This document shows, piece after piece, positions 1-64,000 of a stretch of DNA of 64,000 bases. The first letter of the stretch is position 1, and each line of letters begins with the position of its first letter. A program made the translations under genes and the position numbers. The DNA comes from Catellatospora bangladeshensis (GTDB taxonomy: Bacteria; Actinomycetota; Actinomycetes; Mycobacteriales; Micromonosporaceae). The stretch lies in contig NZ_BONF01000010.1 of assembly GCF_016862575.1 (NCBI RefSeq), positions 1 through 64,000 on the forward strand. The letters run 5' to 3'. The notes below the pieces were generated by a model, which had not been told where the DNA came from, did not search any database, and saw only the letters and a program-made list of their open reading frames with translations.

Positions 1-4
1 CTTA

Positions 5-782
5 GAGCGACCGGCATTAGGTGCGGACCTGGACAGGTAGCCGGTCGCGGGTAGCAAACAGGCACGGGACTTATCGATCATTGGAGTTCTCTACGCTTCA
101 ATGACAGGAGTCCCGTGCCTGCGCTGCCATCTGCTGACCCCGATCTGGGTCCAGTTCGCCGCACTGCTGCCCGGGCTGGCCCGAATACGACCCCGCACAC
201 CCGCTGGGCTGCCACCGCCGCCGCATCCCCGACCAGGTCGTCTTCGAACACGTCATCCACGCCCTGGTCCACGGCTCGGGCTACGAACGCATCGCCGGCC
301 CCGGCTGCTCCGACCGCACCATCCGACGCCGCCTGGCCGACTGGGCCAGCGCAGGCATCGCCCAGCAACTGCACGCCCTGATCCTGGCCGCCTACGACGA
401 CATGATCGGCCTACAGCTGCACGACATCGCCGTCGACGGCGCGCTCACCAAAGCACCCTGCGGCGGAGACTGCGCCGGACGCTCCCCGGTCGACCGCGGC
501 AAAGGCGGCCTCAAACGCTCCACCAGATCGCCCGCAAAGGCATCCCCGCCCCCATCCAGGTCGGCAAACGCTGGGTGGTGGAACGCACCCACTCATGGAT
601 GAACGGCTACGGCAAGATCCGCCGCTGCACCGAACGCAACGCGCAGGTCGTGGACTTCTACCTCTACCTGGCAGCAGCCCTGATCACCACACGCCAACTC
701 ATCCGACAAGCCCGGCCCCGCTACCGCTGGGACGGCCGTCCCACCACCCGACGCCTCAAACGACACCTATTGCCGGTCGCTC
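5..782. mobile_element. IS5-family insertion sequence, non-autonomous (internally deleted)
   Basis: The ends are matching inverted repeats: GAGCGACCGGCA at 5-16 and TGCCGGTCGCTC at 771-782. They are flanked by a direct repeat TTA at 2-4 and 783-785, read here as the target duplication. Inside, 61-119 holds a hairpin whose outer arms (61-71 and 109-119) read GGCACGGGACT/AGTCCCGTGCC, just before the transposase reading frame. The transposase itself is broken (see next entry), so the copy cannot move unaided. Family assignment is from the transposase motifs. The insertion point lies within the spacer of the intergenic hairpin repeat described at 783. Confidence 0.8.
101..770 (+). pseudogene. Broken IS5-family DDE transposase
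   Basis: Three pieces of a transposase lie in changing frames. The first, around 131-172, reads LLTPIWVQFAALLP, the usual N-terminus. A frameshift leads to a second piece, 183 to about 520, reading HPLGCHRRRIPDQVVFEHV and then DGALTKAPCGGDCAGRSPVDRGKGGLKRS, which carries the first catalytic Asp region. The text then jumps, with another frame change, to IARKGIPAPIQVGKRWVVERTHSW and the C-terminal segment ending near 765. The stretch that normally lies between LKRS and IARKG, with the second catalytic Asp, is missing, so this is an internal deletion plus at least two frame changes. No functional enzyme can be made. Confidence 0.8.
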
Positions 783-814
783 TTATCGTTCTACGTAGAA
801 GAAGGTGCCCTTCC
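783..814. repeat. Right half of an intergenic hairpin repeat split by the IS
   Basis: After the IS target duplication the sequence reads TTATCGTTCTACGTAG and then AGAAGGTGCCCTTCCT, the right arm of the hairpin family found intact at 3451, 34329, 57989 and 61687. The left arm is absent here; the four bases before the IS (CTTA) fit the end of a left arm lying upstream of the window. Confidence 0.65.
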
Positions 815-924
815 TCTCGCCCGCTGCAGTGTGGTTCCCTCCAACAGCAGCGTGGTGACCGGGACGGGTGTTCGCAGACCGGTCGTGTGTATGTCAGGTC
901 GGGCCGTCGCCGGAGGGATCGCCG

Positions 925-1851
925 ATGCCTGGGGAACAGGTGGTGCTGCCGCACCCGCGGGCGTCGGAGCTGACCACGTTCCGCGCGCCGGACGGCGGCG
1001 TCCGGCTGGTGTCGTCCGGTTCGGACGCGCTCTACGCGTGGGACCCCGCCACAGGCGAGCAGACCGCCATGTTCGAGGGCGAGTGGGGTGTGTTCGCCAC
1101 CGAGATATGCCACCCCGACGGCCGCGGTCCCGTGCTCGCTCTGGCCACCGAGTACGGCGTGGAGTGGTTCGACGCCGCCACCGGCGCGCGCTGCCACGGC
1201 GAGTCGGCCTTCTGCGACACGGTTTGGGACCTGGCCGTGGCCCGCACGCCCGATGGAGCGGAGACGCTGTTCGGCGCCGGATACTGCGGTCCGCACCCGA
1301 TCTACCGGTGGGATGCGGCAACCGGTGCGCTGTTGCCCGACCTGGGCGAGCACGACAACCACATCGTGGCGGTCGCGGTGGTGACGCTGCCCGGCGGCAA
1401 GCTGATGGTCTCCGCGACCGGCTGGTCGCGCACGATCCACCGCTGGGATCCGGCCACCGGCGCCGAACTGGGCCCGCCTCTTGCGGGGCACACCGCCATC
1501 GTCAACGCGATGAGTTCGGCCGCCTTACCCGACGGGCGGGTCCTGCTCGTCTCCGGCGACTCAGCCGGTGTCGTGCGCCGCTGGGACGCGGTCACCGGAG
1601 AAGAGGTCGGAAAGCCGATCAAGGCTCATCCCGCGTCGGCCACCGTGCTCACGACTCTCGTCGCGGGTCACCCGCAACTGCTGACGTCGGGTGACGACCA
1701 GGTGATCCGGCGCTGGGACGCAGTCACGGGCGAGCTGCTCGACGAGCCCGCGGCCGGATGCAGCCCCGTGCTCCTGACCGTCGGCGGCGTCTCCTCCATC
1801 GCCACCTGCTGCCCGGTAGGCGTCACCGTCAGACCGTTCCAGCTGTCCTGA
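925..1851 (+). CDS. WD40-type beta-propeller repeat protein
   Basis: A 308-residue protein made almost wholly of WD-like blades. At least five copies of the blade ending W-D-x-x-T-G are visible (YAWDPATGEQ, VEWFDAATGA, IYRWDAATGA, IHRWDPATGAELG, VRRWDAVTGEEVG, IRRWDAVTGELLD), with the spacing of about 45-50 residues expected for WD40 repeats. No signal peptide or membrane segment is seen, so it is probably a cytoplasmic scaffold or binding protein; no enzymatic motif is present. The ATG at 925 is chosen because GGAGGGAT lies seven bases upstream; an in-frame upstream GTG at 868 would add 19 residues without a ribosome site. It stands alone on the plus strand just after the IS. The partner or ligand cannot be told from sequence. 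Confidence 0.8.
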   Translation: MPGEQVVLPHPRASELTTFRAPDGGVRLVSSGSDALYAWDPATGEQTAMFEGEWGVFATEICHPDGRGPVLALATEYGVEWFDAATGARCHGESAFCDTVWDLAVARTPDGAETLFGAGYCGPHPIYRWDAATGALLPDLGEHDNHIVAVAVVTLPGGKLMVSATGWSRTIHRWDPATGAELGPPLAGHTAIVNAMSSAALPDGRVLLVSGDSAGVVRRWDAVTGEEVGKPIKAHPASATVLTTLVAGHPQLLTSGDDQVIRRWDAVTGELLDEPAAGCSPVLLTVGGVSSIATCCPVGVTVRPFQLS

Positions 1852-1926
1852 CCGGCCACAAGCACAGCCGCCATACGCACGCGACCGTGCCATCTGGTCT
1901 GCGTTCTACACGTCGCGCCGAGGCAT

Positions 1927-2157
1927 TCAGTACGCCCGGGCCCGCTCACGCGGTATGCGGGACCAACGCGCGCTGAGCTGCTGGGACTCGAAACGGGAGG
2001 TCCACCGCCGTCGGTCGGCGCCGTCGGCGAACTCGGTCGCCGCGTCGAACCTGCGATCGAGCGCCGCCAGCAGCGAGCCCGACTCGCCCGTCGCCGGCTC
2101 CGGATGCGAGCCGATGAGCGCGCCGCGGGAGTCGCGGCCGGCAAGATCATTGAAGGG
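1927..2157 (-). pseudogene. Possible 3' fragment of a lost gene
   Basis: Between the WD40 gene and the HEAT gene lie 350 bases without a full gene. On the minus strand one frame stays open from a TAA at 2158-2160 to a TGA at 1927-1929, about 76 codons, with coding-like composition: it reads DLAGRDSRGALIGSHPE and later RWTSRFESQQLSARW before stopping. There is no ATG, GTG or TTG near its upstream end and no ribosome site, so it looks like the tail of a gene whose front was lost, fitting the IS remnant nearby. I do not recognise the family. It could also be a chance open frame in GC-rich DNA. Confidence 0.3.
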
Positions 2158-2201
2158 TTATACCTGTAGACCGAGGTCGGCGGGTGTCAGGCGGATCATG
2201 C

Positions 2202-3416
2202 ATGATGCCGCTCATGTTGGAGACCTTGGACGACGTGGCCTGGGACAGGCTGTCGCACGCCTACGGGCCCGCCGGCGACGTGCCGGCGCTGATCAAGCTG
2301 CTGACTTCGGCAGACGCCGAAACGCGAGATCAGGCCCGATACGGGCTCTACGGCAACATCTTCCACCAGGGCACCCGCTACGAGGCCAGTGCTCACGCGG
2401 TGCCGTTCTTGGTAGAACTGACACTGGAGCCGTCCATACCCGATCGAGCCGAGATCGTCTTGCTGCTGACCGGTCTCGCGATCGGCTACCCGCACGACTA
2501 CATGGTGAGCCCGTTCCCGGTGGCGGAGCTGCGCTCGGCTGTGGGCGGCTTCGGCGCCACGTGGCGGGCCGATGCGAGCGCTCGTTACCTGTGGTGGGTG
2601 AAGGACATCGAGAATCGGCAGCCGCCGAACGAGGTCGAGCGACAGATCGCTAACGCCCTCGACGAGTTGCGGGTATACGAGGCGGTGCGGGATGCCGTGC
2701 CCCAGCCGCTCACGCTACTCACCGACACCGACGAAGAGCTGGCGGGCGCGGTGACCCGCGCGCTGGCCTGGTTTCCCGAGCAGGCGTCGCAGACGGTGCC
2801 CGCGCTGACCGCAGTCGCGGCCGACGAGGCCCAGGGATCGGGTATGCGGGCGACGGCGCTGCTCGCGGCTGGCATGGCGGGGCGCGACGCATGCCCGCTG
2901 TCGAACCTGCTGGCACGGTTGATCCACGACTACGACGAGAACCTGCGCTGGGCCGCTGCGGGGACGTGGGCGTTGACCGCCGGACCCGATGCTCCGGACA
3001 CCGCGAAGTCCGTGCTGCGGCTATTCGGCGAGCCCGCCGAGGATGACGAGCCTCACTGGCTGCGATGGGCGTGGAGCCGCGCGGACTGGTCGCTGGCGTT
3101 GCTTGAGGTCGTGGATGAGGTGACGGCAGCACAGGTGCGGCGGCAACGGGTCGCTGTGGCGCTCGAGGAGCGGTGGGACGAGGGTTCCCTGTGGCACAAC
3201 CGGCTGGTGACCCCCTTCCAGCTCGCCTATCCGGACGGCGAGCCGGACGAGCCGGTGCCGTTCGCGAAGCTGACCCCCGCGCAGCGGTGCCTGGTGGAGT
3301 TCCTTCTGTCCCACCCGGAGGCGCTTGAGGGCGATCCGGAGGGCGGGGGCTACCTGTTGCGCGAGCACTGCCTGCCCGACGAGCATCCAGCGCTCGCGGC
3401 GTACGCCGCCTCCTGA
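2202..3416 (+). CDS. HEAT-repeat protein, paralog of the gene at 32513
   Basis: A 404-residue soluble protein with alpha-helical repeats of HEAT type (for example AVTRALAWFPEQASQTVPAL and MRATALLAAGMAGRDA). It starts MMPLMLETLDDVAWDRLSHAYG and ends in a conserved module PVPFAKLTPAQRCLVEFLLSHPE. The gene at 32513-33679 shares both ends and the order of repeats (MLEKLDSVGWSGLTHAYG, VPFERLTPAQSWLVEHL), so the two are clear paralogs. The start is uncertain: ATG at 2202 has GGCGGA six bases upstream, whereas ATG at 2214 would match the paralog's N-terminus best. No catalytic motif is seen; a protein-binding role is the family expectation. Its end faces the minus-strand permease gene across a hairpin. 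Confidence 0.8.
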   Translation: MMPLMLETLDDVAWDRLSHAYGPAGDVPALIKLLTSADAETRDQARYGLYGNIFHQGTRYEASAHAVPFLVELTLEPSIPDRAEIVLLLTGLAIGYPHDYMVSPFPVAELRSAVGGFGATWRADASARYLWWVKDIENRQPPNEVERQIANALDELRVYEAVRDAVPQPLTLLTDTDEELAGAVTRALAWFPEQASQTVPALTAVAADEAQGSGMRATALLAAGMAGRDACPLSNLLARLIHDYDENLRWAAAGTWALTAGPDAPDTAKSVLRLFGEPAEDDEPHWLRWAWSRADWSLALLEVVDEVTAAQVRRQRVAVALEERWDEGSLWHNRLVTPFQLAYPDGEPDEPVPFAKLTPAQRCLVEFLLSHPEALEGDPEGGGYLLREHCLPDEHPALAAYAAS

Positions 3417-3450
3417 TCGAGCAACTCGGGGACGGGCAAGCAGCGACGTG

Positions 3451-3501
3451 TTAAGAAGGGCACCTTCTTATACGCGAAGCGTTAAGAAGGTGCCCTTCCT
3501 T
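3451..3501. terminator. Intergenic hairpin repeat, likely two-way terminator
   Basis: Arms GAAGGGCACCTTCTTA (3455-3470) and TAAGAAGGTGCCCTTC (3483-3498) pair perfectly, and the loop adds ACGC/GCGT around GAA. It fills the gap between the convergent genes ending at 3416 (+) and 3502 (-). Same family as 34329, 57989 and 61687. Confidence 0.75.
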
Positions 3502-4257
3502 TCAGCGGCTGAGGTGGCGGTAGCGGCGGACGGAGAGGGGCAGGAAGATCGCGGTCAGGACCAGGGGCCAGGCGATCGCGAGCAGGATGGCGTGGTCGGG
3601 GACCAGGCCGGGGTTGCCGAACAGCTCACGGGACGCGGCGGCGGTGGCCGACAGCGGGTTCCACTGGGCGATGGTGCCGAGCCAGGCGGGCATGGTCTCG
3701 GGATCGACGAAGACGCCGGAGAGGAAGCCGACCGGCCAGACCAGGATCTGCACCATGGTCACCGACTCCGGCCCCTTGACCACCAGGCCGAGGAAGATGC
3801 CGACCCACAGCAGCGCGAAGCGCAGGAGCAGCAGCAGCCCGAACGCCGCCATCGCCGACGCCAGGCCCTCGTGCCAGCGCCAGCCGAGCGCGGCGGCCGC
3901 CCCGACCAGCACCGCCAGGCCGACGGCCGAGTTCATCAGGTCGGCCAGGCAGCGGCCGAGCACCACCGAGGCCGAGTTGATCGGCAGTGACCGGAACCGG
4001 TCGGTGACACCCTTGGCCGCATCGGTGGAGATCGCCGTCATGGTGGCTTCCACGCCGAAGAACATGGACAGCGCGAACATGCCCGGCATCAGGTAGTCGA
4101 AGTAGTCCGGCCCGATCGCGCCGCCGAACAGCCCGCCGAACATCAGCGCGATCATGACGGTGAACAGCCAGTTCACGATGACGCCGAACGGCTGCTGCCG
4201 CCAGTGGGTCAGCTCCCGCCGCGCGAGCACCCACGTCTCCCCCAGTACGGCCGTCAC
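3502..4257 (-). CDS. ABC-2 type permease, DrrB-like
   Basis: A 251-residue inner-membrane protein with about six hydrophobic segments, the length and layout of DrrB-type exporters (NWLFTVMIALMFGGLFGGA near the N-terminus, LLLLLRFALLWVGIFLGLVV in the middle, AILLAIAWPLVLTAIFLPL near the C-terminus). DrrB proteins pair with a DrrA ATPase to export drugs or lipids. Its ATG overlaps the stop codon of the upstream ATPase gene by four bases (ATGA), showing translational coupling. The substrate is not visible in the sequence; antibiotic or toxin efflux is a family-based guess. Confidence 0.88.
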   Translation of the reverse strand: MTAVLGETWVLARRELTHWRQQPFGVIVNWLFTVMIALMFGGLFGGAIGPDYFDYLMPGMFALSMFFGVEATMTAISTDAAKGVTDRFRSLPINSASVVLGRCLADLMNSAVGLAVLVGAAAALGWRWHEGLASAMAAFGLLLLLRFALLWVGIFLGLVVKGPESVTMVQILVWPVGFLSGVFVDPETMPAWLGTIAQWNPLSATAAASRELFGNPGLVPDHAILLAIAWPLVLTAIFLPLSVRRYRHLSR

Positions 4258-5216
4258 GCCGCCACCTCCTGCCTGCTGCCCTGCTGCCGGTCGAGTTCGA
4301 GGAACACCTCGTCGAGGGTGGGCCGGCGCAGGTTGACCTCGGCCGGCTCGACGCCCTCGGCGGCCAGCGCCGCGCTGACCGCGACCAGGGCCTTCGTACG
4401 CTGCTTCACCGGCACGCTGATGCGCCGCTCGTCGGTGCGGGGCTCACCGTCGGCGTGCCGCCGCACCACCGGCAGCGCCGCCCGCGCCTGCGCCGGATCG
4501 TCGAAGACGAGGTCGATCCAGTCGTCGCCGACCGCCGCCTTCAGCTCGTCCGGCGTGCCCTCGCGGACCACCCGGCCGTGCCACAGCATGGCGATCCGGG
4601 TCGCGAGCCGGTCGGCCTCCTCCAGGTACTGCGTGGTGAGCAGGACGGTGGTGCCGCCCGCGACGAGTTCGCGTACGGCGGCCCACACCTCCTGCCGGGC
4701 CTGCGGGTCCAGGCCGGTGGTCGGCTCGTCGACGAACAGCACCTCCGGCGACACGATGAGGCTGGCGGCCAGGTCGAGCCGCCGCCGCATACCGCCGGAG
4801 TACTTGGCCACCGGCCGGTTTCCGGCCTCGACCAGGCCGAACCGCTCCAGCAGCTCGTCGGCGCGGGCCGCCGCGCGGGCCCGGCCGAGGTGGTTGAGCC
4901 GCCCGAACAGCACCAGGTTCTGCCGCCCGCTGAGGATCTCGTCGACGGCGGCGTACTGCCCGACGAGGCCGATCCGGCGGCGCACCTGCGCGCCGTCCGT
5001 GCTCACGTCGTGCCCGGCCACCACCGCCCGCCCGGCGTCCAGTCGCATCAGGGTGGACAGGATGCGGATGGCCGTGGTCTTGCCCGCCCCGTTCGGGCCC
5101 AGCAACCCCTGGATCGTCCCCCTGGGCACCTCCAGGTCGAATCCGCCGAGAGCCGGTTCTTGCGCTCCCGCGTAGGTCTTGCGTACTCCGGACGCCGCTA
5201 TTGCCAGTTCAGACAC
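4254..5216 (-). CDS. ABC transporter ATPase, DrrA-like
   Basis: A 320-residue ATPase with Walker A GPNGAGKTT, signature YSGGMRRRL and Walker B VLFVDEPTTGLD. The extra C-terminal domain of about 80 residues after the nucleotide-binding domain, ending with RRPTLDEVFLELD, is the mark of the daunorubicin-resistance DrrA subfamily. It is the first gene of a two-gene operon with the permease that follows by a four-base overlap. A palindrome-rich stretch at 5241-5266, 25-50 bases before the start, probably holds its operator. No regulator gene is adjacent. Confidence 0.92.
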   Translation of the reverse strand: MSELAIAASGVRKTYAGAQEPALGGFDLEVPRGTIQGLLGPNGAGKTTAIRILSTLMRLDAGRAVVAGHDVSTDGAQVRRRIGLVGQYAAVDEILSGRQNLVLFGRLNHLGRARAAARADELLERFGLVEAGNRPVAKYSGGMRRRLDLAASLIVSPEVLFVDEPTTGLDPQARQEVWAAVRELVAGGTTVLLTTQYLEEADRLATRIAMLWHGRVVREGTPDELKAAVGDDWIDLVFDDPAQARAALPVVRRHADGEPRTDERRISVPVKQRTKALVAVSAALAAEGVEPAEVNLRRPTLDEVFLELDRQQGSRQEVAA

Positions 5217-5240
5217 GTGCGGACGCCTCCCTTCGCTCGG

Positions 5241-5266
5241 CGTACACCGTACCGTACGTCGTACGC
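5241..5266 (-). promoter_or_regulatory. Operator-like palindrome upstream of the DrrAB-like operon
   Basis: CGTACGTCGTACG at 5253-5265 is a perfect odd palindrome, preceded by the related half-sites CGTAC and CCGTACCG. GTAC-rich inverted repeats at this distance from an efflux operon are typical of TetR-family sites; the regulator itself is not in the window. Confidence 0.45.
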
Positions 5267-5336
5267 CTGCGTCCAGCGAAGTTTCTCAGGGTCTGCTGGG
5301 CGAGCGGAATTCGCGCGGCGGGCGCAAGCTGAGCGC

Positions 5337-5882
5337 ATGGACATCGACGCCATGACGGCGCTCCTCCCCCTCGCCCCGCTCGCGGTGCACATGGTGCTGC
5401 GGCGGGTGCCCGAGGGCGAGGTGTGGATCCTCGAAAGGCGCGGCCGGTATCGCCGGTCGCTCGCGGCGGGCTGGCACCTGGTGGTGCCGCTGGTGGACCG
5501 GGTCAAGGCCGTGGTCGACCTCGCCGGGCAGATGCTGCTGTGGCCGCCGGTCGCGGCCTACGACACCCCGACCCCCACCGGAGACCTCTTCCCCGCCGGC
5601 GACGGCCGCACCGTCGAGGTGCGGCTGCGCGTCCTGTGGCGCGTGACCGACCCGGTCGTCGCCGCGTACCAACCCGACGGGCCCGCCAAGGCCATCGACG
5701 CCCTGGCCGAGGCGACACTGCGCCGCCTCATCGCCGACCTGCCCACCGAGACCGCCCTGTCCAGCCGCGGCGATCTCGACCGCGCGCTGTCCACCGCGCT
5801 GACCGACGGCGCCCACTGGGCCGAGGTCAGCAACGTACGCATCAGCGAGGTGCTGCCGCACCCGCAGCCGGTGCGCTCCTGA
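5337..5882 (+). CDS. SPFH (band 7)-domain protein
   Basis: A 181-residue protein with the opening of a band-7 domain: EGEVWILERRGRYRRSLAAGWHLVVPLVDRV resembles the stomatin signature in which the protein passes through a lipid-facing segment, followed by VEVRLRVLWRVTDPVVAAY and a region of alternating acidic and basic residues with VRISEVLPHP near the end. Stomatin-like proteins normally have a longer N-terminal membrane anchor and a coiled-coil tail; this one is short, with only a weak hydrophobic start (MTALLPLAPLAVHMVL). The ATG at 5337 is the first in frame; a second at 5352 is possible. Its last 41 bases overlap the end of the convergent membrane-protein gene. Confidence 0.7.
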   Translation: MDIDAMTALLPLAPLAVHMVLRRVPEGEVWILERRGRYRRSLAAGWHLVVPLVDRVKAVVDLAGQMLLWPPVAAYDTPTPTGDLFPAGDGRTVEVRLRVLWRVTDPVVAAYQPDGPAKAIDALAEATLRRLIADLPTETALSSRGDLDRALSTALTDGAHWAEVSNVRISEVLPHPQPVRS

Positions 5883-6735
5883 CCACACCGTCCCCGGGCG
5901 TCACCAGGTCGCGGCACAGCGGCACGTCCGACGTGGTGATGCCCGGCTTCACCAGCAGCGACAGCAACGGCCGGCTCCATACGCCGGTCTCGCGCTCGCT
6001 GCAGATGCGGCGCTGCGTGATCTGATCCGAGGTCAGCTGCCGCGGCCCGCCGCCGTCCCGGAACAGCACCGTCTCCAGGTCGTCCTCCTTGCCGAGCAGG
6101 TAGGCGACCCGGGTCCGGCCCTCGACGGTCACCGCGCTGGCGGGCAGCCACATGCCCTGCAGCAGGACGACGGCGGCGAGGGTGAGCCCGATCAGGGCGG
6201 TCAGCCCGTCGACCCACACCGTCGGCACGCGTCCGCCGAGCAGCGGGCTGGGCGGCCGGTTCGCCGCCCAGGCGGGCTGCGGCCACCGGCGGCCCACCGT
6301 CATCGCGGCCACCAGCAGCAGCACCACCACGACGAGCAGGACCACCAGGTAGAGCGGTGCGGTGACCACCCCGACCGCCGCGATCATGAGTGCCGCGGGC
6401 GGCGGCACGGACGACAGCGCGGTGGTCTGGGCGACGGCGCCCCGCATCGCGGCTCGCCGTTCGGTCAGAGCCAGGGCCGCCGCGAGGATGAGGATCAGCG
6501 GCAGGAAGGTGAGGTAGCTGCCGATGAGCAGCGCCTGCATGCTGGTGTGCTGCGCGAGCGCCTTCATCGTGGCGTCGTCGCCGTCGGCCAGCACGAACAG
6601 CCGTACCCCCGCGAGGATCGCCGGGAAGGCCGCCGACACCAGGCCCAGGTAGAGACCGGTCCGCTCCCCCACCGCGGCGGCCACCCCGGCCGCGGGACGA
6701 TCAGGCTCGAGCATCTGCTCCGTCACGCCCCACAT
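5842..6735 (-). CDS. Multi-pass membrane protein of unknown function
   Basis: A 297-residue protein with about six strongly hydrophobic stretches (for example LLIGSYLTFLPLILILAAALAL, LYLVVLLVVVVLLLVAAM and ALIGLTLAAVVLLQGMWL). After the last comes a C-terminal hydrophilic domain of about 90 residues containing VAYLLGKEDDLETVLFRDG and TQRRICSE, which may lie outside the membrane. I do not recognise the family. GTG at 6726 or ATG at 6711 are alternative starts. The tail overlaps the convergent SPFH gene. Confidence 0.7.
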   Translation of the reverse strand: MWGVTEQMLEPDRPAAGVAAAVGERTGLYLGLVSAAFPAILAGVRLFVLADGDDATMKALAQHTSMQALLIGSYLTFLPLILILAAALALTERRAAMRGAVAQTTALSSVPPPAALMIAAVGVVTAPLYLVVLLVVVVLLLVAAMTVGRRWPQPAWAANRPPSPLLGGRVPTVWVDGLTALIGLTLAAVVLLQGMWLPASAVTVEGRTRVAYLLGKEDDLETVLFRDGGGPRQLTSDQITQRRICSERETGVWSRPLLSLLVKPGITTSDVPLCRDLVTPGDGVVRSAPAAGAAAPR

Positions 6736-6791
6736 CCTCGCACCCCACCCCCACCCGCCCGCGCGATGTCCTCATCGGACCACGCCCTCGT

Positions 6792-6860
6792 CGATCTTGC
6801 GCGAAGTGTTGCCCATTTGCCCGAAACACCCGTGTCGCACCCACAGTTCACGCAAGATCG
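6792..6860. repeat. Gapped inverted repeat in a divergent promoter region
   Basis: CGATCTTGCGCGAA (6792-6805) and TTCACGCAAGATCG (6847-6860) match at 13 of 14 positions around a 41-base spacer that itself contains GTGTT and AACAC. It lies between the divergent genes starting at 6735 (-) and 6956 (+). It may be an operator pair or a mobile palindrome. Confidence 0.5.
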
Positions 6861-6955
6861 GCGCGGTAGAGGGGGCGGGGTCGGGGGTGGGTCAGGGTGG
6901 GGATCAGGGTTGGCGCTGGATTCGGGGAGGGTGGGGTGGGGTTTAGGTTGGCGGG

Positions 6956-7885
6956 GTGTCCCTTATTGCGACGCAGTCGCTGACCAAGACGTATCCGGGC
7001 GGGGTGACGGCGCTGGCTGACCTGACGCTGTCGGTCGAGCCGGGCGTGATCGGGCTGGTCGGCGCCAACGGCGCCGGCAAGTCCACGATGATCAAAACGC
7101 TGCTGGGGCTGCTCACGCCGACCAGCGGCCAGGTGCGGGTGCTCGGGCTGGACCCGGTCACCGCTGGTGAGGAGGTGCGCTCCCGCGTCGGGTACATGCC
7201 CGAGCACGACTGCCTGCCGCCGGACATGATCGCGGCGGAGTTCGTGACGCACATGGCCCGGATGAGCGGGCTGCCGCGCACCGTCGCCCGCGAGCGCGCC
7301 TCGGAGGCGCTGCGCCACGTCGGGCTGTACGAGGAGCGCTACCGCCAGATCGGCGGCTACTCGACCGGCATGAAGCAGCGGGTCAAGCTGGCCCAGGCGC
7401 TGGTGCACGACCCGAACCTGCTGCTGCTCGACGAGCCCACCAACGGCCTCGACCCGGCGGGGCGGGACGCGATGCTGACGCTGATCCACCGGATCGGCAC
7501 CGAGTTCGGCATCTCCGTGGTGGTCTGCTCGCACCTGCTCGGCGAGATCGAGCGCATCTGCGACTCGCTCATCGCCATCGAGGGCGGGCGGCTGCTGCGC
7601 GCCGACCGGATCGAGGCGATGACCACCGGCACGGACGTGCTGGCCATCGAGGTCGCCGAGGGCACCGCCGAGCTGCTGGCGGCGCTGGCCGCGCGCGGCC
7701 TGGCGCCGCGCGAGGAGGGGCGGCTGCTGCTGGTGCCGCTGGCCGACGAGGACACGTACGACCTGATCCTGCGGACCGTCGCCGAGCTGGACCTGCCGCT
7801 GCACCGCCTCGACCAGCGCCGGCACCGGGTGGCCGAGCTGTTCGCCACCGCACCGCGACCGTCCCTGGAGGCCAGCCATGTCTGA
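6956..7885 (+). CDS. ABC transporter ATPase (first pair)
   Basis: A 309-residue nucleotide-binding protein: Walker A GANGAGKST, signature YSTGMKQRV, Walker B LLLLDEPTNGLD, and a C-terminal extension of about 90 residues as in CcmA/YhaQ-type exporters. It starts with GTG at 6956 and opens a four-gene plus-strand operon of ATPase, permease, ATPase, permease. The next gene begins inside its last codons (8-base overlap), so the two are translationally coupled. Such double modules commonly export peptides or protect the envelope; substrate not determinable. Confidence 0.9.
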   Translation: MSLIATQSLTKTYPGGVTALADLTLSVEPGVIGLVGANGAGKSTMIKTLLGLLTPTSGQVRVLGLDPVTAGEEVRSRVGYMPEHDCLPPDMIAAEFVTHMARMSGLPRTVARERASEALRHVGLYEERYRQIGGYSTGMKQRVKLAQALVHDPNLLLLDEPTNGLDPAGRDAMLTLIHRIGTEFGISVVVCSHLLGEIERICDSLIAIEGGRLLRADRIEAMTTGTDVLAIEVAEGTAELLAALAARGLAPREEGRLLLVPLADEDTYDLILRTVAELDLPLHRLDQRRHRVAELFATAPRPSLEASHV

Positions 7886-8729
7886 GCAGAGCGTCATCCA
7901 CGACATCGGCTACCAGCGCTATTCGGGGGTGCGGCTCAGCCGGGGGTACGCCGCACGGTCGCTGTTCGAGCACGGGCTGCGCGTCGCGTTCGGCCTCGGC
8001 CGCAGCGCCAAGGCGAAGATCTTCCCGTGGATCGTGATCGGCCTGGTCACGCTGCTCGCCGTGGTGATCGTCGCCGTCAAGGCGCAGACCGGCGAGATGA
8101 TGCTGAGCTACCAGGCCTTCCCCTCGGCCGTCAGCACGGTGGCCATGGTCTTCCTGGCCGTGGTCGCGCCCGAGCTGGTCTCCCGTGATCTGCGCAACCA
8201 GACGCTGCCGCTGTACTTCTCGCGGCCGGTCGGGCGCGCCGACTACGCGCTGGCCAAGCTGAGCGCGCTGGCCGTGGCGGTGTTCCTTCTGCTGGCCGGG
8301 CCGCAGACGCTGGTCTTCCTCGGGTCGGCGTTCACCGCCCCGGACACGTCCGGAGTGGCCGCCGAGGCCCGGGGCCTGCTCGGCGGCTGGGTGGTGTCCG
8401 CCGCGTACGCGCTGATCTTCAGCAGCCTGTCGGTGCTGATCGCGTCGGTGGCCAGCCGCCGCGCGTTCGCCGCGGGCGCCATCGTGGTCGTCTTCATGGT
8501 CAGCTCCGGGGTCGCCGGGCTGCTGATCGCGCTGGGCGGCGAGGGCCCCATGTCGCGGATCGCGCCGCTGTTCAGCCCGTTCCTGCTCCCCGAGGGCCTG
8601 CGCAGCTGGCTGTACGGCACGTCGATCGACGTCGGCGCGTACGGCCCGCTCTACGGCCTCGCGACGTTGCTGCTCGTGGCCGGCTGCACCGGCCTGCTCG
8701 TGCTGCGCTACCGGAAGGTTTCGCTGTGA
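7878..8729 (+). CDS. ABC-2 family permease (first pair)
   Basis: A 283-residue membrane protein with an N-terminal cytoplasmic stretch (IHDIGYQRYSGVRLSRGYA) typical of ABC-2 permeases, followed by about six hydrophobic segments, among them IVIGLVTLLAVVIVAV, FLLLAGPQTLVFLG, and YGLATLLLVAGCTGLLVL. It overlaps the upstream ATPase gene by eight bases and the downstream ATPase gene by four (GTGA), so all are made together. Confidence 0.85.
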   Translation: MSEQSVIHDIGYQRYSGVRLSRGYAARSLFEHGLRVAFGLGRSAKAKIFPWIVIGLVTLLAVVIVAVKAQTGEMMLSYQAFPSAVSTVAMVFLAVVAPELVSRDLRNQTLPLYFSRPVGRADYALAKLSALAVAVFLLLAGPQTLVFLGSAFTAPDTSGVAAEARGLLGGWVVSAAYALIFSSLSVLIASVASRRAFAAGAIVVVFMVSSGVAGLLIALGGEGPMSRIAPLFSPFLLPEGLRSWLYGTSIDVGAYGPLYGLATLLLVAGCTGLLVLRYRKVSL

Positions 8730-9637
8730 CCGACCTGGAACTGAGCGGGGTTTCCCGCTGGTACGGCAATGTCGTCGCGGTCAACGACGTGACGATGACG
8801 CTCGGGCCGGGCGTGACCGGTCTGCTCGGGCCGAACGGCGCCGGTAAGACCACCCTGCTGCACATGATGGCGGGCTTCCTGGCCCCGTCGCGCGGCGCGG
8901 TGACCATCGACGGGTCGCCGACCTGGCGCAATCCGGCGATCTACCGCAAGCTCGGGCTGGTCAACGAGCGGGAGGCCGTGTACGGCTTCCTCAGCGGCAA
9001 GGAGTTCGTCCGGGCCAGCGCGAAGCTGCACGGGCTGCCCGACGCCGACGCCGCCACCCGCCGCGCGATCGCGCTGGTCGAGATGACCGACGCGCAGGAC
9101 CGGCGGATGGACACCTACTCCAAGGGCATGCGGCAGCGGATGCGGGTGGCCGCGGCGCTGGTGCACGACCCGGCGGTGCTGCTGCTGGACGAGCCGTTCA
9201 ACGGCATGGACCCGCGGCAGCGCATGCACATGATGGAGCTGCTGCACAGCCTCGGCGCGCAGGGCCGCACGGTGCTGTTCAGCTCGCACATCCTGGAGGA
9301 GGTCGAGCAGGTCTCCGGCACGGTGCAGGTCATCGTGGCGGGCCGGCTGGCCGCGTCCGGCGACTACCGCACCATCCGGCGGCTGATGACGCACCGCCCG
9401 CACGTGTTCGCCATCCGGTCCAGCGACGACCGGCGGCTCGCGGTGGCGCTGATGGCCTCGCCGTCGGTCGCCGGAGTGACCCTCGGCAAGGACGGGCTGA
9501 CCGTGCACGCGGGCGACTACGGCACGTTCACCCGCGCGCTGCCCCGCATCGCGCTGGACGAGGGTGTCCGCGTACGGCAGCTGATCCCGTCCGACGAGTC
9601 GCTGGAAAGCGTCTTCTCCTACCTGGTCTCGGCGTGA
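8726..9637 (+). CDS. ABC transporter ATPase (second pair)
   Basis: A 303-residue ATPase with Walker A GPNGAGKTT, signature YSKGMRQRM and Walker B LLLDEPFNGMD, and a C-terminal extension. The GTG start at 8726 overlaps the stop of the first permease. Its closest partner in the operon is the permease that follows at 9649. The two ATPases of the operon differ clearly (YSTGMKQ versus YSKGMRQ), so they are not recent duplicates. Confidence 0.9.
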   Translation: MTDLELSGVSRWYGNVVAVNDVTMTLGPGVTGLLGPNGAGKTTLLHMMAGFLAPSRGAVTIDGSPTWRNPAIYRKLGLVNEREAVYGFLSGKEFVRASAKLHGLPDADAATRRAIALVEMTDAQDRRMDTYSKGMRQRMRVAAALVHDPAVLLLDEPFNGMDPRQRMHMMELLHSLGAQGRTVLFSSHILEEVEQVSGTVQVIVAGRLAASGDYRTIRRLMTHRPHVFAIRSSDDRRLAVALMASPSVAGVTLGKDGLTVHAGDYGTFTRALPRIALDEGVRVRQLIPSDESLESVFSYLVSA

Positions 9638-9648
9638 GGTGGCCCCTG

Positions 9649-10362
9649 ATGAACATGACGATCGCCTGGATCACCGCGCGCGGCCTGTTCGGCCGCAAGC
9701 GGTTCCTGCTGCTGCTCCCGATGCCGATCATCCTGATCGGGGTGACCGCGGTCGGGCTCGCCTTCGACGCCCCGGCCGCCGACCTGGCCGAGACGGTGCT
9801 GCTCGGGCTCGGCGTGGCCACGGTGCTGCCGCTGGTGTCGCTCATCGTCGGCACCGGCGTGCTCGGCTCGGAGATCGACGACGGCACGGTGGTGCACATC
9901 CTGGCCAAGCCCATCCCGCGCGGCCGGATCATCATGGCCAAGCTGGCGGTGGCGGCCTCGGTCAGCGCGGTGGCGACCGCGGTGCCCATGTTCGCGGCCG
10001 GCGCCATGATCGGCGGGACGCGGCTCGGCGCCGGGTTCGCGCTGGCCTGCGTGGCGGGCGCGCTGGCGTACTCGGCGCTGTTCCTGGCGCTGAGCGTGCT
10101 GACCCGGCGGCCGGTGCTGCTCGGCCTGCTCTACGTGGTGATCTGGGAGGGCCTGATCAGCAACCTGGTGGCGGGCACCCGCACCGTGTCGGTGCAGCAC
10201 TACGTGATCCGGTTCGCGGCTGAGCTGTCCGGCAGCGAGTGGTTCCGCACGACCGTGTCGACGGCCGTCGCGGCGGTGATGACGGCCGTGGTGACCGTGG
10301 CCGGGACCTGGCTGGCCGCGCGGCGGCTGCGCTCGTTCTCGGTGGCCGGCGAGACCAGCTGA
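9649..10362 (+). CDS. ABC-2 family permease (second pair)
   Basis: A 237-residue membrane protein, last of the four-gene export operon. About six membrane segments are visible (LLLLPMPIILIGVTAVGLA, VLPLVSLIVGTGVLG, VLLGLLYVVIWEGLI and VMTAVVTVAGTWLAA). ILAKPIPRGRIIMAKLAVAA is the conserved cytoplasmic loop of bacteriocin- and copper-type ABC-2 permeases. ATG at 9649 is preferred because GAGGTGG lies six bases upstream; an in-frame GTG at 9634 overlaps the previous stop and is possible. A hairpin at 10376-10407 closes the operon. Confidence 0.85.
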   Translation: MNMTIAWITARGLFGRKRFLLLLPMPIILIGVTAVGLAFDAPAADLAETVLLGLGVATVLPLVSLIVGTGVLGSEIDDGTVVHILAKPIPRGRIIMAKLAVAASVSAVATAVPMFAAGAMIGGTRLGAGFALACVAGALAYSALFLALSVLTRRPVLLGLLYVVIWEGLISNLVAGTRTVSVQHYVIRFAAELSGSEWFRTTVSTAVAAVMTAVVTVAGTWLAARRLRSFSVAGETS

Positions 10363-10375
10363 GCCCCTCTGTTCC

Positions 10376-10407
10376 AGGCCGGCCCGGTGGGCCTACCGGG
10401 CCGGCCT
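10376..10407. terminator. Two-way hairpin terminator
   Basis: AGGCCGGCCCGGT and ACCGGGCCGGCCT pair over 13 bases with a six-base loop, between genes ending at 10362 (+) and 10423 (-). No T tract is present. Confidence 0.65.
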
Positions 10408-10422
10408 GCTCGTAGGTCCGGC

Positions 10423-10827
10423 TCAGCCGGCGATGTTGACCATCCAGTTGACGCCGAACCGGTCGGTCAGCGCGCCGAAGGTGTCGCCCCACATCTGCTT
10501 CTCCAGCGGGACTTCGACCTTGCCGCCCTCGGCGAGCTTCGCCCAGTAGCCCTGCAGCTCCTCGCCGTCGTCGCCGCTGAGGCTGATCGTGATGGTGTCG
10601 CCCGGGTTGTACGGCATGCCGGGCGGCGTGTCGGACGCCATCAGGGTGTACCCGGCGTCGCTCTCCAGCTGCGCGTGCATGATCTGGTCGGCGAACGGGG
10701 TGCCCTCCTGGCCGAACTCGCCGAAGGTGCTCATCGTCATCGAGCCGCCGAACACGGACTGGTAGAACTCGATGGCCTGGCGCGCGGTGCCGTTGAAGCG
10801 GATGTACGGGTTGAGGCGGGACGCCAT
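10423..10827 (-). CDS. PhnB/VOC-fold protein (glyoxalase superfamily)
   Basis: A 134-residue protein of the PhnB-like branch of the vicinal-oxygen-chelate fold: it begins MASRLNPYIRFNGTARQAIEFYQSVFGG, contains GEFGQEGTPFADQIMHAQLES in the middle, and ends WGDTFGALTDRFGVNWMVNI. PhnB-like proteins of this length are common and mostly of unknown function. The ATG at 10827 has AAGGAGG six bases upstream, a strong ribosome site. It stands alone on the minus strand. Confidence 0.88.
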   Translation of the reverse strand: MASRLNPYIRFNGTARQAIEFYQSVFGGSMTMSTFGEFGQEGTPFADQIMHAQLESDAGYTLMASDTPPGMPYNPGDTITISLSGDDGEELQGYWAKLAEGGKVEVPLEKQMWGDTFGALTDRFGVNWMVNIAG

Positions 10828-10935
10828 CCGGATCCTCCTTGATCGTGATGAGCCGCCGATTGCGTACGGCCAGCCAGCATCCTCGCAGACCGGACGCCGT
10901 GCGCGGCATGACACGACCGAGTGAGCCCGCTCGGA

Positions 10936-11418
10936 TCAGGGCGCCGGACGGCGGCGCAGCAGCGTCACCGGCAGCACCAGCAGCAGCGCGACGCCGGTCC
11001 AGAACGCGGTCGCCGCCACGAACCTGCCCCGGTGCACGTGCTTTGGCAGGTCTGCGGCGCGGGCACGCAGCTCCTCCACCGCCGGCATGGTCTCCGCCTC
11101 GGCATAGCTGAGCAGCCAGCTCCACGGGTAGCCCAGGTCGTGGTGGTAGACGAACATGCAGCACACGCGCTCGCGCACCACCAGCAGGCTCACCGCCAGG
11201 CCCGCCACGGTCAGCACCACGATCGCCACCCAGGCCGGCGGTCCGGGCAGCGGCCCGCGCAGTCCGGTCCACAGCAGCAGCAGCCCGCTAGCGACCAGCA
11301 CCGCGCCGAACACCAGCCAGTGGCTCATCCCACCGGAGATCACCAGCGCGAACAGCCCGGTCAGCGCCCCCAGCGCACCCACGACCGACAGCGCCACCCG
11401 GCCCGAAGACATCGACAT
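10936..11418 (-). CDS. Small membrane protein of unknown function
   Basis: A 160-residue protein with four hydrophobic segments (VALSVVGALGALTGLFALVI, WLVFGAVLVASGLLLLW, WVAIVVLTVAGLAVSLLVV and FWTGVALLLVLPVTLL). Between the third and fourth is a loop of about 50 residues with CCMFVYHHDLGYPWSWLLSY and a run of acidic and basic residues. No family recognised. It is monocistronic and divergent from the HAD phosphatase gene, with a long inverted repeat between them. Confidence 0.7.
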   Translation of the reverse strand: MSMSSGRVALSVVGALGALTGLFALVISGGMSHWLVFGAVLVASGLLLLWTGLRGPLPGPPAWVAIVVLTVAGLAVSLLVVRERVCCMFVYHHDLGYPWSWLLSYAEAETMPAVEELRARAADLPKHVHRGRFVAATAFWTGVALLLVLPVTLLRRRPAP

Positions 11419-11466
11419 GCGTGGAGTTTCTCACGGGCGGGTGGAACACAGGTGCCCCTTCCGCTC

Positions 11467-11504
11467 CACAACTTCTGGGTTGTACCTACAACCCAGAAGT
11501 TGTG
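11467..11504. repeat. 17-base perfect inverted repeat between divergent genes
   Basis: CACAACTTCTGGGTTGT (11467-11483) and ACAACCCAGAAGTTGTG (11488-11504) are exact complements around a four-base spacer. The site lies between starts at 11418 (-) and 11555 (+), so a terminator role is unlikely; an operator or a cruciform-forming mobile palindrome is more plausible. Confidence 0.6.
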
Positions 11505-11554
11505 ACCCGTCACCAACACATGTTCCGGTCGGGCAGCGCGGGTAAGCTCCGGCG

Positions 11555-12373
11555 ATGATCCGCGTCGTCGCCGTCGACCTCGACGGCACCCTGATCCGCT
11601 CCGACGGCACCGTCTCCGGTCGCACCCGCGCCGCGCTCGCCCGTGCCACCGCCGCCGGAGCCCGGCTGGTGATCGTCACGGCCCGCCCGCCGCGCACCGC
11701 GCGGGCGCTGGCCCGGCGCGCGGACATCGGCGGTGTCGCGGTCTGCTCCAACGGCGCGATCGTCCACGACCTCGACGCGGACGAGACGGTGATCACCGGG
11801 CCGCTGCCGCTGGACCTGGCCGAGCGCACCGCACAGGTCATCACCGATGCGCTCGACGGCGTGTCGTTCGCGGTCGAGACCGGGCGGCGCGCGGTGGTGA
11901 GCCCCGGGCACGGGCATCACGCCACGCACGAAGACGCCCGGCACGAGGTCGAGACGCCCGAGCAGGTCTGGACGGAGGCGGAGAGCTGCGTCAAGCTGCT
12001 CGCCTGGTCGCCCGCGCCAGTCACCGTCGAGCTGCTGGAGCGGCTCCAGGAGCTGGTCCCGCAGGTGCGGATCACGTACTCGGGCGGGAACGGACTGCTG
12101 GAGATCAGTGCGGCCGAGGTATCCAAGGCGGACACGCTGGCGCGGCTCTGCGACGGCTGGGGCGTCGCCCCGGACGAGGTGATCGCGTTCGGGGACATGC
12201 CCAACGACCTGCCCGTTCTCGCGTGGGCGGGCACCGGCGTGGCCGTGGCCAACGCCCACCCGCAGGTGCTGGCCAGCGTGGACCGGGTCACCGCGAGCAA
12301 CGACGACGACGGTGTCGCGCTGGTGCTGGAGGAGCTGTTCCCCGCGACGGCCGATGTCGTACCGGGCGGTTAG
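11555..12373 (+). CDS. HAD-superfamily phosphatase, Cof type
   Basis: A 272-residue hydrolase with all HAD motifs: motif I VDLDGTL with nucleophile Asp8 and Asp10, motif II in LVIVTARPPRT, lysine motif in AAEVSKADTLA, and motif IV GDMPNDLPVLAWAG. A type IIB cap lies between motifs II and III. Such enzymes dephosphorylate small sugar phosphates, nucleotides or cofactors in the cytoplasm; the substrate is not predictable. The start ATG fits the motif I distance from the N-terminus. Confidence 0.9.
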   Translation: MIRVVAVDLDGTLIRSDGTVSGRTRAALARATAAGARLVIVTARPPRTARALARRADIGGVAVCSNGAIVHDLDADETVITGPLPLDLAERTAQVITDALDGVSFAVETGRRAVVSPGHGHHATHEDARHEVETPEQVWTEAESCVKLLAWSPAPVTVELLERLQELVPQVRITYSGGNGLLEISAAEVSKADTLARLCDGWGVAPDEVIAFGDMPNDLPVLAWAGTGVAVANAHPQVLASVDRVTASNDDDGVALVLEELFPATADVVPGG

Positions 12374-12412
12374 CGTAGCCGCGACATCAGTGGTCGTGTG
12401 TGGAGGCTGGAC

Positions 12413-12733
12413 ATGTTTCGGCAGGGTGATGTGCTGGTCGTCCCGATCGCGCGGGAAGGGCTGCCGGAGGGCCTGATGGACGCGCCGCGCGACCGGCGCA
12501 ACCGGATGGTGCTGGCGCTGGGCGAGGCGACGGGCCACGCGCACGTGCTGACCGGCGAGCGGGTGTCGATGCTGTGCCCGCCCGACGAGCCCGGCCGCCT
12601 CTACCTCCTGATCGAGGGCTACGGCCGTCTGGTGCACGAGGAGCACGGCCCGATCGCGCTGGCGCCGGGCGCGTACAAGGTGGTCCGGCAGCGGGAGTAC
12701 TTCCCCGGTGCCATCCGCCCGGTCGCGGACTGA
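12413..12733 (+). CDS. Small conserved protein of unknown function
   Basis: A 106-residue soluble protein, MFRQGDVLVVPIAREGLPEG, with a strongly patterned centre (VLALGEATGHAHVLTGERVSM) and end (LVHEEHGPIALAPGAYKVVRQREYFPG). The His residues in GHAH and HEEHG suggest a metal or ligand site, an inference only. TGGAGG lies six bases before the ATG at 12413; the in-frame GTG at 12398 has no such site. The DUF6745 gene follows after eight bases, so the two probably act together. I cannot assign a function. Confidence 0.75.
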   Translation: MFRQGDVLVVPIAREGLPEGLMDAPRDRRNRMVLALGEATGHAHVLTGERVSMLCPPDEPGRLYLLIEGYGRLVHEEHGPIALAPGAYKVVRQREYFPGAIRPVAD

Positions 12734-12741
12734 GGCCGGGC

Positions 12742-13923
12742 ATGAGCGAGCAGACGATCTCCGGTACGGCGAGCGCCGCCCGGCGACACGGCGATGACGA
12801 CGTCAGGCTGGCCGAGCAGGGCGAGCGCTGGCTGGCCACCGGGCTGAGCTGCGAGCCCGCCGACCGCGCGGGTGCCGAAGCGGGGGTCCGGATCGCGTAC
12901 GCGCTGGCGGGCCTGCCCGCGCCGAAGCACATCCTGTGGCTGGGCTCGCCCGCCGCGGGCGCGCTCGGGGTGGCGATGCTGCGCACCGGCCAGCGCGGCG
13001 GCCGCCGTGACGAGCACATCCGGCGGGCGCTGGAGGCGCAGGGCGCCCGGCCCGGCGAGCTGGACCTCGGCCGCAGCGTACGGCCCCGGGTTCGCACCCG
13101 GCCGTGGGCGCAGGCACGGGCGGCGCTGATGACGAAGCTGGGCGGCACCGGCTTCGCCCGGCACTGGGCGGCCACCGCCCGCCGCCCCTGGCAGCAGCTG
13201 ACCGACCAGCTCGCCACCCCGCTGCGGACCAGGATCGACGCCGACCTCGCCGGGCGGCTGTCGGCCCGCGCCGGGCAGACCGAGCAGGTCGCCGAGCTGC
13301 CGCAGGCGGCGCGGGAGGCACTGCTCGACGCGATCGGCGGCCAGCACGACGCGGCCTGGCTGGCCGCCTTCGACAGCCACCCGGACGTGGACGGCCTGGC
13401 CCGGGTCGCCGGCAGCGCGGGCTGGTGGTGGGCGTTCGAGCACGTCGCCGTGCTCACCGAGCGGCCGGTCGCGGTGCACCGGGACAACCTGGGGCGGCTG
13501 CACCACGGCGACGGGCCGGCGCTGTCCTACCCGGACGGGTTCGGCCTGCACGTCTGGAGCGGCATGCCGATCACCGCAGAGGTCGCCGCCGAGCTGCCGC
13601 ACCTGACCGTGGAACGCATCCGCGCCGAGGGCAACGCCGAGATGCGCCGGGTGATGCTGGAGCACTTCGGCTTCGACCGCTACCTGCGCGAGTCCGGGGC
13701 GTCCAAGACGCAGTCCGATGAGTGCGGCACCCTGTGGCGGGTCACCCTGCCCGGCGACGAGCCGCTGGTCATGGTCGAGGTGCTGAACTCCAGCCCGGAG
13801 CCGGACGGGTCCTTCCGGACGTACTTCCTGCGCGTCCCGCCGACCATCCGCACCGCGCGGGCCGGGGTGGCGTGGACGTTCGACCTCACCGAGGAGGAGT
13901 ACGTCCCGCTGCAGCAGACCTGA
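12742..13923 (+). CDS. DUF6745-domain protein
   Basis: A 393-residue soluble protein. Its C-terminal half carries the hallmark of DUF6745 (VHRDNLGRLHHGDGPALSY followed by PDGFGLHVWSGMPI), a family I know only as uncharacterised. The N-terminal half is helical and rich in Ala, Arg and Glu with no motif I recognise; the middle has GWWWAFEHVAVLTERP. The end, CGTLWRVTLPGDEPLVMVEVLNSSPEPDGS, also matches the family's tail. It follows the small protein at 12413 by eight bases and its last 38 bases overlap the end of the convergent radical SAM gene. Confidence 0.8.
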   Translation: MSEQTISGTASAARRHGDDDVRLAEQGERWLATGLSCEPADRAGAEAGVRIAYALAGLPAPKHILWLGSPAAGALGVAMLRTGQRGGRRDEHIRRALEAQGARPGELDLGRSVRPRVRTRPWAQARAALMTKLGGTGFARHWAATARRPWQQLTDQLATPLRTRIDADLAGRLSARAGQTEQVAELPQAAREALLDAIGGQHDAAWLAAFDSHPDVDGLARVAGSAGWWWAFEHVAVLTERPVAVHRDNLGRLHHGDGPALSYPDGFGLHVWSGMPITAEVAAELPHLTVERIRAEGNAEMRRVMLEHFGFDRYLRESGASKTQSDECGTLWRVTLPGDEPLVMVEVLNSSPEPDGSFRTYFLRVPPTIRTARAGVAWTFDLTEEEYVPLQQT

Positions 13924-14800
13924 CCGGCTCACCCGGCACGCCCCAGGTCGGCGGCGGCCCGGCGGGGATCCGCTCGGGCACGCCGCCGGCGAACACCCGG
14001 TGCAGGTCCAGCCGCTTGAGGTGGACGTATCCGATGTGGCAGTCGCAGGTGGCGTTGGTGCACGGGCGGGGGCGCAGCGCGGCCCGGTAGCTGCCGTCGT
14101 AGAGGTTGCCGAGCGGGGCCGGGATTAAGTGGCAGCGGCGTACGGTGCCGTCGCCGAGCACGGACAGCGACGTCTCGCCCGCGCCGCAGTCGAACCCGGC
14201 CGAGTCGTGCGGGCGCACGCTGTACCCGAACAGCGGGTCGATCTCCGTCCACGCCGCCTCGGCGGCCGCGTCGTAGGTGTGCCCGTCGGCGGCGTTGACC
14301 CACAGGTACGTCGACTCCGGCAGCAGCTCGCGCATCGCCACCGCCTCGGCGTGGTGCTCGGGCAGCCCGACCATGCCGACGGAGTGCCTGACGCCGTACC
14401 CGCGCAGGGTGGCGCAGGCGGCCAGGAAGCGTTCCCGGCTGACCTGCCCGGGGTGGTAGGTGGCCCAGAGGGCGAGCCGGGCCGGATCGGCGTCGGCGAC
14501 CCAGCTCAGCCGCCCGCCCAGGTTGGTCTGGATGGCGACCCGTTCGACGTGGGGCAGCTGCGACAGCCGCACCAGCGCCTGCCGGTACCAGGACCGGGTC
14601 AGCCCTTCGCCCCACGGGGTGAACAGCACGGAGATCATGTCGCCGTCGGGGTTGGCGGCGACCCAGTCGGTGAACCTGGCCAGCGCCTCGCGGTCGGCGG
14701 TCAGCTGGGCCCGGCTGTCGCGCCGCTTCGCGAACGGGCAGTACGGGCAGTCGTAGTTGCAGCTCGCGAGGGGCCCGCGGTAGAGCAGCAGCAGGTTCAT
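13886..14800 (-). CDS. STM4011-family radical SAM protein
   Basis: A 304-residue iron-sulfur enzyme. The radical SAM cluster motif is CNYDCPYC with Cys14, Cys18 and Cys21. It ends with a second Cys-rich region (CGAGETSLSVLGDGTVRRC, then CTNATCDCHIGYVHLKRL) of the kind that binds auxiliary clusters in SPASM/twitch proteins. The sequence and the four upstream neighbours match the STM4011 family. Radical SAM enzymes cleave S-adenosylmethionine to start radical chemistry; the substrate of this family is not known to me. It is the last gene of the five-gene operon, coupled to the STM4012-like gene by a four-base ATGA overlap. The final 38 bases overlap the convergent DUF6745 gene. Confidence 0.9.
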   Translation of the reverse strand: MNLLLLYRGPLASCNYDCPYCPFAKRRDSRAQLTADREALARFTDWVAANPDGDMISVLFTPWGEGLTRSWYRQALVRLSQLPHVERVAIQTNLGGRLSWVADADPARLALWATYHPGQVSRERFLAACATLRGYGVRHSVGMVGLPEHHAEAVAMRELLPESTYLWVNAADGHTYDAAAEAAWTEIDPLFGYSVRPHDSAGFDCGAGETSLSVLGDGTVRRCHLIPAPLGNLYDGSYRAALRPRPCTNATCDCHIGYVHLKRLDLHRVFAGGVPERIPAGPPPTWGVPGEPVRSAAAGRTPPR

Positions 14801-16119
14801 CGCAGCACCGCCCGTGCCATGGCGTCGCGCACCGGCCCGGACACCAGCCAGGGCCCGATCGCGTCGCCGTGCGCGAGCCCCTCGTCGGTGAGCGCCAGCC
14901 GCCCGTCCGCCTCAGCCGCCCAGCCCCGGCCGGCCAGCTCGGCCAGGTGCGGGAAGTCCTGCTCCACCGTGCCGCCGAAGCGGTCGGCGTATCCGGCCAG
15001 GTCGACGCCCTCGGCGCGCAGCAGCGACTTGACCAGCCAGCGCAGCCGCCGCTCGGCCCCGTCGAGCGCGAAGCCGAACTCGGCGTACCCGAAGTCGGCG
15101 GCCGGGCGGCTGATGTAGTCGTCGATGATGGCGCGCACCTCGCGCACGCTCACCGCGTAGTCGAACGAGTAGTGCAGGTCCGCGGTGTACGAGCGGGCGC
15201 CGCAGCCGAGGCCGACCATGCCGTCGTCCTGGCAGCAGTAGTCGGCGCCGTCCGGGTCGGGCACGTCCGCGCGGCGGAACTGCCGCATGGACAGCTGCCG
15301 GTAGCCCGCCTCGCGGAGCAGGTCACGGCCCTGCCGGTAGAGGTCGAGCCGCTCGCGGTCCCAGTCCGGGTCGGGCGCGTCGCCGTGGCGGCGGCCGAGA
15401 CCGGTCAGCGGGCGCACGTACAGCGGGTAGAGGTAGACCTCCTCCGGAGACCAGGACAGAGCCTCGCGCAGCGAATACGCCCAGGTGTCGCGGGTCTGGC
15501 CGGGGATGCCGTAGATCAGGTCCAGGTTGCGTACCGCGAAGCCGCCGCCGGTGATCGCGGCCAGGGCGCGGTCGACCTCGGCGCGCCGCTGCGGCCGCCC
15601 GGCGGCATGCGCCTCGGCATCCAGGAAGCTCTGCACGCCCATGCTGACCCGGTGCGTGCCGTGCGCGGCGAGCACCGCCAGCCGGTCCGGGGTCGCGGTC
15701 GCGGGCGACGTCTCCACCGACAGCCCCGCTGCGCCCGCGTCCAGCCCGAGCACGCCCTTGGTGATCTCGAACAGCTCGGCCAGCTCGGCGGCGTCCAGGT
15801 AGGTCGGGGTGCCGCCGCCGATCGCGGCCCGCGCGTAGCGGACCGGGCCGAGCGCCGCTGCGACCTGCTCCGCCTGCACGCGAAGCTGGCGCAGGTACGC
15901 CGAGACCTGCTCGGCGGGCGGCGTGGCGCGGGTGAACAGGTTACAGAAGCCGCAGCGCATCTCGCAGAAGGGGATGTGCAGGTAGAGGAACAGCGCGTCG
16001 CGGTCCTGCCCGGCCCACACGTCGCGCAGCGCGGGGCGCGGGCGCAGCGCTCGGTACGCCGTCTTGTGCGGGTACGCGTACAGATAACCCTGGTACGGCG
16101 AGCCGTCGAGCACGTTCAC
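14797..16119 (-). CDS. STM4012-family radical SAM protein (HemN-like)
   Basis: A 440-residue enzyme resembling coproporphyrinogen dehydrogenase HemN but with a distinct family identity. It has the HemN-type cluster motif YLHIPFCEMRCGFCN (Cys52, Cys56, Cys59), the IGGGTPTYL glycine-rich SAM-binding segment, and the VSMGVQSF and DLIYGIPGQT segments shared with HemN. A winged-helix-like tail (LTDEGLAHGDAIGPWLV) follows. The context with STM4011-, STM4013-, STM4014- and STM4015-like genes identifies it as STM4012 rather than a heme enzyme. GTG at 16119 is chosen since it overlaps the previous stop (GTGA); GTG at 16122 or 16113 are possible. Confidence 0.88.
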   Translation of the reverse strand: MNVLDGSPYQGYLYAYPHKTAYRALRPRPALRDVWAGQDRDALFLYLHIPFCEMRCGFCNLFTRATPPAEQVSAYLRQLRVQAEQVAAALGPVRYARAAIGGGTPTYLDAAELAELFEITKGVLGLDAGAAGLSVETSPATATPDRLAVLAAHGTHRVSMGVQSFLDAEAHAAGRPQRRAEVDRALAAITGGGFAVRNLDLIYGIPGQTRDTWAYSLREALSWSPEEVYLYPLYVRPLTGLGRRHGDAPDPDWDRERLDLYRQGRDLLREAGYRQLSMRQFRRADVPDPDGADYCCQDDGMVGLGCGARSYTADLHYSFDYAVSVREVRAIIDDYISRPAADFGYAEFGFALDGAERRLRWLVKSLLRAEGVDLAGYADRFGGTVEQDFPHLAELAGRGWAAEADGRLALTDEGLAHGDAIGPWLVSGPVRDAMARAVLR

Positions 16120-16931
16120 CACTCCCCCGGCCGCAGCGTGAACTGCGTGTACGGCACCGTCCACACGACGTCGTGCCCGATGCGGTGCCCGTGGTGCCCG
16201 TCCTCGCCGTACGCGGTGCCGTGGTCGGCGCACATGATCACGAAGCACGGCCGCCCACGGGAGGTGAGCAGCGCGAACAGCCGCGGCAGCAGCGTGTCCA
16301 CGTAGCACAGCGCCGCCGCGTGGCTGTCCCGGCCGTCCTCGGCGGCGCCGGGCAGGTAGTGCCGGTTCGGCTGGTGCAGGGCGGACACGTTGAGGAAGGT
16401 GAACAGCGGCCGCTGCGGCGCCAGCCCGGCCGCACTGTCCCGCAGCTGGTCGAGCTGGTGGCGCAGCGAGTCCGGCTCGGTCACCCCGAACTCGGGCCGC
16501 CAGTGGTCCTCGGCGAACAGCCCCGGCAGCACGCTGCCCAGCGCCGAGCGCCGGTTGAAGAAGCCCACGCCGCCCAGGCACAGCGTGTGATACCCGGCCT
16601 CGGCCAGCCCGGTCACCAGATCCGGCGCATCGAACACGAACGTGCCCCCGGCCGTGGTCTCGCTGCCGGGGAACCGGGCCGCGAACAGCCGCTCGTGCCG
16701 CCCCGGCGTGACCGGCGTCGGCAGGAAGCCCGCGAAGAACGCATGGTGCGCGGCGTAGGTGAAGCTGGCCGGGGTGTGCCGCCGCTCCCAGCCGGTCTCC
16801 GGCAGCACCCGGGACAGGTGCGGGGTGCGGCCGGTCGCGGCCAGCTCCACGGCCACGTCGTAGCGCAGCGTGTCGAGGGTGACCAGCGCGAGGTCGTGCG
16901 TGCCGACCAGCGCCGCCATGTCCGTGCTCAT
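16116..16931 (-). CDS. STM4013/SEN3800-family hydrolase (alkaline-phosphatase fold)
   Basis: A 271-residue protein with two metal-site signatures of the sulfatase/phosphatase superfamily: an N-terminal LALVTLDTLRYDV, with the Asp and Thr expected to bind metal and act as nucleophile, and a C-terminal CADHGTAYGEDGHHGHRIGHD, rich in metal-binding His and Asp. Sulfatases need a Cys or Ser modified to formylglycine; no such motif is seen, so phosphatase, phosphodiesterase or transferase chemistry is likelier. No signal peptide, so it should act in the cytoplasm. ATG at 16931 overlaps the stop of the STM4014-like gene by four bases. Confidence 0.87.
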   Translation of the reverse strand: MSTDMAALVGTHDLALVTLDTLRYDVAVELAATGRTPHLSRVLPETGWERRHTPASFTYAAHHAFFAGFLPTPVTPGRHERLFAARFPGSETTAGGTFVFDAPDLVTGLAEAGYHTLCLGGVGFFNRRSALGSVLPGLFAEDHWRPEFGVTEPDSLRHQLDQLRDSAAGLAPQRPLFTFLNVSALHQPNRHYLPGAAEDGRDSHAAALCYVDTLLPRLFALLTSRGRPCFVIMCADHGTAYGEDGHHGHRIGHDVVWTVPYTQFTLRPGEW

Positions 16932-17998
16932 GCCGCCCGCACCCGCTCGCGCGCCAGCAGGGCGGCGATCTCGGCGTCGTACGTGTCGCGGCCGTCGACG
17001 AGCAGGCCTGGCAGCAGGTCGCCAAACGCGTTGACCTCGGCGACCGCGTGCGAGCGCCAGCCCGCGGCGAACATCAGGTCCACGCCGGTGTGCAGGCTGC
17101 CCGGGAAGCAGGCGGCGACGGCCCGGCAGGTGTCCAGCCCGGCGGCATAGTGCGGCCCGGCGGCGGCACGCAGCGCGCACAGGTCGCCGCGTACGCCGCC
17201 GAGGTGCAGGTTCGTCATCGGGGAGCGGCTGCCGCGCACCACCACATGCGACGGCTGCCCGGCGACCGTCACCACGCGCAGGTCGACGACGCGGCCGTCC
17301 AGCCCGGCCTTGGGCAGCCAGCGCTGCACGTGCAGGCCGTCGGGCGCCAGCCCGTCCACGATCGCGGCGACGTCGCGCTCGTCGCGGTAGTGGCGCACCC
17401 GCAGCGAGTTGAACAGGCGTCCCCGGTCCAGCTCGACCGAGGTGGTGGCGAGGATTCGGACGCCGCCCAGCTGCAGCGCGATCACGCCGGAGGCGGACGA
17501 GCCGTGCCGGGTCTTGACGAACACCCGCCGCCAGCCCGCCTCGTCCAGCCACGAGCGCAGCTGCGCCCAGTTCGCGGGCGGGCCGGGCAGCGCGGCGGGC
17601 ACGGGCACACCCGCGGCGAGCAACCGGTCGTGGCAGGCGTTCTTGTCGAACATGACCAGGATCTCGGCGGGGTCCGCGAGCAGCCGCGCGCCCTGGCCGG
17701 CGGCGGTGGCGGCGAGCCGGTGCAGGGCCCGCGCGAAGCCCGCGTGCCAGGCGGCTCCACCGACGATCTCGCCTTGCTCGGCCGGGACGGCGGCACCACG
17801 CAGCAACCGGTCCACCTCGGCGTCCTCGCCGGGGGACTCGACTCGGACCAGCGTGCCCGCCCGCAGCCGCAGCGGCGCGCCGGAGGCCACGTCGTGCCAG
17901 GCGAGCACGTCGGGCTCGGGCAGCCCGGCCCGCACCGCCGCCGCGGCGAACAGGGTGACGCGGCGGCTGCCGGGGTTGCCGACGACCGTGAGGTGCAT
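16928..17998 (-). CDS. STM4014-family protein (ATP-grasp-like)
   Basis: A 356-residue protein with ATP-grasp features: MFDKNACHDRLLAAGVPVP is the usual Lys-binding segment of RimK-type ligases, FVKTRHGSSASGVIAL the nucleotide-gripping loop, VDLRVVTVAGQPSHVVVRGS the middle strands, and GVDLMFAAGWRSHAVAEVNAFG the metal-binding Asp and Glu-x-Asn end. ATP-grasp enzymes join a carboxylate to an amine or thiol using ATP, so a ligase step in the pathway is a sound inference. It starts directly after the STM4015-like stop codon (TAG then ATG) and overlaps the next gene by four bases. Confidence 0.87.
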   Translation of the reverse strand: MHLTVVGNPGSRRVTLFAAAAVRAGLPEPDVLAWHDVASGAPLRLRAGTLVRVESPGEDAEVDRLLRGAAVPAEQGEIVGGAAWHAGFARALHRLAATAAGQGARLLADPAEILVMFDKNACHDRLLAAGVPVPAALPGPPANWAQLRSWLDEAGWRRVFVKTRHGSSASGVIALQLGGVRILATTSVELDRGRLFNSLRVRHYRDERDVAAIVDGLAPDGLHVQRWLPKAGLDGRVVDLRVVTVAGQPSHVVVRGSRSPMTNLHLGGVRGDLCALRAAAGPHYAAGLDTCRAVAACFPGSLHTGVDLMFAAGWRSHAVAEVNAFGDLLPGLLVDGRDTYDAEIAALLARERVRAA

Positions 17999-18922
17999 CT
18001 ACTCGGCGACCGCGATGTAGCGCTCGTCGCGGCGCGAGCGGGACGGCTCGGAGAGGTCCAGCTCCACCCCCGCCTCGGCGAGCTCGGCGGTCAGCCGGGC
18101 CTGCACCGGGTCGCTGATGAAGTGGTGGTGCAGGTCGAGGCGGTGCAGGTGGGTCAGCGGCTGGCCGGCCAGCAGCGCGGCGGCGCCCTCGTCGGCGAGC
18201 ATGCCCAGCGACAGGTCCAGCCTGCGCAGCCGGGCCACCACAGGGGCCCCGGCCAGAGCGGCGGCGACCTGGTCGGCGATCTCGGAGTCGCGCAGGCCGA
18301 GCGAGGTCAGCGCGGGCAGCCGGGTGCCGTTCAGGATCGGCGCGAGGTCGTCGACGTCGGCGTCGCCGCCGTAGTTGCCGGTGCCCAGCCACAGCTCCAG
18401 GTGGGTCAGCGCGGGCAGGTCGCACTCGCCGACGGCACGGACCACCTCGGCGGGCAGACCGCCGGACTCGATGGTGAACTCGCGCAGGTGCTCGTGGCGC
18501 AGCGGCTTGAGGCCCAGCCCGCTCGCGCCGCGCACGGTCAGCGTCTCCAGCCGGGGCAGCGCCTCCAGCAGCGGGGTGATGTCGGTGTGCACGATCCAGG
18601 AGATCTCGCACTCCTCGTACGTCATCTCCCCCAGGAACAGCGCCTTGAGGCTGGTGAAGCGCGGCAGCAGCTCGGCGAGCAGGCCGATCGGCGGGGCGCT
18701 CTCATAGGCCCCGCCCCAGTTGCCGATGACGATCGCCTCGACCTTGTCGGCCCACTCCTCGGCGGCCAGGGCCGTCAGCCGCTCGCGGAACTCACCGCTG
18801 TCGTCGTAGTCCGTGTCCTCCAGGCGCCAGGCCGTGCCGGCCCGCTTCGCCTTCCCGAGATCGTTCGGGTAGTCCGCGACGGGCCTGCCGGCGAACGTGG
18901 TGATGTGCGAGCCGATCGTCAT
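17999..18922 (-). CDS. STM4015-family leucine-rich-repeat protein
   Basis: A 307-residue protein built of leucine-rich repeats (LPALTHLELWLG, RLPALTSLGLRDSEI, VARLRRLDLSLGMLA, LTHLHRLDLHHHFIS) after an N-terminal segment MTIGSHITTFAGRPVADY. In Salmonella the same family sits beside the STM4011-4014 genes. The repeats suggest a binding or scaffold role, perhaps holding a peptide or protein substrate for the enzymes downstream; that is inference. ATG at 18922 has GGAGG eight bases upstream. It is the first gene of the operon, only 65 bases after the end of the alpha-galactosidase gene. Confidence 0.88.
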   Translation of the reverse strand: MTIGSHITTFAGRPVADYPNDLGKAKRAGTAWRLEDTDYDDSGEFRERLTALAAEEWADKVEAIVIGNWGGAYESAPPIGLLAELLPRFTSLKALFLGEMTYEECEISWIVHTDITPLLEALPRLETLTVRGASGLGLKPLRHEHLREFTIESGGLPAEVVRAVGECDLPALTHLELWLGTGNYGGDADVDDLAPILNGTRLPALTSLGLRDSEIADQVAAALAGAPVVARLRRLDLSLGMLADEGAAALLAGQPLTHLHRLDLHHHFISDPVQARLTAELAEAGVELDLSEPSRSRRDERYIAVAE

Positions 18923-18986
18923 GCGCGCTGCCTCCGGGGTGGGGTCGAGGGACCTTAACACCCACCGCCGACGGCAATCCGGTCTC

Positions 18987-20822
18987 CTACACCCGGGTAC
19001 GAAGCCATTGCTGGTTGGTGCCGCTGCCGCAGGTCCACTGCACGGCCTGGGCCCCGTCGGTCGTGGCGGCGTTGTTCACGTCCAGGCATTTGTTGCTGTG
19101 CCTCGCGACGAGCTGCATGTATCCACCGCCGACATCCTGAATGCGCCACTGCTGGTTGGTGCCCGTGCCGCAGGTCCACTGCACGACGCGCACGCCGTCG
19201 GCGGTGGCTCCCGCGCCGCCGTACACGTCGAGGCACTTGCCGCTGTTGACGCTGACCACGTTGTAGTAGCCGCCGCCCGCGTCGCGGAACCGCCACCGCT
19301 GGTTGTTCTGCCCGTTGGCGGCCCACTGCACGACGTTCGCGCCGTCGGTCGTGGCGGCGTTGTACACGTCCAGCAGCTTGCCGCTGTGCCGCGCGGTCAG
19401 CGTGTACGCGGCGGGCACCGGCGTCGTCGTCTGCGGCGCGAGCCGGTAGAGCCCGGCGCCGTGGGCGGGCAGCGAGCGGGTGAGGGTGCCCGAGACCGTG
19501 CCGAGTCCCGCGCCGGACCACAGGTCGGTCACGACGGCCGAGCCGATGCCGAGGTCGGCCAGGTTCAGCGACACGTTCGCCGTGGCGCTCTCCCGGTTGA
19601 ACAGCGCGACATACCGGTGGTCACTGCCGGGCACGTCGGCGACCCACACCTGCCGGGTGCCCCCGATGAGCTGGCGGTTGTTGGTGCTGTTCTGGTCGAC
19701 GGCGAGCACCGCCGCGTTGGTCATCAGTGCCAGCTCGGAAGCGCGGTTCTCGACCAGGTTGCCGCCCCACATCAGCGGCGCGCGGTTGATCGCCCACAGC
19801 GTCATCATGGTGCGCTGCTCGTCGGCGGTGAGCCCGGAGTAGCGCGGCGAGCCGACCGGACCGTACTTGGACAGCCGCCCGATCGGGATCATGTCCGGGT
19901 CGGGCCACGCCCCGGTCGCCCGGTGCGGGGCCCAGTCGCGCAGCGGGTCGAACAGCGCGTCGAGCGCGCCCCAGTTGTCCCAGAGGTCGTTGACGATCCG
20001 CCACATGTGGGCGTTGGCCCGCACGTGCGTACCGGAGGACAGCGGCGTCGGGCCGGGCGACAGGCTCAGCACCATCGGCCGCCCGCTGCGCTGGATGGCC
20101 AGCCGGTATCCGTCGACCTCCGCCTGCCGGTAGGTCGGCGCGGCGATGTCGTCGACCTTGACGAAGTCGACGCCCCAGCTCGCCAGCAGCTGGAACACGG
20201 AGTCCAGGTAGGCCTGCGCGCAGCTGTTGGACATGTTCAAGCCCCACATGAGGTTGAGCCAGGCCGCCGTGGTGCTGTTGTTGATCTGGTTGGCACGGCA
20301 GCTCGTGCCGAGGATGGGCACGTTGTCGGCCACCGCCTGGCGCGGGATGCCGCGCATGAGGTGTACGCCGAACTTCAGGCCCTGCGCGTGCACGTAGTCG
20401 GCGAGCGGCTTGAACCCGTTGGTGCCGGCCGCCGAGGGGAAGCGCGTGGTGTCGGGCAGCAGCCGGCCGTTGGCGTCCATGCGCAGCCGGGGCGACAGGT
20501 TCGCGTCCTGGTTCGGGCTGTTGTTGTGCCGGCCGGGGAAGTACCAGGCCCAGTCGACGACGATGTACTGCCAGCCGTGCTGGCGCAGGTTGTCGCGCAT
20601 GTAGTCGGCGTTGGCCTTGACGTCGGCCTCGGTGACGCTCCAGTTGAACGCGTCGTAGCTGTTCCAGCCCAGCGGCGGAGTGGGTGCCACACCGTTGTCC
20701 CATGCCTCGGCCCGCTGCTGCGGGCTGACCACGAGCCCGGCCGCGAGCAGCAGGGTCAGCGCCGCCAGCAGCCCGGTGACCAGCCGCCGCCCTGCTCTGG
20801 GGCGTACCAGGACATGGCTCAT
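18987..20822 (-). CDS. Secreted GH27 alpha-galactosidase with ricin-type lectin tail
   Basis: A 611-residue exported enzyme. A signal peptide with RPRAGRR and a long hydrophobic core ends near AEAW. The catalytic barrel starts TPPLGWNSYDAFNW, the GH27 opening, and includes VDFVKVDDIAAP with nucleophile Asp224 and AWPDPDMIPIGRL with the acid/base Asp. After a beta domain comes a ricin-B lectin (CBM13) trefoil with three QxW-type copies (NNQRWRF, NQQWRI, NQQWLR). GH27 enzymes remove alpha-galactosyl residues from galactomannan or oligosaccharides. GGAGGG lies five bases before the ATG. A LacI-type operator at 20872-20889 lies just upstream, suggesting repression in the absence of sugar. The gene is divergent from the chitinase. 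Confidence 0.92.
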   Translation of the reverse strand: MSHVLVRPRAGRRLVTGLLAALTLLLAAGLVVSPQQRAEAWDNGVAPTPPLGWNSYDAFNWSVTEADVKANADYMRDNLRQHGWQYIVVDWAWYFPGRHNNSPNQDANLSPRLRMDANGRLLPDTTRFPSAAGTNGFKPLADYVHAQGLKFGVHLMRGIPRQAVADNVPILGTSCRANQINNSTTAAWLNLMWGLNMSNSCAQAYLDSVFQLLASWGVDFVKVDDIAAPTYRQAEVDGYRLAIQRSGRPMVLSLSPGPTPLSSGTHVRANAHMWRIVNDLWDNWGALDALFDPLRDWAPHRATGAWPDPDMIPIGRLSKYGPVGSPRYSGLTADEQRTMMTLWAINRAPLMWGGNLVENRASELALMTNAAVLAVDQNSTNNRQLIGGTRQVWVADVPGSDHRYVALFNRESATANVSLNLADLGIGSAVVTDLWSGAGLGTVSGTLTRSLPAHGAGLYRLAPQTTTPVPAAYTLTARHSGKLLDVYNAATTDGANVVQWAANGQNNQRWRFRDAGGGYYNVVSVNSGKCLDVYGGAGATADGVRVVQWTCGTGTNQQWRIQDVGGGYMQLVARHSNKCLDVNNAATTDGAQAVQWTCGSGTNQQWLRTRV

Positions 20823-20871
20823 CAGACCCTCCGCACACGGCTCGGCTCGCGCTCGACCATCGGTCGCCATC

Positions 20872-20889
20872 AGTGTTAGCGGTCACATT
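20872..20889 (-). promoter_or_regulatory. LacI-type operator before the alpha-galactosidase gene
   Basis: TGTTAGCGGTCACA (20874-20887) is an imperfect palindrome with the central CG and TGTnAnC/GnTnACA arms typical of LacI-family sites. It sits about 50 bases before the alpha-galactosidase ATG. The sites before chvE (32307-32435) are of the same type. Confidence 0.5.
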
Positions 20890-20934
20890 GCATCTGTCAA
20901 CCGGCGAACGCGGGACCGCCGCGCAGCATTCATT

Positions 20935-20970
20935 GCATTAGATAGTTAAGTTTACTAAACTCCATCCGCA
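20935..20970. promoter_or_regulatory. AT-rich palindromic element in the GH27/GH18 divergent region
   Basis: The 315 bases between the two divergent hydrolase genes contain no gene. The AT-rich core around 20943-20962 holds AGTTAAGTTTACTAAACT, in which GTTTA-G-TAAAC forms a palindrome when read on the minus strand. It is the only AT-rich part of the gap and is the likely promoter/operator core for one or both genes; no clear -35/-10 pair can be assigned. Confidence 0.4.
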
Positions 20971-21137
20971 CCACTCGGAGCGAGCCGCTTCCTCGTCCGA
21001 ACCGCAACCGACCGGACCGCAGTGCCCCTGGCACGCGGCGTGCCACGCCGCACCAGGGAGGGGCGCACCGCCGTGCCCGGTCAGTCGATGTGCCGTGGCG
21101 ATGCGCCGCCATGGCACCGGACACCGAAGGGACCCCC

Positions 21138-22535
21138 ATGTCCGAAACCTCCAAACCCCGCCGCGCCCGCTGGGCCGCGGCCGGGGCGGCCCTGGCCACC
21201 GCGGCCGCGGGAATCGCCGTCGCGCTGGCCCCGGCCACGACGGCCCAGGCGGTCGTGCTGCCCAACGGCTTCAAGAGCGTGGGCTACATGCCCTCGTGGG
21301 CCGGCAACGTCAACACCGTCCAGTACGGCAAGCTGACGCACATCAACTACGCGTTCGTCCTGCCGAACGCGAACGGCAGCCTGCAGGCGCTGGACAACCC
21401 GTCCAAGCTGTCCTCGCTGGTCTCCCTGGCGCACGCCGCCAACACCAAGGTCTCCATCGCCGTCGGCGGCTGGAACGACGGCAACGACTCGGCGTTCGAG
21501 GCGCTGGCCGGCAACGCGACGGCGCGTACGGCGTTCGTCAACAACCTCGTGAACCTGGTGAACCAGTACAACCTCGACGGCGTCGACATGGACTGGGAGT
21601 ACCCGGACCCCGGCACCTCGGGCAACAACTACACGCTGCTCATGCAGCAGCTCAGCACCGCCATGCACAGCCGCGGCAAGCTGCTCACCGCCGCGGTCGT
21701 CTCCGAGGGCACCACCGCGAGCGGCGTGCAGCCGGCCGTGTTCGGCTACGTCGACTGGCTGAACATCATGGCGTACGACGGCGGCAGCCCGCACGCCAAC
21801 TACACCTGGTCCATCAACGCGGTGAACTTCTGGAAGGGCCGCGGCCTGCCCGCGAGCAAGGCCGTGCTGGGCGTGCCGTTCTACAGCCGCCCGACGTACT
21901 ACACGTACAGCCAGCTCGTCGCGATGGACCCGGCCAACGCCAACCGCGACTGCACCACGGTCAGCGGCGTGCAGCAGTGCTACAACGGCCTGCCCACCGT
22001 CCGCGCCAAGACCGCGTGGGCCAAGGCCAACGCCGGCGGCATGATGAACTGGGAGCTGTCCCAGGACACCACCGGCGCGACCTCCCTGGTCAGCGCGATC
22101 TATGAGGTCGCCGTCGGCACCACCCCGCCGTCCTCGCCCCCGCCCGGCGGCCGCACCGGCCGCATCGTGGGCCAGGCGTCCGGCAAGTGCGTCGACGTCG
22201 CCGCCGCCAGCACCGCCAACGGCGCCGCGATCCAGCTCTACACCTGCAACGGCACCAACGCGCAGACCTGGACCGTGGGCACCGACGGCACCATCCGCGC
22301 CCTCGGCAAGTGCATGGACATCACCAGCGGCTCCACCGCCAACGGCGCCCTGATCCAGCTCTGGGACTGCAACGGCTCGGGCGCCCAGGTCTGGCAGCCC
22401 CAGTCCAACGGCAACCTCCGCAACCCCCAGTCCGCCAAGTGCCTCGACGCCAAGGACCTCGGCACCGCCGACGGCACCCGCCTCCAGATCTGGACCTGCG
22501 CCACCTCCGGCAACCAGATCTGGACCCTCCCCTGA
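21138..22535 (+). CDS. Secreted GH18 chitinase with ricin-type lectin tail
   Basis: A 465-residue exported enzyme. Signal peptide (PRRARWAAAGAALATAAAGIAVALAPATTAQA), then a GH18 barrel with SIAVGGWNDG and the catalytic LDGVDMDWEYP, in which Glu154 is the acid. The barrel ends at GGMMNWELSQDT, followed by a Pro/Ser linker (TTPPSSPPPGG) and a ricin-B lectin domain of three copies (NAQTWTV, GAQVWQP, GNQIWTL). GH18 enzymes hydrolyse chitin with substrate-assisted catalysis. ATG at 21138 follows GAAGGGA. It is divergent from the GH27 gene and shares its promoter region. Confidence 0.93.
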   Translation: MSETSKPRRARWAAAGAALATAAAGIAVALAPATTAQAVVLPNGFKSVGYMPSWAGNVNTVQYGKLTHINYAFVLPNANGSLQALDNPSKLSSLVSLAHAANTKVSIAVGGWNDGNDSAFEALAGNATARTAFVNNLVNLVNQYNLDGVDMDWEYPDPGTSGNNYTLLMQQLSTAMHSRGKLLTAAVVSEGTTASGVQPAVFGYVDWLNIMAYDGGSPHANYTWSINAVNFWKGRGLPASKAVLGVPFYSRPTYYTYSQLVAMDPANANRDCTTVSGVQQCYNGLPTVRAKTAWAKANAGGMMNWELSQDTTGATSLVSAIYEVAVGTTPPSSPPPGGRTGRIVGQASGKCVDVAAASTANGAAIQLYTCNGTNAQTWTVGTDGTIRALGKCMDITSGSTANGALIQLWDCNGSGAQVWQPQSNGNLRNPQSAKCLDAKDLGTADGTRLQIWTCATSGNQIWTLP

Positions 22536-22550
22536 CCCCTCTAGTGCGTT

Positions 22551-22605
22551 GATCATGAACTTATGGACGTGTTCGACGGCGTGTCGCCACCCTAACTTCA
22601 TGATC
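22551..22605. terminator. Gapped inverted repeat between convergent genes
   Basis: GATCATGAACTTA (22551-22563) and TAACTTCATGATC (22593-22605) pair at 12 of 13 bases with a 29-base spacer, between genes ending at 22535 (+) and 22664 (-). A terminator or mobile palindrome. Confidence 0.45.
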
Positions 22606-22663
22606 GATTAAGCCGAGAGGCCCGGACCGGTGACGGTGCGGGCCTCTCGCGCCGAGGGGCGGG

Positions 22664-23509
22664 TCAGCGCCAGGTGTGGGCGGGTTCGAAGCCGAGCAGG
22701 CGGCGGGCCTTGTCGATGCCGAGCAGGGTCTCGTGGCCGGCCACCGGACGGCGCCACGGCAGGCCGGGGAAGACCTCGGCGGCCAGGTCGGCGGACTCGC
22801 GGTGCATCACGGTGTCGGCGTTGGCGATGATGAAGACCTCCAGGCCGGGTGCCGTGTATTCGAGCGCCTTGCGGACGGCCTGGGCGCCGTCGCGGCAGTC
22901 GATGTAGGACCACAGGTTCCAGCTGCGTACCCGCGGATCGTCCTGCCACGACGGGAAGTTCGCGTAGTCGGCGGGCTCCATCACGTTGGAGAAGCGCAGG
23001 CCGATCATCTTGAGTTCGGGGTCCCAGCGGCAGAACTGCGCGGCCATCTGCTCGTCGAGGTGCTTGGCCAGGGAGTACGCCGTCTCGGGGCGGCCTGCGT
23101 ACTCCTCGTCGACCGGCAGGTACGGCGGCGGGGTGTCGAAGGGCAGGCCGAGGACCGTCTCGCTGGACGCCCAGACCACGTTGCGGATGCCCGCCGCCCG
23201 CGCGGCCGCGAACACGTTGTAGCTGACCGTGATGTTGTTGGCGAAGGTGGCCGCGTTGCCGGTCACACCCGGCCCGGGGATCGCCGCCAGGTGCACGACC
23301 GCGTCGACCTTCGCGTAGCGGGCGTCGATGGCGGTGAACGCCTCCACCGCCTGGCCGTAGTTGGTGAAGTCGATCCGGGTGTACGGGCACAGCTGCTCGC
23401 GCGGCGGCGCCACGTCCAGGTTCACCACCTCGTAGCCGTGGTCGAGCAGGTCGCGTACCACCGCCCGGCCCAACTTGCCGCTGCCACCGGTAACCGCCAC
23501 CAGAGCCAT
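22664..23509 (-). CDS. NAD-dependent epimerase/dehydratase (extended SDR)
   Basis: A 281-residue Rossmann-fold enzyme: nucleotide-binding TGGSGKLGRAVV at the N-terminus, acidic residue after strand two (VVNLDVAPP), VVHLAAIPGPG, a Ser in VVWASSETVLG, and the catalytic YSLAK (Tyr-x-x-x-Lys). The layout is that of nucleoside-sugar epimerases and related dehydrogenases; residues IDCRDGAQAVRKALEY support a sugar-nucleotide or uronate substrate, as in the NAD-dependent uronate dehydrogenase relatives, but this is not certain. ATG at 23509 is nine bases after GAGAGGGA; the ATG at 23518 is too close to that site. Confidence 0.85.
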   Translation of the reverse strand: MALVAVTGGSGKLGRAVVRDLLDHGYEVVNLDVAPPREQLCPYTRIDFTNYGQAVEAFTAIDARYAKVDAVVHLAAIPGPGVTGNAATFANNITVSYNVFAAARAAGIRNVVWASSETVLGLPFDTPPPYLPVDEEYAGRPETAYSLAKHLDEQMAAQFCRWDPELKMIGLRFSNVMEPADYANFPSWQDDPRVRSWNLWSYIDCRDGAQAVRKALEYTAPGLEVFIIANADTVMHRESADLAAEVFPGLPWRRPVAGHETLLGIDKARRLLGFEPAHTWR

Positions 23510-23573
23510 GTTCACCATTCCCTCTCGAGTCCCCGCACGATCAACCTAACCGCCCGGTGGAGCTGCGACGACT

Positions 23574-24557
23574 TCACGCCCGCAGGTCCACCGCGAGCAG
23601 CTCGCTCTTTCCCATCACCAGCACGCGGTCCCGGCCCGTCACGTGCAGCGCGCCGATCCGCCTATCCACGGTGGCCTGGCCGAGCACCGCCCCGCCGGGG
23701 TCGACGGCGACCAGCTTGCCCTGATCGGAGGCGAGCACATAGCCGGACTCCACGGCGACGGCACCGACCAGCCGCCCGTACAGCGGCACGCGTGCCCACG
23801 GCGCCGCCGTCCCGGGCTCCAGCGCGACCTGGCCTTCGCCGGTGTCGCACCAGACCAGCCCGCCCGCCACGCGCACCGCCCCGGTGTCCTCCGGCACTCC
23901 GGGCAGCCGGTCGATCTCCCCGGTCGGCAGGCACAGCACCCACACCGCCCTGGAGACGCCGCGGATGAGGACCCGGTCGGCGTCGAGGGGCAGGAACACC
24001 GGACCCGAGTCCACGCCGAGCACCGGCTCCGGCAACCGCCAGGCGGCGATGTCCCCGCCGGTCCGGGCGTCGATCCGCCGGATCCGGCCGGTGCCGGTCT
24101 CGGCGACCAGCACATGGCCGTCGACGGCGTACGGCGTCTCGACCGCGACCCGCTCCGGCGTGCGCCAGAGCAGTGATCCGGTGCCGAGGTCGTGCGCGCC
24201 GAGCGGGGTGTAGCCGCGCCAACCGCCGACGACGGCCGCGCCTCCGGCCACCGCGAGATGGCCGGTCGTCGGGGGCAGCTCGGCCCGCCACAGCTGCTCG
24301 CCCGCGATCACCTCGAAGCAGAGCAGCCACGGGTGCGGCTGCCACTGCGCGATCGCCAGGCACCGGCCCCCGGCGATGGTCAGTGCGCCCGGCCAGCGGC
24401 AGCCGGGCGCGTCCCAGCGCACGCCGCCGTCACGCACGTCCAGACCGATCAGGCGGCTGGAGCGCTCGTGCACGACCACCCGTTCACCGGCGACCGCAGA
24501 CCGGGTCTCGTAGGCGCGCTGGTGCACGCTGTGCCGCCAGCGCACCTGGAAGATCAT
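23574..24557 (-). CDS. PQQ-like beta-propeller protein
   Basis: A 327-residue protein of repeated blades with the pattern LxxxDxxTGxxxW (RLIGLDVRDGGVRWDAP, LGAHDLGTGSLLWRTP, IRRIDARTGGDIAAWRLP, LVAVDPGGAVLG). This is the outer-blade signature of PQQ-like propellers such as BamB or YncE relatives. No signal peptide is visible and no cofactor ligands can be assigned, so it probably binds a partner in the cytoplasm. The start at ATG 24557 follows no strong ribosome site; upstream in-frame GTG codons exist. Function unknown. Confidence 0.75.
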   Translation of the reverse strand: MIFQVRWRHSVHQRAYETRSAVAGERVVVHERSSRLIGLDVRDGGVRWDAPGCRWPGALTIAGGRCLAIAQWQPHPWLLCFEVIAGEQLWRAELPPTTGHLAVAGGAAVVGGWRGYTPLGAHDLGTGSLLWRTPERVAVETPYAVDGHVLVAETGTGRIRRIDARTGGDIAAWRLPEPVLGVDSGPVFLPLDADRVLIRGVSRAVWVLCLPTGEIDRLPGVPEDTGAVRVAGGLVWCDTGEGQVALEPGTAAPWARVPLYGRLVGAVAVESGYVLASDQGKLVAVDPGGAVLGQATVDRRIGALHVTGRDRVLVMGKSELLAVDLRA

Positions 24558-24606
24558 CCCGCGATGAAAGCACAGGACGTGGCTCGTCACAACCACATCA
24601 GAGATG

Positions 24607-24643
24607 CCGGTGGCGGCGTCCGTCCCTGGCACCGCCACCGGCT
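24607..24643 (-). terminator. Hairpin between two minus-strand genes
   Basis: GCCGGTGGCGG (24607-24617) and CCGCCACCGGC (24633-24643) pair perfectly with a 15-base loop, downstream of the PhoX-like gene ending at 24692. No T tract. Confidence 0.45.
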
Positions 24644-24691
24644 GGCGCCCGCCCCGGCGGCACATCCGGGACGGGCGCGGCATACGGCAGG

Positions 24692-26092
24692 TCAGTGCCC
24701 GTGGCCGTGACCCTTGCGGCCCCACGGGCCGGTGATGGCGAGCACGAGCCCGTCGGCCTGGATGCCGGCGAACAGGATCCGCCCGTCCCGGCTGAACGTC
24801 GGCCCGGCGAACTCGCTGTCGCTGATCTCGTTGCGGGCCAGCGCGTACGTCTCCCCGCGGTCGCTGACGCCGACCAGGTGGGACAGGCCCTCGCCGTCCT
24901 CGGCGAGGATGATCCCGCCGTACGGCGACACCGTGATGTTGTCCGGCCCGTCGAACGCGCCGTCCACGGACGGGTCCGGGTTCACCCCGAAGATCGTCTT
25001 CAGCTCGACGGTCTCGCGCTTCGGGTCGTAGAACCACACCTGGCCGTCGTGCTCGTGCAGGCTGCCGTCGCTGAGGCGGGCGTAGCTGGAGACGAAGTAC
25101 ACGCCGCCGTCGCCGTACCACTGGCCTTCCAGCTTGCGGGCGCGGGTGACCTGGTCGTTGGTGAACTGCTTGCGCACCGAGACCGTGGCGGCCAGCCGGT
25201 CCGGCACGTCCACCCAGCTCACCTGGTACGTGGTGCCCGGCTCGGTGGCGGCGGACAGGTCGGCGATGTGCTCGCCGTGCAGCGTCGCCTTGAGCGCCTG
25301 GAGCCGGCCCGCGGTGTCGCCGTCCTCGCTGAGCGCGAGCTTGCGCAGCGCGCCGTCGCGGCCCTTGAAGCCCTTCGGCGGCACCCAGCGGAAGTAGAGC
25401 CCGTTCGGGCCGCTCGCGTCCTCGGTCAGGTAGATCTCGTCGGTCTTCGGGTCCACCGCGACGGCCTCATGTGCGTAGCGGCCGAGGAACTTCAGCGGCA
25501 CCGGCTCGTAGTTGGCCTCCTGGTCGAACGGGTCGACCTCGAACACCCAGCCGTGGTCCTGCTGGAACACCCCGCCCTTGCGCTGCTCCGTCTCCTCGCA
25601 GGTGAGCCAGGTGCCCCACGGGGTGATGCCGCCGGCGCAGTTGTTGTGCGTGCCGGCGAGGCTGACGTACTGGCGGATCCGGTTGCCGTCGTGGTCGACG
25701 TCGATGTTGGTGGTGCCGCCGCGGGCGCCGGGGTCGAAGGTGAGGCCGGGCCGGGCGGGCACGCCGAACGGCTCGGAGCCGCCGATCTCGTGGTTGTTGA
25801 CCAGGGTGAAGCCGCGGCGGGTGCCGAAGCAGGCGGTGCCGTCGGGGTCGCCGGGTGTGGGCTCGCCGGTGGCCAGCAGGGTCTGCCCGGCACGTGCGAC
25901 GATCTTGTAAGAGAAGCCCTCCGGCAGGGCGAGGATGCCGGCCGGGTCCGGGATCAGCGGGCCGTAGCCGGGGACCGACGGGTGGGCGTACGCCGGTCCG
26001 GCGACGGCCGACACGCTGCCGGCGAACGCGATGCCGAGGCCGCCGAGGGTGCCGGCGCGCAGCAGGTTACGGCGGGAGAGAGGGGTGTTCAC
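24692..26092 (-). CDS. PhoX-family (DUF839) Tat-exported protein
   Basis: A 466-residue protein with a twin-arginine signal, SRRNLLRAGTLGGLGIAFAGS, ending AGPAYA. The mature part matches PhoX/DUF839 proteins: VNNHEIGGSEPFG, GTHNNCAGGITPWGTWLTCEET, GRYAHEAVAVDPKTDEIYLTED and NGLYFRWVPPKG are the typical metal-site and propeller segments. PhoX enzymes are calcium- and iron-dependent alkaline phosphatases, exported folded; many DUF839 members have no proven activity. It ends GRKGHGHGH, a His-rich tail that may bind metal. GTG at 26092 follows GAAGGCGG by six bases. Confidence 0.85.
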   Translation of the reverse strand: MNTPLSRRNLLRAGTLGGLGIAFAGSVSAVAGPAYAHPSVPGYGPLIPDPAGILALPEGFSYKIVARAGQTLLATGEPTPGDPDGTACFGTRRGFTLVNNHEIGGSEPFGVPARPGLTFDPGARGGTTNIDVDHDGNRIRQYVSLAGTHNNCAGGITPWGTWLTCEETEQRKGGVFQQDHGWVFEVDPFDQEANYEPVPLKFLGRYAHEAVAVDPKTDEIYLTEDASGPNGLYFRWVPPKGFKGRDGALRKLALSEDGDTAGRLQALKATLHGEHIADLSAATEPGTTYQVSWVDVPDRLAATVSVRKQFTNDQVTRARKLEGQWYGDGGVYFVSSYARLSDGSLHEHDGQVWFYDPKRETVELKTIFGVNPDPSVDGAFDGPDNITVSPYGGIILAEDGEGLSHLVGVSDRGETYALARNEISDSEFAGPTFSRDGRILFAGIQADGLVLAITGPWGRKGHGHGH

Positions 26093-26218
26093 GCAGAACC
26101 GCCTTCGAGGTTTCTTCACGTCGTTGACCTCGACATGCAAACCCGTGCGGTCTAACGGGCCGGGCGAACGACCCCACACCCCGGCGAACAGCAGGCAAAC
26201 GTTGGGTGCGCGCGCCGG

Positions 26219-26569
26219 TCAGGCGGCGGTGACGTCCTCGTCCTGGACCGCGGTGGCCAGCTCGCAGACGGCGACCAGCCGCCAGGTGATCTGGTCGGCG
26301 CGCCGCCAGTCGACCGTCGTCGGGTCCGGCATCCGCCAGCCCAGCGAGGTGGCGCGGTCGGTCAGCCCGTCGGCGTAGCTGGCCAGCTCGACCAGCGGCG
26401 GGCGCCGGTTCGGGTCGAGCGCGTCGCCGACGGTCGCGGTGGCCTGGTCGAGCATCGCGGCCACGCCGGGGTCGGCCGCGGCGGCGGCACGTCCGGCGTC
26501 GCCGACCGCGCGGGCGTAGCGGTCGAGCACCTGGCGGGCGAGTTCGGGGCTGGTGGGGCCGTGGTCCAT
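26219..26569 (-). CDS. Small protein of unknown function
   Basis: A 116-residue acidic, helical protein (MDHGPTSPELARQVLDRYARAVGDAG) with no motif I recognise. Composition, with Ala-rich amphipathic helices and no membrane segment, fits a small soluble helical protein. It lies between the PhoX-like gene and the channel-like gene, all on the minus strand, with a 22-base perfect inverted repeat just before it. An in-frame ATG at 26590 would add seven residues. Confidence 0.55.
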   Translation of the reverse strand: MDHGPTSPELARQVLDRYARAVGDAGRAAAAADPGVAAMLDQATATVGDALDPNRRPPLVELASYADGLTDRATSLGWRMPDPTTVDWRRADQITWRLVAVCELATAVQDEDVTAA

Positions 26570-26687
26570 GCGGCGAGCGTAGGCGAGCACCGATCGATAG
26601 AAAGCAGCTCAACGCCCGATATGACCGAACAGCGGAGAAGGCTGCCCGACCGGTGCCACCCGCCCGAGGTATGGCCATCCGGACCCA

Positions 26688-26747
26688 CCTGTGATCAAAG
26701 CTCCCTTCCCACTGCCGGAACAGGAGGAAGGGAGCTTTGATCACAGG
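26688..26747. terminator. 22-base perfect inverted repeat between two minus-strand genes
   Basis: CCTGTGATCAAAGCTCCCTTCC (26688-26709) is exactly complementary to 26726-26747, with a 16-base loop. It lies just after the stop of the channel-like gene (26763, minus strand) and before the next. It can act as a terminator; the arm length and exactness are also seen in small mobile palindromes. Confidence 0.65.
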
Positions 26748-26762
26748 GGTGGCGACCACGCG

Positions 26763-27677
26763 TCAGCGACGCGGGCGCGGGTCCGGGATCGGCTGCGTCT
26801 GGTCGCTGTCGAAGCCGGGCACCAGCGGCTCCCGCTCGGCCTCCTGCGGGTAGGCCGTCGCCTCGGCGGACGCCGGGCGCTCGATGATCGCCGTCGGCTC
26901 GGCGGACGCCGGCCGCTCGCCGGCGGCCTGCGACGGGTACACGGTGCCGGTCTGCGGCGCCGACATGATCTGCGAGGCGTCGGACTGGCCGGCGGCGTAC
27001 GCGCGCGCGTGCTCGGCGACCCGGGTCGACTCCTGGCCGGCCCGGTCGAGCCAGCCCTCCCAGCGCGACTGCATCGGGCGGACCAGGCCGCCGCCGACAC
27101 CCACGATGAGGATGCCCGCCATCGTGGCCAGCACCGCGATCAGGATCGGGGTGGTGACCGTGGTGGCCACGCCGACCTGGTTCAGCGCCGCGATCACGCC
27201 GAGGCCGACGATGAACACCGACGCGGTGGTCGCCAGGAACCGGCCGTACGACAGGCCGCCCAGCGCGCTGCTGATCAGGTCCTTGACCCAGGACGCGATG
27301 GCGGCGGCGACGACCACGATGATGATCGCGACGAACGCCTGCGGCAGCCACGCCACGACCGCGTTGATCAGGTCGGAGACCGGGTTCGGGCCCCAGATGC
27401 CGAATGCGAGCTGCAGCGTGAACAGCAGCACCGCGTAGTAGACCAGGCGCGCCACCAGGTCGGAGGCGTCGACGCCGCCCCGGGCCAGCACGCCCGCGAC
27501 GCCGCCGCGCTCGGCGAGCCGGTCGAAGCGGACCCGTTCGAGGCCCTTGTCGGTGAGCATGCGCAGGCCCCGGGCGACGAGCCACCCGACGAACAGGATC
27601 GCCACGAAGGCCAGCGCCTTGGGCAGGAACAGCGCGATCGACCGCAGGGTGTCGGTCGCCACCTCTCCGAGGTCCAT
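26763..27677 (-). CDS. Conserved TM-helix (CmpX-like) channel-type membrane protein
   Basis: A 304-residue protein with about five membrane segments (IALFLPKALAFVAILFVGWLVAR, VYYAVLLFTLQLAFGI, AFVAIIIVVVAAAIASWV, FLATTASVFIVGLGVIAAL and ILIAVLATMAGILIVGVGGG). VARGLRMLTDKGLERVRFDRLAERGG between the first two is the amphipathic loop of the conserved TM-helix family related to small mechanosensitive channels. The C-terminal 90 residues are hydrophilic with a duplicated segment ERPASAEPTAIIERPASAEATAY. AAAGGAA lies nine bases before the ATG. Likely an osmotic or stress membrane protein; no direct proof of channel activity. Confidence 0.78.
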   Translation of the reverse strand: MDLGEVATDTLRSIALFLPKALAFVAILFVGWLVARGLRMLTDKGLERVRFDRLAERGGVAGVLARGGVDASDLVARLVYYAVLLFTLQLAFGIWGPNPVSDLINAVVAWLPQAFVAIIIVVVAAAIASWVKDLISSALGGLSYGRFLATTASVFIVGLGVIAALNQVGVATTVTTPILIAVLATMAGILIVGVGGGLVRPMQSRWEGWLDRAGQESTRVAEHARAYAAGQSDASQIMSAPQTGTVYPSQAAGERPASAEPTAIIERPASAEATAYPQEAEREPLVPGFDSDQTQPIPDPRPRR

Positions 27678-27890
27678 GGCTGTATTCCTTTCGGACGGTG
27701 AGGGTTTCTTGTCAGCGAAGGCATTCCCCACCGGACGCGGCCGGAAACGGCGTTCACCACGTTCGGGCGATTCGAGGCTGGTCGTAGCGACATATCCGGA
27801 TGAGACCGGTGACCGGACCGCCGGGTATCGCGGCACAAGCGGCCGAACGACCGCTGGATTACCGGGAGCCCGCCGGGGTAGAAATCGTGC

Positions 27891-28223
27891 GTGTCTCGGG
27901 ATACCTGGATCATCATCGGCGTCGCCGTCGCGATCGTCGGCATCATCACGCTCATCGGCGCGATCAAGCTGGGCAAACGCCTGTTCGTGGCCAAGCGCAT
28001 GCTCGGCGAGCTGGGCATGGGCGGCAAGATCGCCTTCTGGGGCGCGCTGATCTACACCATCTTCCCGGTGGACCTGCTGCCGGACCCCATCTACCTCGAC
28101 GACATGGGCGTGCTCGCGGTCGCCCTGACGTACCTCACCAACCTGATCCGCAAGCGCCGCGGCGGCTCCCTGCTCCCCCACTCCCGCAAGGAGACCGACC
28201 GCGACCGGTCCACCCGCCGCTGA
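27891..28223 (+). CDS. YkvA-like (DUF1232) small membrane protein
   Basis: A 110-residue protein: an N-terminal membrane helix (WIIIGVAVAIVGIITLIGAI), then the DUF1232 signature YTIFPVDLLPDPIYLDDMGVLAVAL, in which PxDLLPDPI and DD are the conserved residues of the YkvA family, and a basic tail. The family is widespread and of unknown function. GTG start at 27891; divergent from the channel-like gene and ending in a perfect 42-base palindrome. Confidence 0.85.
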   Translation: MSRDTWIIIGVAVAIVGIITLIGAIKLGKRLFVAKRMLGELGMGGKIAFWGALIYTIFPVDLLPDPIYLDDMGVLAVALTYLTNLIRKRRGGSLLPHSRKETDRDRSTRR

Positions 28224-28230
28224 GCACGCA

Positions 28231-28272
28231 GAAGGGCGCCGTCCAACGCGATCGCGTTGGACGGCGCCCTTC
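28231..28272. terminator. 42-base perfect palindrome, two-way terminator
   Basis: The sequence from 28231 to 28272 equals its own reverse complement, with arms beginning GAAGGGCGCCGTCC and a CGCGATCGCG centre. It lies between convergent genes ending at 28223 (+) and 28282 (-). Its outer bases GAAGGGCGCC resemble the GAAGGGCACC stem of the repeat family at 3451. Confidence 0.75.
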
Positions 28273-28281
28273 CTGAGCAGC

Positions 28282-29538
28282 CTACTTTCCGGCGCCGGCC
28301 CGCCGCTTGGCGAACACGTCGAACGCCACCGCGGCCAGCAACACCAGGCCCTTGAACAGCATGACCCGCTCGCTCGGCGCGCCGATGAGCGACATGCCGT
28401 TGTTGATCACACCCATGATGAGGCCGCCGGTGATGGCGCCGACCACCCTGCCCACACCGCCCTGCACGGCCGCGCCGCCGATGAAGGCGGCTGCGATGGC
28501 GTCCAGCTCGAAGCCGTTGCCGGCGGTGGGACCCGCCTGGTTGAGCCGTCCGGCGAAGACGATGCCCGCGATCGAGGCCAGCACGCCCATGTTGACGAAC
28601 AGCCAGAACGTCACCGACTTCACCTTGATGCCGGACAGCGTCGCGGCGTTGAGGTTGCCGCCGATGGCGTAGATGTGACGGCCGAAGACCACCCGGTCGG
28701 TCAGCAGCGAGTACGCCAGCACCAGTACCGCGAGCAGCACGAGCACCCAGGGCAGGTTCTTGAACCGGGCCAGCTGCACGATCACGGTCATCACCACGAC
28801 CGCGGCCAGGACCAGCTTCGCGACGAACAGCGCGGTCGGCTCGACGCTCTGGCCGTAGCGCTGCCGCCCGGCGCGGGCGCGCCACTGCGTGACCACGATG
28901 CCGGCCACGAAGGCGAGCCCGATCAGCAGCGTGAACAGGTCCGCGCCGTCGAGCGGGCCGAGGCCGATGTTGCCGAGGTACGTCGGCATGAAGCCGTTGG
29001 CGATCGTGCGGACCTCGTCCGGGAACGGCCCGATGCCCTGGTTGCCGAGCACGGCCAGGGTCAGCGCGCGGAACACGAGCATCCCGGCCAGCGTCACGAT
29101 GAAGGCCGGGATGCCGAAGTACGCGATCCAGTAACCCTGCCAGGCGCCGATCAGGCCGCCGCAGATCAGCGTGATCAGAATCGCCAGCGGCCAGGGCAGG
29201 TCGTACTCGACCATGAGCACGGCCGAGATCGCGCCGGTCACAGCGAGCACCGAGCCCGCCGACAGGTCGATGTGCCCGGCGATGATGATCAGGATCATGC
29301 CGATGGCGAGGATCAGGATGTAGGAGTTCTGCACCACCAGGTTGGAGATGTTCTGCGGCGCCAGCAGGTCGCCCTCGGTCCACACCGCGAACAGCGCGAT
29401 GATGAGCGCGAACGCGATGTAGATGCCGTTCTGGCGCAGGTTCGCCGAGAACAGCCGGCCGCCGAACCGGTCCGGCGCCGCGGCCTGCTTCGCCACCGCG
29501 ACCGCGGGGCCGGGGCCGGTCGGGTCGACACCGATCAT
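28282..29538 (-). CDS. mmsB: Multiple-monosaccharide ABC importer, permease
   Basis: A 418-residue membrane permease of the MmsB/GguB/XylH type. Many hydrophobic segments; typical landmarks are IAGHIDLSAGSVLAVTGA (the EAA-like loop of the ribose/xylose class), GIPAFIVTLAGMLVFRAL, GRHIYAIGGNLNAATLSGIKV and AGNGFELDAIAAAFIGGAAVQGGVG. Gene order chvE, mmsA, mmsB is the usual one. It imports monosaccharides such as arabinose, xylose, galactose or glucose. It follows the ATPase after four bases and is the last gene of the operon, ending in the two-way palindrome at 28231. Confidence 0.93.
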   Translation of the reverse strand: MIGVDPTGPGPAVAVAKQAAAPDRFGGRLFSANLRQNGIYIAFALIIALFAVWTEGDLLAPQNISNLVVQNSYILILAIGMILIIIAGHIDLSAGSVLAVTGAISAVLMVEYDLPWPLAILITLICGGLIGAWQGYWIAYFGIPAFIVTLAGMLVFRALTLAVLGNQGIGPFPDEVRTIANGFMPTYLGNIGLGPLDGADLFTLLIGLAFVAGIVVTQWRARAGRQRYGQSVEPTALFVAKLVLAAVVVMTVIVQLARFKNLPWVLVLLAVLVLAYSLLTDRVVFGRHIYAIGGNLNAATLSGIKVKSVTFWLFVNMGVLASIAGIVFAGRLNQAGPTAGNGFELDAIAAAFIGGAAVQGGVGRVVGAITGGLIMGVINNGMSLIGAPSERVMLFKGLVLLAAVAFDVFAKRRAGAGK

Positions 29539-29542
29539 GGGG

Positions 29543-31075
29543 TCACTGCTCCTTAACCGTGGTCATGTACTGCATGAGCCGCTCCGGGGTGGCCTCGGCG
29601 CGGGTGACCTGCCCGGTGATCCGGCCGGCGGACATCGCGTAGATGCGGTCGCACACGCCGAGCAGCTCGGGCAGCTCGGAGGAGATGACCAGCACAGCCT
29701 TGCCCTGGTCGGCCATCTGGTTGATGATCGTGTAGATCTCGTACTTGGCGCCCACGTCGATGCCCCGGGTGGGCTCGTCGAGGATGAGCACGTCGGCGTC
29801 GGTGAACAGCCACTTGGACAGCACGACCTTCTGCTGGTTGCCGCCGCTGAGCTTGCCGGTGACCGCCGAGACGTTCGGCGCCTTGATGTTCAGGCCGGTG
29901 CGGTACGCCTCGGCGACCCGGTACTCCTCGTTGTCGTGGATCCAGCCGCGGGTGGCCAGCTTGCCCAGCGCGGCGGCGGACACGTTGCGCTTGATGTCGT
30001 CGATCAGCACCAGGCCGTAGCGTTTGCGGTCCTCCGTGGCGTACGCGATGCCGTGCGCGATCGCGTCGCCGACGCTCTTGAGCTGGATCTCCCGCCCGTG
30101 CTTGAAGACGCGGCCGGAGATCCCGGTGCCGTAGCTGCGCCCGAAGACACTCATCGCCAGCTCGGTGCGCCCGGCCCCCATCAGCCCGGCCAGCCCGACG
30201 ATCTCGCCCCGGCGCAGGCTCAGGTTGGCTCCGCGCACCACCACCCGCCCGTGCTGGGTGGGGCTGTGCACGGTCCAGTCCTCGATGCGCAGCACCTCCT
30301 CGCCGATGTGCGGCTCGTGCTCGGGGAACCGGTGTTCGAGGTCCCGGCCCACCATGCCGGCGATGATGCGGTCGGCGGTGACGACGTCGGCCGCCATGTC
30401 GAGCGTCTCGATGGTGCGCCCGTCGCGCAGGATCGTGGTGGAGTCGGCGATCGCCTCGATCTCGTTCAGCTTGTGCGAGATGATCACACAGGTGATGCCC
30501 TGGTCCCGCAGGCCGCGCAGCAGGTTCAGCAGATGTGCGGAGTCCTGGTCGTTGAGCGCGGCGGTCGGCTCGTCCAGGATGAGCAGCCGCACCCGCTTGG
30601 ACAGCGCCTTGGCGATCTCGACCAGCTGCTGCTTGCCGACGCCGAGGTCCATGGACGGCGTGGTGGGGTTCTCGTCCAGGCCCACCCGGCGCAGCAGCTC
30701 GGCGGCCTCGGCGTTGGTGCGGTTCCAGTCCACCAGACCGCGGGGGGCGCGCTCGTTGCCGAGGAAGATGTTCTCCGCGATCGACAGGTTCGGGCACAGG
30801 GCCAGCTCCTGATGGATGATCACGATGCCGAGGCGCTCGCTGTCCCGGATGCCGCCGAAGGTGCACGGCTGACCGTCGACGACGATCTCACCGGAGTAGG
30901 AGCCGTGCGGGTACACCCCGGACAGCACCTTCATCAGGGTGGACTTGCCGGCGCCGTTCTCCCCGCAGACCGCGTGGATCTCGCCCCGGCGCACCGTGAG
31001 GTTGACGTCGTCGAGGGCGGTGACCCCGGGGAACGTCTTGGTGATGCCCCGCATCTGCAGGATCACGTCGGTCAA
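29543..31075 (-). CDS. mmsA: Multiple-monosaccharide ABC importer, ATPase
   Basis: A 510-residue double ATPase with two fused nucleotide-binding domains, as in MmsA/GguA/XylG. The first has Walker [10 protein letters not shown] and Walker [13 protein letters not shown]; the second keeps signature LSGGNQQKV and Walker [14 protein letters not shown], with [10 protein letters not shown] in place of the Walker A, the normal asymmetry of this class. TTG at 31075 is chosen as start because GGAGGG lies five bases upstream and the resulting N-terminus ([17 protein letters not shown]) matches the family; GTG at 31066 would put the site too far away. The substrate-binding protein gene precedes it. Confidence 0.92.
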
Positions 31076-31101
31076 GGTCGCCCTCCTCGGGACGGGACAG
31101 G

Positions 31102-31131
31102 GCGCCCGGCCGGATCGCACCGGCCGGGCGC
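31102..31131 (-). terminator. Intercistronic hairpin after chvE
   Basis: GCGCCCGGCCGG and CCGGCCGGGCGC pair over 12 bases with a six-base loop, between the chvE stop (31139) and mmsA start (31075). Such hairpins usually let the binding protein be made in excess over the membrane parts. Confidence 0.6.
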
Positions 31132-31138
31132 GCGGTCA

Positions 31139-32260
31139 CTACTTGAGCTGGTCCGCGGTGTAGTAGCCGGTGGTGATCAGAGCCGCCTCGTAGTTGTCCT
31201 TGTAGACGATCACCGGCTCGAGCAGGTACGACGGCACGACCTTGGTGCCGTTGTCGTAGTCCTTGGTGTTGTTCACCTCGGGCTTACCGCCCTTGAGCAC
31301 CGCGTCGGCCATCTTCACGGTGACCTTCGCCAGCTCACGGGTGTCCTTGTAGATCGTGGCGTACTGCTCACCCGCGATGATCGACTTGACCGAGGCGACC
31401 TCGGCGTCCTGGCCGGTCACGATCGGGTACGGCTGGCCCGCGGTGCCGTAGCCGGTGCTCTTGAGCGCCGACAGGATGCCGATGGACAGGCCGTCGTACG
31501 GCGACAGCACGCCGTGCACCTTGTCGCCCTTGGCGTAGGTCTTGGTGAGCAGGTCCTCCATGCGCTTCTGCGCGGTGGCCGGGTCCCAGCGCAGGATCGC
31601 GACGGTCTTGAAGTCGGTCTGGCCGCTCTTGACCACCAGGGTGCCCTTGTCGATGAACGGCTTGAGCGTGTCCATCGCGCCGTTGAAGAAGAACGTCGCG
31701 TTGTTGTCGTCCGGCGAGCCGGCGAACAGCTCGACGTTGAACGGGCCCTTCGCCGTGCCGTCGGACCCGTCCGCCTTCTTCAGGCCGAGGCCGACCAGCA
31801 GCGAGGTCGCCTGCTGCACGCCGACCTTGTAGTTGTCGAAGGTGGCGTAGTAGTCGACGTTCGGCGAGTTGCGGATCAGGCGGTCGTACGCGATGACCGG
31901 GATCTTCTTGTCGGCCGCCTGCTGCAGCTGGGTGGTGATGGCGGTGCCGTCGATCGAGGCGATGATCAGCAGCTTCGCGCCCTTGGTGATCTGGTTCTCG
32001 AGCTGGTTCACCTGGGTCGGGATGTCGTTCTCGGCGTACTGCAGATCCACCGCGTAGCCGAGCGCCTCCAGCTGGGACTTCAGGTTGTCTCCGTCGTGGA
32101 TCCAGCGCTCGGAGGAGCGGGTCGGCATCGTGACGCCCACGAGCGTCTTGCCGTCACCGCCCGGCTGCTGGTCGCCGGTCTTGGTGCTGGAGCCACAGGC
32201 GGCGAGGCCGGTGGCGAGAAGCAGGCCCACCGCGGCGGCGGCCAGTTTTGCGATCTTCAT
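31139..32260 (-). CDS. chvE: Multiple-monosaccharide-binding lipoprotein
   Basis: A 373-residue lipoprotein. The signal peptide ends in the lipobox LAAC (Cys22 anchors to lipid), followed by a two-lobed periplasmic-binding fold: [77 protein letters not shown] and [13 protein letters not shown] are the sugar-contact strands of the ChvE class. It captures monosaccharides outside the cell and delivers them to the MmsA/MmsB transporter encoded downstream. ATG at 32260 has AGGAG five bases upstream. Three LacI-type operators lie at 32307-32435. Confidence 0.93.
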
Positions 32261-32306
32261 ATCGCTCCTATTCCGACGGGAGTTGCCCGGGGACGGCCGG
32301 TCGGCG

Positions 32307-32343
32307 TGTGAGCGTTCACAGACAGTGATGTGAGCGCTCACAT
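32307..32343 (-). promoter_or_regulatory. Two LacI-type operators upstream of chvE
   Basis: TGTGAGCGTTCACA (32307-32320) and the perfect palindrome ATGTGAGCGCTCACAT (32328-32343) are two LacI-family sites one helical turn apart, 47-83 bases before the chvE start. They probably control the sugar-import operon by inducer-released repression. Confidence 0.75.
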
Positions 32344-32419
32344 TCCTGGGTCGGTTTCGCTACTGCTGAGCATGGCGGCGCAACGGCACCACATCGGTGA
32401 CCGGCTCCGTGTTACAAGC

Positions 32420-32435
32420 ATGTTAGCGATAACAT
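32420..32435 (-). promoter_or_regulatory. Third LacI-type operator upstream of chvE
   Basis: ATGTTAGCGATAACAT is a 16-base near-palindrome with central CG, a LacI-family site 160 bases before chvE. With the pair at 32307-32343 it could allow looping. The rest of the gap 32261-32512 holds no gene. Confidence 0.65.
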
Positions 32436-32512
32436 TTCGAGTGTCAAGAGCGTCCGCGCGCCTGCCCGAAACCCTTTCGCACGACGGCGCCGCCCGCCTC
32501 CGGGCGCGTTGC

Positions 32513-33679
32513 TCAGCGCGCCGAGGCGTACGCCGCGAGCAGCCCGTGCCCGGTCGGCAGCCCGTACCAGCGCAGCAGGTCGTCGAGCTGCTCGCCGTCC
32601 GCCGTGAACATCTCCGGATGCCCCGCGAGGTGTTCGACCAGCCATGACTGCGCGGGCGTCAGCCGCTCGAACGGCACCCGCCCCGTCCGCTCGTCGTCGC
32701 CGAACGCCAGGTAGAACGGCTCGGCCAGGTGCTCGGCCCAGCCCCCGGACCGCGGCTGCGCCGTCGCCGCCTCGACCAGCCTGCGCCGGATCTCCGCGCC
32801 GGCCGGGTCGCCGATGCGCTCCAGCAGCCGCACCGACCACTCGGCCCGCCGCATACCCCACGGCGCCAGCCACGGCTCGTCGTGGTCGGACCGGACCTCG
32901 GCGCGGGTCCGCAGCACCACCCGCACCTCCTCCGGTGCGGCGGCGCCGCAGGCCAGCGCCCACGAGGCGGCCGCCGCCCAGCGCACCTCCCCGTCCGGGT
33001 CGGACAGCAGCTCCAGCCCCGCCGACAGAGCGGGTCCGGGGGTCCGCGCGGCCAGCCCCGCCGCCAGCAGCGCGCTCACCCGCGCGTCGCGGCGCAGCCC
33101 GCCGCGGAACGCCGCGTCCACCAGCGGCCCGACCGTGGTGCGGGCCTGCTCGGGGAACCAGGCCAGCAGGTACGCCGCCGCCTCGGCCACGGCGCCGTCC
33201 GGATCGGCCAGCAGCGGCACGATGCGCGGCACCTCGACGCGGACCGCGTCGTACACCCGCAGCTCCGCGCTGCCCTCGGGGGCGCGGCCGTCGTACGTCC
33301 GGCCGCTCCACTCGCTGTAGAGCAGGTGCCAGGACTCGTCGACGGCGTCCGGCGAGGGGCGCAGCCGCCCGATCGGGAAGCCGGTGACCAGGTACGGGTG
33401 GTCGGAGCCGATCGCCATCGCGGTGAGCAGGTGCAGGATCACCGGCCGGTCGGCGGTCGCCGGGTCGACGGCGAGATCGGCCAGGAACGGCACCGCGTAC
33501 GCGTCCGCCTCGAAGCGCAGGCCCTCGTGCAGCAGGCAGCTCCACAGCTCGTCCAGCGCCTCGGCCCGCACCTCGGCGTCCGGCGAGCGCAGCGCGGCGA
33601 TGAACGCGGGGATCTCCTCGGCCGTGCCGTAGGCGTGCGTCAAACCGCTCCAGCCGACGCTGTCCAGCTTCTCCAGCAT
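32513..33679 (-). CDS. HEAT-repeat protein, paralog of the gene at 2202
   Basis: A 388-residue helical-repeat protein (MLEKLDSVGWSGLTHAYG at the N-terminus; repeats such as VAEAAAYLLAWFPEQARTTV, DARVSALLAAGLAARTP and VRWAAAASWALACGAAAP; and a C-terminal RVPFERLTPAQSWLVEHLAG). It matches the gene at 2202-3416 across its whole length in order and motifs, so the two come from one ancestor. The ATG at 33679 matches the paralog's MLE start; GAAGG directly abuts it, so the ribosome site is poorly placed. No catalytic motif. Its neighbours (sugar importer, GNAT) do not reveal the role. Confidence 0.8.
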   Translation of the reverse strand: MLEKLDSVGWSGLTHAYGTAEEIPAFIAALRSPDAEVRAEALDELWSCLLHEGLRFEADAYAVPFLADLAVDPATADRPVILHLLTAMAIGSDHPYLVTGFPIGRLRPSPDAVDESWHLLYSEWSGRTYDGRAPEGSAELRVYDAVRVEVPRIVPLLADPDGAVAEAAAYLLAWFPEQARTTVGPLVDAAFRGGLRRDARVSALLAAGLAARTPGPALSAGLELLSDPDGEVRWAAAASWALACGAAAPEEVRVVLRTRAEVRSDHDEPWLAPWGMRRAEWSVRLLERIGDPAGAEIRRRLVEAATAQPRSGGWAEHLAEPFYLAFGDDERTGRVPFERLTPAQSWLVEHLAGHPEMFTADGEQLDDLLRWYGLPTGHGLLAAYASAR

Positions 33680-33807
33680 CCTTCGATGATGGCTGTCACC
33701 CCCGACGTTAATCGGGCAGTTTGTGCGACCGAAGGCATCGACATCCTTGACGATCATCCCGCCGGTGCGGTGCGGGCCGCCGCGGGCCGTTTTGCGATCA
33801 TGAGGGT

Positions 33808-34332
33808 ATGAGTGTCACCACCCGCCTCGTCACCATGGACGACGTACCCGCGATCGCCGAGCTGTACCGGGTGAACCTGGAGTTCCTCACCCCGTTCGAG
33901 CCGATCCGGCCGGAGGGGTGGTTCACCGAGGAGGGGCAGGCGGAGGTGGTCCGCGTCGCGCTGCGGCGGCACGCGCTGGGCGAGGTCGTGCCGCACGTGA
34001 TCGAGCTGGACGGCCGGGTGGTGGGCCGGATCAACCTGAACGACATCGTGCGCGGCCCGTTCCTGAACAGCCACCTCGGCTACTGGGTGAGCCAGGACGT
34101 CAACGGCCGGGGTGTGGCGAGCGCGGCCGTGGCGCTGATGAAGCAGGTGGCCTTCGGGGAGGAAGGGCTGCACCGGATCCAGGCCGGGGCCATGCCGCAC
34201 AACCTCGCCTCGCGGCGGGTGCTGGAGCGCAACGGGTTCGTACGCATCGGCATGGCCCCGAAGTACCTGCGGATCGCGGGCGTCTGGCGGGACCATGTCC
34301 TGTACCAGCTGCTCGCGGACGACGAGGGTTAA
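33808..34332 (+). CDS. GNAT N-acetyltransferase, RimJ/RimL type
   Basis: A 174-residue acetyltransferase. The RimJ/RimL-type features are visible: LGYWVSQDVNGRGVASAAV is the acetyl-CoA pyrophosphate loop (motif A), GLHRIQAGAMPHNLASRRVLERNGF is motif B with the usual N-x-x-S-x-x-V-L-E-x-N-G-F, and YLRIAGVWRDHVLYQLL ends the fold. These enzymes acetylate N-terminal or small-molecule amines. The stop codon TAA is supplied by the hairpin repeat that begins here, so the repeat inserted or evolved exactly at the gene's end. Confidence 0.9.
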   Translation: MSVTTRLVTMDDVPAIAELYRVNLEFLTPFEPIRPEGWFTEEGQAEVVRVALRRHALGEVVPHVIELDGRVVGRINLNDIVRGPFLNSHLGYWVSQDVNGRGVASAAVALMKQVAFGEEGLHRIQAGAMPHNLASRRVLERNGFVRIGMAPKYLRIAGVWRDHVLYQLLADDEG

Positions 34333-34378
34333 GAAGGGCACCTTCTACTACGTATTACGTTAAGAAGGTGCCCTTCCT
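34329..34378. terminator. Intergenic hairpin repeat, likely two-way terminator
   Basis: GAAGGGCACCTTCT (34333-34346) pairs with AGAAGGTGCCCTTC (34363-34376); the loop contains its own palindrome around ACGTATTACGT. It separates convergent genes ending at 34332 (+) and 34381 (-). Same stem as 3451, 57989 and 61687. Confidence 0.75.
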
Positions 34379-34380
34379 TC

Positions 34381-35847
34381 TCAGAAGTCGTCGGGGGTGC
34401 GGATGCGGTCGCGGACCCAGGCGCCGGCGGGCTTGAGGCGGGCGGTGCCGGAGAAGGCGCCGGCCGAGCAGGTGCCGGAGGTGAAGACGGCCCCGGAGCG
34501 GAAGTCGTCGGAGAAGTTCCAGTTCGTCCAGCTGACCTTCTTGGCGGCCATCAGGTCCAGGTAGCGCTGGGACATGGTGAAGTTGTTCGGGCCGTCGCCG
34601 GTGTACTCCTGGGTGCCGAACTCGGTGACGAACATGGGCAGGGTGTCGATCGCCTGGGCGAACGTGTTGTAGTAGGCGTCGCCGTGCGAGGCGGCGTAGA
34701 AGTGGAAGACGTACATGACGTTGCCGGCCGCGACCGGGTTCGCCGCGATGGTGGAGACGCCGCCGCCGCTGCCGGACACGCCGAGCGAGGACCAGTCGGG
34801 GGTGCCGACGAGCACGACGGCCTCCGCGTCCTGCGCCCGGATCACCGGGATGAGCTGGTCGGCGTAGCTCTTGATGCTGGACCAGTTGACGCCGCTGGGC
34901 TCGTTGGCGATCTCGTAGAGCACGTTGACCTTGTTCGCGTGGCGCTGCGCGATCTCGGTGAAGAAGGTCTTGGCGCGGGCCAGGTTGTAGTTCGGGTCGC
35001 CGGGGTCGAGCATGTGCCAGTCGACGATGGCGTACATGCCGCGCGCGGTGGCCAGCTCGATGTAGTTGTGCACCATGTCGGTGTAGCGGCGCGGGTCGGT
35101 CTCGTAGCCGCCCTCCTGGATGTACATCGAGATGCGCAGCACGTCTGCCTGCCACTCGCTGGCCAGCACGGACAGCGAGGCGGCGGTGGCGCAGCTCGAG
35201 TACCACTGGATGCCGTGCGTGCTCATGCCGCGCAGCTGGATCGCCTTGCCGTTCTTGTTGCACAGCTGGCGGCCGCAGACCCGCAGCTGGCCGTTGGCGG
35301 CCACGGGGGTGCCGGGGTTGGGGCTGGCCGACGGGGACGGCGACGGCGGGCGTGAGGGCGAGGCCGACGGCGACGGCGGCCGGGACGGCGAGGCCGAGGG
35401 CGACGGCGGGCGCGGCGACGACGCGGAAGGGCTGGGCTGGGTGCCGCCCGCGCACGGCTGGCCGTTGAGCAGGCAGCCGCTGGGGCTGCCCGCGCCGACG
35501 CCGATGAAGCCGAAGGTGACCGTGGCGCCCGGGGCGACGTTGCCGTTCCAGCCGACGTTGCCGAAGACGACCTGCTGGCCGCTACCGGAGCGGGTGGCGT
35601 CCCAGTGCGAGCTGATGGTGGTCCCGGTGGGCAGGGTGAACGAGACCTGCCAGGTGCTCAGCGTCGTCGTGCCGCCGTTCACGATGGTGTAGCGGCCCTC
35701 GAACCCGGAGCCCCATTCGGACACCTTGGTGAAGGTGGCGGTCGGTGTCCCGGCCGCACCGGCGGTGCTGACCGCGACGGCGAGCGACAGCGCCGCCAGG
35801 GCGGTCACCGCGCCTGCGGCGAGGACGGATCTGAGTTTGCGAGACAT
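34381..35847 (-). CDS. Secreted CBM2-GH5 endoglucanase
   Basis: A 488-residue exported cellulase. Signal peptide, then an N-terminal CBM2 cellulose-binding module (WQVSFTLPTGTTISSHWDA and GFIGVGAG are its hallmarks), a Pro/Ser linker made of repeated PSPSASPSRPP units, and a GH5 barrel. Catalytic residues are Glu316 in YEIANEPSG (acid/base) and Glu409 in FVTEFGTQ (nucleophile); ILVGTPDWSS-like VLVGTPDWSSLG and YVFHFYAASHG are also typical of subfamily 2 endoglucanases. It cuts internal beta-1,4-glucan bonds. GGAGG lies six bases before ATG 35847. The 190-base upstream gap holds an AT-rich element (TAAGTTAGTTTTCCTA on the coding strand) that may be its promoter. Confidence 0.93.
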   Translation of the reverse strand: MSRKLRSVLAAGAVTALAALSLAVAVSTAGAAGTPTATFTKVSEWGSGFEGRYTIVNGGTTTLSTWQVSFTLPTGTTISSHWDATRSGSGQQVVFGNVGWNGNVAPGATVTFGFIGVGAGSPSGCLLNGQPCAGGTQPSPSASSPRPPSPSASPSRPPSPSASPSRPPSPSPSASPNPGTPVAANGQLRVCGRQLCNKNGKAIQLRGMSTHGIQWYSSCATAASLSVLASEWQADVLRISMYIQEGGYETDPRRYTDMVHNYIELATARGMYAIVDWHMLDPGDPNYNLARAKTFFTEIAQRHANKVNVLYEIANEPSGVNWSSIKSYADQLIPVIRAQDAEAVVLVGTPDWSSLGVSGSGGGVSTIAANPVAAGNVMYVFHFYAASHGDAYYNTFAQAIDTLPMFVTEFGTQEYTGDGPNNFTMSQRYLDLMAAKKVSWTNWNFSDDFRSGAVFTSGTCSAGAFSGTARLKPAGAWVRDRIRTPDDF

Positions 35848-36040
35848 ACGCGCCTCCACGGGGGCTTCGGAGGGGTCCGAACCGGACTGATAGGAAAACT
35901 AACTTACGATTGCCCACCATAGGTAGACGTCACTGCCCCGTCAAGGCGACATCACTTAAAGATCACTTAAATCGACACGCCACCAGCACCGGCACCTCGC
36001 GGCCGTCGGGTATGCAGCCACATTGGACCCGCGTGAGCGG

Positions 36041-36532
36041 TCAGACCTGGCGGGCGAAGCGGTGGCAGGGCACCGGGACGGGCCCGCCGGAGGTGTGCGC
36101 CGGGTAGTCGAAGGCGCCCTCGTCGGTCCAGCCCTCGCGGGCGTAGAAGCGGCGGGCGCGGGCGTTGCCGGCGGCCACCGCCAGCCAGGCGCGGGCGTGC
36201 CCGTTCGCCCTGACCTGCCGGGCGGCCTCGGCAAGCAGCGCCCCGGCGACGCCGCTGCCGCGGTGTGCCGCGCTGACGTACACCTGCTCGACCTCGTCGC
36301 CGTGCACCACGATGAACCCGGCGACCGCGCCGTCCACCTCGGCGACCGTGGTGTCGGCGACCCGCTGCGCGGCGCGCACGCCGAACGACTCCGCGGTGCG
36401 GATCGCCACCAGCTCCTCGGGCACGTGGCCGAGGTGCCCGTCGCGCCAGCCGTCCCGCCAAATCGCCGCCACCGCCGCCGCGTCGTCCGCCCGCGCGGGC
36501 CGCAACCGGAAGGCACCGTCCCCATCGGTCAT
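36041..36532 (-). CDS. GNAT N-acetyltransferase
   Basis: A 163-residue acetyltransferase of the general GNAT fold: FRLRPARADDAAAVAAIWRDGW at the N-terminus, VAGFIVVHGDEVEQVYVSAAHRGSGVAGALLAEAARQV with the Arg/Gln-x-x-Gly-x-Gly/Ala acetyl-CoA loop (RGSGVAG), and NARARRFYAREGWTDEGAFDYP, the C-terminal signature. Substrate unknown; the family acetylates amines of antibiotics, polyamines or proteins. It is monocistronic on the minus strand and divergent from the next gene. Confidence 0.88.
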   Translation of the reverse strand: MTDGDGAFRLRPARADDAAAVAAIWRDGWRDGHLGHVPEELVAIRTAESFGVRAAQRVADTTVAEVDGAVAGFIVVHGDEVEQVYVSAAHRGSGVAGALLAEAARQVRANGHARAWLAVAAGNARARRFYAREGWTDEGAFDYPAHTSGGPVPVPCHRFARQV

Positions 36533-36585
36533 CCGCCCAGCCTAACCGGGCGGCGGCCGTGCGCGACTGTGACACATTTCCGGGT

Positions 36586-37206
36586 ATGGATGCACTGCAG
36601 CTCGCCGGTGCGCTCGCCCTGGTCGCCCTGAGCCTGGTCGGCCTGGTCATCGGCGTACGCGACGAGCGCCGCCGGCACCGGGCCGAGGTCTGGTCCCGCC
36701 ACGGCACGCCGCGTACGGTGTCGATCCGCTACCCGCGCGGCGGCTGGTCCGGCCAGGCCCCCTGGAGCATCGCCCTCTACCTGCTGTGGACCGGCATCGT
36801 GTCGGCGTTCCTGCTGTTCCTCGTCGTAAACATCGCCGCGCCGGGGCCCTGGACGACCACCGGCCGGATCGCGCTGGCCGCCGGCGCCGTGGGCGGGCTG
36901 GGCGGCGGGGTGCTGGCGCTGCTGAGCTACCTCGGCACCCGCACCGTCGATGCACCTGGCGTGCGGACATACGGCTACGTGCCGTGCGGGATACCGGCGA
37001 CCGAGCCCCGGCTGCACTGCGTGCTCGTACACGAAGCCCCGGGCGGGGAGGACGCCGGGCGCCTGACCGCGCTCCCCCGCGACACCGCGCACGTGCGGCT
37101 GCCCGGCCGCGCAGTCGCGATCCAGGTCAGATACGACGGCCTGACCCGGTTCGACCTCGCGCAGCAGCTGGCGGGCCAGGCCCGGCGAGCCGCCCGGCGC
37201 GGATGA
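36586..37206 (+). CDS. Membrane protein of unknown function
   Basis: A 206-residue protein with three hydrophobic segments (LAGALALVALSLVGLVIGV, WSIALYLLWTGIVSAFLLFLVV, GGLGGGVLALLSYLG). After the first, a basic cytoplasmic loop (RRRHRAEVWSRHG) and after the last a hydrophilic region with two Cys residues in VPCGIPATEPRLHCVLVHE. No family recognised. ATG 36586 is the first start after the divergent GNAT gene; the frame is open from 36559 without another ATG. Confidence 0.65.
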   Translation: MDALQLAGALALVALSLVGLVIGVRDERRRHRAEVWSRHGTPRTVSIRYPRGGWSGQAPWSIALYLLWTGIVSAFLLFLVVNIAAPGPWTTTGRIALAAGAVGGLGGGVLALLSYLGTRTVDAPGVRTYGYVPCGIPATEPRLHCVLVHEAPGGEDAGRLTALPRDTAHVRLPGRAVAIQVRYDGLTRFDLAQQLAGQARRAARRG

Positions 37207-37366
37207 TCGAATCCGGGTCCTCATAGGACTATTGTTCGGGTCCGGGCTCCGCACGGCCCGGCGTCCCCGGGACGGCGGATGGGGGCGGGTGCCTTCGGCC
37301 GAGCCCGGCGGTATCCGCCAGGACCTACCGTGAGGACGCGGACCACGGCACAGCAGAGGTGACGGC

Positions 37367-38602
37367 ATGTACGCGGTGATCGACGTCGAGACCACCGGCC
37401 TGCGCACGACCTGGCACGACCGCATCTGCGAGATCGCGATCGTGCACGTCGACGCGGCCGGGCGCATCACCGGCGACTGGTGCAGCCTGGTCAACCCCGA
37501 ACGCGACCTCGGACCGCAGCACGTGCACGGCATCACCGCCGCCGAGGCCCGGCGCGCACCCGTCTTCGCCGACCTCGCCGGCCGGATCAGCCTGCTGCTG
37601 CGCGACCGGGTCGTGGTGGCGCACAACCTCGCCTTCGACGCGGCCTTCCTGGTCGCCGAGTACGCCCGGCTCGGCCTTTCGGCCCCGGTCGGCCGGGAGT
37701 ACGGGCTGTGCACCATGAACCTGGCCGCGCAGCTGCTGCCCAACGCGGGCCGCAGCCTGCGCGACTGCTGCCTGGCCGCGGGCATCCCGCAGCACCGGGC
37801 GCACAGCGCGCTGGACGACGCACGCGCCGCCGCGGGGCTGCTCTCGCGATACCTGCACCGGGTCGGCGCCCCGCCGCCCTGGCAGCAGCTGGTCCTCGAC
37901 GCTGCCACGCTGACCTGGCCGGACCTGCCCGAGGCGGACGTGCTGCCGATGCAGCGGCGGCACCGGCACGAGGTCGAGGAGCACTTCCTGGCCCGGCTCA
38001 TCGACCGGCTGCCGCGGGTGGCCTCGCCGCCGCAGGCCGACACGTACCTGTCCCTGCTCGACCACGCGCTGCTCGACCGGCACGTCTCCACCATGGAGGC
38101 GGACGCGCTGGTCGAGGCCGCTGGGGAGCTGGGCCTCAGCCGGGCCGAGGTGCTCGACCTGCACCGGGTCTACCTGCACGCGCTCGCCGCCGAAGCGCGC
38201 GACGACGGCACCGTGACCGACATCGAACGCGCCGACCTGCACACCGTCGCCACGCTGCTCGGCCTCACCCGCGCCGACGTGGCGGCGGTCCTGGACCCCG
38301 CGCCGGACCCGGCGCACCGGCGCAGCACCCGGCCGCTGCCGGCGCCCGCGTTCCAGCTGCTGCCGGGCGACACGGTCGTGTTCACCGGGCAGACCGCCGA
38401 ACCCCGGGAGCTGTGGGAGGAACGCGCCCGCGCGGCGGGCCTGGCCGTCGGGCGCGGGGTCACCCGCACCACCCGGCTGCTGGTCGCGGCGGACCCGGAC
38501 ACCATGTCGGGCAAGGCGCGGCAGGCCCGGCGGCACCGCGTGCCCATCATCCATCCGGGTGCGTTCCTCGGGCTGCTGGCGAAGCTGCCGCCCGCGCCGT
38601 GA
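37367..38602 (+). CDS. DnaQ-like exonuclease with TerB-like and BRCT domains
   Basis: A 411-residue fusion. The N-terminal DEDDh exonuclease has exo I YAVIDVETTGL, exo II in VVVAHNLAFDAAFL and exo III HSALDDARAAAGL with the His. A middle helical stretch (VSTMEADALVEAAGELGLSR, DGTVTDIERADLHTVATLLGL) looks like a TerB-type domain. The C-terminal region LPGDTVVFTGQTAEPRELWEERARAAG with TTRLLVAADPDTMSGKARQARRHRVPIIHPGAFL is a BRCT domain. DEDDh exonucleases trim 3' DNA or RNA ends and a BRCT domain docks to repair proteins, so a DNA-repair role is likely. The gene is alone and begins with ATG 37367. Confidence 0.85.
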   Translation: MYAVIDVETTGLRTTWHDRICEIAIVHVDAAGRITGDWCSLVNPERDLGPQHVHGITAAEARRAPVFADLAGRISLLLRDRVVVAHNLAFDAAFLVAEYARLGLSAPVGREYGLCTMNLAAQLLPNAGRSLRDCCLAAGIPQHRAHSALDDARAAAGLLSRYLHRVGAPPPWQQLVLDAATLTWPDLPEADVLPMQRRHRHEVEEHFLARLIDRLPRVASPPQADTYLSLLDHALLDRHVSTMEADALVEAAGELGLSRAEVLDLHRVYLHALAAEARDDGTVTDIERADLHTVATLLGLTRADVAAVLDPAPDPAHRRSTRPLPAPAFQLLPGDTVVFTGQTAEPRELWEERARAAGLAVGRGVTRTTRLLVAADPDTMSGKARQARRHRVPIIHPGAFLGLLAKLPPAP

Positions 38603-38615
38603 CCGGCCGCGGCCT

Positions 38616-38629
38616 GTGGTGATCACCAC
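38616..38629. promoter_or_regulatory. 14-base perfect palindrome between two plus-strand genes
   Basis: GTGGTGATCACCAC is a perfect palindrome flanked by GGCC/GGGCC arms. It lies in the 113-base gap before the fused ABC exporter gene, so it may be an operator of that gene or a short terminator of the exonuclease gene. Confidence 0.4.
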
Positions 38630-38715
38630 GGGGCCGGCCCCGTAATTGTGTTGAGGCCCACCCACGCCGCCTTGCATGCTGGTGACCAGTTCAAACCACG
38701 TGCAAGGGGCCCCCG

Positions 38716-41700
38716 ATGCGTCTGTTCCGTGACCTGTGGGCCACGTCGCCACGCCGTACCGCGCTAGTCCTGTTACTCATCGCGGCCGGTGCGGCCGCGG
38801 CCGCGGTGTCCGCTCCCCTGGCCGGTTCCGTGCTGGTGGACCGGTCCGGTCCGGGGTTCGCCGCGCTGGCCGTGGCGCTGGCCGTGGTCGTGCTCGGCGA
38901 TCTCTCGCTGGGCCTGCTCATGTCGCGCATCACCGCGGACTGGGCGGCCGACGTGCGGCGCAGGCTGTGCAAGGTCGCGTTCGGGCAGTCGCTGCCCGCG
39001 CTGGAGGGCACCCCGGTCGGCGAGCTGCTCGACCGCATCGACAGCGACGTCTACCAGGTGGGCTCGCAGCTGCGCGGCAACGGCGTGCGCATCGTGCAGT
39101 CGGCCGCGGTGGCGGTGCTCTCGCTGGTCACCGCGTTCGTGGTGTGGTGGCCCGCGGGCCTGGTCATGCTGCTGCTGACCGGTGCGCTGGCGACCGGGCT
39201 GCGCAGGTCGACGGCGGCCATCGGCCCCGCCCGCATGGACGAGGAGGAGGCCTGGTCGGACCTGGCCGCGGTCACCGAGGAGGCCGTGCACGGCCAGGAC
39301 GACGTACGCACCAGCCTGGGCCGCCCGTACGTGCTGCGCCTGGTCGCCGCGCGCACCGGCGAGGTGCTGCGGCGCGGCCGCCGCGTCTGGCGGATGTCGT
39401 CGCGGGTGACCACGATCGCGTCCGGGGTGACCCGGGCCGGCATCGCGCTGATGGTGCTCGGCGGCGTGTGGGCGCTGGCCGCGGGGCAGATCGGCGCGGC
39501 GCAGCTGACCGCCGTGTGGCTGCTGTCCATCGCCTTCGGCGGCACGGTCGAACAGGTCAGCCGTATGCTGCCGGAGGTGCAGTACGCGCTGGGCGCGTGG
39601 GCCCGGGTGCAGCTGCTGCGCGACGTGCCGCAGGAGCCCACGGGCGGCGGCGCCCCGCGTGCCGGGCGGCTGGAGGTGCGCGGGCTGACCTTCAGTTACG
39701 CGGCCGACCGGCGCCGCCCCGTGCTGCACGAGCTTGACCTGACCTTCGCGCCGGGACGGTCGTACGCGATCGTCGGCCGCACCGGCTCGGGCAAGTCGAC
39801 GCTGGCCAAGGTGCTGACCCGGTCGGTGGACGTGCCGCGCGGCGCGGTGTTCCTGGGCGGCGTGGACCTGCTCGACCTGGACGTCGAGCAGCTGCGCCGG
39901 TGGACCGCGATCGTGCCGCAGCGCACCGAGATCCTGGCCGGCACGCTGGCCGAGAACATCGCCCTGTTCGACCCGGAGCTGCTGGACGCGGCCGGGCCCG
40001 CGCTGGCGGAGCTGGGGCTGTCGTCCTGGGTGCAGAGCCTGCCCGACGGCCTGGCGACCCGGCTCGGCGAGGGCGGGCAGAAGCTGTCCGCGGGCCAGGA
40101 GCAGCTGGTGGCGTTCGCCCGCATCCTGGTCCGCGACCCGCAGGTGGTGATCCTCGACGAGGCCACCGCCCGGATGGACCCGGTGACCGAGGGGCGGGTG
40201 CAGCAGGCCGCCGAGCGGCTGCTGCGCGGCCGGATCGGCATCGTCATCGCGCACCGGCTGTCCTCGGTGCGCTCCTGCGACGAGGTCGTGGTGCTGGCCG
40301 ACGGCCGGGTGGTCGAGGCCGGGCCGCTGTCCGAGTCACAGCGCTTCGCCGAGCTGCTGGCCAGCAGCCGGGCCGACACCGCCGACGGCGAGCTGGTGCT
40401 GGCCGGGGCGTACGGCCTGGCGGCCGCCGCCGAGGCGGCGCCCGGCACGGGACGGCGCGGCGGTGCCGAAGCGGCCCGCGGCGGCATCGGCGACGAGACC
40501 GAGCTGACGGCGGCGCCCAGGTCGGACCCGCCGCCGCTGCCGGACACGCCGAAGGTGCGCACGCTGCGCGAGATCTACCGGCTGACCGTCAACGACGCCC
40601 GGTTCGGCCTGTTCGGCGTCGCGATGTTCGCGATCATGCTGCTGTTCGGCCTGGACGGCACGGTGCTGCCGTGGCTGTGGTCGGACCTGGTCGACGGCGT
40701 CGGCAACCCGTGGTGGCCCGCGCTGGGCATCGCCGCCGGCCTGATGATCACCACTCCGGCGGGCTACTTCGCCGGTGTGCGCTACCCGGAGTGGTGGGTG
40801 CGCCAGATGCTGCGCATCAACGTACGCCTGGTGCACGGGCAGACCGGGCCGCGCCGGATCAGCAAGCACACCCCGGCGGAGGTGGTGGCGCAGGGCGGCG
40901 ACACCGAACGGGTGGTGCTGCTGGCCGACAACCTGGTCGACCAGTCGCTGTCGGTGTTCGTGATCGTGACGATGACGCTGGTGTCCGGCTCGATCGTGCC
41001 CGCGCTGTTCTTCGCGGGCACGATGCTGCTGTCGGGCCTGACCGCGCTGATCTTCGCGCCGGTGCTGAAACGCTCGGCCGCGCACACGGTCGCGGCGCGG
41101 GCCGCGTTCGCCACGTTCCTGGTGTCGTCGCTGTCGTCGGCGCGCACCGTGAAGCTGGCCGGGGCGACCCGGCCGGTGCTGGCCGAGCTGGCCCGGCTGG
41201 ACACCGCGCGCAGCGAGCGGCAGCGGCGTGAGATCTCGACGCAGGTCTGGGCGCGCTCGACCCCGGCGCTGCTGTCCGGCCTGCTCCCGATCGGCGTGTG
41301 GGCCCTGTTCATGGCCGGTGACCTGGGCGCGGGTGCGACGCTGGTCGCGATCTCGACGCTGGGTTCGGCGCGCTGGTTCGCGTGGACCACCGCCTCGCTG
41401 GTGTCGCAGCTGCCGTCGGCCCGGGTGTGGACCAAGCGCACCGTGGCGATGGCGGGCGTGGCGGGCTACTCCACCTCCGTGCCGGGCGTCGACATGTCGG
41501 CGGGCACGGCGCCCGGTCCGGTGGCCGCACCCCGGCACCCGCTGCGACGGCTGGACCTGGCCGGGTTCAGCGCGGTGCACGAGGACGGCACGGTGGGCGT
41601 ACGCGGCGTCGACCTCACCGTCGAGCGCGGTGACCTGGTGCTGGTGGTCGGCCCCGTCGGCGCGGGCAAGTCGTCGCTGCTGCGGGCGCTGGCCGGCATC

Positions 41701-42225
41701 GTGCACCACGACGGCGACCTGCGGTGGAACGGCGACCGGATCACCGATCCGGAGCTGTTCCTGCGCCCCAACCAGGTCGGCTACGTCGCCCAGCTGCCGC
41801 GGGTGCTGTCCGGCACGGTCAGCGACAACATCCAGCTGGGCCACGACGTGGACGCCGCCGCCGCGGTGGCCACGGCGCAGCTGGAGCACGACCTGGCGGC
41901 CGCGGGCAGCGGCATGGAGCTGTTGATCGGGCACAAGGGCACCCGGCTGTCCGGGGGCCAGCTGCAGCGGCTGGCGCTGGCCCGCGCGCTGGCGCCGGGC
42001 ACCGAGCTGCTGATCGCCGACGACGTATCGTCCGCCCTGGACGTGACGACGGAGCTGCAGCTGTGGCAGGCGCTGCGCGCGCACGGGGTGACGGTGGTCG
42101 GCTCGACCTCGAAGCGGGCCGCGCTGGTGCAGGCCGACCGGGTAGTCGTGCTGATCAACGGTGCGGTCACCGCGCAGGGCTCCTGGGAGGAGCTGGAGGG
42201 CCGCTGGGGCCACCTGGCGGGCTGA
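38716..42225 (+). CDS. Fused two-half ABC exporter with a degenerate second ATP site
   Basis: A 1169-residue protein with two complete half-exporters in one chain. Half one: membrane domain (about 1-300), then NBD1 with Walker A VGRTGSGKST (about residue 351), signature LSAGQEQL (456), Walker B VVILDEAT (477) and H-loop AHRLSS. A hydrophilic linker (about 560-620) leads to half two: membrane domain (about 625-905), then NBD2 with Walker A VGPVGAGKSS (about 976), signature LSGGQLQR (1077) and Walker B LLIADDVSS (1098). In NBD2 the catalytic Glu is Asp and the H-loop His is replaced (GSTSKRAA). So one site is complete and one is degenerate, as in asymmetric eukaryote-like exporters. Substrate unknown. 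Terminator at 42238. Confidence 0.9.
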   Translation: MRLFRDLWATSPRRTALVLLLIAAGAAAAAVSAPLAGSVLVDRSGPGFAALAVALAVVVLGDLSLGLLMSRITADWAADVRRRLCKVAFGQSLPALEGTPVGELLDRIDSDVYQVGSQLRGNGVRIVQSAAVAVLSLVTAFVVWWPAGLVMLLLTGALATGLRRSTAAIGPARMDEEEAWSDLAAVTEEAVHGQDDVRTSLGRPYVLRLVAARTGEVLRRGRRVWRMSSRVTTIASGVTRAGIALMVLGGVWALAAGQIGAAQLTAVWLLSIAFGGTVEQVSRMLPEVQYALGAWARVQLLRDVPQEPTGGGAPRAGRLEVRGLTFSYAADRRRPVLHELDLTFAPGRSYAIVGRTGSGKSTLAKVLTRSVDVPRGAVFLGGVDLLDLDVEQLRRWTAIVPQRTEILAGTLAENIALFDPELLDAAGPALAELGLSSWVQSLPDGLATRLGEGGQKLSAGQEQLVAFARILVRDPQVVILDEATARMDPVTEGRVQQAAERLLRGRIGIVIAHRLSSVRSCDEVVVLADGRVVEAGPLSESQRFAELLASSRADTADGELVLAGAYGLAAAAEAAPGTGRRGGAEAARGGIGDETELTAAPRSDPPPLPDTPKVRTLREIYRLTVNDARFGLFGVAMFAIMLLFGLDGTVLPWLWSDLVDGVGNPWWPALGIAAGLMITTPAGYFAGVRYPEWWVRQMLRINVRLVHGQTGPRRISKHTPAEVVAQGGDTERVVLLADNLVDQSLSVFVIVTMTLVSGSIVPALFFAGTMLLSGLTALIFAPVLKRSAAHTVAARAAFATFLVSSLSSARTVKLAGATRPVLAELARLDTARSERQRREISTQVWARSTPALLSGLLPIGVWALFMAGDLGAGATLVAISTLGSARWFAWTTASLVSQLPSARVWTKRTVAMAGVAGYSTSVPGVDMSAGTAPGPVAAPRHPLRRLDLAGFSAVHEDGTVGVRGVDLTVERGDLVLVVGPVGAGKSSLLRALAGIVHHDGDLRWNGDRITDPELFLRPNQVGYVAQLPRVLSGTVSDNIQLGHDVDAAAAVATAQLEHDLAAAGSGMELLIGHKGTRLSGGQLQRLALARALAPGTELLIADDVSSALDVTTELQLWQALRAHGVTVVGSTSKRAALVQADRVVVLINGAVTAQGSWEELEGRWGHLAG

Positions 42226-42237
42226 GACGTACAGACG

Positions 42238-42268
42238 GGAGCCCACACCGCGACGCGGTGTGGGCTCC
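42238..42268 (+). terminator. Hairpin terminator of the fused ABC exporter gene
   Basis: GGAGCCCACACCGC and GCGGTGTGGGCTCC pair around GAC, followed by CTCTTCTAT. The stem is long and immediately follows the stop codon. Confidence 0.75.
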
Positions 42269-42420
42269 TCTTCTATGCCAATTTTAAGCCAGATCTCAGT
42301 TAACCGTATTTACAGTTAGGACTGTTTATTTTATGTTTCCGTGAACGAGCGTCGATGTCTCCTCTCACGACACCGGCGCTCGCCCGGTCGGTCCATCCCG
42401 CGTGCAAGCGAGGAGGAGCC

Positions 42421-43155
42421 ATGAGAAAACGGATCGTCCTACCCGTCCTGTCCATCTTCACCGTCCTGGCGTCCGGTCTGGTCGCCACCCCCGCGAGCGC
42501 CCACGGCTACATCTCCAACCCGCCGAGCCGGCAGGCGATGTGTGCCCAGGGCAGAGTCACCGGCTGCGGTGACATCGTGTGGGAGCCGCAGAGCGTGGAG
42601 GCCCCCAAGGGCTCCATGCAGTGCAACGGCGGCGGCAGCCGGTTCGCGGTGCTCAACGACAACACCAAGAACTGGCCGGCCACCTCCGTCGGCAACAACG
42701 TCTCGTTCAACTGGGTGCTCACCGCCCGCCACCGCACCAGCACCTGGGAGTACTTCGTCGGGAGCACCCGCATCGCGGTGTTCAACGACAACGGCGCCCA
42801 GCCTGGCGCGACGGTCTCGCACAACGTGAGCCTGGGCGGACGCACCGGCCGGTTCACCGTGCTGGCCCGGTGGAACGTCTACGACACCGCGATGGCGTTC
42901 TACTCCTGCGTGGACCTGCAGGTCGGCAGTGGTGGCGGGGGCGGCACCCCGACTCCGCCGCCGCCCTCCCCCACGCCTCCGCCGCCGTCGCCCACCCCGC
43001 CGACCAACCCCGGCGGGACCTGGGCGGCCGGCACGTACTACGCCGTGGGCGCGACCGTGACCTACGGCGGGGCGACCTACCGCTGCCTGCAGGCGCACAC
43101 CGCGCTCGCCGGCTGGGAGCCGTCCACCACCCCCGCGCTCTGGCAGCGCATCTAG
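42421..43155 (+). CDS. Secreted AA10 lytic polysaccharide monooxygenase with CBM5/12
   Basis: A 244-residue secreted enzyme. Cleavage after ASA exposes His28 as residue one of the mature protein (HGYISNPPSRQAMC), the copper-binding N-terminal His of all AA10 enzymes. A second copper ligand is the His in TARHRTSTW, and AMAFYSCVDLQV carries the axial aromatic residue. A Pro/Thr linker leads to a CBM5/12 chitin-binding domain (WAAGTYYAVGATVTYGGATYRC and AGWEPSTTPALW). LPMOs oxidatively break crystalline chitin or cellulose, making ends for the GH18 and GH5 enzymes encoded in the window. AGGAGGAG precedes ATG 42421. The upstream AT-rich region 42285-42340 is probably the promoter, but no -35/-10 pair is clear. 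Confidence 0.93.
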   Translation: MRKRIVLPVLSIFTVLASGLVATPASAHGYISNPPSRQAMCAQGRVTGCGDIVWEPQSVEAPKGSMQCNGGGSRFAVLNDNTKNWPATSVGNNVSFNWVLTARHRTSTWEYFVGSTRIAVFNDNGAQPGATVSHNVSLGGRTGRFTVLARWNVYDTAMAFYSCVDLQVGSGGGGGTPTPPPPSPTPPPPSPTPPTNPGGTWAAGTYYAVGATVTYGGATYRCLQAHTALAGWEPSTTPALWQRI

Positions 43156-43225
43156 CACCGCCCACCCGGCTCGCGGCCGCCCGGACCGCGAGCCGGGGTC
43201 CCCACCTCACCGTCGAGGAGAGACG

Positions 43226-43825
43226 TTGAAGCGCTTTCTGGCCCTGGCCGCCGTCGCCGCGCTGCTCGCCGGGTGCGACGCGCCGCCCGGGGTGGCCACC
43301 GCCCCGGCTCCGGCCGCCTCCCCGGCCGGGTCCGCGCCGCCCGCCGTGAACGAGTCCGGCGGCCACAACGCCACCGACGTGATGTTCCTGCAGATGATGG
43401 CCGCGCAGTACGCCCCGGCCGCCGAGCTGCTCAAGGTCGCCGCCGAGCGCAGCCGCAACCAGCAGGTGCGCGACCTCGCCGCCGCGATGGACGTCACCCA
43501 GGCCGACGAGCTGAAGACGGTGCAGGGCTGGCTCACGGGCTGGCAGGAGCCGCTCGTCCCCGACGCGAACCCCGACGTGCACGCCGCGCACGGCGGGCTG
43601 CCCGCGACCGGCGCCGAGGAGGTCAAGGCGCTGCGCGCGGCCAAGGACGCCGACTTCGATCAGGTCCTGCTCAACCTGCTCATCGGCCACCAGCACCAGG
43701 CCGTCGAGTACGCCCGGCTGGAGCTGTCCGGCGGCGCAAACCCGCAGGTGCTGGAGTTCGCCACGCGCGTCGACTCCTCCCGCACCGCCCAGGTCAAGAT
43801 GATGCTGGAGCTGGTGTCCGGGTAG
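43226..43825 (+). CDS. DUF305 lipoprotein
   Basis: A 199-residue lipoprotein: signal with lipobox LLAGC, a Pro/Ala-rich linker, then a DUF305 helical domain. DUF305 proteins usually contain two copies of a His-rich MxxHHxxA motif. Here the first copy reads MFLQMMAAQYAPAAEL, with the His pair lost, and the second LLIGHQHQAVEYA keeps two His residues. TTG at 43226 follows GAGGAGAGA. It is 70 bases downstream of the LPMO gene. The family is linked to metal handling and iron or copper stress, and the copper-dependent LPMO next door makes copper handling a reasonable but untested guess. Confidence 0.85.
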   Translation: MKRFLALAAVAALLAGCDAPPGVATAPAPAASPAGSAPPAVNESGGHNATDVMFLQMMAAQYAPAAELLKVAAERSRNQQVRDLAAAMDVTQADELKTVQGWLTGWQEPLVPDANPDVHAAHGGLPATGAEEVKALRAAKDADFDQVLLNLLIGHQHQAVEYARLELSGGANPQVLEFATRVDSSRTAQVKMMLELVSG

Positions 43826-43831
43826 GGGCAC

Positions 43832-45052
43832 TCACAGCCGCGCCCGGCGGGCCGCCTCGGCCGACCATTCCAGCAGCATCAGCGTGGCGTCGTCGCGCGG
43901 CGGCCCCTGCTGGAACGCCGCCACCCGGTGGGCGAGCCCGCGCAGCGTCTCCGGCGCGGGCGTGTCCGCCTGCGCGGCCCGCTCGGTGAAGTCCACGAGC
44001 CGCTCCACGCCGAACACCTCACCCGCGGTGTTGCGGGCTTCGACCACCCCGTCGGTGTACAGCAGCAGCCGGTCACCCGGCTCCAGCACCTCCTCGCCCG
44101 GCACCGGCTCGCCACCGGAGAGCCCGAACGGCAGCCGCCGGCCGCCGGTCAGCTCGCGGACCGCCTGGTGGCGGCGAAGCAGCAGCGGAAACGGGTGCCC
44201 GGCGTTCACGTAGCGCATCCGGCCGCTGTCCAGGTCGAGCTCGCACAGCACGGCGGTGACGAACGACTTGTCGCCGAACTGCTGCATCAGCGTGCGCTCG
44301 GCCTCGCGCGCGGCCGCGTAAAGACCGAAACCGGCGCGTCGGGCCGCGCGCAACGCCGCCAGCGTCACCGTCGTCAGCAGCGACGCCGACAGACCCCGGC
44401 CCATGCCGTCCAGCACCGCGAACCAGGCGCTCGAGTCGTCGAGGGCGTAGTCGAACGCGTCTCCGCCGACGTCGTAGTGCGGCTGCAGGATCGCGCTGAT
44501 CACCAGCCGGTCCGTGGTGAAGGTCTGCGGCGGCAGCGACGCCAGCAGCAGCTCCCCCGCCACCGACATGCGGCGGGTCCGGCGGACCCGGTTGAGCGAG
44601 TCGCCGTACGGCATCTTCACGGCGATCAGGTGACCGACCAGGTTGACGTAGCTCTCGCACCACTCCTGCAGCGCGGCGACGTCGCAGTCCTCCCGGTGGA
44701 TCACCAGGTCGGCGACGCCGAGCCGCTCGGTGCCGTCGATCAGCGGCACCCACAGCCTGGCGGCGCCGCCGGGCGCGGTGGCGTGATGCGTGTTCACGGT
44801 GGTGAAGGCGCGGCCGGGCAGGGTGCCGTCGACGCCGAGCGGCTCGGGCAGCGGCTTGCCGGGCTCGGGCAGCGGGTGCAGATGCACCTGCTCCTCGTCG
44901 ACCAGGTAGCAGGTGATCTCCAGGCCGAGCGGGCGCAGCGCGGCACTCACGCTGGCCGCCACCTCGTCGCCCTGCGCGCGCTGGATCAGGTGCAGCAGGT
45001 CCAGCAGCGCGGCGTGCCACGGGTCGTACTGCATCTGCCCCATGATCGCCAT
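43832..45052 (-). CDS. GAF-SpoIIE PP2C-type serine phosphatase
   Basis: A 406-residue signalling protein. The N-terminal 160 residues form a GAF-like sensor region (ITCYLVDEEQVHLHPLPEPGKP). The C-terminal domain is a PP2C/SpoIIE phosphatase: QPHYDVGGDAFDY, LDGMGRGLSASLL, VNAGHPFPLLLRR, LLLYTDGVVEARN and GPPRDDATLMLLEW are the Mn/Mg-binding motifs. Such proteins dephosphorylate anti-anti-sigma factors to switch on a stress sigma factor. ATG 45052 follows GGAGG by eight bases; an ATG at 45097 lies upstream without a ribosome site. No anti-sigma antagonist gene is nearby. Confidence 0.9.
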   Translation of the reverse strand: MAIMGQMQYDPWHAALLDLLHLIQRAQGDEVAASVSAALRPLGLEITCYLVDEEQVHLHPLPEPGKPLPEPLGVDGTLPGRAFTTVNTHHATAPGGAARLWVPLIDGTERLGVADLVIHREDCDVAALQEWCESYVNLVGHLIAVKMPYGDSLNRVRRTRRMSVAGELLLASLPPQTFTTDRLVISAILQPHYDVGGDAFDYALDDSSAWFAVLDGMGRGLSASLLTTVTLAALRAARRAGFGLYAAAREAERTLMQQFGDKSFVTAVLCELDLDSGRMRYVNAGHPFPLLLRRHQAVRELTGGRRLPFGLSGGEPVPGEEVLEPGDRLLLYTDGVVEARNTAGEVFGVERLVDFTERAAQADTPAPETLRGLAHRVAAFQQGPPRDDATLMLLEWSAEAARRARL

Positions 45053-45157
45053 CCCCGTCGCCTCCGCCGCGATCGGGCGGAGGCGCTTTGTCATCATGTA
45101 CGAAAAATGTCGTTCCCGGCTTCTATCCGCACAAAACGTGTGGCGCGCGGTGTACGG

Positions 45158-46429
45158 CTAGAGGCAGGGGCTGCGGACGAACCCGCGGGCGGTCTTCGCG
45201 GTGCGCCCGTCCGCGGCCACCGCCTCCACCCACCACTCGGCCGGATCCTTGAGCAGCACCTTCGTCACCTCGCCGGAGCGGGGGCCGGTCGCCTCGATCG
45301 GCAGGCTGCGCCGGGGCCAGGAACCCTCGATCCAGTGCAGCCGGGCACTGCCGAAGTCCGCCGAGGTCACGATCTCGACGTGGAGCTTGTAGGTGTTGCT
45401 CGCGGTCGTACAGGTGGCCGCCTTGTCGGTGACGGCCACGGTGAAGGCCGCCACCGGCGACGGGAGCGCCCTCGACGATTCGCGCACCTTCACGCCCGGC
45501 CCGCCGGGCGAGCCGACCGCGGGCTGCGGGGTCGGGAGCGCCGAGGGTGAAGCCTGCGAGACGATGCTGAACGCCGAGGGGCTGCCGGAGGAGACCCGCT
45601 CATCCCTGCCCGCGGCCAGCGCCAGTGCCCCGCCCAGCAGCGCGACGGCCAGCACCGGCACCACGACCTTGACGAGCCGCCGGCCGGACTGCGGCCTCGG
45701 GCGCGGCGGCGGTGCCGAGAGGAACCGCGCGGGGTCCATCGCCGAGACCGCGACGAACGGCAGCGACGCGTAGCCCGCCAGCAGCGACGCGGGGCTGGCC
45801 AGCACGCCGCGGCGGGTCGCGCAGCGCTCGCAGGCCTCGCTGTGGCGGCTGATCCGCTTGCGGGTCAGCGGGTCGAGCCGGCCGTCCCAGCCGTCGAGCA
45901 GCCCCGCCAGCTCGGGGCAGTCCACCCTGCCGTAGCGGGCCAGCAGCAGCGCGCCGATCGCCCGTTCCAGCTGGCCGCGGGCTCGGGACAGGCGCGCGTG
46001 CACGTGGTTGACCGGCAGGTCGAGCACGACGCTCAACGTGGCCGGGGACAGGCTGTGCCGGATCGCCAGCTCGACGATCTCCCGGTCGGCCTCGCCCAGG
46101 CCGGACGCGGCCGCGTGCACCAGCTCCCGCACCTCGGCGGCGCGCACCGCCGCGGCCGGGTCGTCGAGGGTGCCGGCCGGGGTCTCGTCGAAGTCGAAGG
46201 CGACCTGCCTGCCGCGTACCCGCTGCTGGGCTCGGCAGTTGTTGCGGGCGACGGCGTAGAGCCACGCCTCGAACCGGGCGGGGTCGCGCAGCTGGTGCTG
46301 CTTGGCCGCGACGGTGAGGAACGCGTCCTGCACCGCGTCGGCCGCCGCGTCGCGGTCGCGCAGCAGCGCGGTGCAGTACGCCAGCAGGCGGGGCGCGTAG
46401 GCGCGGTAGGCCTCGTCCAGATCCTGCAC
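45158..46429 (-). CDS. ECF-type sigma factor fused to a zinc-finger and membrane-anchored tail
   Basis: A 423-residue protein. Region 2 (AYRAYAPRLLAYCTALLRDRDAAADAVQDAF) and region 4 (LGEADREIVELAIRHSLSPATLSVVLDLP with HVHARLSRARGQL) form an ECF sigma factor. After it comes CPELAGLLDGWDG and HSEACERC, a zinc-binding anti-sigma-like (His-x3-Cys-x2-Cys) domain. A membrane segment LVKVVVPVLAVALLGGALALAAG and an outside domain of about 150 residues follow. Normally the anti-sigma factor is a separate gene; here both parts share one chain, which implies the sigma part must be freed or work at the membrane. GTG 46429 follows GGGAG by nine bases. Confidence 0.85.
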   Translation of the reverse strand: MQDLDEAYRAYAPRLLAYCTALLRDRDAAADAVQDAFLTVAAKQHQLRDPARFEAWLYAVARNNCRAQQRVRGRQVAFDFDETPAGTLDDPAAAVRAAEVRELVHAAASGLGEADREIVELAIRHSLSPATLSVVLDLPVNHVHARLSRARGQLERAIGALLLARYGRVDCPELAGLLDGWDGRLDPLTRKRISRHSEACERCATRRGVLASPASLLAGYASLPFVAVSAMDPARFLSAPPPRPRPQSGRRLVKVVVPVLAVALLGGALALAAGRDERVSSGSPSAFSIVSQASPSALPTPQPAVGSPGGPGVKVRESSRALPSPVAAFTVAVTDKAATCTTASNTYKLHVEIVTSADFGSARLHWIEGSWPRRSLPIEATGPRSGEVTKVLLKDPAEWWVEAVAADGRTAKTARGFVRSPCL

Positions 46430-46454
46430 GAGTTCATTCTCCCTCGTCGATGGC

Positions 46455-46486
46455 GGTGCCGGACCCCTCACGCGGGGCCCGGCACC
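46455..46486 (-). terminator. Hairpin between two minus-strand genes
   Basis: GGTGCCGG...CCCC and GGGG...CCGGCACC pair over 12 bases with one mismatch and a six-base loop, just after the stop of the serine-hydrolase gene (46499). Confidence 0.6.
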
Positions 46487-46498
46487 GTCGGATGGGCG

Positions 46499-48439
46499 TC
46501 AGACGAGCATGGCTCCGATGGCCTCGGCGATGGCCTTGGCGCTGGAGTTCTTGGTCAGCTCCTCCCGGTTGATCAGGACGGCGATCTGGATGTCCTCGTC
46601 GGGGTACGCGATCAGGTAGGCGTCGGCGCCGTCGGCCTTGCCGTCCTTGGTGATCTTCACCTGGCCGTTCTGGCTGCCCAGGGACCAGCCGTAGGCGTAG
46701 TTCGTCCACGGCGTGCCGGTCCAGATGTAGTCGGGGTCGTCGACGATCTGGCCGGTGCCCAGCGCGTGGGCGAACTTCGCGAGGTCGCCCGCGCTCGACC
46801 AGACACCCCCGCCGAACAGCGCGAACGTCTTCTGCGACGAGTGCAGGTCGAGCTCGGTGTTGGTGGCTCCGGCGTACGCCTTGGCGGCCCGGATCGACGG
46901 GTCGTCCAGGTTCTCGCCGACCATCTCCTCCAGGCCGAGCGGCTCGGCCAGCTCGTTCTCCAGCAGTTGCGCGCTCGTCTGCCCGGTGGCGGCCTGCATC
47001 GCCCGGCCCAGGGCGCCGGACGCCTGGGTGCTGTAGTGGTAGGTGCCGGGCACACAGACGAGCGGGTCGCCGCTGTACAGGCCGAAGGCGTCGGCGTCGG
47101 ACTCGTACCTGGTGGTGGCCATCTCCGCGTCGGCGTCCTGCTGCGCCTGCTGCTCGGCGGGGTCGGTGTACGTTTCCTTGCTCGCGTACCAGCGCACGCA
47201 GCCGCGGTTGCTGGCCAGCATCTCCAGCGTGACCGGGTCGTAGTCGTCGGCGAGCCCGTCGATCCAGGTGTTCACCGGGTCGTTCACGTCCAGGTCCCAC
47301 AGCTCCGGGTGGTCGGCCAGCTTCAGCAGCAGGGCGCCGCCGACGGCCTTGCTGACCGACGCGGTGCGCAGGACGTGCTCGGAGTCCATCAGGATGCCGT
47401 TGCCGATGTCGGCGTACCCCCACCCTCGCTTGTAGAGGAACTCGCCGTCGCGCATGACCGCGACGCTGACGCCGGGAATCGCGTCGTCGTCCATCTGGTC
47501 CTTGACGATGTTGTCCACCGGGATGCGCAGGTCCCAGTTGTAGCGGTCGTCGTTCTGCCGCCAGGTGGTCATGTGGTGGACCTTGCCGTCCGCGCCGACG
47601 TAACGGCCGTTGAAGATCTGCCGCAGGCCGAGGTCGGCGAGGCTGTGCCACGAGTTGCCGTAGTCGGTCTCGGTCTTGAGGATGCGGGAGGCCCAGGTGC
47701 GGCCGTTGGCGTTCTCCCACCAGAGGCCGCCGAAGACGTTGCTGGCGGAGTCCAGGGAGATGGTCCGGAAGCCCGTGCTGCCGTACGTGTCGTCGACCGC
47801 CAGGAACTGGGCGTAGGTCAGGTCGGCGCGCAGCCGCCAGTCGAGCCCCTCGGGGTTGTCGAGCATGACCACGGAGTAGCGGGTGCCGCCCGACGCCGAG
47901 TGGATGTCGAAGTCGATCGGCAGGCGCCCGCGCTGCCTGTGCTCGGCGACGAAGGTGTTCAGCTCGGCCAGGGTCATCGCGAACTTGGACGTGTACCAGC
48001 CCAGACCCTCCAGGTTCGCGACCCAGACGGCGCCGACGTAGGTGGTGCCCTGATAGGCGTACACCTCGCGGTCGACCAGGCGCAGGCCGCGCTTGACCGC
48101 CGCGGCGTTCGCGGTCGCGTACTCGGCGGTGGTCATGACCGTGTCGGCCATCCAGTCCCTGCCGTCCAGGTTGCGCTGGGCGGCGCCGCCGAAGCTCAGC
48201 TTGCCGCCGTCGAACGCGTCGACCTCGATGTCGACGGGCAGGAAGCCCCTGTCCCACCAGTCCAGCAGGATGGCGTCGAACTCGGCGATGTCCTTGTCGT
48301 GGTAGCTGTACCAGCTCACCTCGTTCGGGTCGAAGACTGCGGACGGCTGGCCCGGGTGGGCGGTCGCGGGCGCGGCGGCCCCGACGGCGGCGAGGAGCGC
48401 CGCGACGCAGACGGCGACGAGCAGTTGTAGGCGTGTCAT
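46499..48439 (-). CDS. Secreted serine hydrolase with BTRD1 repeats (polyglycine-hydrolase-like)
   Basis: A 646-residue exported protein. After the signal peptide come tandem repeats of about 50 residues with alternating W and Y (EVSWYSYHDKDIAEFDA, WVANLEGLGWYTSKF, LDWRLRADLTYAQFL), the bacterial tandem repeat domain 1. The second half is a class C beta-lactamase fold: SVSKAVGGALLL (Ser-x-x-Lys), YHYSTQASG (Tyr-x-Ser replacing the usual Tyr-x-Asn), and a late KADGADAYLIAYPDE. Polyglycine hydrolases of pathogenic fungi and their bacterial relatives have exactly this repeat-plus-hydrolase layout and cut glycine-rich linkers in plant chitinases. The substrate here is untested. Divergent from the SGNH esterase, sharing a promoter region with a palindrome at 48483. 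Confidence 0.83.
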   Translation of the reverse strand: MTRLQLLVAVCVAALLAAVGAAAPATAHPGQPSAVFDPNEVSWYSYHDKDIAEFDAILLDWWDRGFLPVDIEVDAFDGGKLSFGGAAQRNLDGRDWMADTVMTTAEYATANAAAVKRGLRLVDREVYAYQGTTYVGAVWVANLEGLGWYTSKFAMTLAELNTFVAEHRQRGRLPIDFDIHSASGGTRYSVVMLDNPEGLDWRLRADLTYAQFLAVDDTYGSTGFRTISLDSASNVFGGLWWENANGRTWASRILKTETDYGNSWHSLADLGLRQIFNGRYVGADGKVHHMTTWRQNDDRYNWDLRIPVDNIVKDQMDDDAIPGVSVAVMRDGEFLYKRGWGYADIGNGILMDSEHVLRTASVSKAVGGALLLKLADHPELWDLDVNDPVNTWIDGLADDYDPVTLEMLASNRGCVRWYASKETYTDPAEQQAQQDADAEMATTRYESDADAFGLYSGDPLVCVPGTYHYSTQASGALGRAMQAATGQTSAQLLENELAEPLGLEEMVGENLDDPSIRAAKAYAGATNTELDLHSSQKTFALFGGGVWSSAGDLAKFAHALGTGQIVDDPDYIWTGTPWTNYAYGWSLGSQNGQVKITKDGKADGADAYLIAYPDEDIQIAVLINREELTKNSSAKAIAEAIGAMLV

Positions 48440-48482
48440 GCCGGCATGAGTGCCGAGCGCCGCGCGGACCAACACTTCTGCG

Positions 48483-48500
48483 GTGTCGGCTGGCCGACAC
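48483..48500. promoter_or_regulatory. 18-base palindrome in a divergent promoter region
   Basis: GTGTCGGC-TG-GCCGACAC is a perfect palindrome between divergent genes starting at 48439 (-) and 48624 (+), close to a TTGACA at 48519-48524 on the plus strand. Likely an operator controlling one or both exported hydrolases. Confidence 0.55.
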
Positions 48501-48623
48501 GTCCACAAACGACCGGGCTTGACATACCAATCGATAGTTCTCAAACTCTGTGACGGACATCGTTGTCTGCGTGAACGGCGTCACGCGAGCCCTGGACATC
48601 CGACTCTGCCCGAGGGGACCGCC

Positions 48624-49733
48624 ATGCGCCGAGATCGCCGCAGACTGCCCGTATCCGCCGCCTTGCTCACCGCCTGCGTCCTGGCCCTGCTGCCCGGCGC
48701 CCCGGCCCACGCCGAGTCCAACGGCGGCGTCCGCATCATGCCGCTCGGCGACTCCATCACCGACGGGTTCAACGTGCCCGGCGGCTACCGGATCAACCTC
48801 TGGCAGCGGATGGCCGCCGCCGGGCGCACCGTCGACTTCGTCGGCTCCGGGTTCAACGGGCCCGCGGCGCTCGGGGACCACGACCACGAGGGGCACTCCG
48901 GCTGGCGCATCGACCAGCTCGACGCCAACATCGTCAACTGGATGCGGGCGTACGCGCCGCGCACCGTGCTGCTGCACATCGGCACCAACGACGTCGGCCA
49001 GAACTACGACCTGCCCAACGCCCCGGCCCGGCTGTCGGCGCTCATCGACAGGATCCGCCTGCTCGGCCCGCAGACCGAGATCTTCGTCGCCCAGGTCACC
49101 CCGCGCAGCAACCCGACCGAGGAGGCGCGCTCGCAGACGTTCAACGCCGCCGTCCCCGGCATCGTGGCGCAGAAGGGCCCCCGCGTCCACCTGGTCGACA
49201 TGCACTCCCCGCTCACCCTCGCCGACCTCGCCGACGGGCTGCACCCCAACCAGGCCGGCTACGACAAGATGGCCGCCACCTGGTGGACCGCGCTGCAGTC
49301 GGTGCCCGGCAGCCTGAGCCACGTGGGCGTGCCGCCGGTCGGCTCGGCCGTGCTGCTGTCCAACCCGCTGTCCAACCGCTGCGTGGACGACTCCGGCACC
49401 GGCACCGCCGGGCCCGGGTCCCAGGTGCACCTGTGGGACTGCCACGGCGCCGCCAACCAGCGCTGGACCCGCACCGCCGCGGGCGAGCTGCGCATCTACG
49501 GCGACCGTTGCCTGGACGTGAACGGCAACGGCACCGCCGACGGCACGAAGATCCAGGTGTGGCCGTGCAACGGCACCGCGGCGCAGCGCTTCACCGTCAA
49601 CGCCGACGGCACCATCGTCGGCGCGGGCTCGGGCAAGTGCGTGGACGCCCGCTCCTCCGGCACCGCCAACGGCACCATCATCCACCTGTGGACCTGCAAC
49701 GGCACGAACGCCCAGCGCTGGTTCGCCCGCTGA
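48624..49733 (+). CDS. Secreted SGNH-family esterase with ricin-type lectin tail
   Basis: A 369-residue exported enzyme. Signal peptide, then an SGNH/GDSL hydrolase: block I MPLGDSITDGFN (Ser), block II around GYRINLWQRM, block III IGTNDVGQNY (Asn), and block V DGLHPNQAGYDKM (Asp and His). A ricin-B lectin domain of three copies follows (ANQRWTR, AAQRFTV, NAQRWFA). Enzymes of this layout remove acetyl groups from xylan or cellulose-linked polysaccharide. ATG 48624 follows GAGGGGA. A hairpin at 49755-49790 ends the gene. Confidence 0.92.
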   Translation: MRRDRRRLPVSAALLTACVLALLPGAPAHAESNGGVRIMPLGDSITDGFNVPGGYRINLWQRMAAAGRTVDFVGSGFNGPAALGDHDHEGHSGWRIDQLDANIVNWMRAYAPRTVLLHIGTNDVGQNYDLPNAPARLSALIDRIRLLGPQTEIFVAQVTPRSNPTEEARSQTFNAAVPGIVAQKGPRVHLVDMHSPLTLADLADGLHPNQAGYDKMAATWWTALQSVPGSLSHVGVPPVGSAVLLSNPLSNRCVDDSGTGTAGPGSQVHLWDCHGAANQRWTRTAAGELRIYGDRCLDVNGNGTADGTKIQVWPCNGTAAQRFTVNADGTIVGAGSGKCVDARSSGTANGTIIHLWTCNGTNAQRWFAR

Positions 49734-49754
49734 CCCGCTCCCCACGTGTCGAAC

Positions 49755-49790
49755 GCTCCCGCCACGCCGCTGCGACAGCGTGGCGGGAGC
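49755..49790. terminator. Two-way hairpin terminator
   Basis: GCTCCCGCCACGC (49755-49767) and GCGTGGCGGGAGC (49778-49790) pair perfectly with a ten-base loop, between genes ending at 49733 (+) and 49816 (-). Confidence 0.75.
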
Positions 49791-49815
49791 ATCGATCACC
49801 CTGCGGAGAAGCCGG

Positions 49816-52232
49816 TCACTCGGCGGAGAAGGAGCGACGGCGGGCGGCGGGCGGGAGGGCGGCGGCCACCGCCAGCACCAGGCAGACCCCCACCGTCGCC
49901 GCCAGCGTGCCCCACGGGACGACCATCGGCACCGCCACGCCCAGCTGCGTGCTCAGCCCGCGCGCCATCGCGGCCAGCGCGGCGAGCGCCACGCCCAGAC
50001 CCAGCCCGGCCCCGACCACGACCACGGCCGACGTCTCCGCCGCCAGCATGCCCAGCACCTGCCGCCGGGTCGCGCCGGACAGCCGCAGCACGCGCAGGTC
50101 CCCGGCCCGCGCCGCGGTGGACATCACCATCGTGTTCACCACCGCGAGCAGCCCGAACCCGGCCGAGACCCCGATCAGCAGCGCGGTGAACACCCAGACG
50201 AGCCGGTCGTCGTCCGCACTGCCCGCCTCGGCGTACGCCGCCGCGGTCAGCGGGCGCGCGCCGAGCCCGGCCAGCGGGCCCGAGGCGGCGAGCCGCTCGG
50301 TGTAGACGACCGGGGTCAGCGCCGACGGCTCCATCGCTCGCACGGCGGCGCGGTCCAGCAGGATCTCCGCGGGTGCCGGGCCGCCTGACACCACCGCGAC
50401 CACCGACAGCGTGCGTTCGCGGCCGTCCGGCCCGGACACCGGATGGCCACTGCCGAGCACCCACCCGGTCCGCTCCGCGAAGCCCGAGGTCACTGCGGCA
50501 GGCAGCTCGTGCGCGGGCGGTGTCGCGTCCAGCGGTGTTCGTGCCAGCGCGGACAGATCACCCGTGGCGACCGTGAACAGAGCGTGCTCGGCGGTGCCGA
50601 TGCCCACGGCGGGAAGCGGCTCGGGGCCGTCGTACAGGGTCGTGGGCAGGGCGGAGCGGCCGCGCGCCGCGGTGACGGCGGCGTCGGACAGGCCGGGGGT
50701 GCCGTCGGGGACCACCACCGCGGCCGCGCCCGCGGCGGTCACCTTGCTGAGCCCGTAGAAGGCGGTCGTGGTCTGCACCATGCCGCCGACGAGCATCGCG
50801 AACGCGACGCTGAGCAGCACCGGCGCGGCGGTCGACGCGGTACGCCGGGCGGCCGTGCGGGTGTGCTGGCGCACCAGCAGCGCCGTCGCGCCCCGGCTGC
50901 CCGCGAACGGCGCGGTGAGCAGCCGCACGGCGGGCGGCAGCACCGCCGGTGCCAGCAGGGCCGCCGCGGTGACCAGCGCCATCGCCGCGTACAGGGCGTA
51001 CGAGCCGAGGTTCGCCCCGTCGGCCCCGCTCGCGGCCACCCCGGACAGGACGGCGATCGCGAGCGCGGCGCACCCGGCCAGCCAGCGGCCCCAGCCCATC
51101 GGCCGGTCGTCGAGCGCCGCCTCGCGCAGCGCGTCCAGCGGGCTCACCCGTGCCGCTCGCCGTGCCGCCGCCCCCGCCCCGGCCTGCGCGACCAGCACGC
51201 CCACCGCCACGGCCGCGAGCGGCAGCCACCACGGGTAGGTCAGGGTGAACGTCGGCGGCTCGAACCCCGTACGCACCAGCCAGTCCCCGAACGGCGCGGC
51301 GGCGAGCAGCCCGATCGGCATGCCGAGCGCGCCACCGGCCAGGCCGAGCAGCAGCACCTCACCGTGGATCATGCGGCGGACCTGGCCCGGCACGGCACCG
51401 AGCAGGCGCAGCAGGGCCAGCTCGCGGTGCCTGCGCCGGGTCGCGAACGCGAACGTCGACGCCACGATGAACACCGACACGAACGCGCCCAGCGCGGACA
51501 GCCCGGTGAGCACCTGCATGCCTATCCACCGGATACGGGTGTCGCCGACCGGTTCCAGCACGGCCCGGCCGTCCCCGTGCAACACCACGCCATCGCCGCC
51601 GACCAGCGGGTTCGCGGCCGACGCCACCGTCGCCGCGGCGGCGCCGTCCCGGGTCAGCAGGCCGATGACCGGCACGCCCCCCGTCCAGGCGCGGGCGACG
51701 TCGTCGGCGACCCACAGGCCGGGCCCGTCCACGGTGCCGGACACGGTCACCGGCTGCGGCCCTGCCGCCGTCAGCAGCGTCACCGTCTCGCCCGGAGCGA
51801 GCCCCAGCCCGCTGCTCACCGCCACTTCCGCAGCGGACGGAGCGCGGCCGGACACGAGCCGGTAGCCGCCGAGCGCCGTCGCGGACCAGCCGGCAGCGTC
51901 GCGGGCGTCCCCGAGGGGCGCGCCGTCGCGCACGAGCTGGGCGTAGAAGCGGTGCACCGGGATCGCCGCGCGTACACCGTCCAGCCGCGACAGCCCCGCG
52001 ACCAGCGCGTCGGCCCGCTCGACCGGCCACGGGCGCGGCTCGGCGAACGCCTCCGGGTCACCCGGCGGCACCGGCCGCACCAGCACGGACGCGGCGGCGT
52101 AGCGGGCGGGCAGCACCGGCCGGGCCGAGACCAGCAGCAGGCCGCACACCGTGAGCACGGCCACCGCGACGGCGAGGGTCAGCCCGGTGCCGACCAGGCT
52201 CGGCCAGCGCCGCCGCAGCGTGTCGAGCGCGA

Positions 52233-52236
<4 letters not shown>
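49816..52236 (-). CDS. FtsX/MacB-type ABC permease
   Basis: An 806-residue permease with two FtsX domains, each with four or so membrane segments around a large outside loop: VGTGLTLAVAVAVLTVCGLLLV at the N-terminus, ALGAFVSVFIVASTFAFATRRRHRELALLRLLG in the centre, LLVRQHTRTAARRTASTAAPVLLSVAFAM later, and AVVNTMVMSTAARAGDLRVLRLSGATRRQV at the end. RHRELALLRLLGA and DLRVLRLSGAT are the coupling loops to the ATPase. The class moves antibiotics, lipids or lipoproteins by mechanotransmission. Its ATG overlaps the stop of the ATPase gene upstream by four bases. It lies divergent from the two-component system, which suggests drug-sensing control. Confidence 0.88.
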
Positions 52237-52970
<734 letters not shown>

Positions 52971-53079
52971 GCCACCACCCCACCGGAGCGGGCGGCCCGC
53001 CGCACTGGTGCCCGGGTGAGGATCGGCACTACACCCAGCACTACTGTCCGGGGCGTCGGCGCTGGGTAGGGTCGGTGCC

Positions 53080-54291
53080 GTGACCGCCCGCACCGCCCTG
53101 TCCGCCGCCGCGACGCCGCCCTGGCGGCTGGCCCGGTCGGCGTGGCCGTGGCGGTCGCTGGCGTACCTGCTGGCCGGGATGATCCCGGCGATGCTGCCGC
53201 TGGGGCTGCTGGCCGGCATCGAGCTGCTCGATCCCGGCATCCCCGCCCTGATCCTGCTGCTGCTGGCCGGGCTGCTGGTGGTGGTGGCGGCCGGGCCGCT
53301 GATCGCCTGGTTCGACCGGCGGCGGCTGCGCCTGGTCGACCGCCGCCCGCTGCCCCAGCGGCCGCCGCTGCGGCTGCGCGAGCCGGGCACCTGGCGCGAG
53401 ATCGGCTACGCCGTGCTCAGCGCCTGCGTCGCCTGGTGGCTGGACCTGGGCGTGGTCATGCTGTCGCTGTTCCCGCCGCTGCTGCTGATGTCGGCGCCGT
53501 TGCAGCCGACCGGTCCGGGCGCCGAGCTGCCCGCCGTGCCGTGGCTCACCGCGCTGCTCTGCGCCGCCGGGTTCGTGCTGCTGCCGCTGGCGGCGTACCC
53601 GATCACCGCCTGGGCTGGGGCACGGGCCGCAGTCGCCCGCGCGGTGCTCGCTCCGGCCGACACCGACCTGGTCGAGGTGCTGCGCTCGCGGGAGCGGCTG
53701 GTCGACGGGTTCGACTCCGAGCGCCGCCGCATCGAGCGCGACCTGCACGACGGCGCGCAGCAGCGGCTGGTCGCGCTGAGCGTGACGCTCGGACTGGCCC
53801 GGCTCCAGGTCGCCGACGAACACGCCGCCGCGCCGCTGCTCGACGACGCCCGGCAGCAGACCGCGCTGGCCCTGGCCGAGCTGCGCGAACTGATCCGCGG
53901 CGTACACCCGCAGATCCTCAGCGACCGCGGCCTGGCCGCGGCGATCCGGGACGTGGCGGGGCGCTCGCCGGTGCCGGTCGAGCTGGACCTGCGCCTGGAC
54001 GGGCGGCTGCCGTCGCCGGTCGAGGTCACGGCGTACTTCGCGGTCAACGAGGCGCTGGCCAACCTGGCCCGGCACAGCGGCGCGGCGCGCGGCCGGGTCG
54101 CGGCCTGGACGCAGGACCGCCGCCTCCTGCTGGAGGTGTCCGACGACGGCGCGGGCGGCGCGGACCCGGCCCGGGGCACCGGGCTCACCGGCCTGGCCGA
54201 CCGGGCGGCGACCGTGGGCGGGCGGCTGCTGCTGGCCAGCCCGGCGGGCGGCCCGACGCTGCTGCGGGTGGAGCTGCCGTGCGAACGCTGA
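53080..54291 (+). CDS. NarL-family sensor histidine kinase
   Basis: A 403-residue membrane kinase with about four hydrophobic segments in the first 180 residues (SLAYLLAGMIPAMLPLGLLAGI, LILLLLAGLLVVVAAGPLI). The phospho-acceptor motif is ERRRIERDLHDGAQQRLVALS with the His, the HisKA_3 form, followed by the ATP-binding FAVNEALANLARHSGA and DDGAGGADPARGTGLTGLADRA. GTG 53080 is the first start in frame. The response-regulator gene begins inside its last 13 bases. The neighbouring FtsX transporter on the other strand suggests that it senses an envelope-active compound. Confidence 0.9.
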   Translation: MTARTALSAAATPPWRLARSAWPWRSLAYLLAGMIPAMLPLGLLAGIELLDPGIPALILLLLAGLLVVVAAGPLIAWFDRRRLRLVDRRPLPQRPPLRLREPGTWREIGYAVLSACVAWWLDLGVVMLSLFPPLLLMSAPLQPTGPGAELPAVPWLTALLCAAGFVLLPLAAYPITAWAGARAAVARAVLAPADTDLVEVLRSRERLVDGFDSERRRIERDLHDGAQQRLVALSVTLGLARLQVADEHAAAPLLDDARQQTALALAELRELIRGVHPQILSDRGLAAAIRDVAGRSPVPVELDLRLDGRLPSPVEVTAYFAVNEALANLARHSGAARGRVAAWTQDRRLLLEVSDDGAGGADPARGTGLTGLADRAATVGGRLLLASPAGGPTLLRVELPCER

Positions 54292-54929
54292 GGGTGGTGC
54301 TGGCCGAGGACTCGGTGCTGCTGCGCGAGGGGCTGACCAGCCTGCTGCGCCACTTCGGCCACGAGGTGGTGGCCGCGGTCGGCGACGCCGACGCGCTGCG
54401 GGAACGGGTAACGGCCCTGGACCCCGACGTGGTCGTCACCGATGTGCGCATGCCGCCCGGTTTCAGCGACGAGGGCCTACGGGCCGCGCTGGAGCTGCGG
54501 GCCGCGCGGCCGCGGCTGCCGATCCTGGTGCTCAGCCAGTACGTCGAGCAGACCTACGCCGCCGAGCTGATCGACGCCGGGCGCGCGGCGGGCACCGGCT
54601 ACCTGCTCAAAGACCGCGTCGGCGAGGTCGGCGAGTTCGTCGACGCGCTGGGCCGGGTCGCGGACGGGCACACCGTCATCGATCCGGAGGTGGTCCGCCA
54701 GCTGCTCGACCGCCGCCGCGACCCGCTGCACCGGCTCACCCCGCGCGAACGCGAGGTGCTGGGGCTGGTCGCGGAGGGCCGCTCCAACGCCGCGATCGCC
54801 CGCCGCCTGGTGGTGACGGAGGCCGCCGTCGCCAAGCACATCGCGGGCATCCTGACCAAACTGGACCTGCCTCCCGACGCCGACGACCACCGTCGCGTCC
54901 TGGCCGTCCTCACCTACCTCCGCGCCTGA
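54279..54929 (+). CDS. NarL/LuxR-type response regulator
   Basis: A 216-residue regulator: receiver domain (LRVVLAEDSVLLREGLTSLL, with the phosphorylated Asp in VVVTDVRMPPGFSD), then a LuxR-type helix-turn-helix (LTPREREVLGLVAEGRSNAAIARRLVVTEAAVAKHIAGIL). The GTG start at 54279 lies inside the kinase gene, so kinase and regulator are translationally coupled. It probably controls the FtsX ABC operon divergent upstream. Confidence 0.93.
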   Translation: MRTLRVVLAEDSVLLREGLTSLLRHFGHEVVAAVGDADALRERVTALDPDVVVTDVRMPPGFSDEGLRAALELRAARPRLPILVLSQYVEQTYAAELIDAGRAAGTGYLLKDRVGEVGEFVDALGRVADGHTVIDPEVVRQLLDRRRDPLHRLTPREREVLGLVAEGRSNAAIARRLVVTEAAVAKHIAGILTKLDLPPDADDHRRVLAVLTYLRA

Positions 54930-54957
54930 CCACACGCGCACACCCGCCCTGCGGCCC

Positions 54958-55017
54958 GCAGTTTCGGGGAAACTGCACGAACCCTGGGTATTTCTCGTGC
55001 ACTTTCCCCGGAACTGC
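54958..55017. terminator. Gapped inverted repeat between convergent genes
   Basis: GCAGTTTCGGGGAAACTGCACGA (54958-54980) and the sequence at 54995-55017 pair at 21 of 23 bases around a 14-base spacer. The left arm also folds on itself (GCAGTTT/AAACTGC). It lies between the genes ending at 54929 (+) and 55103 (-). Confidence 0.6.
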
Positions 55018-55102
55018 GACCGCGCGGGTCGGCGACACGGTCGGGGTGAGCGGTGGTGTCGATGGGTCGGGAGTTCCCCGAACGTGCCCGGGAATGGGCT
55101 GG

Positions 55103-55810
55103 TCAGGCGGGCAGCGTCGCCCGTGCCGTCGCGCCGGGTAGGGCGCCGGCCTGGGCGAGCACGGTGCCGTCGGCGGCCCATACCGCTGAACCGCCCGCGG
55201 CGCGGTCGAAGCCGCCGCCGGTGGAGCCGGCGAAGCTCGCGGTGGCGACCGGCACCCCACGAGCGGCGGCGATCCGGCGAGCGCGTTCGGCCGGGACGTG
55301 CGCGTCGCGCTCGTGGTCGAGCACCGAGGCGACGAAGACGTGCATGCCGAGCGCGGCCGTCGCGGCGTCGTGCTCGGCGAAGCGGGTGTCGCGGCAGACG
55401 GCCAGCCCGAGCCGCCACCCGTCGACCTCGACCACGGCCGGTCCGGGACCGGGGCTGAACCGCTCCTCGGAGTCGTGGATGTGCACCTTGCGGTACGCCA
55501 CCCGCGCGCCCGCGCCGTCCACGGCGAGCAGCGCGATGTGCTCCCGGCCGCCCTCCCCCGCCACGGGCGCCCCGGCCAGGGCGAGCGTGCCGGTCGCCGC
55601 GCACGCCTCGACCAGCGGCGCCAGGCAGGGATCGGCCGGGTCGAGCACGGGCGCGTCCAGCTCGTATCCCGTCAGCGACAGCTCGGGGAAGACCACCACC
55701 CGGGCCTGCGCCGCGAGCACGGCGGCGGCGTGGGCCGCGGCGTTCGCGGCGACGTCGTACGCCGTGACCGGCGGCTGCGCCACCGCGATGACCAGGGGCA
55801 GGCGCTGCAC
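55103..55810 (-). CDS. Carbon-nitrogen hydrolase (nitrilase superfamily)
   Basis: A 235-residue enzyme with the nitrilase catalytic triad: Glu in VVFPELSLTGYE, Lys in AYRKVHIHDSEERF, and Cys in LGLAVCRDTRF. The class hydrolyses amides, ureas or nitriles of small compounds. Ribosome site AAGGAG lies seven bases before GTG 55810; an in-frame ATG at 55861 lies upstream without a ribosome site. Length is short for the superfamily but all core strands appear present. Substrate unknown. Confidence 0.87.
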   Translation of the reverse strand: MQRLPLVIAVAQPPVTAYDVAANAAAHAAAVLAAQARVVVFPELSLTGYELDAPVLDPADPCLAPLVEACAATGTLALAGAPVAGEGGREHIALLAVDGAGARVAYRKVHIHDSEERFSPGPGPAVVEVDGWRLGLAVCRDTRFAEHDAATAALGMHVFVASVLDHERDAHVPAERARRIAAARGVPVATASFAGSTGGGFDRAAGGSAVWAADGTVLAQAGALPGATARATLPA

Positions 55811-56104
55811 GCGCGGCTCCTTCGCTATCGAATACCCGTCACACGTGTACGCGGTAGTCATTCACCTCACGACCCCGCGGCCGCCGCCAGCCTAGCCCGT
55901 TCGGGTTACGCCGATCGGCGCGTTCACCCACCGTCACGCAGCGCTGTCACGCTCAGCACTCCGTGTCACTTAGGCGGCCCGGACCGGATAGTCAAGCGTT
56001 GATGGCCTCGATATTCATCGCCTTGACTCTAGGCACACCTCGCAGCCAACCGTGTCCGGCAACCCGGCCGGATGCCGGCGGCTGCCCGAAAGGATGTGCC
56101 GAAG

Positions 56105-57988
56105 ATGTCGCACCAGAACAGGTGGAGGACGCTGCACCGCAGGCGGGCGGGCCTCGTCGCGCTGGCCGTGCTCGCCGCGGCGGGCCTGCTGTCCCAGCCG
56201 GTGCCCGCGTACGCGGCGGCCGACCCCGGGGTCGAACCATCCGCCGTGACCCGCACGCTCCCACCCGGCGGCACCGCCACGATCAGCAAGGTCGTGCACA
56301 CCCCGGCGGTGCCGCCGAACCCCGACATCGTCTTCCTCGCCGACACCACCGGCAGCATGGGCTCCGCGATCAACAACGTGAAGACCAACGCCGGGGACAT
56401 CCTCACGGCGGTCAGCACCGCGCAGCCCAGCGCCCACTTCGCGGTGGCCGAATACCGCGACGTGGCCGTCGACCCGCCGGGCTTCACCGTCGACCAGGCG
56501 CTCACCGGCGACCAGACGGCCGTGCAGGCCGGGATCGGCGCGTGGACGGCGGGCGGTGGCGGGGACATCGCCGAGGACGGCCTCAACGCCCTCTACCAGC
56601 TGGCCACCGGAGCGGTCACGTTCCGCGACGGCGGCACCCGGATCGTGGTGATCTTCGGCGACGCCGTGTCGCACGACCCGAGCAACGGGCACACCCGCGC
56701 CCAGGTCATCGCCGCGCTGCAGGCGGCCGGCGTACGGGTGGTCGCGGTCAACGTCGGCGCTGGCGGGCTCAACAACGGCGGCCAGATCGAGGCCGTCACC
56801 ACCGCCACCGGCGGCGTCTTCCTCAACAACGTGCCCGCCGACGAGGTCGCCGACGCGATCCTCGCCGGCATCCAGGCCATCGAGGTGACCGTCACCCACG
56901 AGGTCGAGTGCGACGAGCCGCTGTCGCTCTCGCTGACCCCCGCGCGCCGCACCGTGACCAGCGGTGACGACGCGCCGTTCAGCGAGACGGTGAACGTGGA
57001 CGGCGACGCGGCGGGCGGCTCGTACCAGTGCGAGGTGGACTTCCTGATCGACGGCGTGAGCCACGGGTACGTGCAGACCCTGACCGTGCACGTGCCCGGC
57101 ATCAGCGTCTACGACCTGTCGGTGAACGAGGGCGCGGGCACCGCGTCGTTCACGGTGACCCTGTCGGTGCCGGCCCCGCACCCGGTGAGCGTGAGCTACG
57201 CGACCGCCACGGGCACCGCGGGCGCGGCCGACTTCACCGGCGGCGCCGGCCTGATCACCTTCGCGCCGAACGAGACGCTGAAGTCGATCACGGTGCCGAT
57301 CGTCGACGACACCGTGAACGAGCCGAGCGAGACCTTCAAGGTCGGGCTCAGCTCCCCCAGCGGTGCGGCGCTGACCGACGGCTCGGCCGAGGCCACCATC
57401 ATCGACAACGACCGCGACGGCGTCTTCACCTGCCAGGCGACCGCGCTGGACCTGGCCGGCCAGGTGACGTCGCGGGCGAACCCGCCGCACGACCCGTGCG
57501 CCGACGACAGCAAGGCCATGCCGAACAACACGCTGAACGCGGGCCTGGTCACGGTCACCGCGACCGGCCTTTCGGCGGGCACCGACCTCACCCCGGACAA
57601 CCAGAACAGCGCACCGGCCGTGGGTGACAAGGCGGTCTCCACCGCACAGCTCGACTCCACGAAGATCACCGTCGGCGGCCTGGTCACCATCGAGCTGGGC
57701 GTCATCAACTCGACGGCCTCGGCCACCTGCGCCACCGGTCCGGGCGGGCTGTCCCCGCAGTACGCGGGCTCGTCCATCATCAGCAGCCTGAAGATCAACG
57801 GTGCCACGGTGACGATCGGCAGCGGCCCGACGACCATCCCGCTGGTCGTCGGCAGCCTCAAGCTCAACAGCACCACCACCACCGCGACCGGGGTCGTCCA
57901 GCGCGCCGTCGTGCTGGACACCCTCCTCACCGACGTGGTGATCGGCGAGGCCAAGGCCGGCAACTCCGCCAACCCCTGCCGCGCCTGA
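56105..57988 (+). CDS. Secreted von Willebrand A / Calx-beta protein
   Basis: A 627-residue exported protein. Signal peptide ends near PAYAA. A vWA domain (about residues 60-280) starts VFLADTTGSMGSAINN, a DxTxS form of the metal-ion site, with AEYRDVAVDPPGFTVDQALTGD and VVIFGDAVSHDP. A Calx-beta domain follows (LSVNEGAGTASFTVTLSVP, VSYATATGTAGAADFTG, TVNEPSETFKVGL and the final ATIIDNDRDG). A third region has Cys pairs and repeated short strands. Such proteins bind surfaces or calcium. The start ATG 56105 is preceded by GAAAGG eleven bases upstream. The 294-base gap before it holds the promoters of this gene and of the nitrilase gene. Confidence 0.85.
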   Translation: MSHQNRWRTLHRRRAGLVALAVLAAAGLLSQPVPAYAAADPGVEPSAVTRTLPPGGTATISKVVHTPAVPPNPDIVFLADTTGSMGSAINNVKTNAGDILTAVSTAQPSAHFAVAEYRDVAVDPPGFTVDQALTGDQTAVQAGIGAWTAGGGGDIAEDGLNALYQLATGAVTFRDGGTRIVVIFGDAVSHDPSNGHTRAQVIAALQAAGVRVVAVNVGAGGLNNGGQIEAVTTATGGVFLNNVPADEVADAILAGIQAIEVTVTHEVECDEPLSLSLTPARRTVTSGDDAPFSETVNVDGDAAGGSYQCEVDFLIDGVSHGYVQTLTVHVPGISVYDLSVNEGAGTASFTVTLSVPAPHPVSVSYATATGTAGAADFTGGAGLITFAPNETLKSITVPIVDDTVNEPSETFKVGLSSPSGAALTDGSAEATIIDNDRDGVFTCQATALDLAGQVTSRANPPHDPCADDSKAMPNNTLNAGLVTVTATGLSAGTDLTPDNQNSAPAVGDKAVSTAQLDSTKITVGGLVTIELGVINSTASATCATGPGGLSPQYAGSSIISSLKINGATVTIGSGPTTIPLVVGSLKLNSTTTTATGVVQRAVVLDTLLTDVVIGEAKAGNSANPCRA

Positions 57989-58073
57989 AGGAAGGGCACC
58001 TTCGTCGGCTCGCGTCAGCGAGACGAGCAGCAGCTCTTATCGCTATACGTAGATGAAGGTGCCCTTCTTAACC
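57989..58073. repeat. Intergenic hairpin repeat, long-loop form
   Basis: GAAGGGCACCTTC (57991-58003) and GAAGGTGCCCTTC (58055-58067) enclose a loop of about 50 bases that contains two smaller palindromes, CTCGC-GTCA-GCGAG and GAGC-AGCA-GCTC. It lies directly after the stop codon at 57988. Same stem as 3451, 34329 and 61687, but between genes pointing the same way. Confidence 0.7.
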
Positions 58074-58243
58074 TCTCCCGCGCTGGGCCTGATGCACCTC
58101 ATCACGCCCAGCGCGGGAGCCGTTCCTCCGGCCGGGCAGGCCCTCGGAAAGCGGGCTCGTGCGCGGCGCGGGCGGCCGGTAGCGTTCCGGTCACCCCGCA
58201 ACGGGCGGGAACCGGCGGCGCCGCCGGACACGTCGAAGGCAGT

Positions 58244-59068
58244 GTGACGACAGTGCGTAGAGCAGTGCCCCTCCTGACCGTGCTGCTGCTGGGCGCGTGT
58301 GCGCAGCAGCCGTCCGACACCGGCGCACCGGCCCCCGACGGGGCCCAGCTCGCCGGGCGGACCTTCCTCTCCACCGGCCTGGTCCGCGACGGCAAGCCGT
58401 CCGAGCTGGTGCAGGGCACCCGGATCACCCTCACGGTGCACCCCGACGGGCGGATCGGGGCGATCGCCGGCTGCAACAGCATGGGCGGGGCGGCCGACTT
58501 CACCGGCGGCAAGCTGCACGTCGACGGCGCGAGCCTGGCCACGACCGAGATGGGCTGCTCGCCCGAGCTGCACGCGCAGGACAAGATGATCTCCGACCTC
58601 CTCACCGCGGACCCGCGCTGGGACCTGAACGGGGACGTGCTCACCCTGCGCACCGACACGGTCCAGCTCACCCTGCAGGACCAGGAGTCCGCCGACCCGG
58701 ACCGGTCGCTGGCCGGCACCCGCTGGGCCGTCGAGTCGACGGTCGACAAGGACAGCGTCAGCTCGGTGCCCACGAAGCCCGGCGGGGTGTACCTCGAGTT
58801 CGCCGACGGCAAGGTGACGGGCTCGACCGGCTGCAACCGGCTGGGCGGCAACGCCGTGGTGAACGGGGACAAGATCACGTTCTCCGGCATCTTCAGCACC
58901 CGGCGCGCCTGCTCGGGCGACCTGGGCACGCTGGAGCGGGCGGTCATGAAGACGCTGCGCGGCGAGGTGACCTACAAGATCACCGCCGACCGGCTCGAGC
59001 TGACCGGCGCGGACGGCCAGGGCCTGCAGCTGCGGGTGTCGGCCGCGCCGAGCCCGTCCGCCTCCTGA
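58244..59068 (+). CDS. Lipoprotein with two META/HslJ domains
   Basis: A 274-residue lipoprotein: signal with lipobox LLGAC, then two META-type (HslJ-like) domains. The first has LTVHPDGRIGAIAGCNSMGGAADF and TEMGCSPEL, the second VYLEFADGKVTGSTGCNRLGGNAVV and TRRACSGDL, each with the conserved GCN centre. META domains occur in heat-shock-linked HslJ and in surface proteins of Leishmania; the role is unknown. GTG 58244 starts it. A hairpin follows. Confidence 0.87.
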   Translation: MTTVRRAVPLLTVLLLGACAQQPSDTGAPAPDGAQLAGRTFLSTGLVRDGKPSELVQGTRITLTVHPDGRIGAIAGCNSMGGAADFTGGKLHVDGASLATTEMGCSPELHAQDKMISDLLTADPRWDLNGDVLTLRTDTVQLTLQDQESADPDRSLAGTRWAVESTVDKDSVSSVPTKPGGVYLEFADGKVTGSTGCNRLGGNAVVNGDKITFSGIFSTRRACSGDLGTLERAVMKTLRGEVTYKITADRLELTGADGQGLQLRVSAAPSPSAS

Positions 59069-59080
59069 ACCACCCCGCCC

Positions 59081-59113
59081 GAGGGGCCGTGCCGCGACGC
59101 GGTGCGGCCCCTC
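59081..59113 (+). terminator. Hairpin terminator
   Basis: GAGGGGCCG...CCGC and GCGG...CGGCCCCTC pair around GAC (59081-59095 with 59099-59113), just after the META-domain lipoprotein stop at 59068. Confidence 0.65.
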
Positions 59114-59266
59114 CGCGTTGCGCCCGTTCCGTCAGATCGGCGACTTTCCGCAGGTCAGAAAGCTGTCGCTGTAATCATGACCACGCGTCCTCTGTGGATT
59201 TCTCCGCACTGGCGGGCCGGGCGCGGTCCGTACGTTGAAGCCTCCTCAACCGAACAGGAGACTTCG

Positions 59267-60133
59267 ATGCAGGCACGAGCGACCCGCGGCCGCCTCACCC
59301 GAGTGGCACTGGCCGCCGGCATGCTGCTGAGCGCCGCGGCGGTGAGCCAGCTCGCGCTGGCCGCCCCCGCGACGGCGGTGACCGGGCTGACCCGGCAGAC
59401 CTCGACCGGCCCGAGCAACAGCGCCGCCAAGACCCAGAACAAGGCCTGCCCGGCGGGCACCGTCGCGCTCGGCGGCGGCGGGCTGGTCACCGGCGCCACC
59501 GGGCAGGTCGGCATGGACTTCATGCTGCCGCTGACCGGCGGCACGGCCTGGTCGGTGACCGGGCGCGAGGACGCGACCGGCACCGGCTCGAACTGGTCGC
59601 TGACCACGACCGTGCTGTGCGCGCCCGCGCCGGCCGGGTACGCCGTCGTGTCCGGCTCGTCGGCCTGGGCCTCCCCGAGCAGCAACTGGCACCAGGTGAG
59701 CTGCCCGCTGGGGCAGGTCGCGCTGGGCGTCGGCGGCGCGGTCAACGGCGCCTCGATCAGCGAGCTGCTGCTGCAGGACCTGCGGATCGACGGCAGCAGC
59801 GTGACCGTGGGCGGCTCGGAGGCCGAGGGCGGCTTCGCGGCCACCTGGCAGGTCCAGGCGCGAGCGATCTGCGCCGACCAGCCCGCGGGCTACGAGCGGC
59901 TGCTCGCCGACAGCGCGTACTCCTCCACCAGCACCCAGACGGTGTCCGTGCGCTGCACGCCCGGCCGCACCGTGCACGGGGTCGGCGCGGAGGTCGTCGG
60001 CGGCGAGGGCCAGGTGCGGCTGACCGCCGCGCACGCCAGCTCGACCACCGAGGTGACGGTGAGCGCGGCCGAGGACGAGACCGGGTACACCGGCAACTGG
60101 AAGGTCCGCGCCTTCGCTATCTGCGCGAACTGA
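59267..60133 (+). CDS. Secreted protein with three tandem Cys-paired repeats
   Basis: A 288-residue exported protein: signal peptide ending near PATAV, then three repeats of about 80 residues. Each opens with a Cys and Gly-rich turn (CPAGTVALGGGGLVTG, CPLGQVALGVGGAVNG, CTPGRTVHGVGAEVVG) and closes with a Trp and Cys (NWSLTTTVLCAP, TWQVQARAICAD, NWKVRAFAICAN). The cysteines are likely paired inside each repeat. I do not recognise the family; no catalytic residues are visible, and a surface or binding protein is likely. ATG 59267 follows AGGAG by six bases. Confidence 0.75.
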   Translation: MQARATRGRLTRVALAAGMLLSAAAVSQLALAAPATAVTGLTRQTSTGPSNSAAKTQNKACPAGTVALGGGGLVTGATGQVGMDFMLPLTGGTAWSVTGREDATGTGSNWSLTTTVLCAPAPAGYAVVSGSSAWASPSSNWHQVSCPLGQVALGVGGAVNGASISELLLQDLRIDGSSVTVGGSEAEGGFAATWQVQARAICADQPAGYERLLADSAYSSTSTQTVSVRCTPGRTVHGVGAEVVGGEGQVRLTAAHASSTTEVTVSAAEDETGYTGNWKVRAFAICAN

Positions 60134-60140
60134 CGGGCTT

Positions 60141-60175
60141 GAGCGGGCGCGGGGCCCCTGGTTCCGCGCCCGCTC
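60141..60175 (+). terminator. Hairpin terminator
   Basis: GAGCGGGCGCGG (60141-60152) and CCGCGCCCGCTC (60164-60175) pair perfectly with an 11-base loop, eight bases after the stop at 60133. Confidence 0.7.
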
Positions 60176-60300
60176 GGTGTGCAGCGCCCCACAGCCGACT
60201 CGCGGCGCGTTCACAGCAGGCGCTCAGGCCTCGTGAATAGAGTCCCCAGGCAGTCGGCCGATGCGTCCCGCGTTGGCTGGTTTACGGGGAAAGGTGTCTG

Positions 60301-61029
60301 ATGCCCGCTACTACCCGACCGAACGCGTCCCGGCCGGCCCGGCCCGGGAACAAGAACCGCAAGCCGGTGGCGAAACCGGCGTCGGGGATGAGCACCAACC
60401 TGAAGTTCACGATCGGCGTCGTGGTGGCCGTGCTCGCGGTCGTCGTCGGCGCCGTGATCTTCGCGAGCAACTCGGGACCGCGCGCCGCGGGCGGTCCCGC
60501 CAACCTGGTCCGGCCCGAGTCGCACCGGCTCGGTACGGCCGCCGACGGCAAGGTCACCGTGGTCGAGTTCCTCGACTTCGAATGCCCGGCCTGCGGCGCG
60601 GCCTACCCCGGCGTGGAGAAGCTGCGCGCGGAGTACGCCGGGAAGATCACCTACGTGGTGCGCCACTTCCCGCTGGAGATGCACCCGAACGCGCAGACCG
60701 CGTCACTGGCCGCGCAGGCGGCGGGCAACCAGGGCAGGTTCGAGCAGATGTACCGGAAGCTCTACGACAACCAGCAGACCTGGGGCAACCAGCCGAACCA
60801 GGCGCCCACGTTCGAGGGGTACGCGCAGGAGCTGGGGCTGGACATGACGCGCTTCCGGGCCGACCTGGCCGCGCCGGAGACCGCGCAGGCGGTGGAGACC
60901 GACCGGCAGGACGGCATCGCGGCCGGGGTCACCGGCACGCCCACGTTCTTCGTCAACGGCAAGCAGTTCGAGCAGACGCCGACGTACGACAACCTCAAGG
61001 CCGCGATCGACGCGGCGCTGGCAGGCTGA
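60301..61029 (+). CDS. Membrane-anchored DsbA-like thiol oxidoreductase
   Basis: A 242-residue protein: a basic N-terminal tail, one membrane helix (FTIGVVVAVLAVVVGAVIFA), then a thioredoxin-fold DsbA-type domain with active-site CPAC (about residues 95-98) in VVEFLDFECPACGAAYP. The cis-Pro region reads GVTGTPTFFVNGKQF. It forms disulfides in exported proteins and needs re-oxidation, which the VKOR-type gene next door (two bases later) can supply. The window encodes many exported proteins, several with paired cysteines. Confidence 0.9.
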   Translation: MPATTRPNASRPARPGNKNRKPVAKPASGMSTNLKFTIGVVVAVLAVVVGAVIFASNSGPRAAGGPANLVRPESHRLGTAADGKVTVVEFLDFECPACGAAYPGVEKLRAEYAGKITYVVRHFPLEMHPNAQTASLAAQAAGNQGRFEQMYRKLYDNQQTWGNQPNQAPTFEGYAQELGLDMTRFRADLAAPETAQAVETDRQDGIAAGVTGTPTFFVNGKQFEQTPTYDNLKAAIDAALAG

Positions 61030-61031
61030 AC

Positions 61032-61676
61032 ATGGCCACCGTCCTGGACACCGAGAGCGGGCAGGAGCTGGACGCGCCCCGGCGCACCACCGTCGACCGA
61101 GCCGCCGGCTGGATCCTGGCCGTGACCGGCGTACTCGGCACGGCGGCGGCGTTCACGCTGGCCGTGGAGAAGATCCACCTGCTGACCGATCCTTCGTACA
61201 CCCCGACGTGCAGCATCAACCCGGTGCTGTCCTGCGGTTCCGTCATGATCACGGAGCAGGCGTCGGCGTTCGGATTCCCGAACCCGCTGCTGGGGCTGGG
61301 CACGTTCCCGGTGGTGGCGACGCTGGGTGTGCTGCTGCTGGCGGGGGTACGCCTGCCGCGCTGGGTGTGGCTGGGCCTGCAGGCCGGGGTCACCTTCGCG
61401 GTGGTGTTCGTGCACTGGCTGATGTTCCAGTCGCTGTACCGGATCGGCGCGCTGTGCCCGTACTGCATGCTGGTGTGGGTCGCCGTGGTGCTGATGTTCT
61501 GGTACACGACGCTGTACAACCTGCGGCACGGGCACCTGCGGACGCCTGCGCGGGCCCGACCGGCCGTGGACCTGCTGGTCGACGTGCACGCGGTCGGCCC
61601 GGCGCTGTGGCTGCTGGTCACCGTGGTCCTGATCGCCCAGGCGTTCTGGACCCAGTGGCAGATCATGCTGTCCTGA
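61032..61676 (+). CDS. Vitamin K epoxide reductase-family protein
   Basis: A 214-residue membrane protein of the bacterial VKOR class: four core membrane segments plus a fifth, the loop Cys pair in TPTCSINPVLSCGSVM and the quinone-side active site LCPYCMLVW. It re-oxidises DsbA-like partners using quinone. It begins two bases after the DsbA-like stop, so both are one operon. ATG 61032. Confidence 0.92.
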   Translation: MATVLDTESGQELDAPRRTTVDRAAGWILAVTGVLGTAAAFTLAVEKIHLLTDPSYTPTCSINPVLSCGSVMITEQASAFGFPNPLLGLGTFPVVATLGVLLLAGVRLPRWVWLGLQAGVTFAVVFVHWLMFQSLYRIGALCPYCMLVWVAVVLMFWYTTLYNLRHGHLRTPARARPAVDLLVDVHAVGPALWLLVTVVLIAQAFWTQWQIMLS

Positions 61677-61686
61677 CCGGCCAGTG

Positions 61687-61737
61687 TTAAGAAGGGCACC
61701 TTCCTATACGCATAGCGTTAAGAAGGTGCCCTTCCTT
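61687..61737. terminator. Intergenic hairpin repeat, likely two-way terminator
   Basis: GAAGGGCACCTTC (61691-61703) pairs with GAAGGTGCCCTTC (61722-61734); the loop carries CTAT-ACGC-ATAG. It lies between convergent genes ending at 61676 (+) and 61739 (-). Same stem as 3451, 34329 and 57989. Confidence 0.75.
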
Positions 61738-61738
61738 G

Positions 61739-63355
61739 TCAGGCGGGGGTGAGGAGGTTGCGGGCGCGGACGGCCTTGAGGGAGAGGGTGCGGTAGCCGA
61801 CCTCGTCGAACAGGACGGTGATGCGGTCGTCCTCCTCGCGCATGACGACGCCGGGGCCCCACTGGGCGTGGGTGACGCGGGACTGGACCGGGAAGCCGGT
61901 GTCCACGTCGGAGCGGGCGTCGGCGGTGCCCGCGGCGCAGGTGTCGCAGCTGCCGCAGGTCTCGGCCAGGTCCTCGCCGAAGTAGCCGAGCAGGAACTGG
62001 CGGCGGCAGTCGTCGGTCTCGGCGTAGCCGCGCATCATCTCGACGCGGGTCAGCTCGATGGTGCGCATCTGCGCGGCCTCCGCGGCCGCCGCCTGGACCG
62101 CCTCGGCGACGGTGTGCTCGCCGGTCCACAGCACGCCTTCGCCGGTGGTGAGCGCGGCGGCGGCCTCCTGGAGGAGGTTGACCGAGCGGGTGACGCGGGC
62201 GCGGGTGACGTCCAGCTCCTCGACGAGGTCGTCGATGCGCACCGGGCCGCCCGCGGCGTCCAGACCGGTGGCGACGCGGGTGAGCAGGTCCTCGTCGACG
62301 GTGCCGGAGGAGAAGAAGCGCGGCAGGCGCAGGTCCTCGGGGCGGAAGTAGAGCACCGCGGTCGCCTGGTCGCCGTCGCGGCCGGCCCGGCCGATCTGCT
62401 GGTAGTACGAGTCCAGCGACTCGGCGGGGGCGGCGTGCACCACGAAGCGCACGTTCGGCTTGTCGATGCCCATGCCGAAGGCCGACGTCGCGACCACGAT
62501 CACCTTGTCGGAGGCGAGGAACGCGTCGTGCACCTGCGCCCGCTCCGACGCGCTCAGGCCGGCGTGGTACGCGTACGCCTCCTCCCCGGCCTCGCGCAGC
62601 GCCTCGGCGTACTCCTCGGTCTCGCCGCGGGTCTGCACGTAGAGCAGGCCCGGCGGGTCCAGCGCGATGATCCGCTCGATGATCTCGCGGCGCTTCTCCC
62701 GCTCGGTGACCTCGCGGGACACCTCCAGCCGGATGTTGGGCCGGTCGAAGCCCTTCACCAGCTGCACGGCGTCGCGCATGCGCAGCCGCTCGACGATGTC
62801 GGCGCGCACCGGCGGCGAGGCGGTCGCGGTCAGCGCGAGCACGGCCGGGTGGCCGAGCCGCTCGATCACCTCGCCGAGGCGCAGGTAGTCGGGGCGGAAG
62901 TCGTGGCCCCACGAGGAGACGCAGTGCGCCTCGTCCACCACGAACAGCGACGGCTTGGCCTCCAGCAGCTCGGCGATGACCTCGTCCTTGGCGAGCTGCT
63001 CCGGGGCGAGGAACAGGAACTCGGCGTCACCGGTCTGCAGCGCCTCGAACGCCTCGCTGTTGGCCCGCGCGCTGCGCGCCGAGTTGACCACGTGCGCGTC
63101 CGGGGCGCCCCGGTCGATGAGGTTCTTCACCTGGTCGCGCTGCAGCGCGATGAGCGGCGAGACCACGATGGTCGGCCCGCCCACGAGCAGCGCGGGCACC
63201 TGGTAGATGGCCGACTTGCCGGACCCGGTCGGCGACACCACGAGCGTGTCCCGCCCCGCGGCCACGTGGACCATCGCCTCCTCCTGCGCCGGGCGCAGCG
63301 TCGTCCACCCGTAAACCTTCGCCGCGACCTCGCGCAGCCGCTCCAGCTCCCCCAC
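61739..63355 (-). CDS. recQ: RecQ-family ATP-dependent DNA helicase
   Basis: A 538-residue helicase. Motif 0 LRPAQEEAM, Walker A PTGSGKSAIY, DEAH box FVVDEAHCVSSWGHDF, motif III ALTATAS, motif IV-VI LLYVQTRGETEEYAEAL, TSAFGMGIDKPNVRFV and YYQQIGRAGRDG. A zinc-binding region CRRQFLLGYFGEDLAETCGSCDTC and a C-terminal winged-helix-like part follow, with no HRDC domain. It unwinds DNA from 3' ends for repair and fork restart. GTG 63355 has GGAGGAG six bases upstream; the ATG at 63397 has its ribosome site directly abutting. Divergent from the GH12 gene. Confidence 0.9.
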   Translation of the reverse strand: MGELERLREVAAKVYGWTTLRPAQEEAMVHVAAGRDTLVVSPTGSGKSAIYQVPALLVGGPTIVVSPLIALQRDQVKNLIDRGAPDAHVVNSARSARANSEAFEALQTGDAEFLFLAPEQLAKDEVIAELLEAKPSLFVVDEAHCVSSWGHDFRPDYLRLGEVIERLGHPAVLALTATASPPVRADIVERLRMRDAVQLVKGFDRPNIRLEVSREVTEREKRREIIERIIALDPPGLLYVQTRGETEEYAEALREAGEEAYAYHAGLSASERAQVHDAFLASDKVIVVATSAFGMGIDKPNVRFVVHAAPAESLDSYYQQIGRAGRDGDQATAVLYFRPEDLRLPRFFSSGTVDEDLLTRVATGLDAAGGPVRIDDLVEELDVTRARVTRSVNLLQEAAAALTTGEGVLWTGEHTVAEAVQAAAAEAAQMRTIELTRVEMMRGYAETDDCRRQFLLGYFGEDLAETCGSCDTCAAGTADARSDVDTGFPVQSRVTHAQWGPGVVMREEDDRITVLFDEVGYRTLSLKAVRARNLLTPA

Positions 63356-63510
63356 CGTGTTCTCCTCCCCGACGGCCCACGCCGCCAAACGCCGCATCCT
63401 CCCACACCCGCGCGCCCCGGCCCGTTGATCAAGGATTACCGGGCCGGAGGGGCAACAGAACCGTTGCCCGCGTGTAACTTCCACGCAAACGACTTCTGTC
63501 AATGGTTCTG

Positions 63511-63540
63511 TTTACACACAGTTCGACGATGGCCTATGGT
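63511..63540 (+). promoter_or_regulatory. Promoter of the GH12 gene
   Basis: TTTACA (63511-63516) and TATGGT (63535-63540), 18 bases apart, form a plausible sigma-A-type promoter 62 bases before the ATG, with the CebR-like box directly downstream. Confidence 0.5.
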
Positions 63541-63546
63541 GTCCGG

Positions 63547-63560
63547 TGGAAGCGCTCCCA
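63547..63560 (+). promoter_or_regulatory. CebR-like operator before the GH12 cellulase gene
   Basis: TGGAAGCGCTCCCA differs at one base from the 14-base CebR box TGGGAGCGCTCCCA known from streptomycete cellulose genes. It lies just past the promoter at 63511-63540 and 42 bases before the ATG, a place where a repressor would block transcription. Confidence 0.7.
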
Positions 63561-63602
63561 GTCTGGCACCGTCCCCGATCTCCTCCCTGCCCAAGGAGTG
63601 AC

Positions 63603-64000
63603 ATGCACGCCACGACGAGCAGAAAGCATCGCCTCACCACGATCGTGTCAGCCGCCCTGCTGACGATCGCCGCCACCGCCGTGAGCCTGCTCGCGGCCCA
63701 GCCGGCCCAGGCCGCCGTCATCTGCGAGCAGTACGGCACCGTGGTCGCCGGCAACTACGTCATCCAGAACAACCGCTGGGGCACCACCGCCACCCAGTGC
63801 ATCAACACCACCAGCAACGGGTTCAGCATCACCCAGCAGGACGGCGTCGGCAGCACCTCCGGTGCCCCGGTGTCCTACCCGTCCATCTTCCTGGGCTGCC
63901 ACTACAGCAACTGCAGCCCGAGCTCCCCGCTGCCCAAGCAGCTCAGCACCATCGGCACCGCGAGCAGCAGCATCAGCTACTCGTACCCCGGCAGCGGCAC
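63603..64000 (+). CDS. Secreted GH12 endoglucanase, cut by the window edge
   Basis: The first 132 codons of an exported enzyme. Signal peptide MHATTSRKHRLTTIVSAALL and beyond, ending AAQPAQAA, then the GH12 N-terminus ICEQYGTVVAGNYVIQNNRWGTTATQCIN, with ITQQDGVGSTSGAPVSYPSIFLGCHYSNCSPSSPLPKQL, the conserved opening of actinobacterial family 12 cellulases. The catalytic Glu residues would lie beyond the window end. AAGGAGTGAC precedes ATG 63603. A CebR-like box lies upstream, so expression should respond to cellobiose. Confidence 0.9.
   Translation, partial: MHATTSRKHRLTTIVSAALLTIAATAVSLLAAQPAQAAVICEQYGTVVAGNYVIQNNRWGTTATQCINTTSNGFSITQQDGVGSTSGAPVSYPSIFLGCHYSNCSPSSPLPKQLSTIGTASSSISYSYPGSG

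Follow-up and report, generated by a model that had tools for sequence, protein, structure and literature searches.

A conserved STM4011-STM4015 cassette in Catellatospora bangladeshensis encodes two radical SAM enzymes, a predicted RimK/LysX-type ligase and a candidate carrier protein ending in glutamate

Background

The described systems closest to the locus reported here are those in which a RimK-like ATP-grasp ligase adjoins a protein with a conserved last glutamate, namely LysX with LysW and ArgX with ArgW; in the LysW/LysX system the partner set consists of LysZ, LysY, LysJ and LysK. LysW carries the motif EDWGE and zinc-binding cysteines (PMC10433800), and the GSWGR motif of LysX reads EDWGE. 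RimK, which modifies ribosomal protein S6 (RpsF), provides a second comparison. The radical SAM maturase SkfB has a cysteine domain of the twitch/SPASM kind at its C-terminus. In the pearlin pathways (TglA/TmoA), a genetically encoded carrier receives an amino acid at its C-terminus, and this amino acid is altered in place, once by a radical SAM enzyme (PMC9303977); the components are a tRNA-dependent PEARL and a short peptide.

The proteins described below are direct members of the NCBIfam families STM4011 to STM4015 (NF038073, NF006067, NF038075, NF038074 and NF038076, respectively), the names of which give no function. An earlier note on this DNA knew of no proven product of the cassette, and our literature search, in which subscription journals were mostly outside the scope, agrees with it: no publication on the function of the cassette was found by gene or family name or by domain combination. 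Where STM4013 or STM4015 is named in the publications found, it is as a table entry.

Results and discussion

Identification of the cassette

The window analysed is the whole stretch of 64,000 nucleotides from C. bangladeshensis (contig NZ_BONF01000010.1, positions 1 to 64,000). Its minus strand carries at 13886-18922 five genes in the order STM4015, STM4014, STM4013, STM4012 and STM4011, and three genes that the earlier note did not report lie on the plus strand, pointing at this operon. The features are given below; the start codons were assigned by rule and may be off, and SP106 is a label coined here.

17999..18922, minus strand: STM4015 family leucine-rich-repeat protein, 307 aa, ATG start; proposed carrier (NF038076 E 1.5e-109; 2ra8 E 6.7e-95)
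18002..18022, minus strand: codons for the C-terminal heptapeptide RYIAVAE of STM4015 (stop codon 17999-18001)
16928..17998, minus strand: STM4014 family ATP-grasp protein, LysX/RimK type, 356 aa, ATG start; proposed ligase (NF038074 E 4.5e-127; PDB profile search, hhalign with RimK, model and fold comparison)
16116..16931, minus strand: STM4013 family alkaline-phosphatase-superfamily hydrolase, 271 aa, ATG start (NF038075 E 2.1e-122; PF00884 E 1.7e-8)
14797..16119, minus strand: STM4012 family HemN/HemW-like radical SAM protein, 440 aa, GTG start (NF006067 E 3.8e-182; PF04055, PF06969)
13886..14800, minus strand: STM4011 family radical SAM protein, 304 aa, ATG start (NF038073 E 5.1e-116; SkfB match in the C-terminal part)
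12742..13923, plus strand: DUF6745 protein, 393 aa; the 3' ends of this gene and of STM4011 share 38 bases (PF20530 E 1.7e-96)
12413..12733, plus strand: SP106, 106 aa, with histidines conserved in the alignment (PHROG 27831 E 1e-15)
11555..12373, plus strand: Cof-type HAD-IIB phosphatase, 272 aa (TIGR00099 over cut-off)

All five cassette proteins exceeded the curated NCBIfam cut-offs with E values from 1.5e-109 to 3.8e-182; therefore, the identity of the cassette is not a matter of chance. Each gene is one open frame, with a GC content at third codon positions of 0.94-0.98. STM4015 and STM4014 abut with zero gap and the remaining three junctions are 4-base overlaps, which bears out the five-gene STM4011-STM4015-type operon proposed in the earlier note. 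Upstream of STM4015, a gap of 64 bases leads to the neighbouring gene at 18987-20870, which is on the same strand. The genome to which the window belongs gave one match each for STM4011 and STM4015. Searched against the PADLOC defence models, three cassette proteins were unmatched and two were weakly matched (E 4.2e-4 and 0.055).

Distribution and conservation

A genome scan with the STM4011 alignment showed that an STM4011 relative is encoded in at least 536 of 590 stretches, a figure that counts genome stretches and not species. The best 80 of these loci are all from actinomycetes and, among the matches listed, the closest are Catellatospora loci with STM4011 proteins 85-86% identical. In the 60 of these 80 loci that span at least 20.5 kb, STM4015, STM4013, STM4012 and STM4011 were each found 60 times and STM4014 59 times. 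The corresponding counts for all 80 loci, a set picked by STM4011 and including several loci interrupted by contig ends, are 74 for STM4015, 75 for STM4014, 78 for STM4013, 79 for STM4012 and 80 for STM4011. Conservation in relatives, on which the earlier note made its proposal depend, is thus borne out, with the five genes together in nearly all 60 full-length loci, and the data support the view that they are a conserved unit. That their products work as one pathway is likely, judging by gene order; the assertion in that note that they "must" do so goes further than gene order alone allows.

Its wider range, known from plasmid records (13 matched, 12 examined) and one Escherichia coli chromosome, takes in Actinomycetota, Deinococcota, Bacillota, Alphaproteobacteria and Gammaproteobacteria, and one Bacteroides plasmid has a damaged copy. 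Ten of the plasmid loci were retrieved via STM4011, and one Embleya locus and a Nonomuraea locus via STM4015; a second Embleya locus was left out. Annotated plasmid records of Salmonella, Paenibacillus, Deinococcus, Methylobacterium and Streptomyces carry the complete cassette. On the Bacteroides finegoldii plasmid, STM4013 is reduced to a fragment and no STM4012 was found. STM4011 scored over the cut-off in 6 of 396 genomes sampled evenly from the phylum, the genome of the window among them, and 154 of 5426 complete E. coli genomes encode an STM4011 relative.

STM4015 ends in a conserved glutamate

The C-terminus of STM4015 consists of an acidic, weakly conserved stretch followed by a tail that usually reads R-[YF]-x-A-V-[SAG]-E. 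The terminal residue is Glu in 126 of 131 closed ORFs matching the family; the five exceptions are all partial matches: in four of them the match stops at or before profile position 260 of 303, and the fifth is a 190-aa fragment. By comparison, 48 of 1817 other coding-like ORFs in the best 80 loci end in Glu. Counted over the 126 tails, Glu occupies position -1 in all, Val position -3 in 108, Ala position -4 in 101, Tyr or Phe position -6 in 122 and Arg position -7 in 112. As these tails include near-duplicates (two Salmonella plasmids and many Streptomyces), identity groups were counted as well, which gave 67 groups at 70% identity, 40 at 60% and 18 at 50%. In the alignment, all 24 rows end flush on Glu, and no cysteine column is invariant or nearly so. 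Conservation is weak over the 21 positions ahead of the tail, in part owing to their variable length, and Asp and Glu abound there; this acidic linker is probably flexible.

The last Glu is also kept in distant members whose other tail residues diverge, namely those of Salmonella (YMNAMYTE), E. coli (YMHPMFTE), Bacteroides (WYYPMITE) and Paenibacillus (WRYPSLTE). The solved STM4015 relative 2ra8, from Bacteroides fragilis, has a similar tail with Glu at residue 354 of 362, and the residues that follow are probably a tag.

Compared with LysW, STM4015 is a leucine-rich-repeat protein of about 300 aa lacking conserved cysteines, and its tail is R-Y-x-A-V-x-E rather than EDWGE. A terminal Glu on an acidic tail is also a feature of the protein modifier Pup, the ligase of which is of the glutamine-synthetase type. 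It is conceivable that STM4015 is likewise attached by its terminal Glu to lysine side chains on other proteins, its paralogues then serving as multiple modifiers. We consider this very improbable, because the cassette has an ATP-grasp protein in place of a Pup-type ligase, the radical SAM enzymes would be left without a role, and we know of no precedent for a modifier that is a 300-residue leucine-rich-repeat protein.

STM4014 resembles ligases acting on a C-terminal glutamate

STM4014, the ATP-grasp protein, keeps invariant motifs. In sequence it is closest to LysX/ArgX and RimK (PDB profile search; hhalign with RimK, E 3.7e-5), and its modelled fold is closest to ArgX, RimK and LysX entries, although the margin over glutathione synthetase is small (0.5-1.7 Z) and some LysX/ArgX entries rank lower. 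The eight best fold matches of the model are ligases acting on the C-terminal Glu of a protein. Profile comparison and modelling thus agree in predicting an ATP-grasp fold of the RimK/LysX kind. The window STM4014 differs from LysX in lacking the GSWGR motif, and the pair differs from RimK and S6 in that the proposed substrate is a leucine-rich-repeat protein encoded beside the ligase and in the presence of radical SAM enzymes.

Two loci, L067 and L073, have the cassette without STM4014 although their contigs continue. When their genomes and four others were searched, STM4014 was found in all six, and in the genomes of L067 and L073 the displaced gene lies directly behind another copy of STM4015, with DUF6745 near in one of them. 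The tails of these additional STM4015 copies also end in Glu. L096 runs counter to this: it has STM4014 together with STM4011, and the 10 kb before STM4011 yielded no STM4015, STM4013 or STM4012; the STM4014-STM4015 pair is therefore usually, not always, side by side.

These observations bear on a different view of the tail, namely that the terminal Glu tail is a signal recognised by the cassette enzymes, a protease or a partner, while STM4014 joins two small molecules and STM4015 acts as a scaffold. This appears unlikely to us. The eight best fold matches work on just such a terminal Glu, Glu is retained while the adjacent tail positions drift, and the displaced STM4014 still adjoins an STM4015 in two genomes. 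L096 shifts the balance slightly towards this view and away from a role of STM4015 as a loaded carrier. The earlier note had left the repeat protein, a small molecule or something encoded elsewhere as possible substrates; among these, the evidence favours STM4015 itself and, more specifically, its C-terminal tail.

Radical SAM enzymes and hydrolase

The identities assigned to the other enzymes in the earlier note, like that of the ATP-grasp protein, were upheld by invariant motifs in the alignments. CxxxCxxC is invariant in the 8 aligned rows of STM4011 and in the 16 of STM4012, which is HemN/HemW-like. Five further cysteines in the C-terminal part of STM4011 (C205, C223, C247, C252 and C254) are invariant in the same 8 rows. 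The sole match of the STM4011 profile to the PDB at E <= 1 is SkfB (6efn, E 1.1e-4), which resembles STM4011 in this cysteine region. The match is limited to profile positions 191-264 and no precursor peptide was identified here, in which respects STM4011 differs from SkfB. The Pfam SPASM model matched the Bacteroides STM4011 weakly, below the cut-off (E 0.0028), and did not match the window STM4011.

In STM4013, residues D20, R23, D25, T58, H62, H186, D212, D236-H237, H249 and H253 are invariant in 16 of 16 rows, a pattern that we take to be that of the alkaline-phosphatase superfamily with Thr in the place of the nucleophile. The motif C/S-x-P-x-R marks sulfatases for formylglycine formation. 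From the match of STM4013 to the Pfam Sulfatase model (E 1.7e-8) and the additional, SPASM-like cysteines of STM4011, one might suppose that STM4011 is the maturase of STM4013, in the manner of anaerobic sulfatase-maturating enzymes. The nucleophile region, however, has Thr within F-T-[YWF] in all 16 aligned rows, and C/S-x-P-x-R was not seen at this site in any of them; there is thus no residue convertible to formylglycine and no need for a formylglycine maturase, which makes this supposition hardly credible.

On the same tail and ligase evidence as a carrier, STM4015 might be the end product itself: STM4014 would add one or more amino acids, the radical SAM enzymes would crosslink or alter the tail, and a permanently modified regulatory or binding protein would result, with nothing released, much as S6 is modified by RimK. 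No release enzyme was recognised among the five cassette proteins, the WGR domain on the Bacteroides STM4015 member and the leucine-rich-repeat body suggest a binding protein, and STM4015 copies occur in tandem, with six matching ORFs, one a fragment, at L084. We nevertheless regard this outcome as quite unlikely, for the terminal Glu is the only invariant tail residue, so the target of the radical SAM enzymes in the tail is most likely an added group, and the hydrolase, together with the HAD phosphatase of some lineages, points to small-molecule chemistry.

Genes associated with the cassette

Clustering of the coding-like ORFs of the best 80 loci showed that SP106 and DUF6745 recur at high count in at least three lineages; the clustering merged the SP106 family with 114 unlabelled ORFs. 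Direct counting placed each of the two in 47 of the 60 full-length actinomycete loci. Two further unlabelled clusters look, judged by position, like antisense shadows of cassette genes, and an ABC-transporter-like family present in 10 of the 80 loci, from three lineages, was left out as too rare.

Relative to the cassette, the pair is upstream and divergent in Streptomyces and also upstream in Methylobacterium; it is downstream and convergent in Deinococcus and several Micromonosporaceae, and downstream with the same direction in Paractinoplanes. It adjoins the cassette in 7 of the 12 plasmid-collection loci examined and was not found beside it in the Salmonella, E. coli, Paenibacillus, Bacteroides and Embleya loci examined. 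The constant extra gene that the earlier note thought worth looking for therefore exists, as a pair, in most of the actinomycete loci but not beside those of Salmonella, E. coli, Paenibacillus and Bacteroides. In the 396-genome sample, DUF6745 scored over the cut-off in 10 genomes, 6 without and 4 with STM4011, and in all 4 the two genes are within about 7 kb of each other. The pair also occurs with no cassette nearby on a Deinococcus ficus plasmid, on a Skermanella plasmid and in the Microcystis phage Ma-LMM01 (gp175/gp174). SP106 had no Pfam or NCBIfam match, and no mention of DUF6745 was found in the literature searched, from which subscription journals were mostly absent.

In the window, the Cof-type HAD phosphatase gene precedes the SP106-DUF6745 pair. 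A HAD phosphatase adjoins the cassette in 3 of the 60 full-length loci (L024-L026), for which reason we regard it as accessory. In Salmonella and E. coli it follows STM4011 as the sixth and last operon gene, the five cassette genes and the HAD gene forming a single operon on the E. coli chromosome inspected, and in the Bacteroides plasmid locus it is fused to STM4011.

A possible carrier-based pathway

The gene set, the domains, the conserved tail, the family and modelled fold of STM4014 and its linkage to STM4015 in most loci are established; ligation by STM4014, and its site on STM4015, are predicted from them. STM4015 would be a carrier made up of a leucine-rich-repeat body, an acidic linker and a C-terminal tail ending in Glu. 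STM4014 would activate a carboxylate of this Glu and couple to it an amino compound, probably an amino acid. STM4011 and STM4012 would next alter the tethered group or the STM4015 tail itself, and STM4013 may take off a phosphate-type group, assisted in some lineages by the HAD phosphatase. We give this sequence of events, from loading on the terminal Glu to the later action of the radical SAM enzymes, a chance slightly short of even.

Such a pathway would resemble the pearlin pathways in that a genetically encoded carrier is loaded at its C-terminus and the load altered in place (PMC9303977). It would differ from them in the size of the candidate carrier (307 aa), and no PEARL-type family was matched by the five cassette proteins in NCBIfam or Pfam. 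The partners of STM4014 and STM4015 are radical SAM enzymes and a hydrolase, in contrast to LysZ/Y/J/K of the LysW/LysX system.

Conclusions

To the NCBIfam names of the cassette this analysis adds the tail of STM4015, the ligase type of STM4014 and the extra gene pair SP106 and DUF6745. The cassette is widespread, with at least 536 stretches encoding an STM4011 relative, and its families are named while the searches made found no function for them; two more uncharacterised families, DUF6745 and SP106, are now tied to it. A terminal-Glu tail together with a LysX/RimK-type ligase makes for a specific prediction, namely that the mass of the last STM4015 residue is shifted, by an amount from which the substrate could be read. 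Should this hold, the biosynthesis of amino acids on carriers would reach to repeat proteins and to radical SAM chemistry. It is a tentative and rather doubtful proposal that the cassette represents a new class of carrier-protein biosynthesis, in which a leucine-rich-repeat protein is the carrier through an amide link to its C-terminal Glu, a RimK/LysX-type ligase loads it, two radical SAM enzymes act on the tethered group, and SP106 and DUF6745 act as a partner of the system or make use of its product.

Gene upstream of the cassette

The gene preceding the five-gene STM4015-STM4011 cassette in the window is as follows, its product having been named by eye:

18987-20870, minus strand (as STM4015), secreted alpha-galactosidase-like protein with ricin-type repeats

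It is separated from STM4015, which lies downstream, by 64 bases, and read-through from it into STM4015 is possible.

Variation in cassette composition

STM4015, the leucine-rich-repeat protein and proposed carrier, was found in tandem expansions, with six matching ORFs in a single locus in L084 (one of them partial), five in L076 (several partial) and three in L103; the copies that extend to the C-terminal end all keep the terminal Glu. A Calothrix plasmid carries an orphan relative that is extended at its N-terminus and has RYCSVAE as its tail; no other cassette gene was found in the 10.3 kb retrieved:

L141, 1999-3288, orphan STM4015 relative

A Bacteroides finegoldii plasmid carries these two members:

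L015, 6513-7586, STM4015 with an N-terminal WGR domain (PF05406, E 6.1e-18)
L015, 8965-10530, fusion of STM4011 (radical SAM) to a Cof-type HAD phosphatase

In this plasmid the hydrolase STM4013 is reduced to a fragment and STM4012 was not found. The N-terminal WGR domain, predicted to be nucleic-acid-binding in PMC4275035, is also present in the solved Bacteroides fragilis relative 2ra8. In Streptomyces sp. NRRL S-31 (L096, L151), the ATP-grasp gene STM4014 immediately precedes STM4011, and STM4015, STM4013 and STM4012 were not found within 10 kb upstream; this locus is a reduced or rearranged cassette.

SP106 and DUF6745

Relatives of the 106-aa protein SP106 and its recurrent partner DUF6745 are paired in the Microcystis phage Ma-LMM01, flanked by DNA-replication-type genes, and the stretch retrieved contains no STM4011-STM4015 annotation:

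L118, 4968-5339, gp175, SP106 relative
L118, 5363-6499, gp174, DUF6745 relative (PF20530, E 1.3e-14)

On two Deinococcus plasmids, VWA-domain proteins lie near the cassette or the pair:

L022, 1180-3198, VWA-domain protein
L116, 9363-11222, VWA-domain protein

In the alignment, SP106 (window 12413-12733) keeps histidines within TGHxH- and HEEH-like segments, which suggests a metal site in what is probably a small beta protein.
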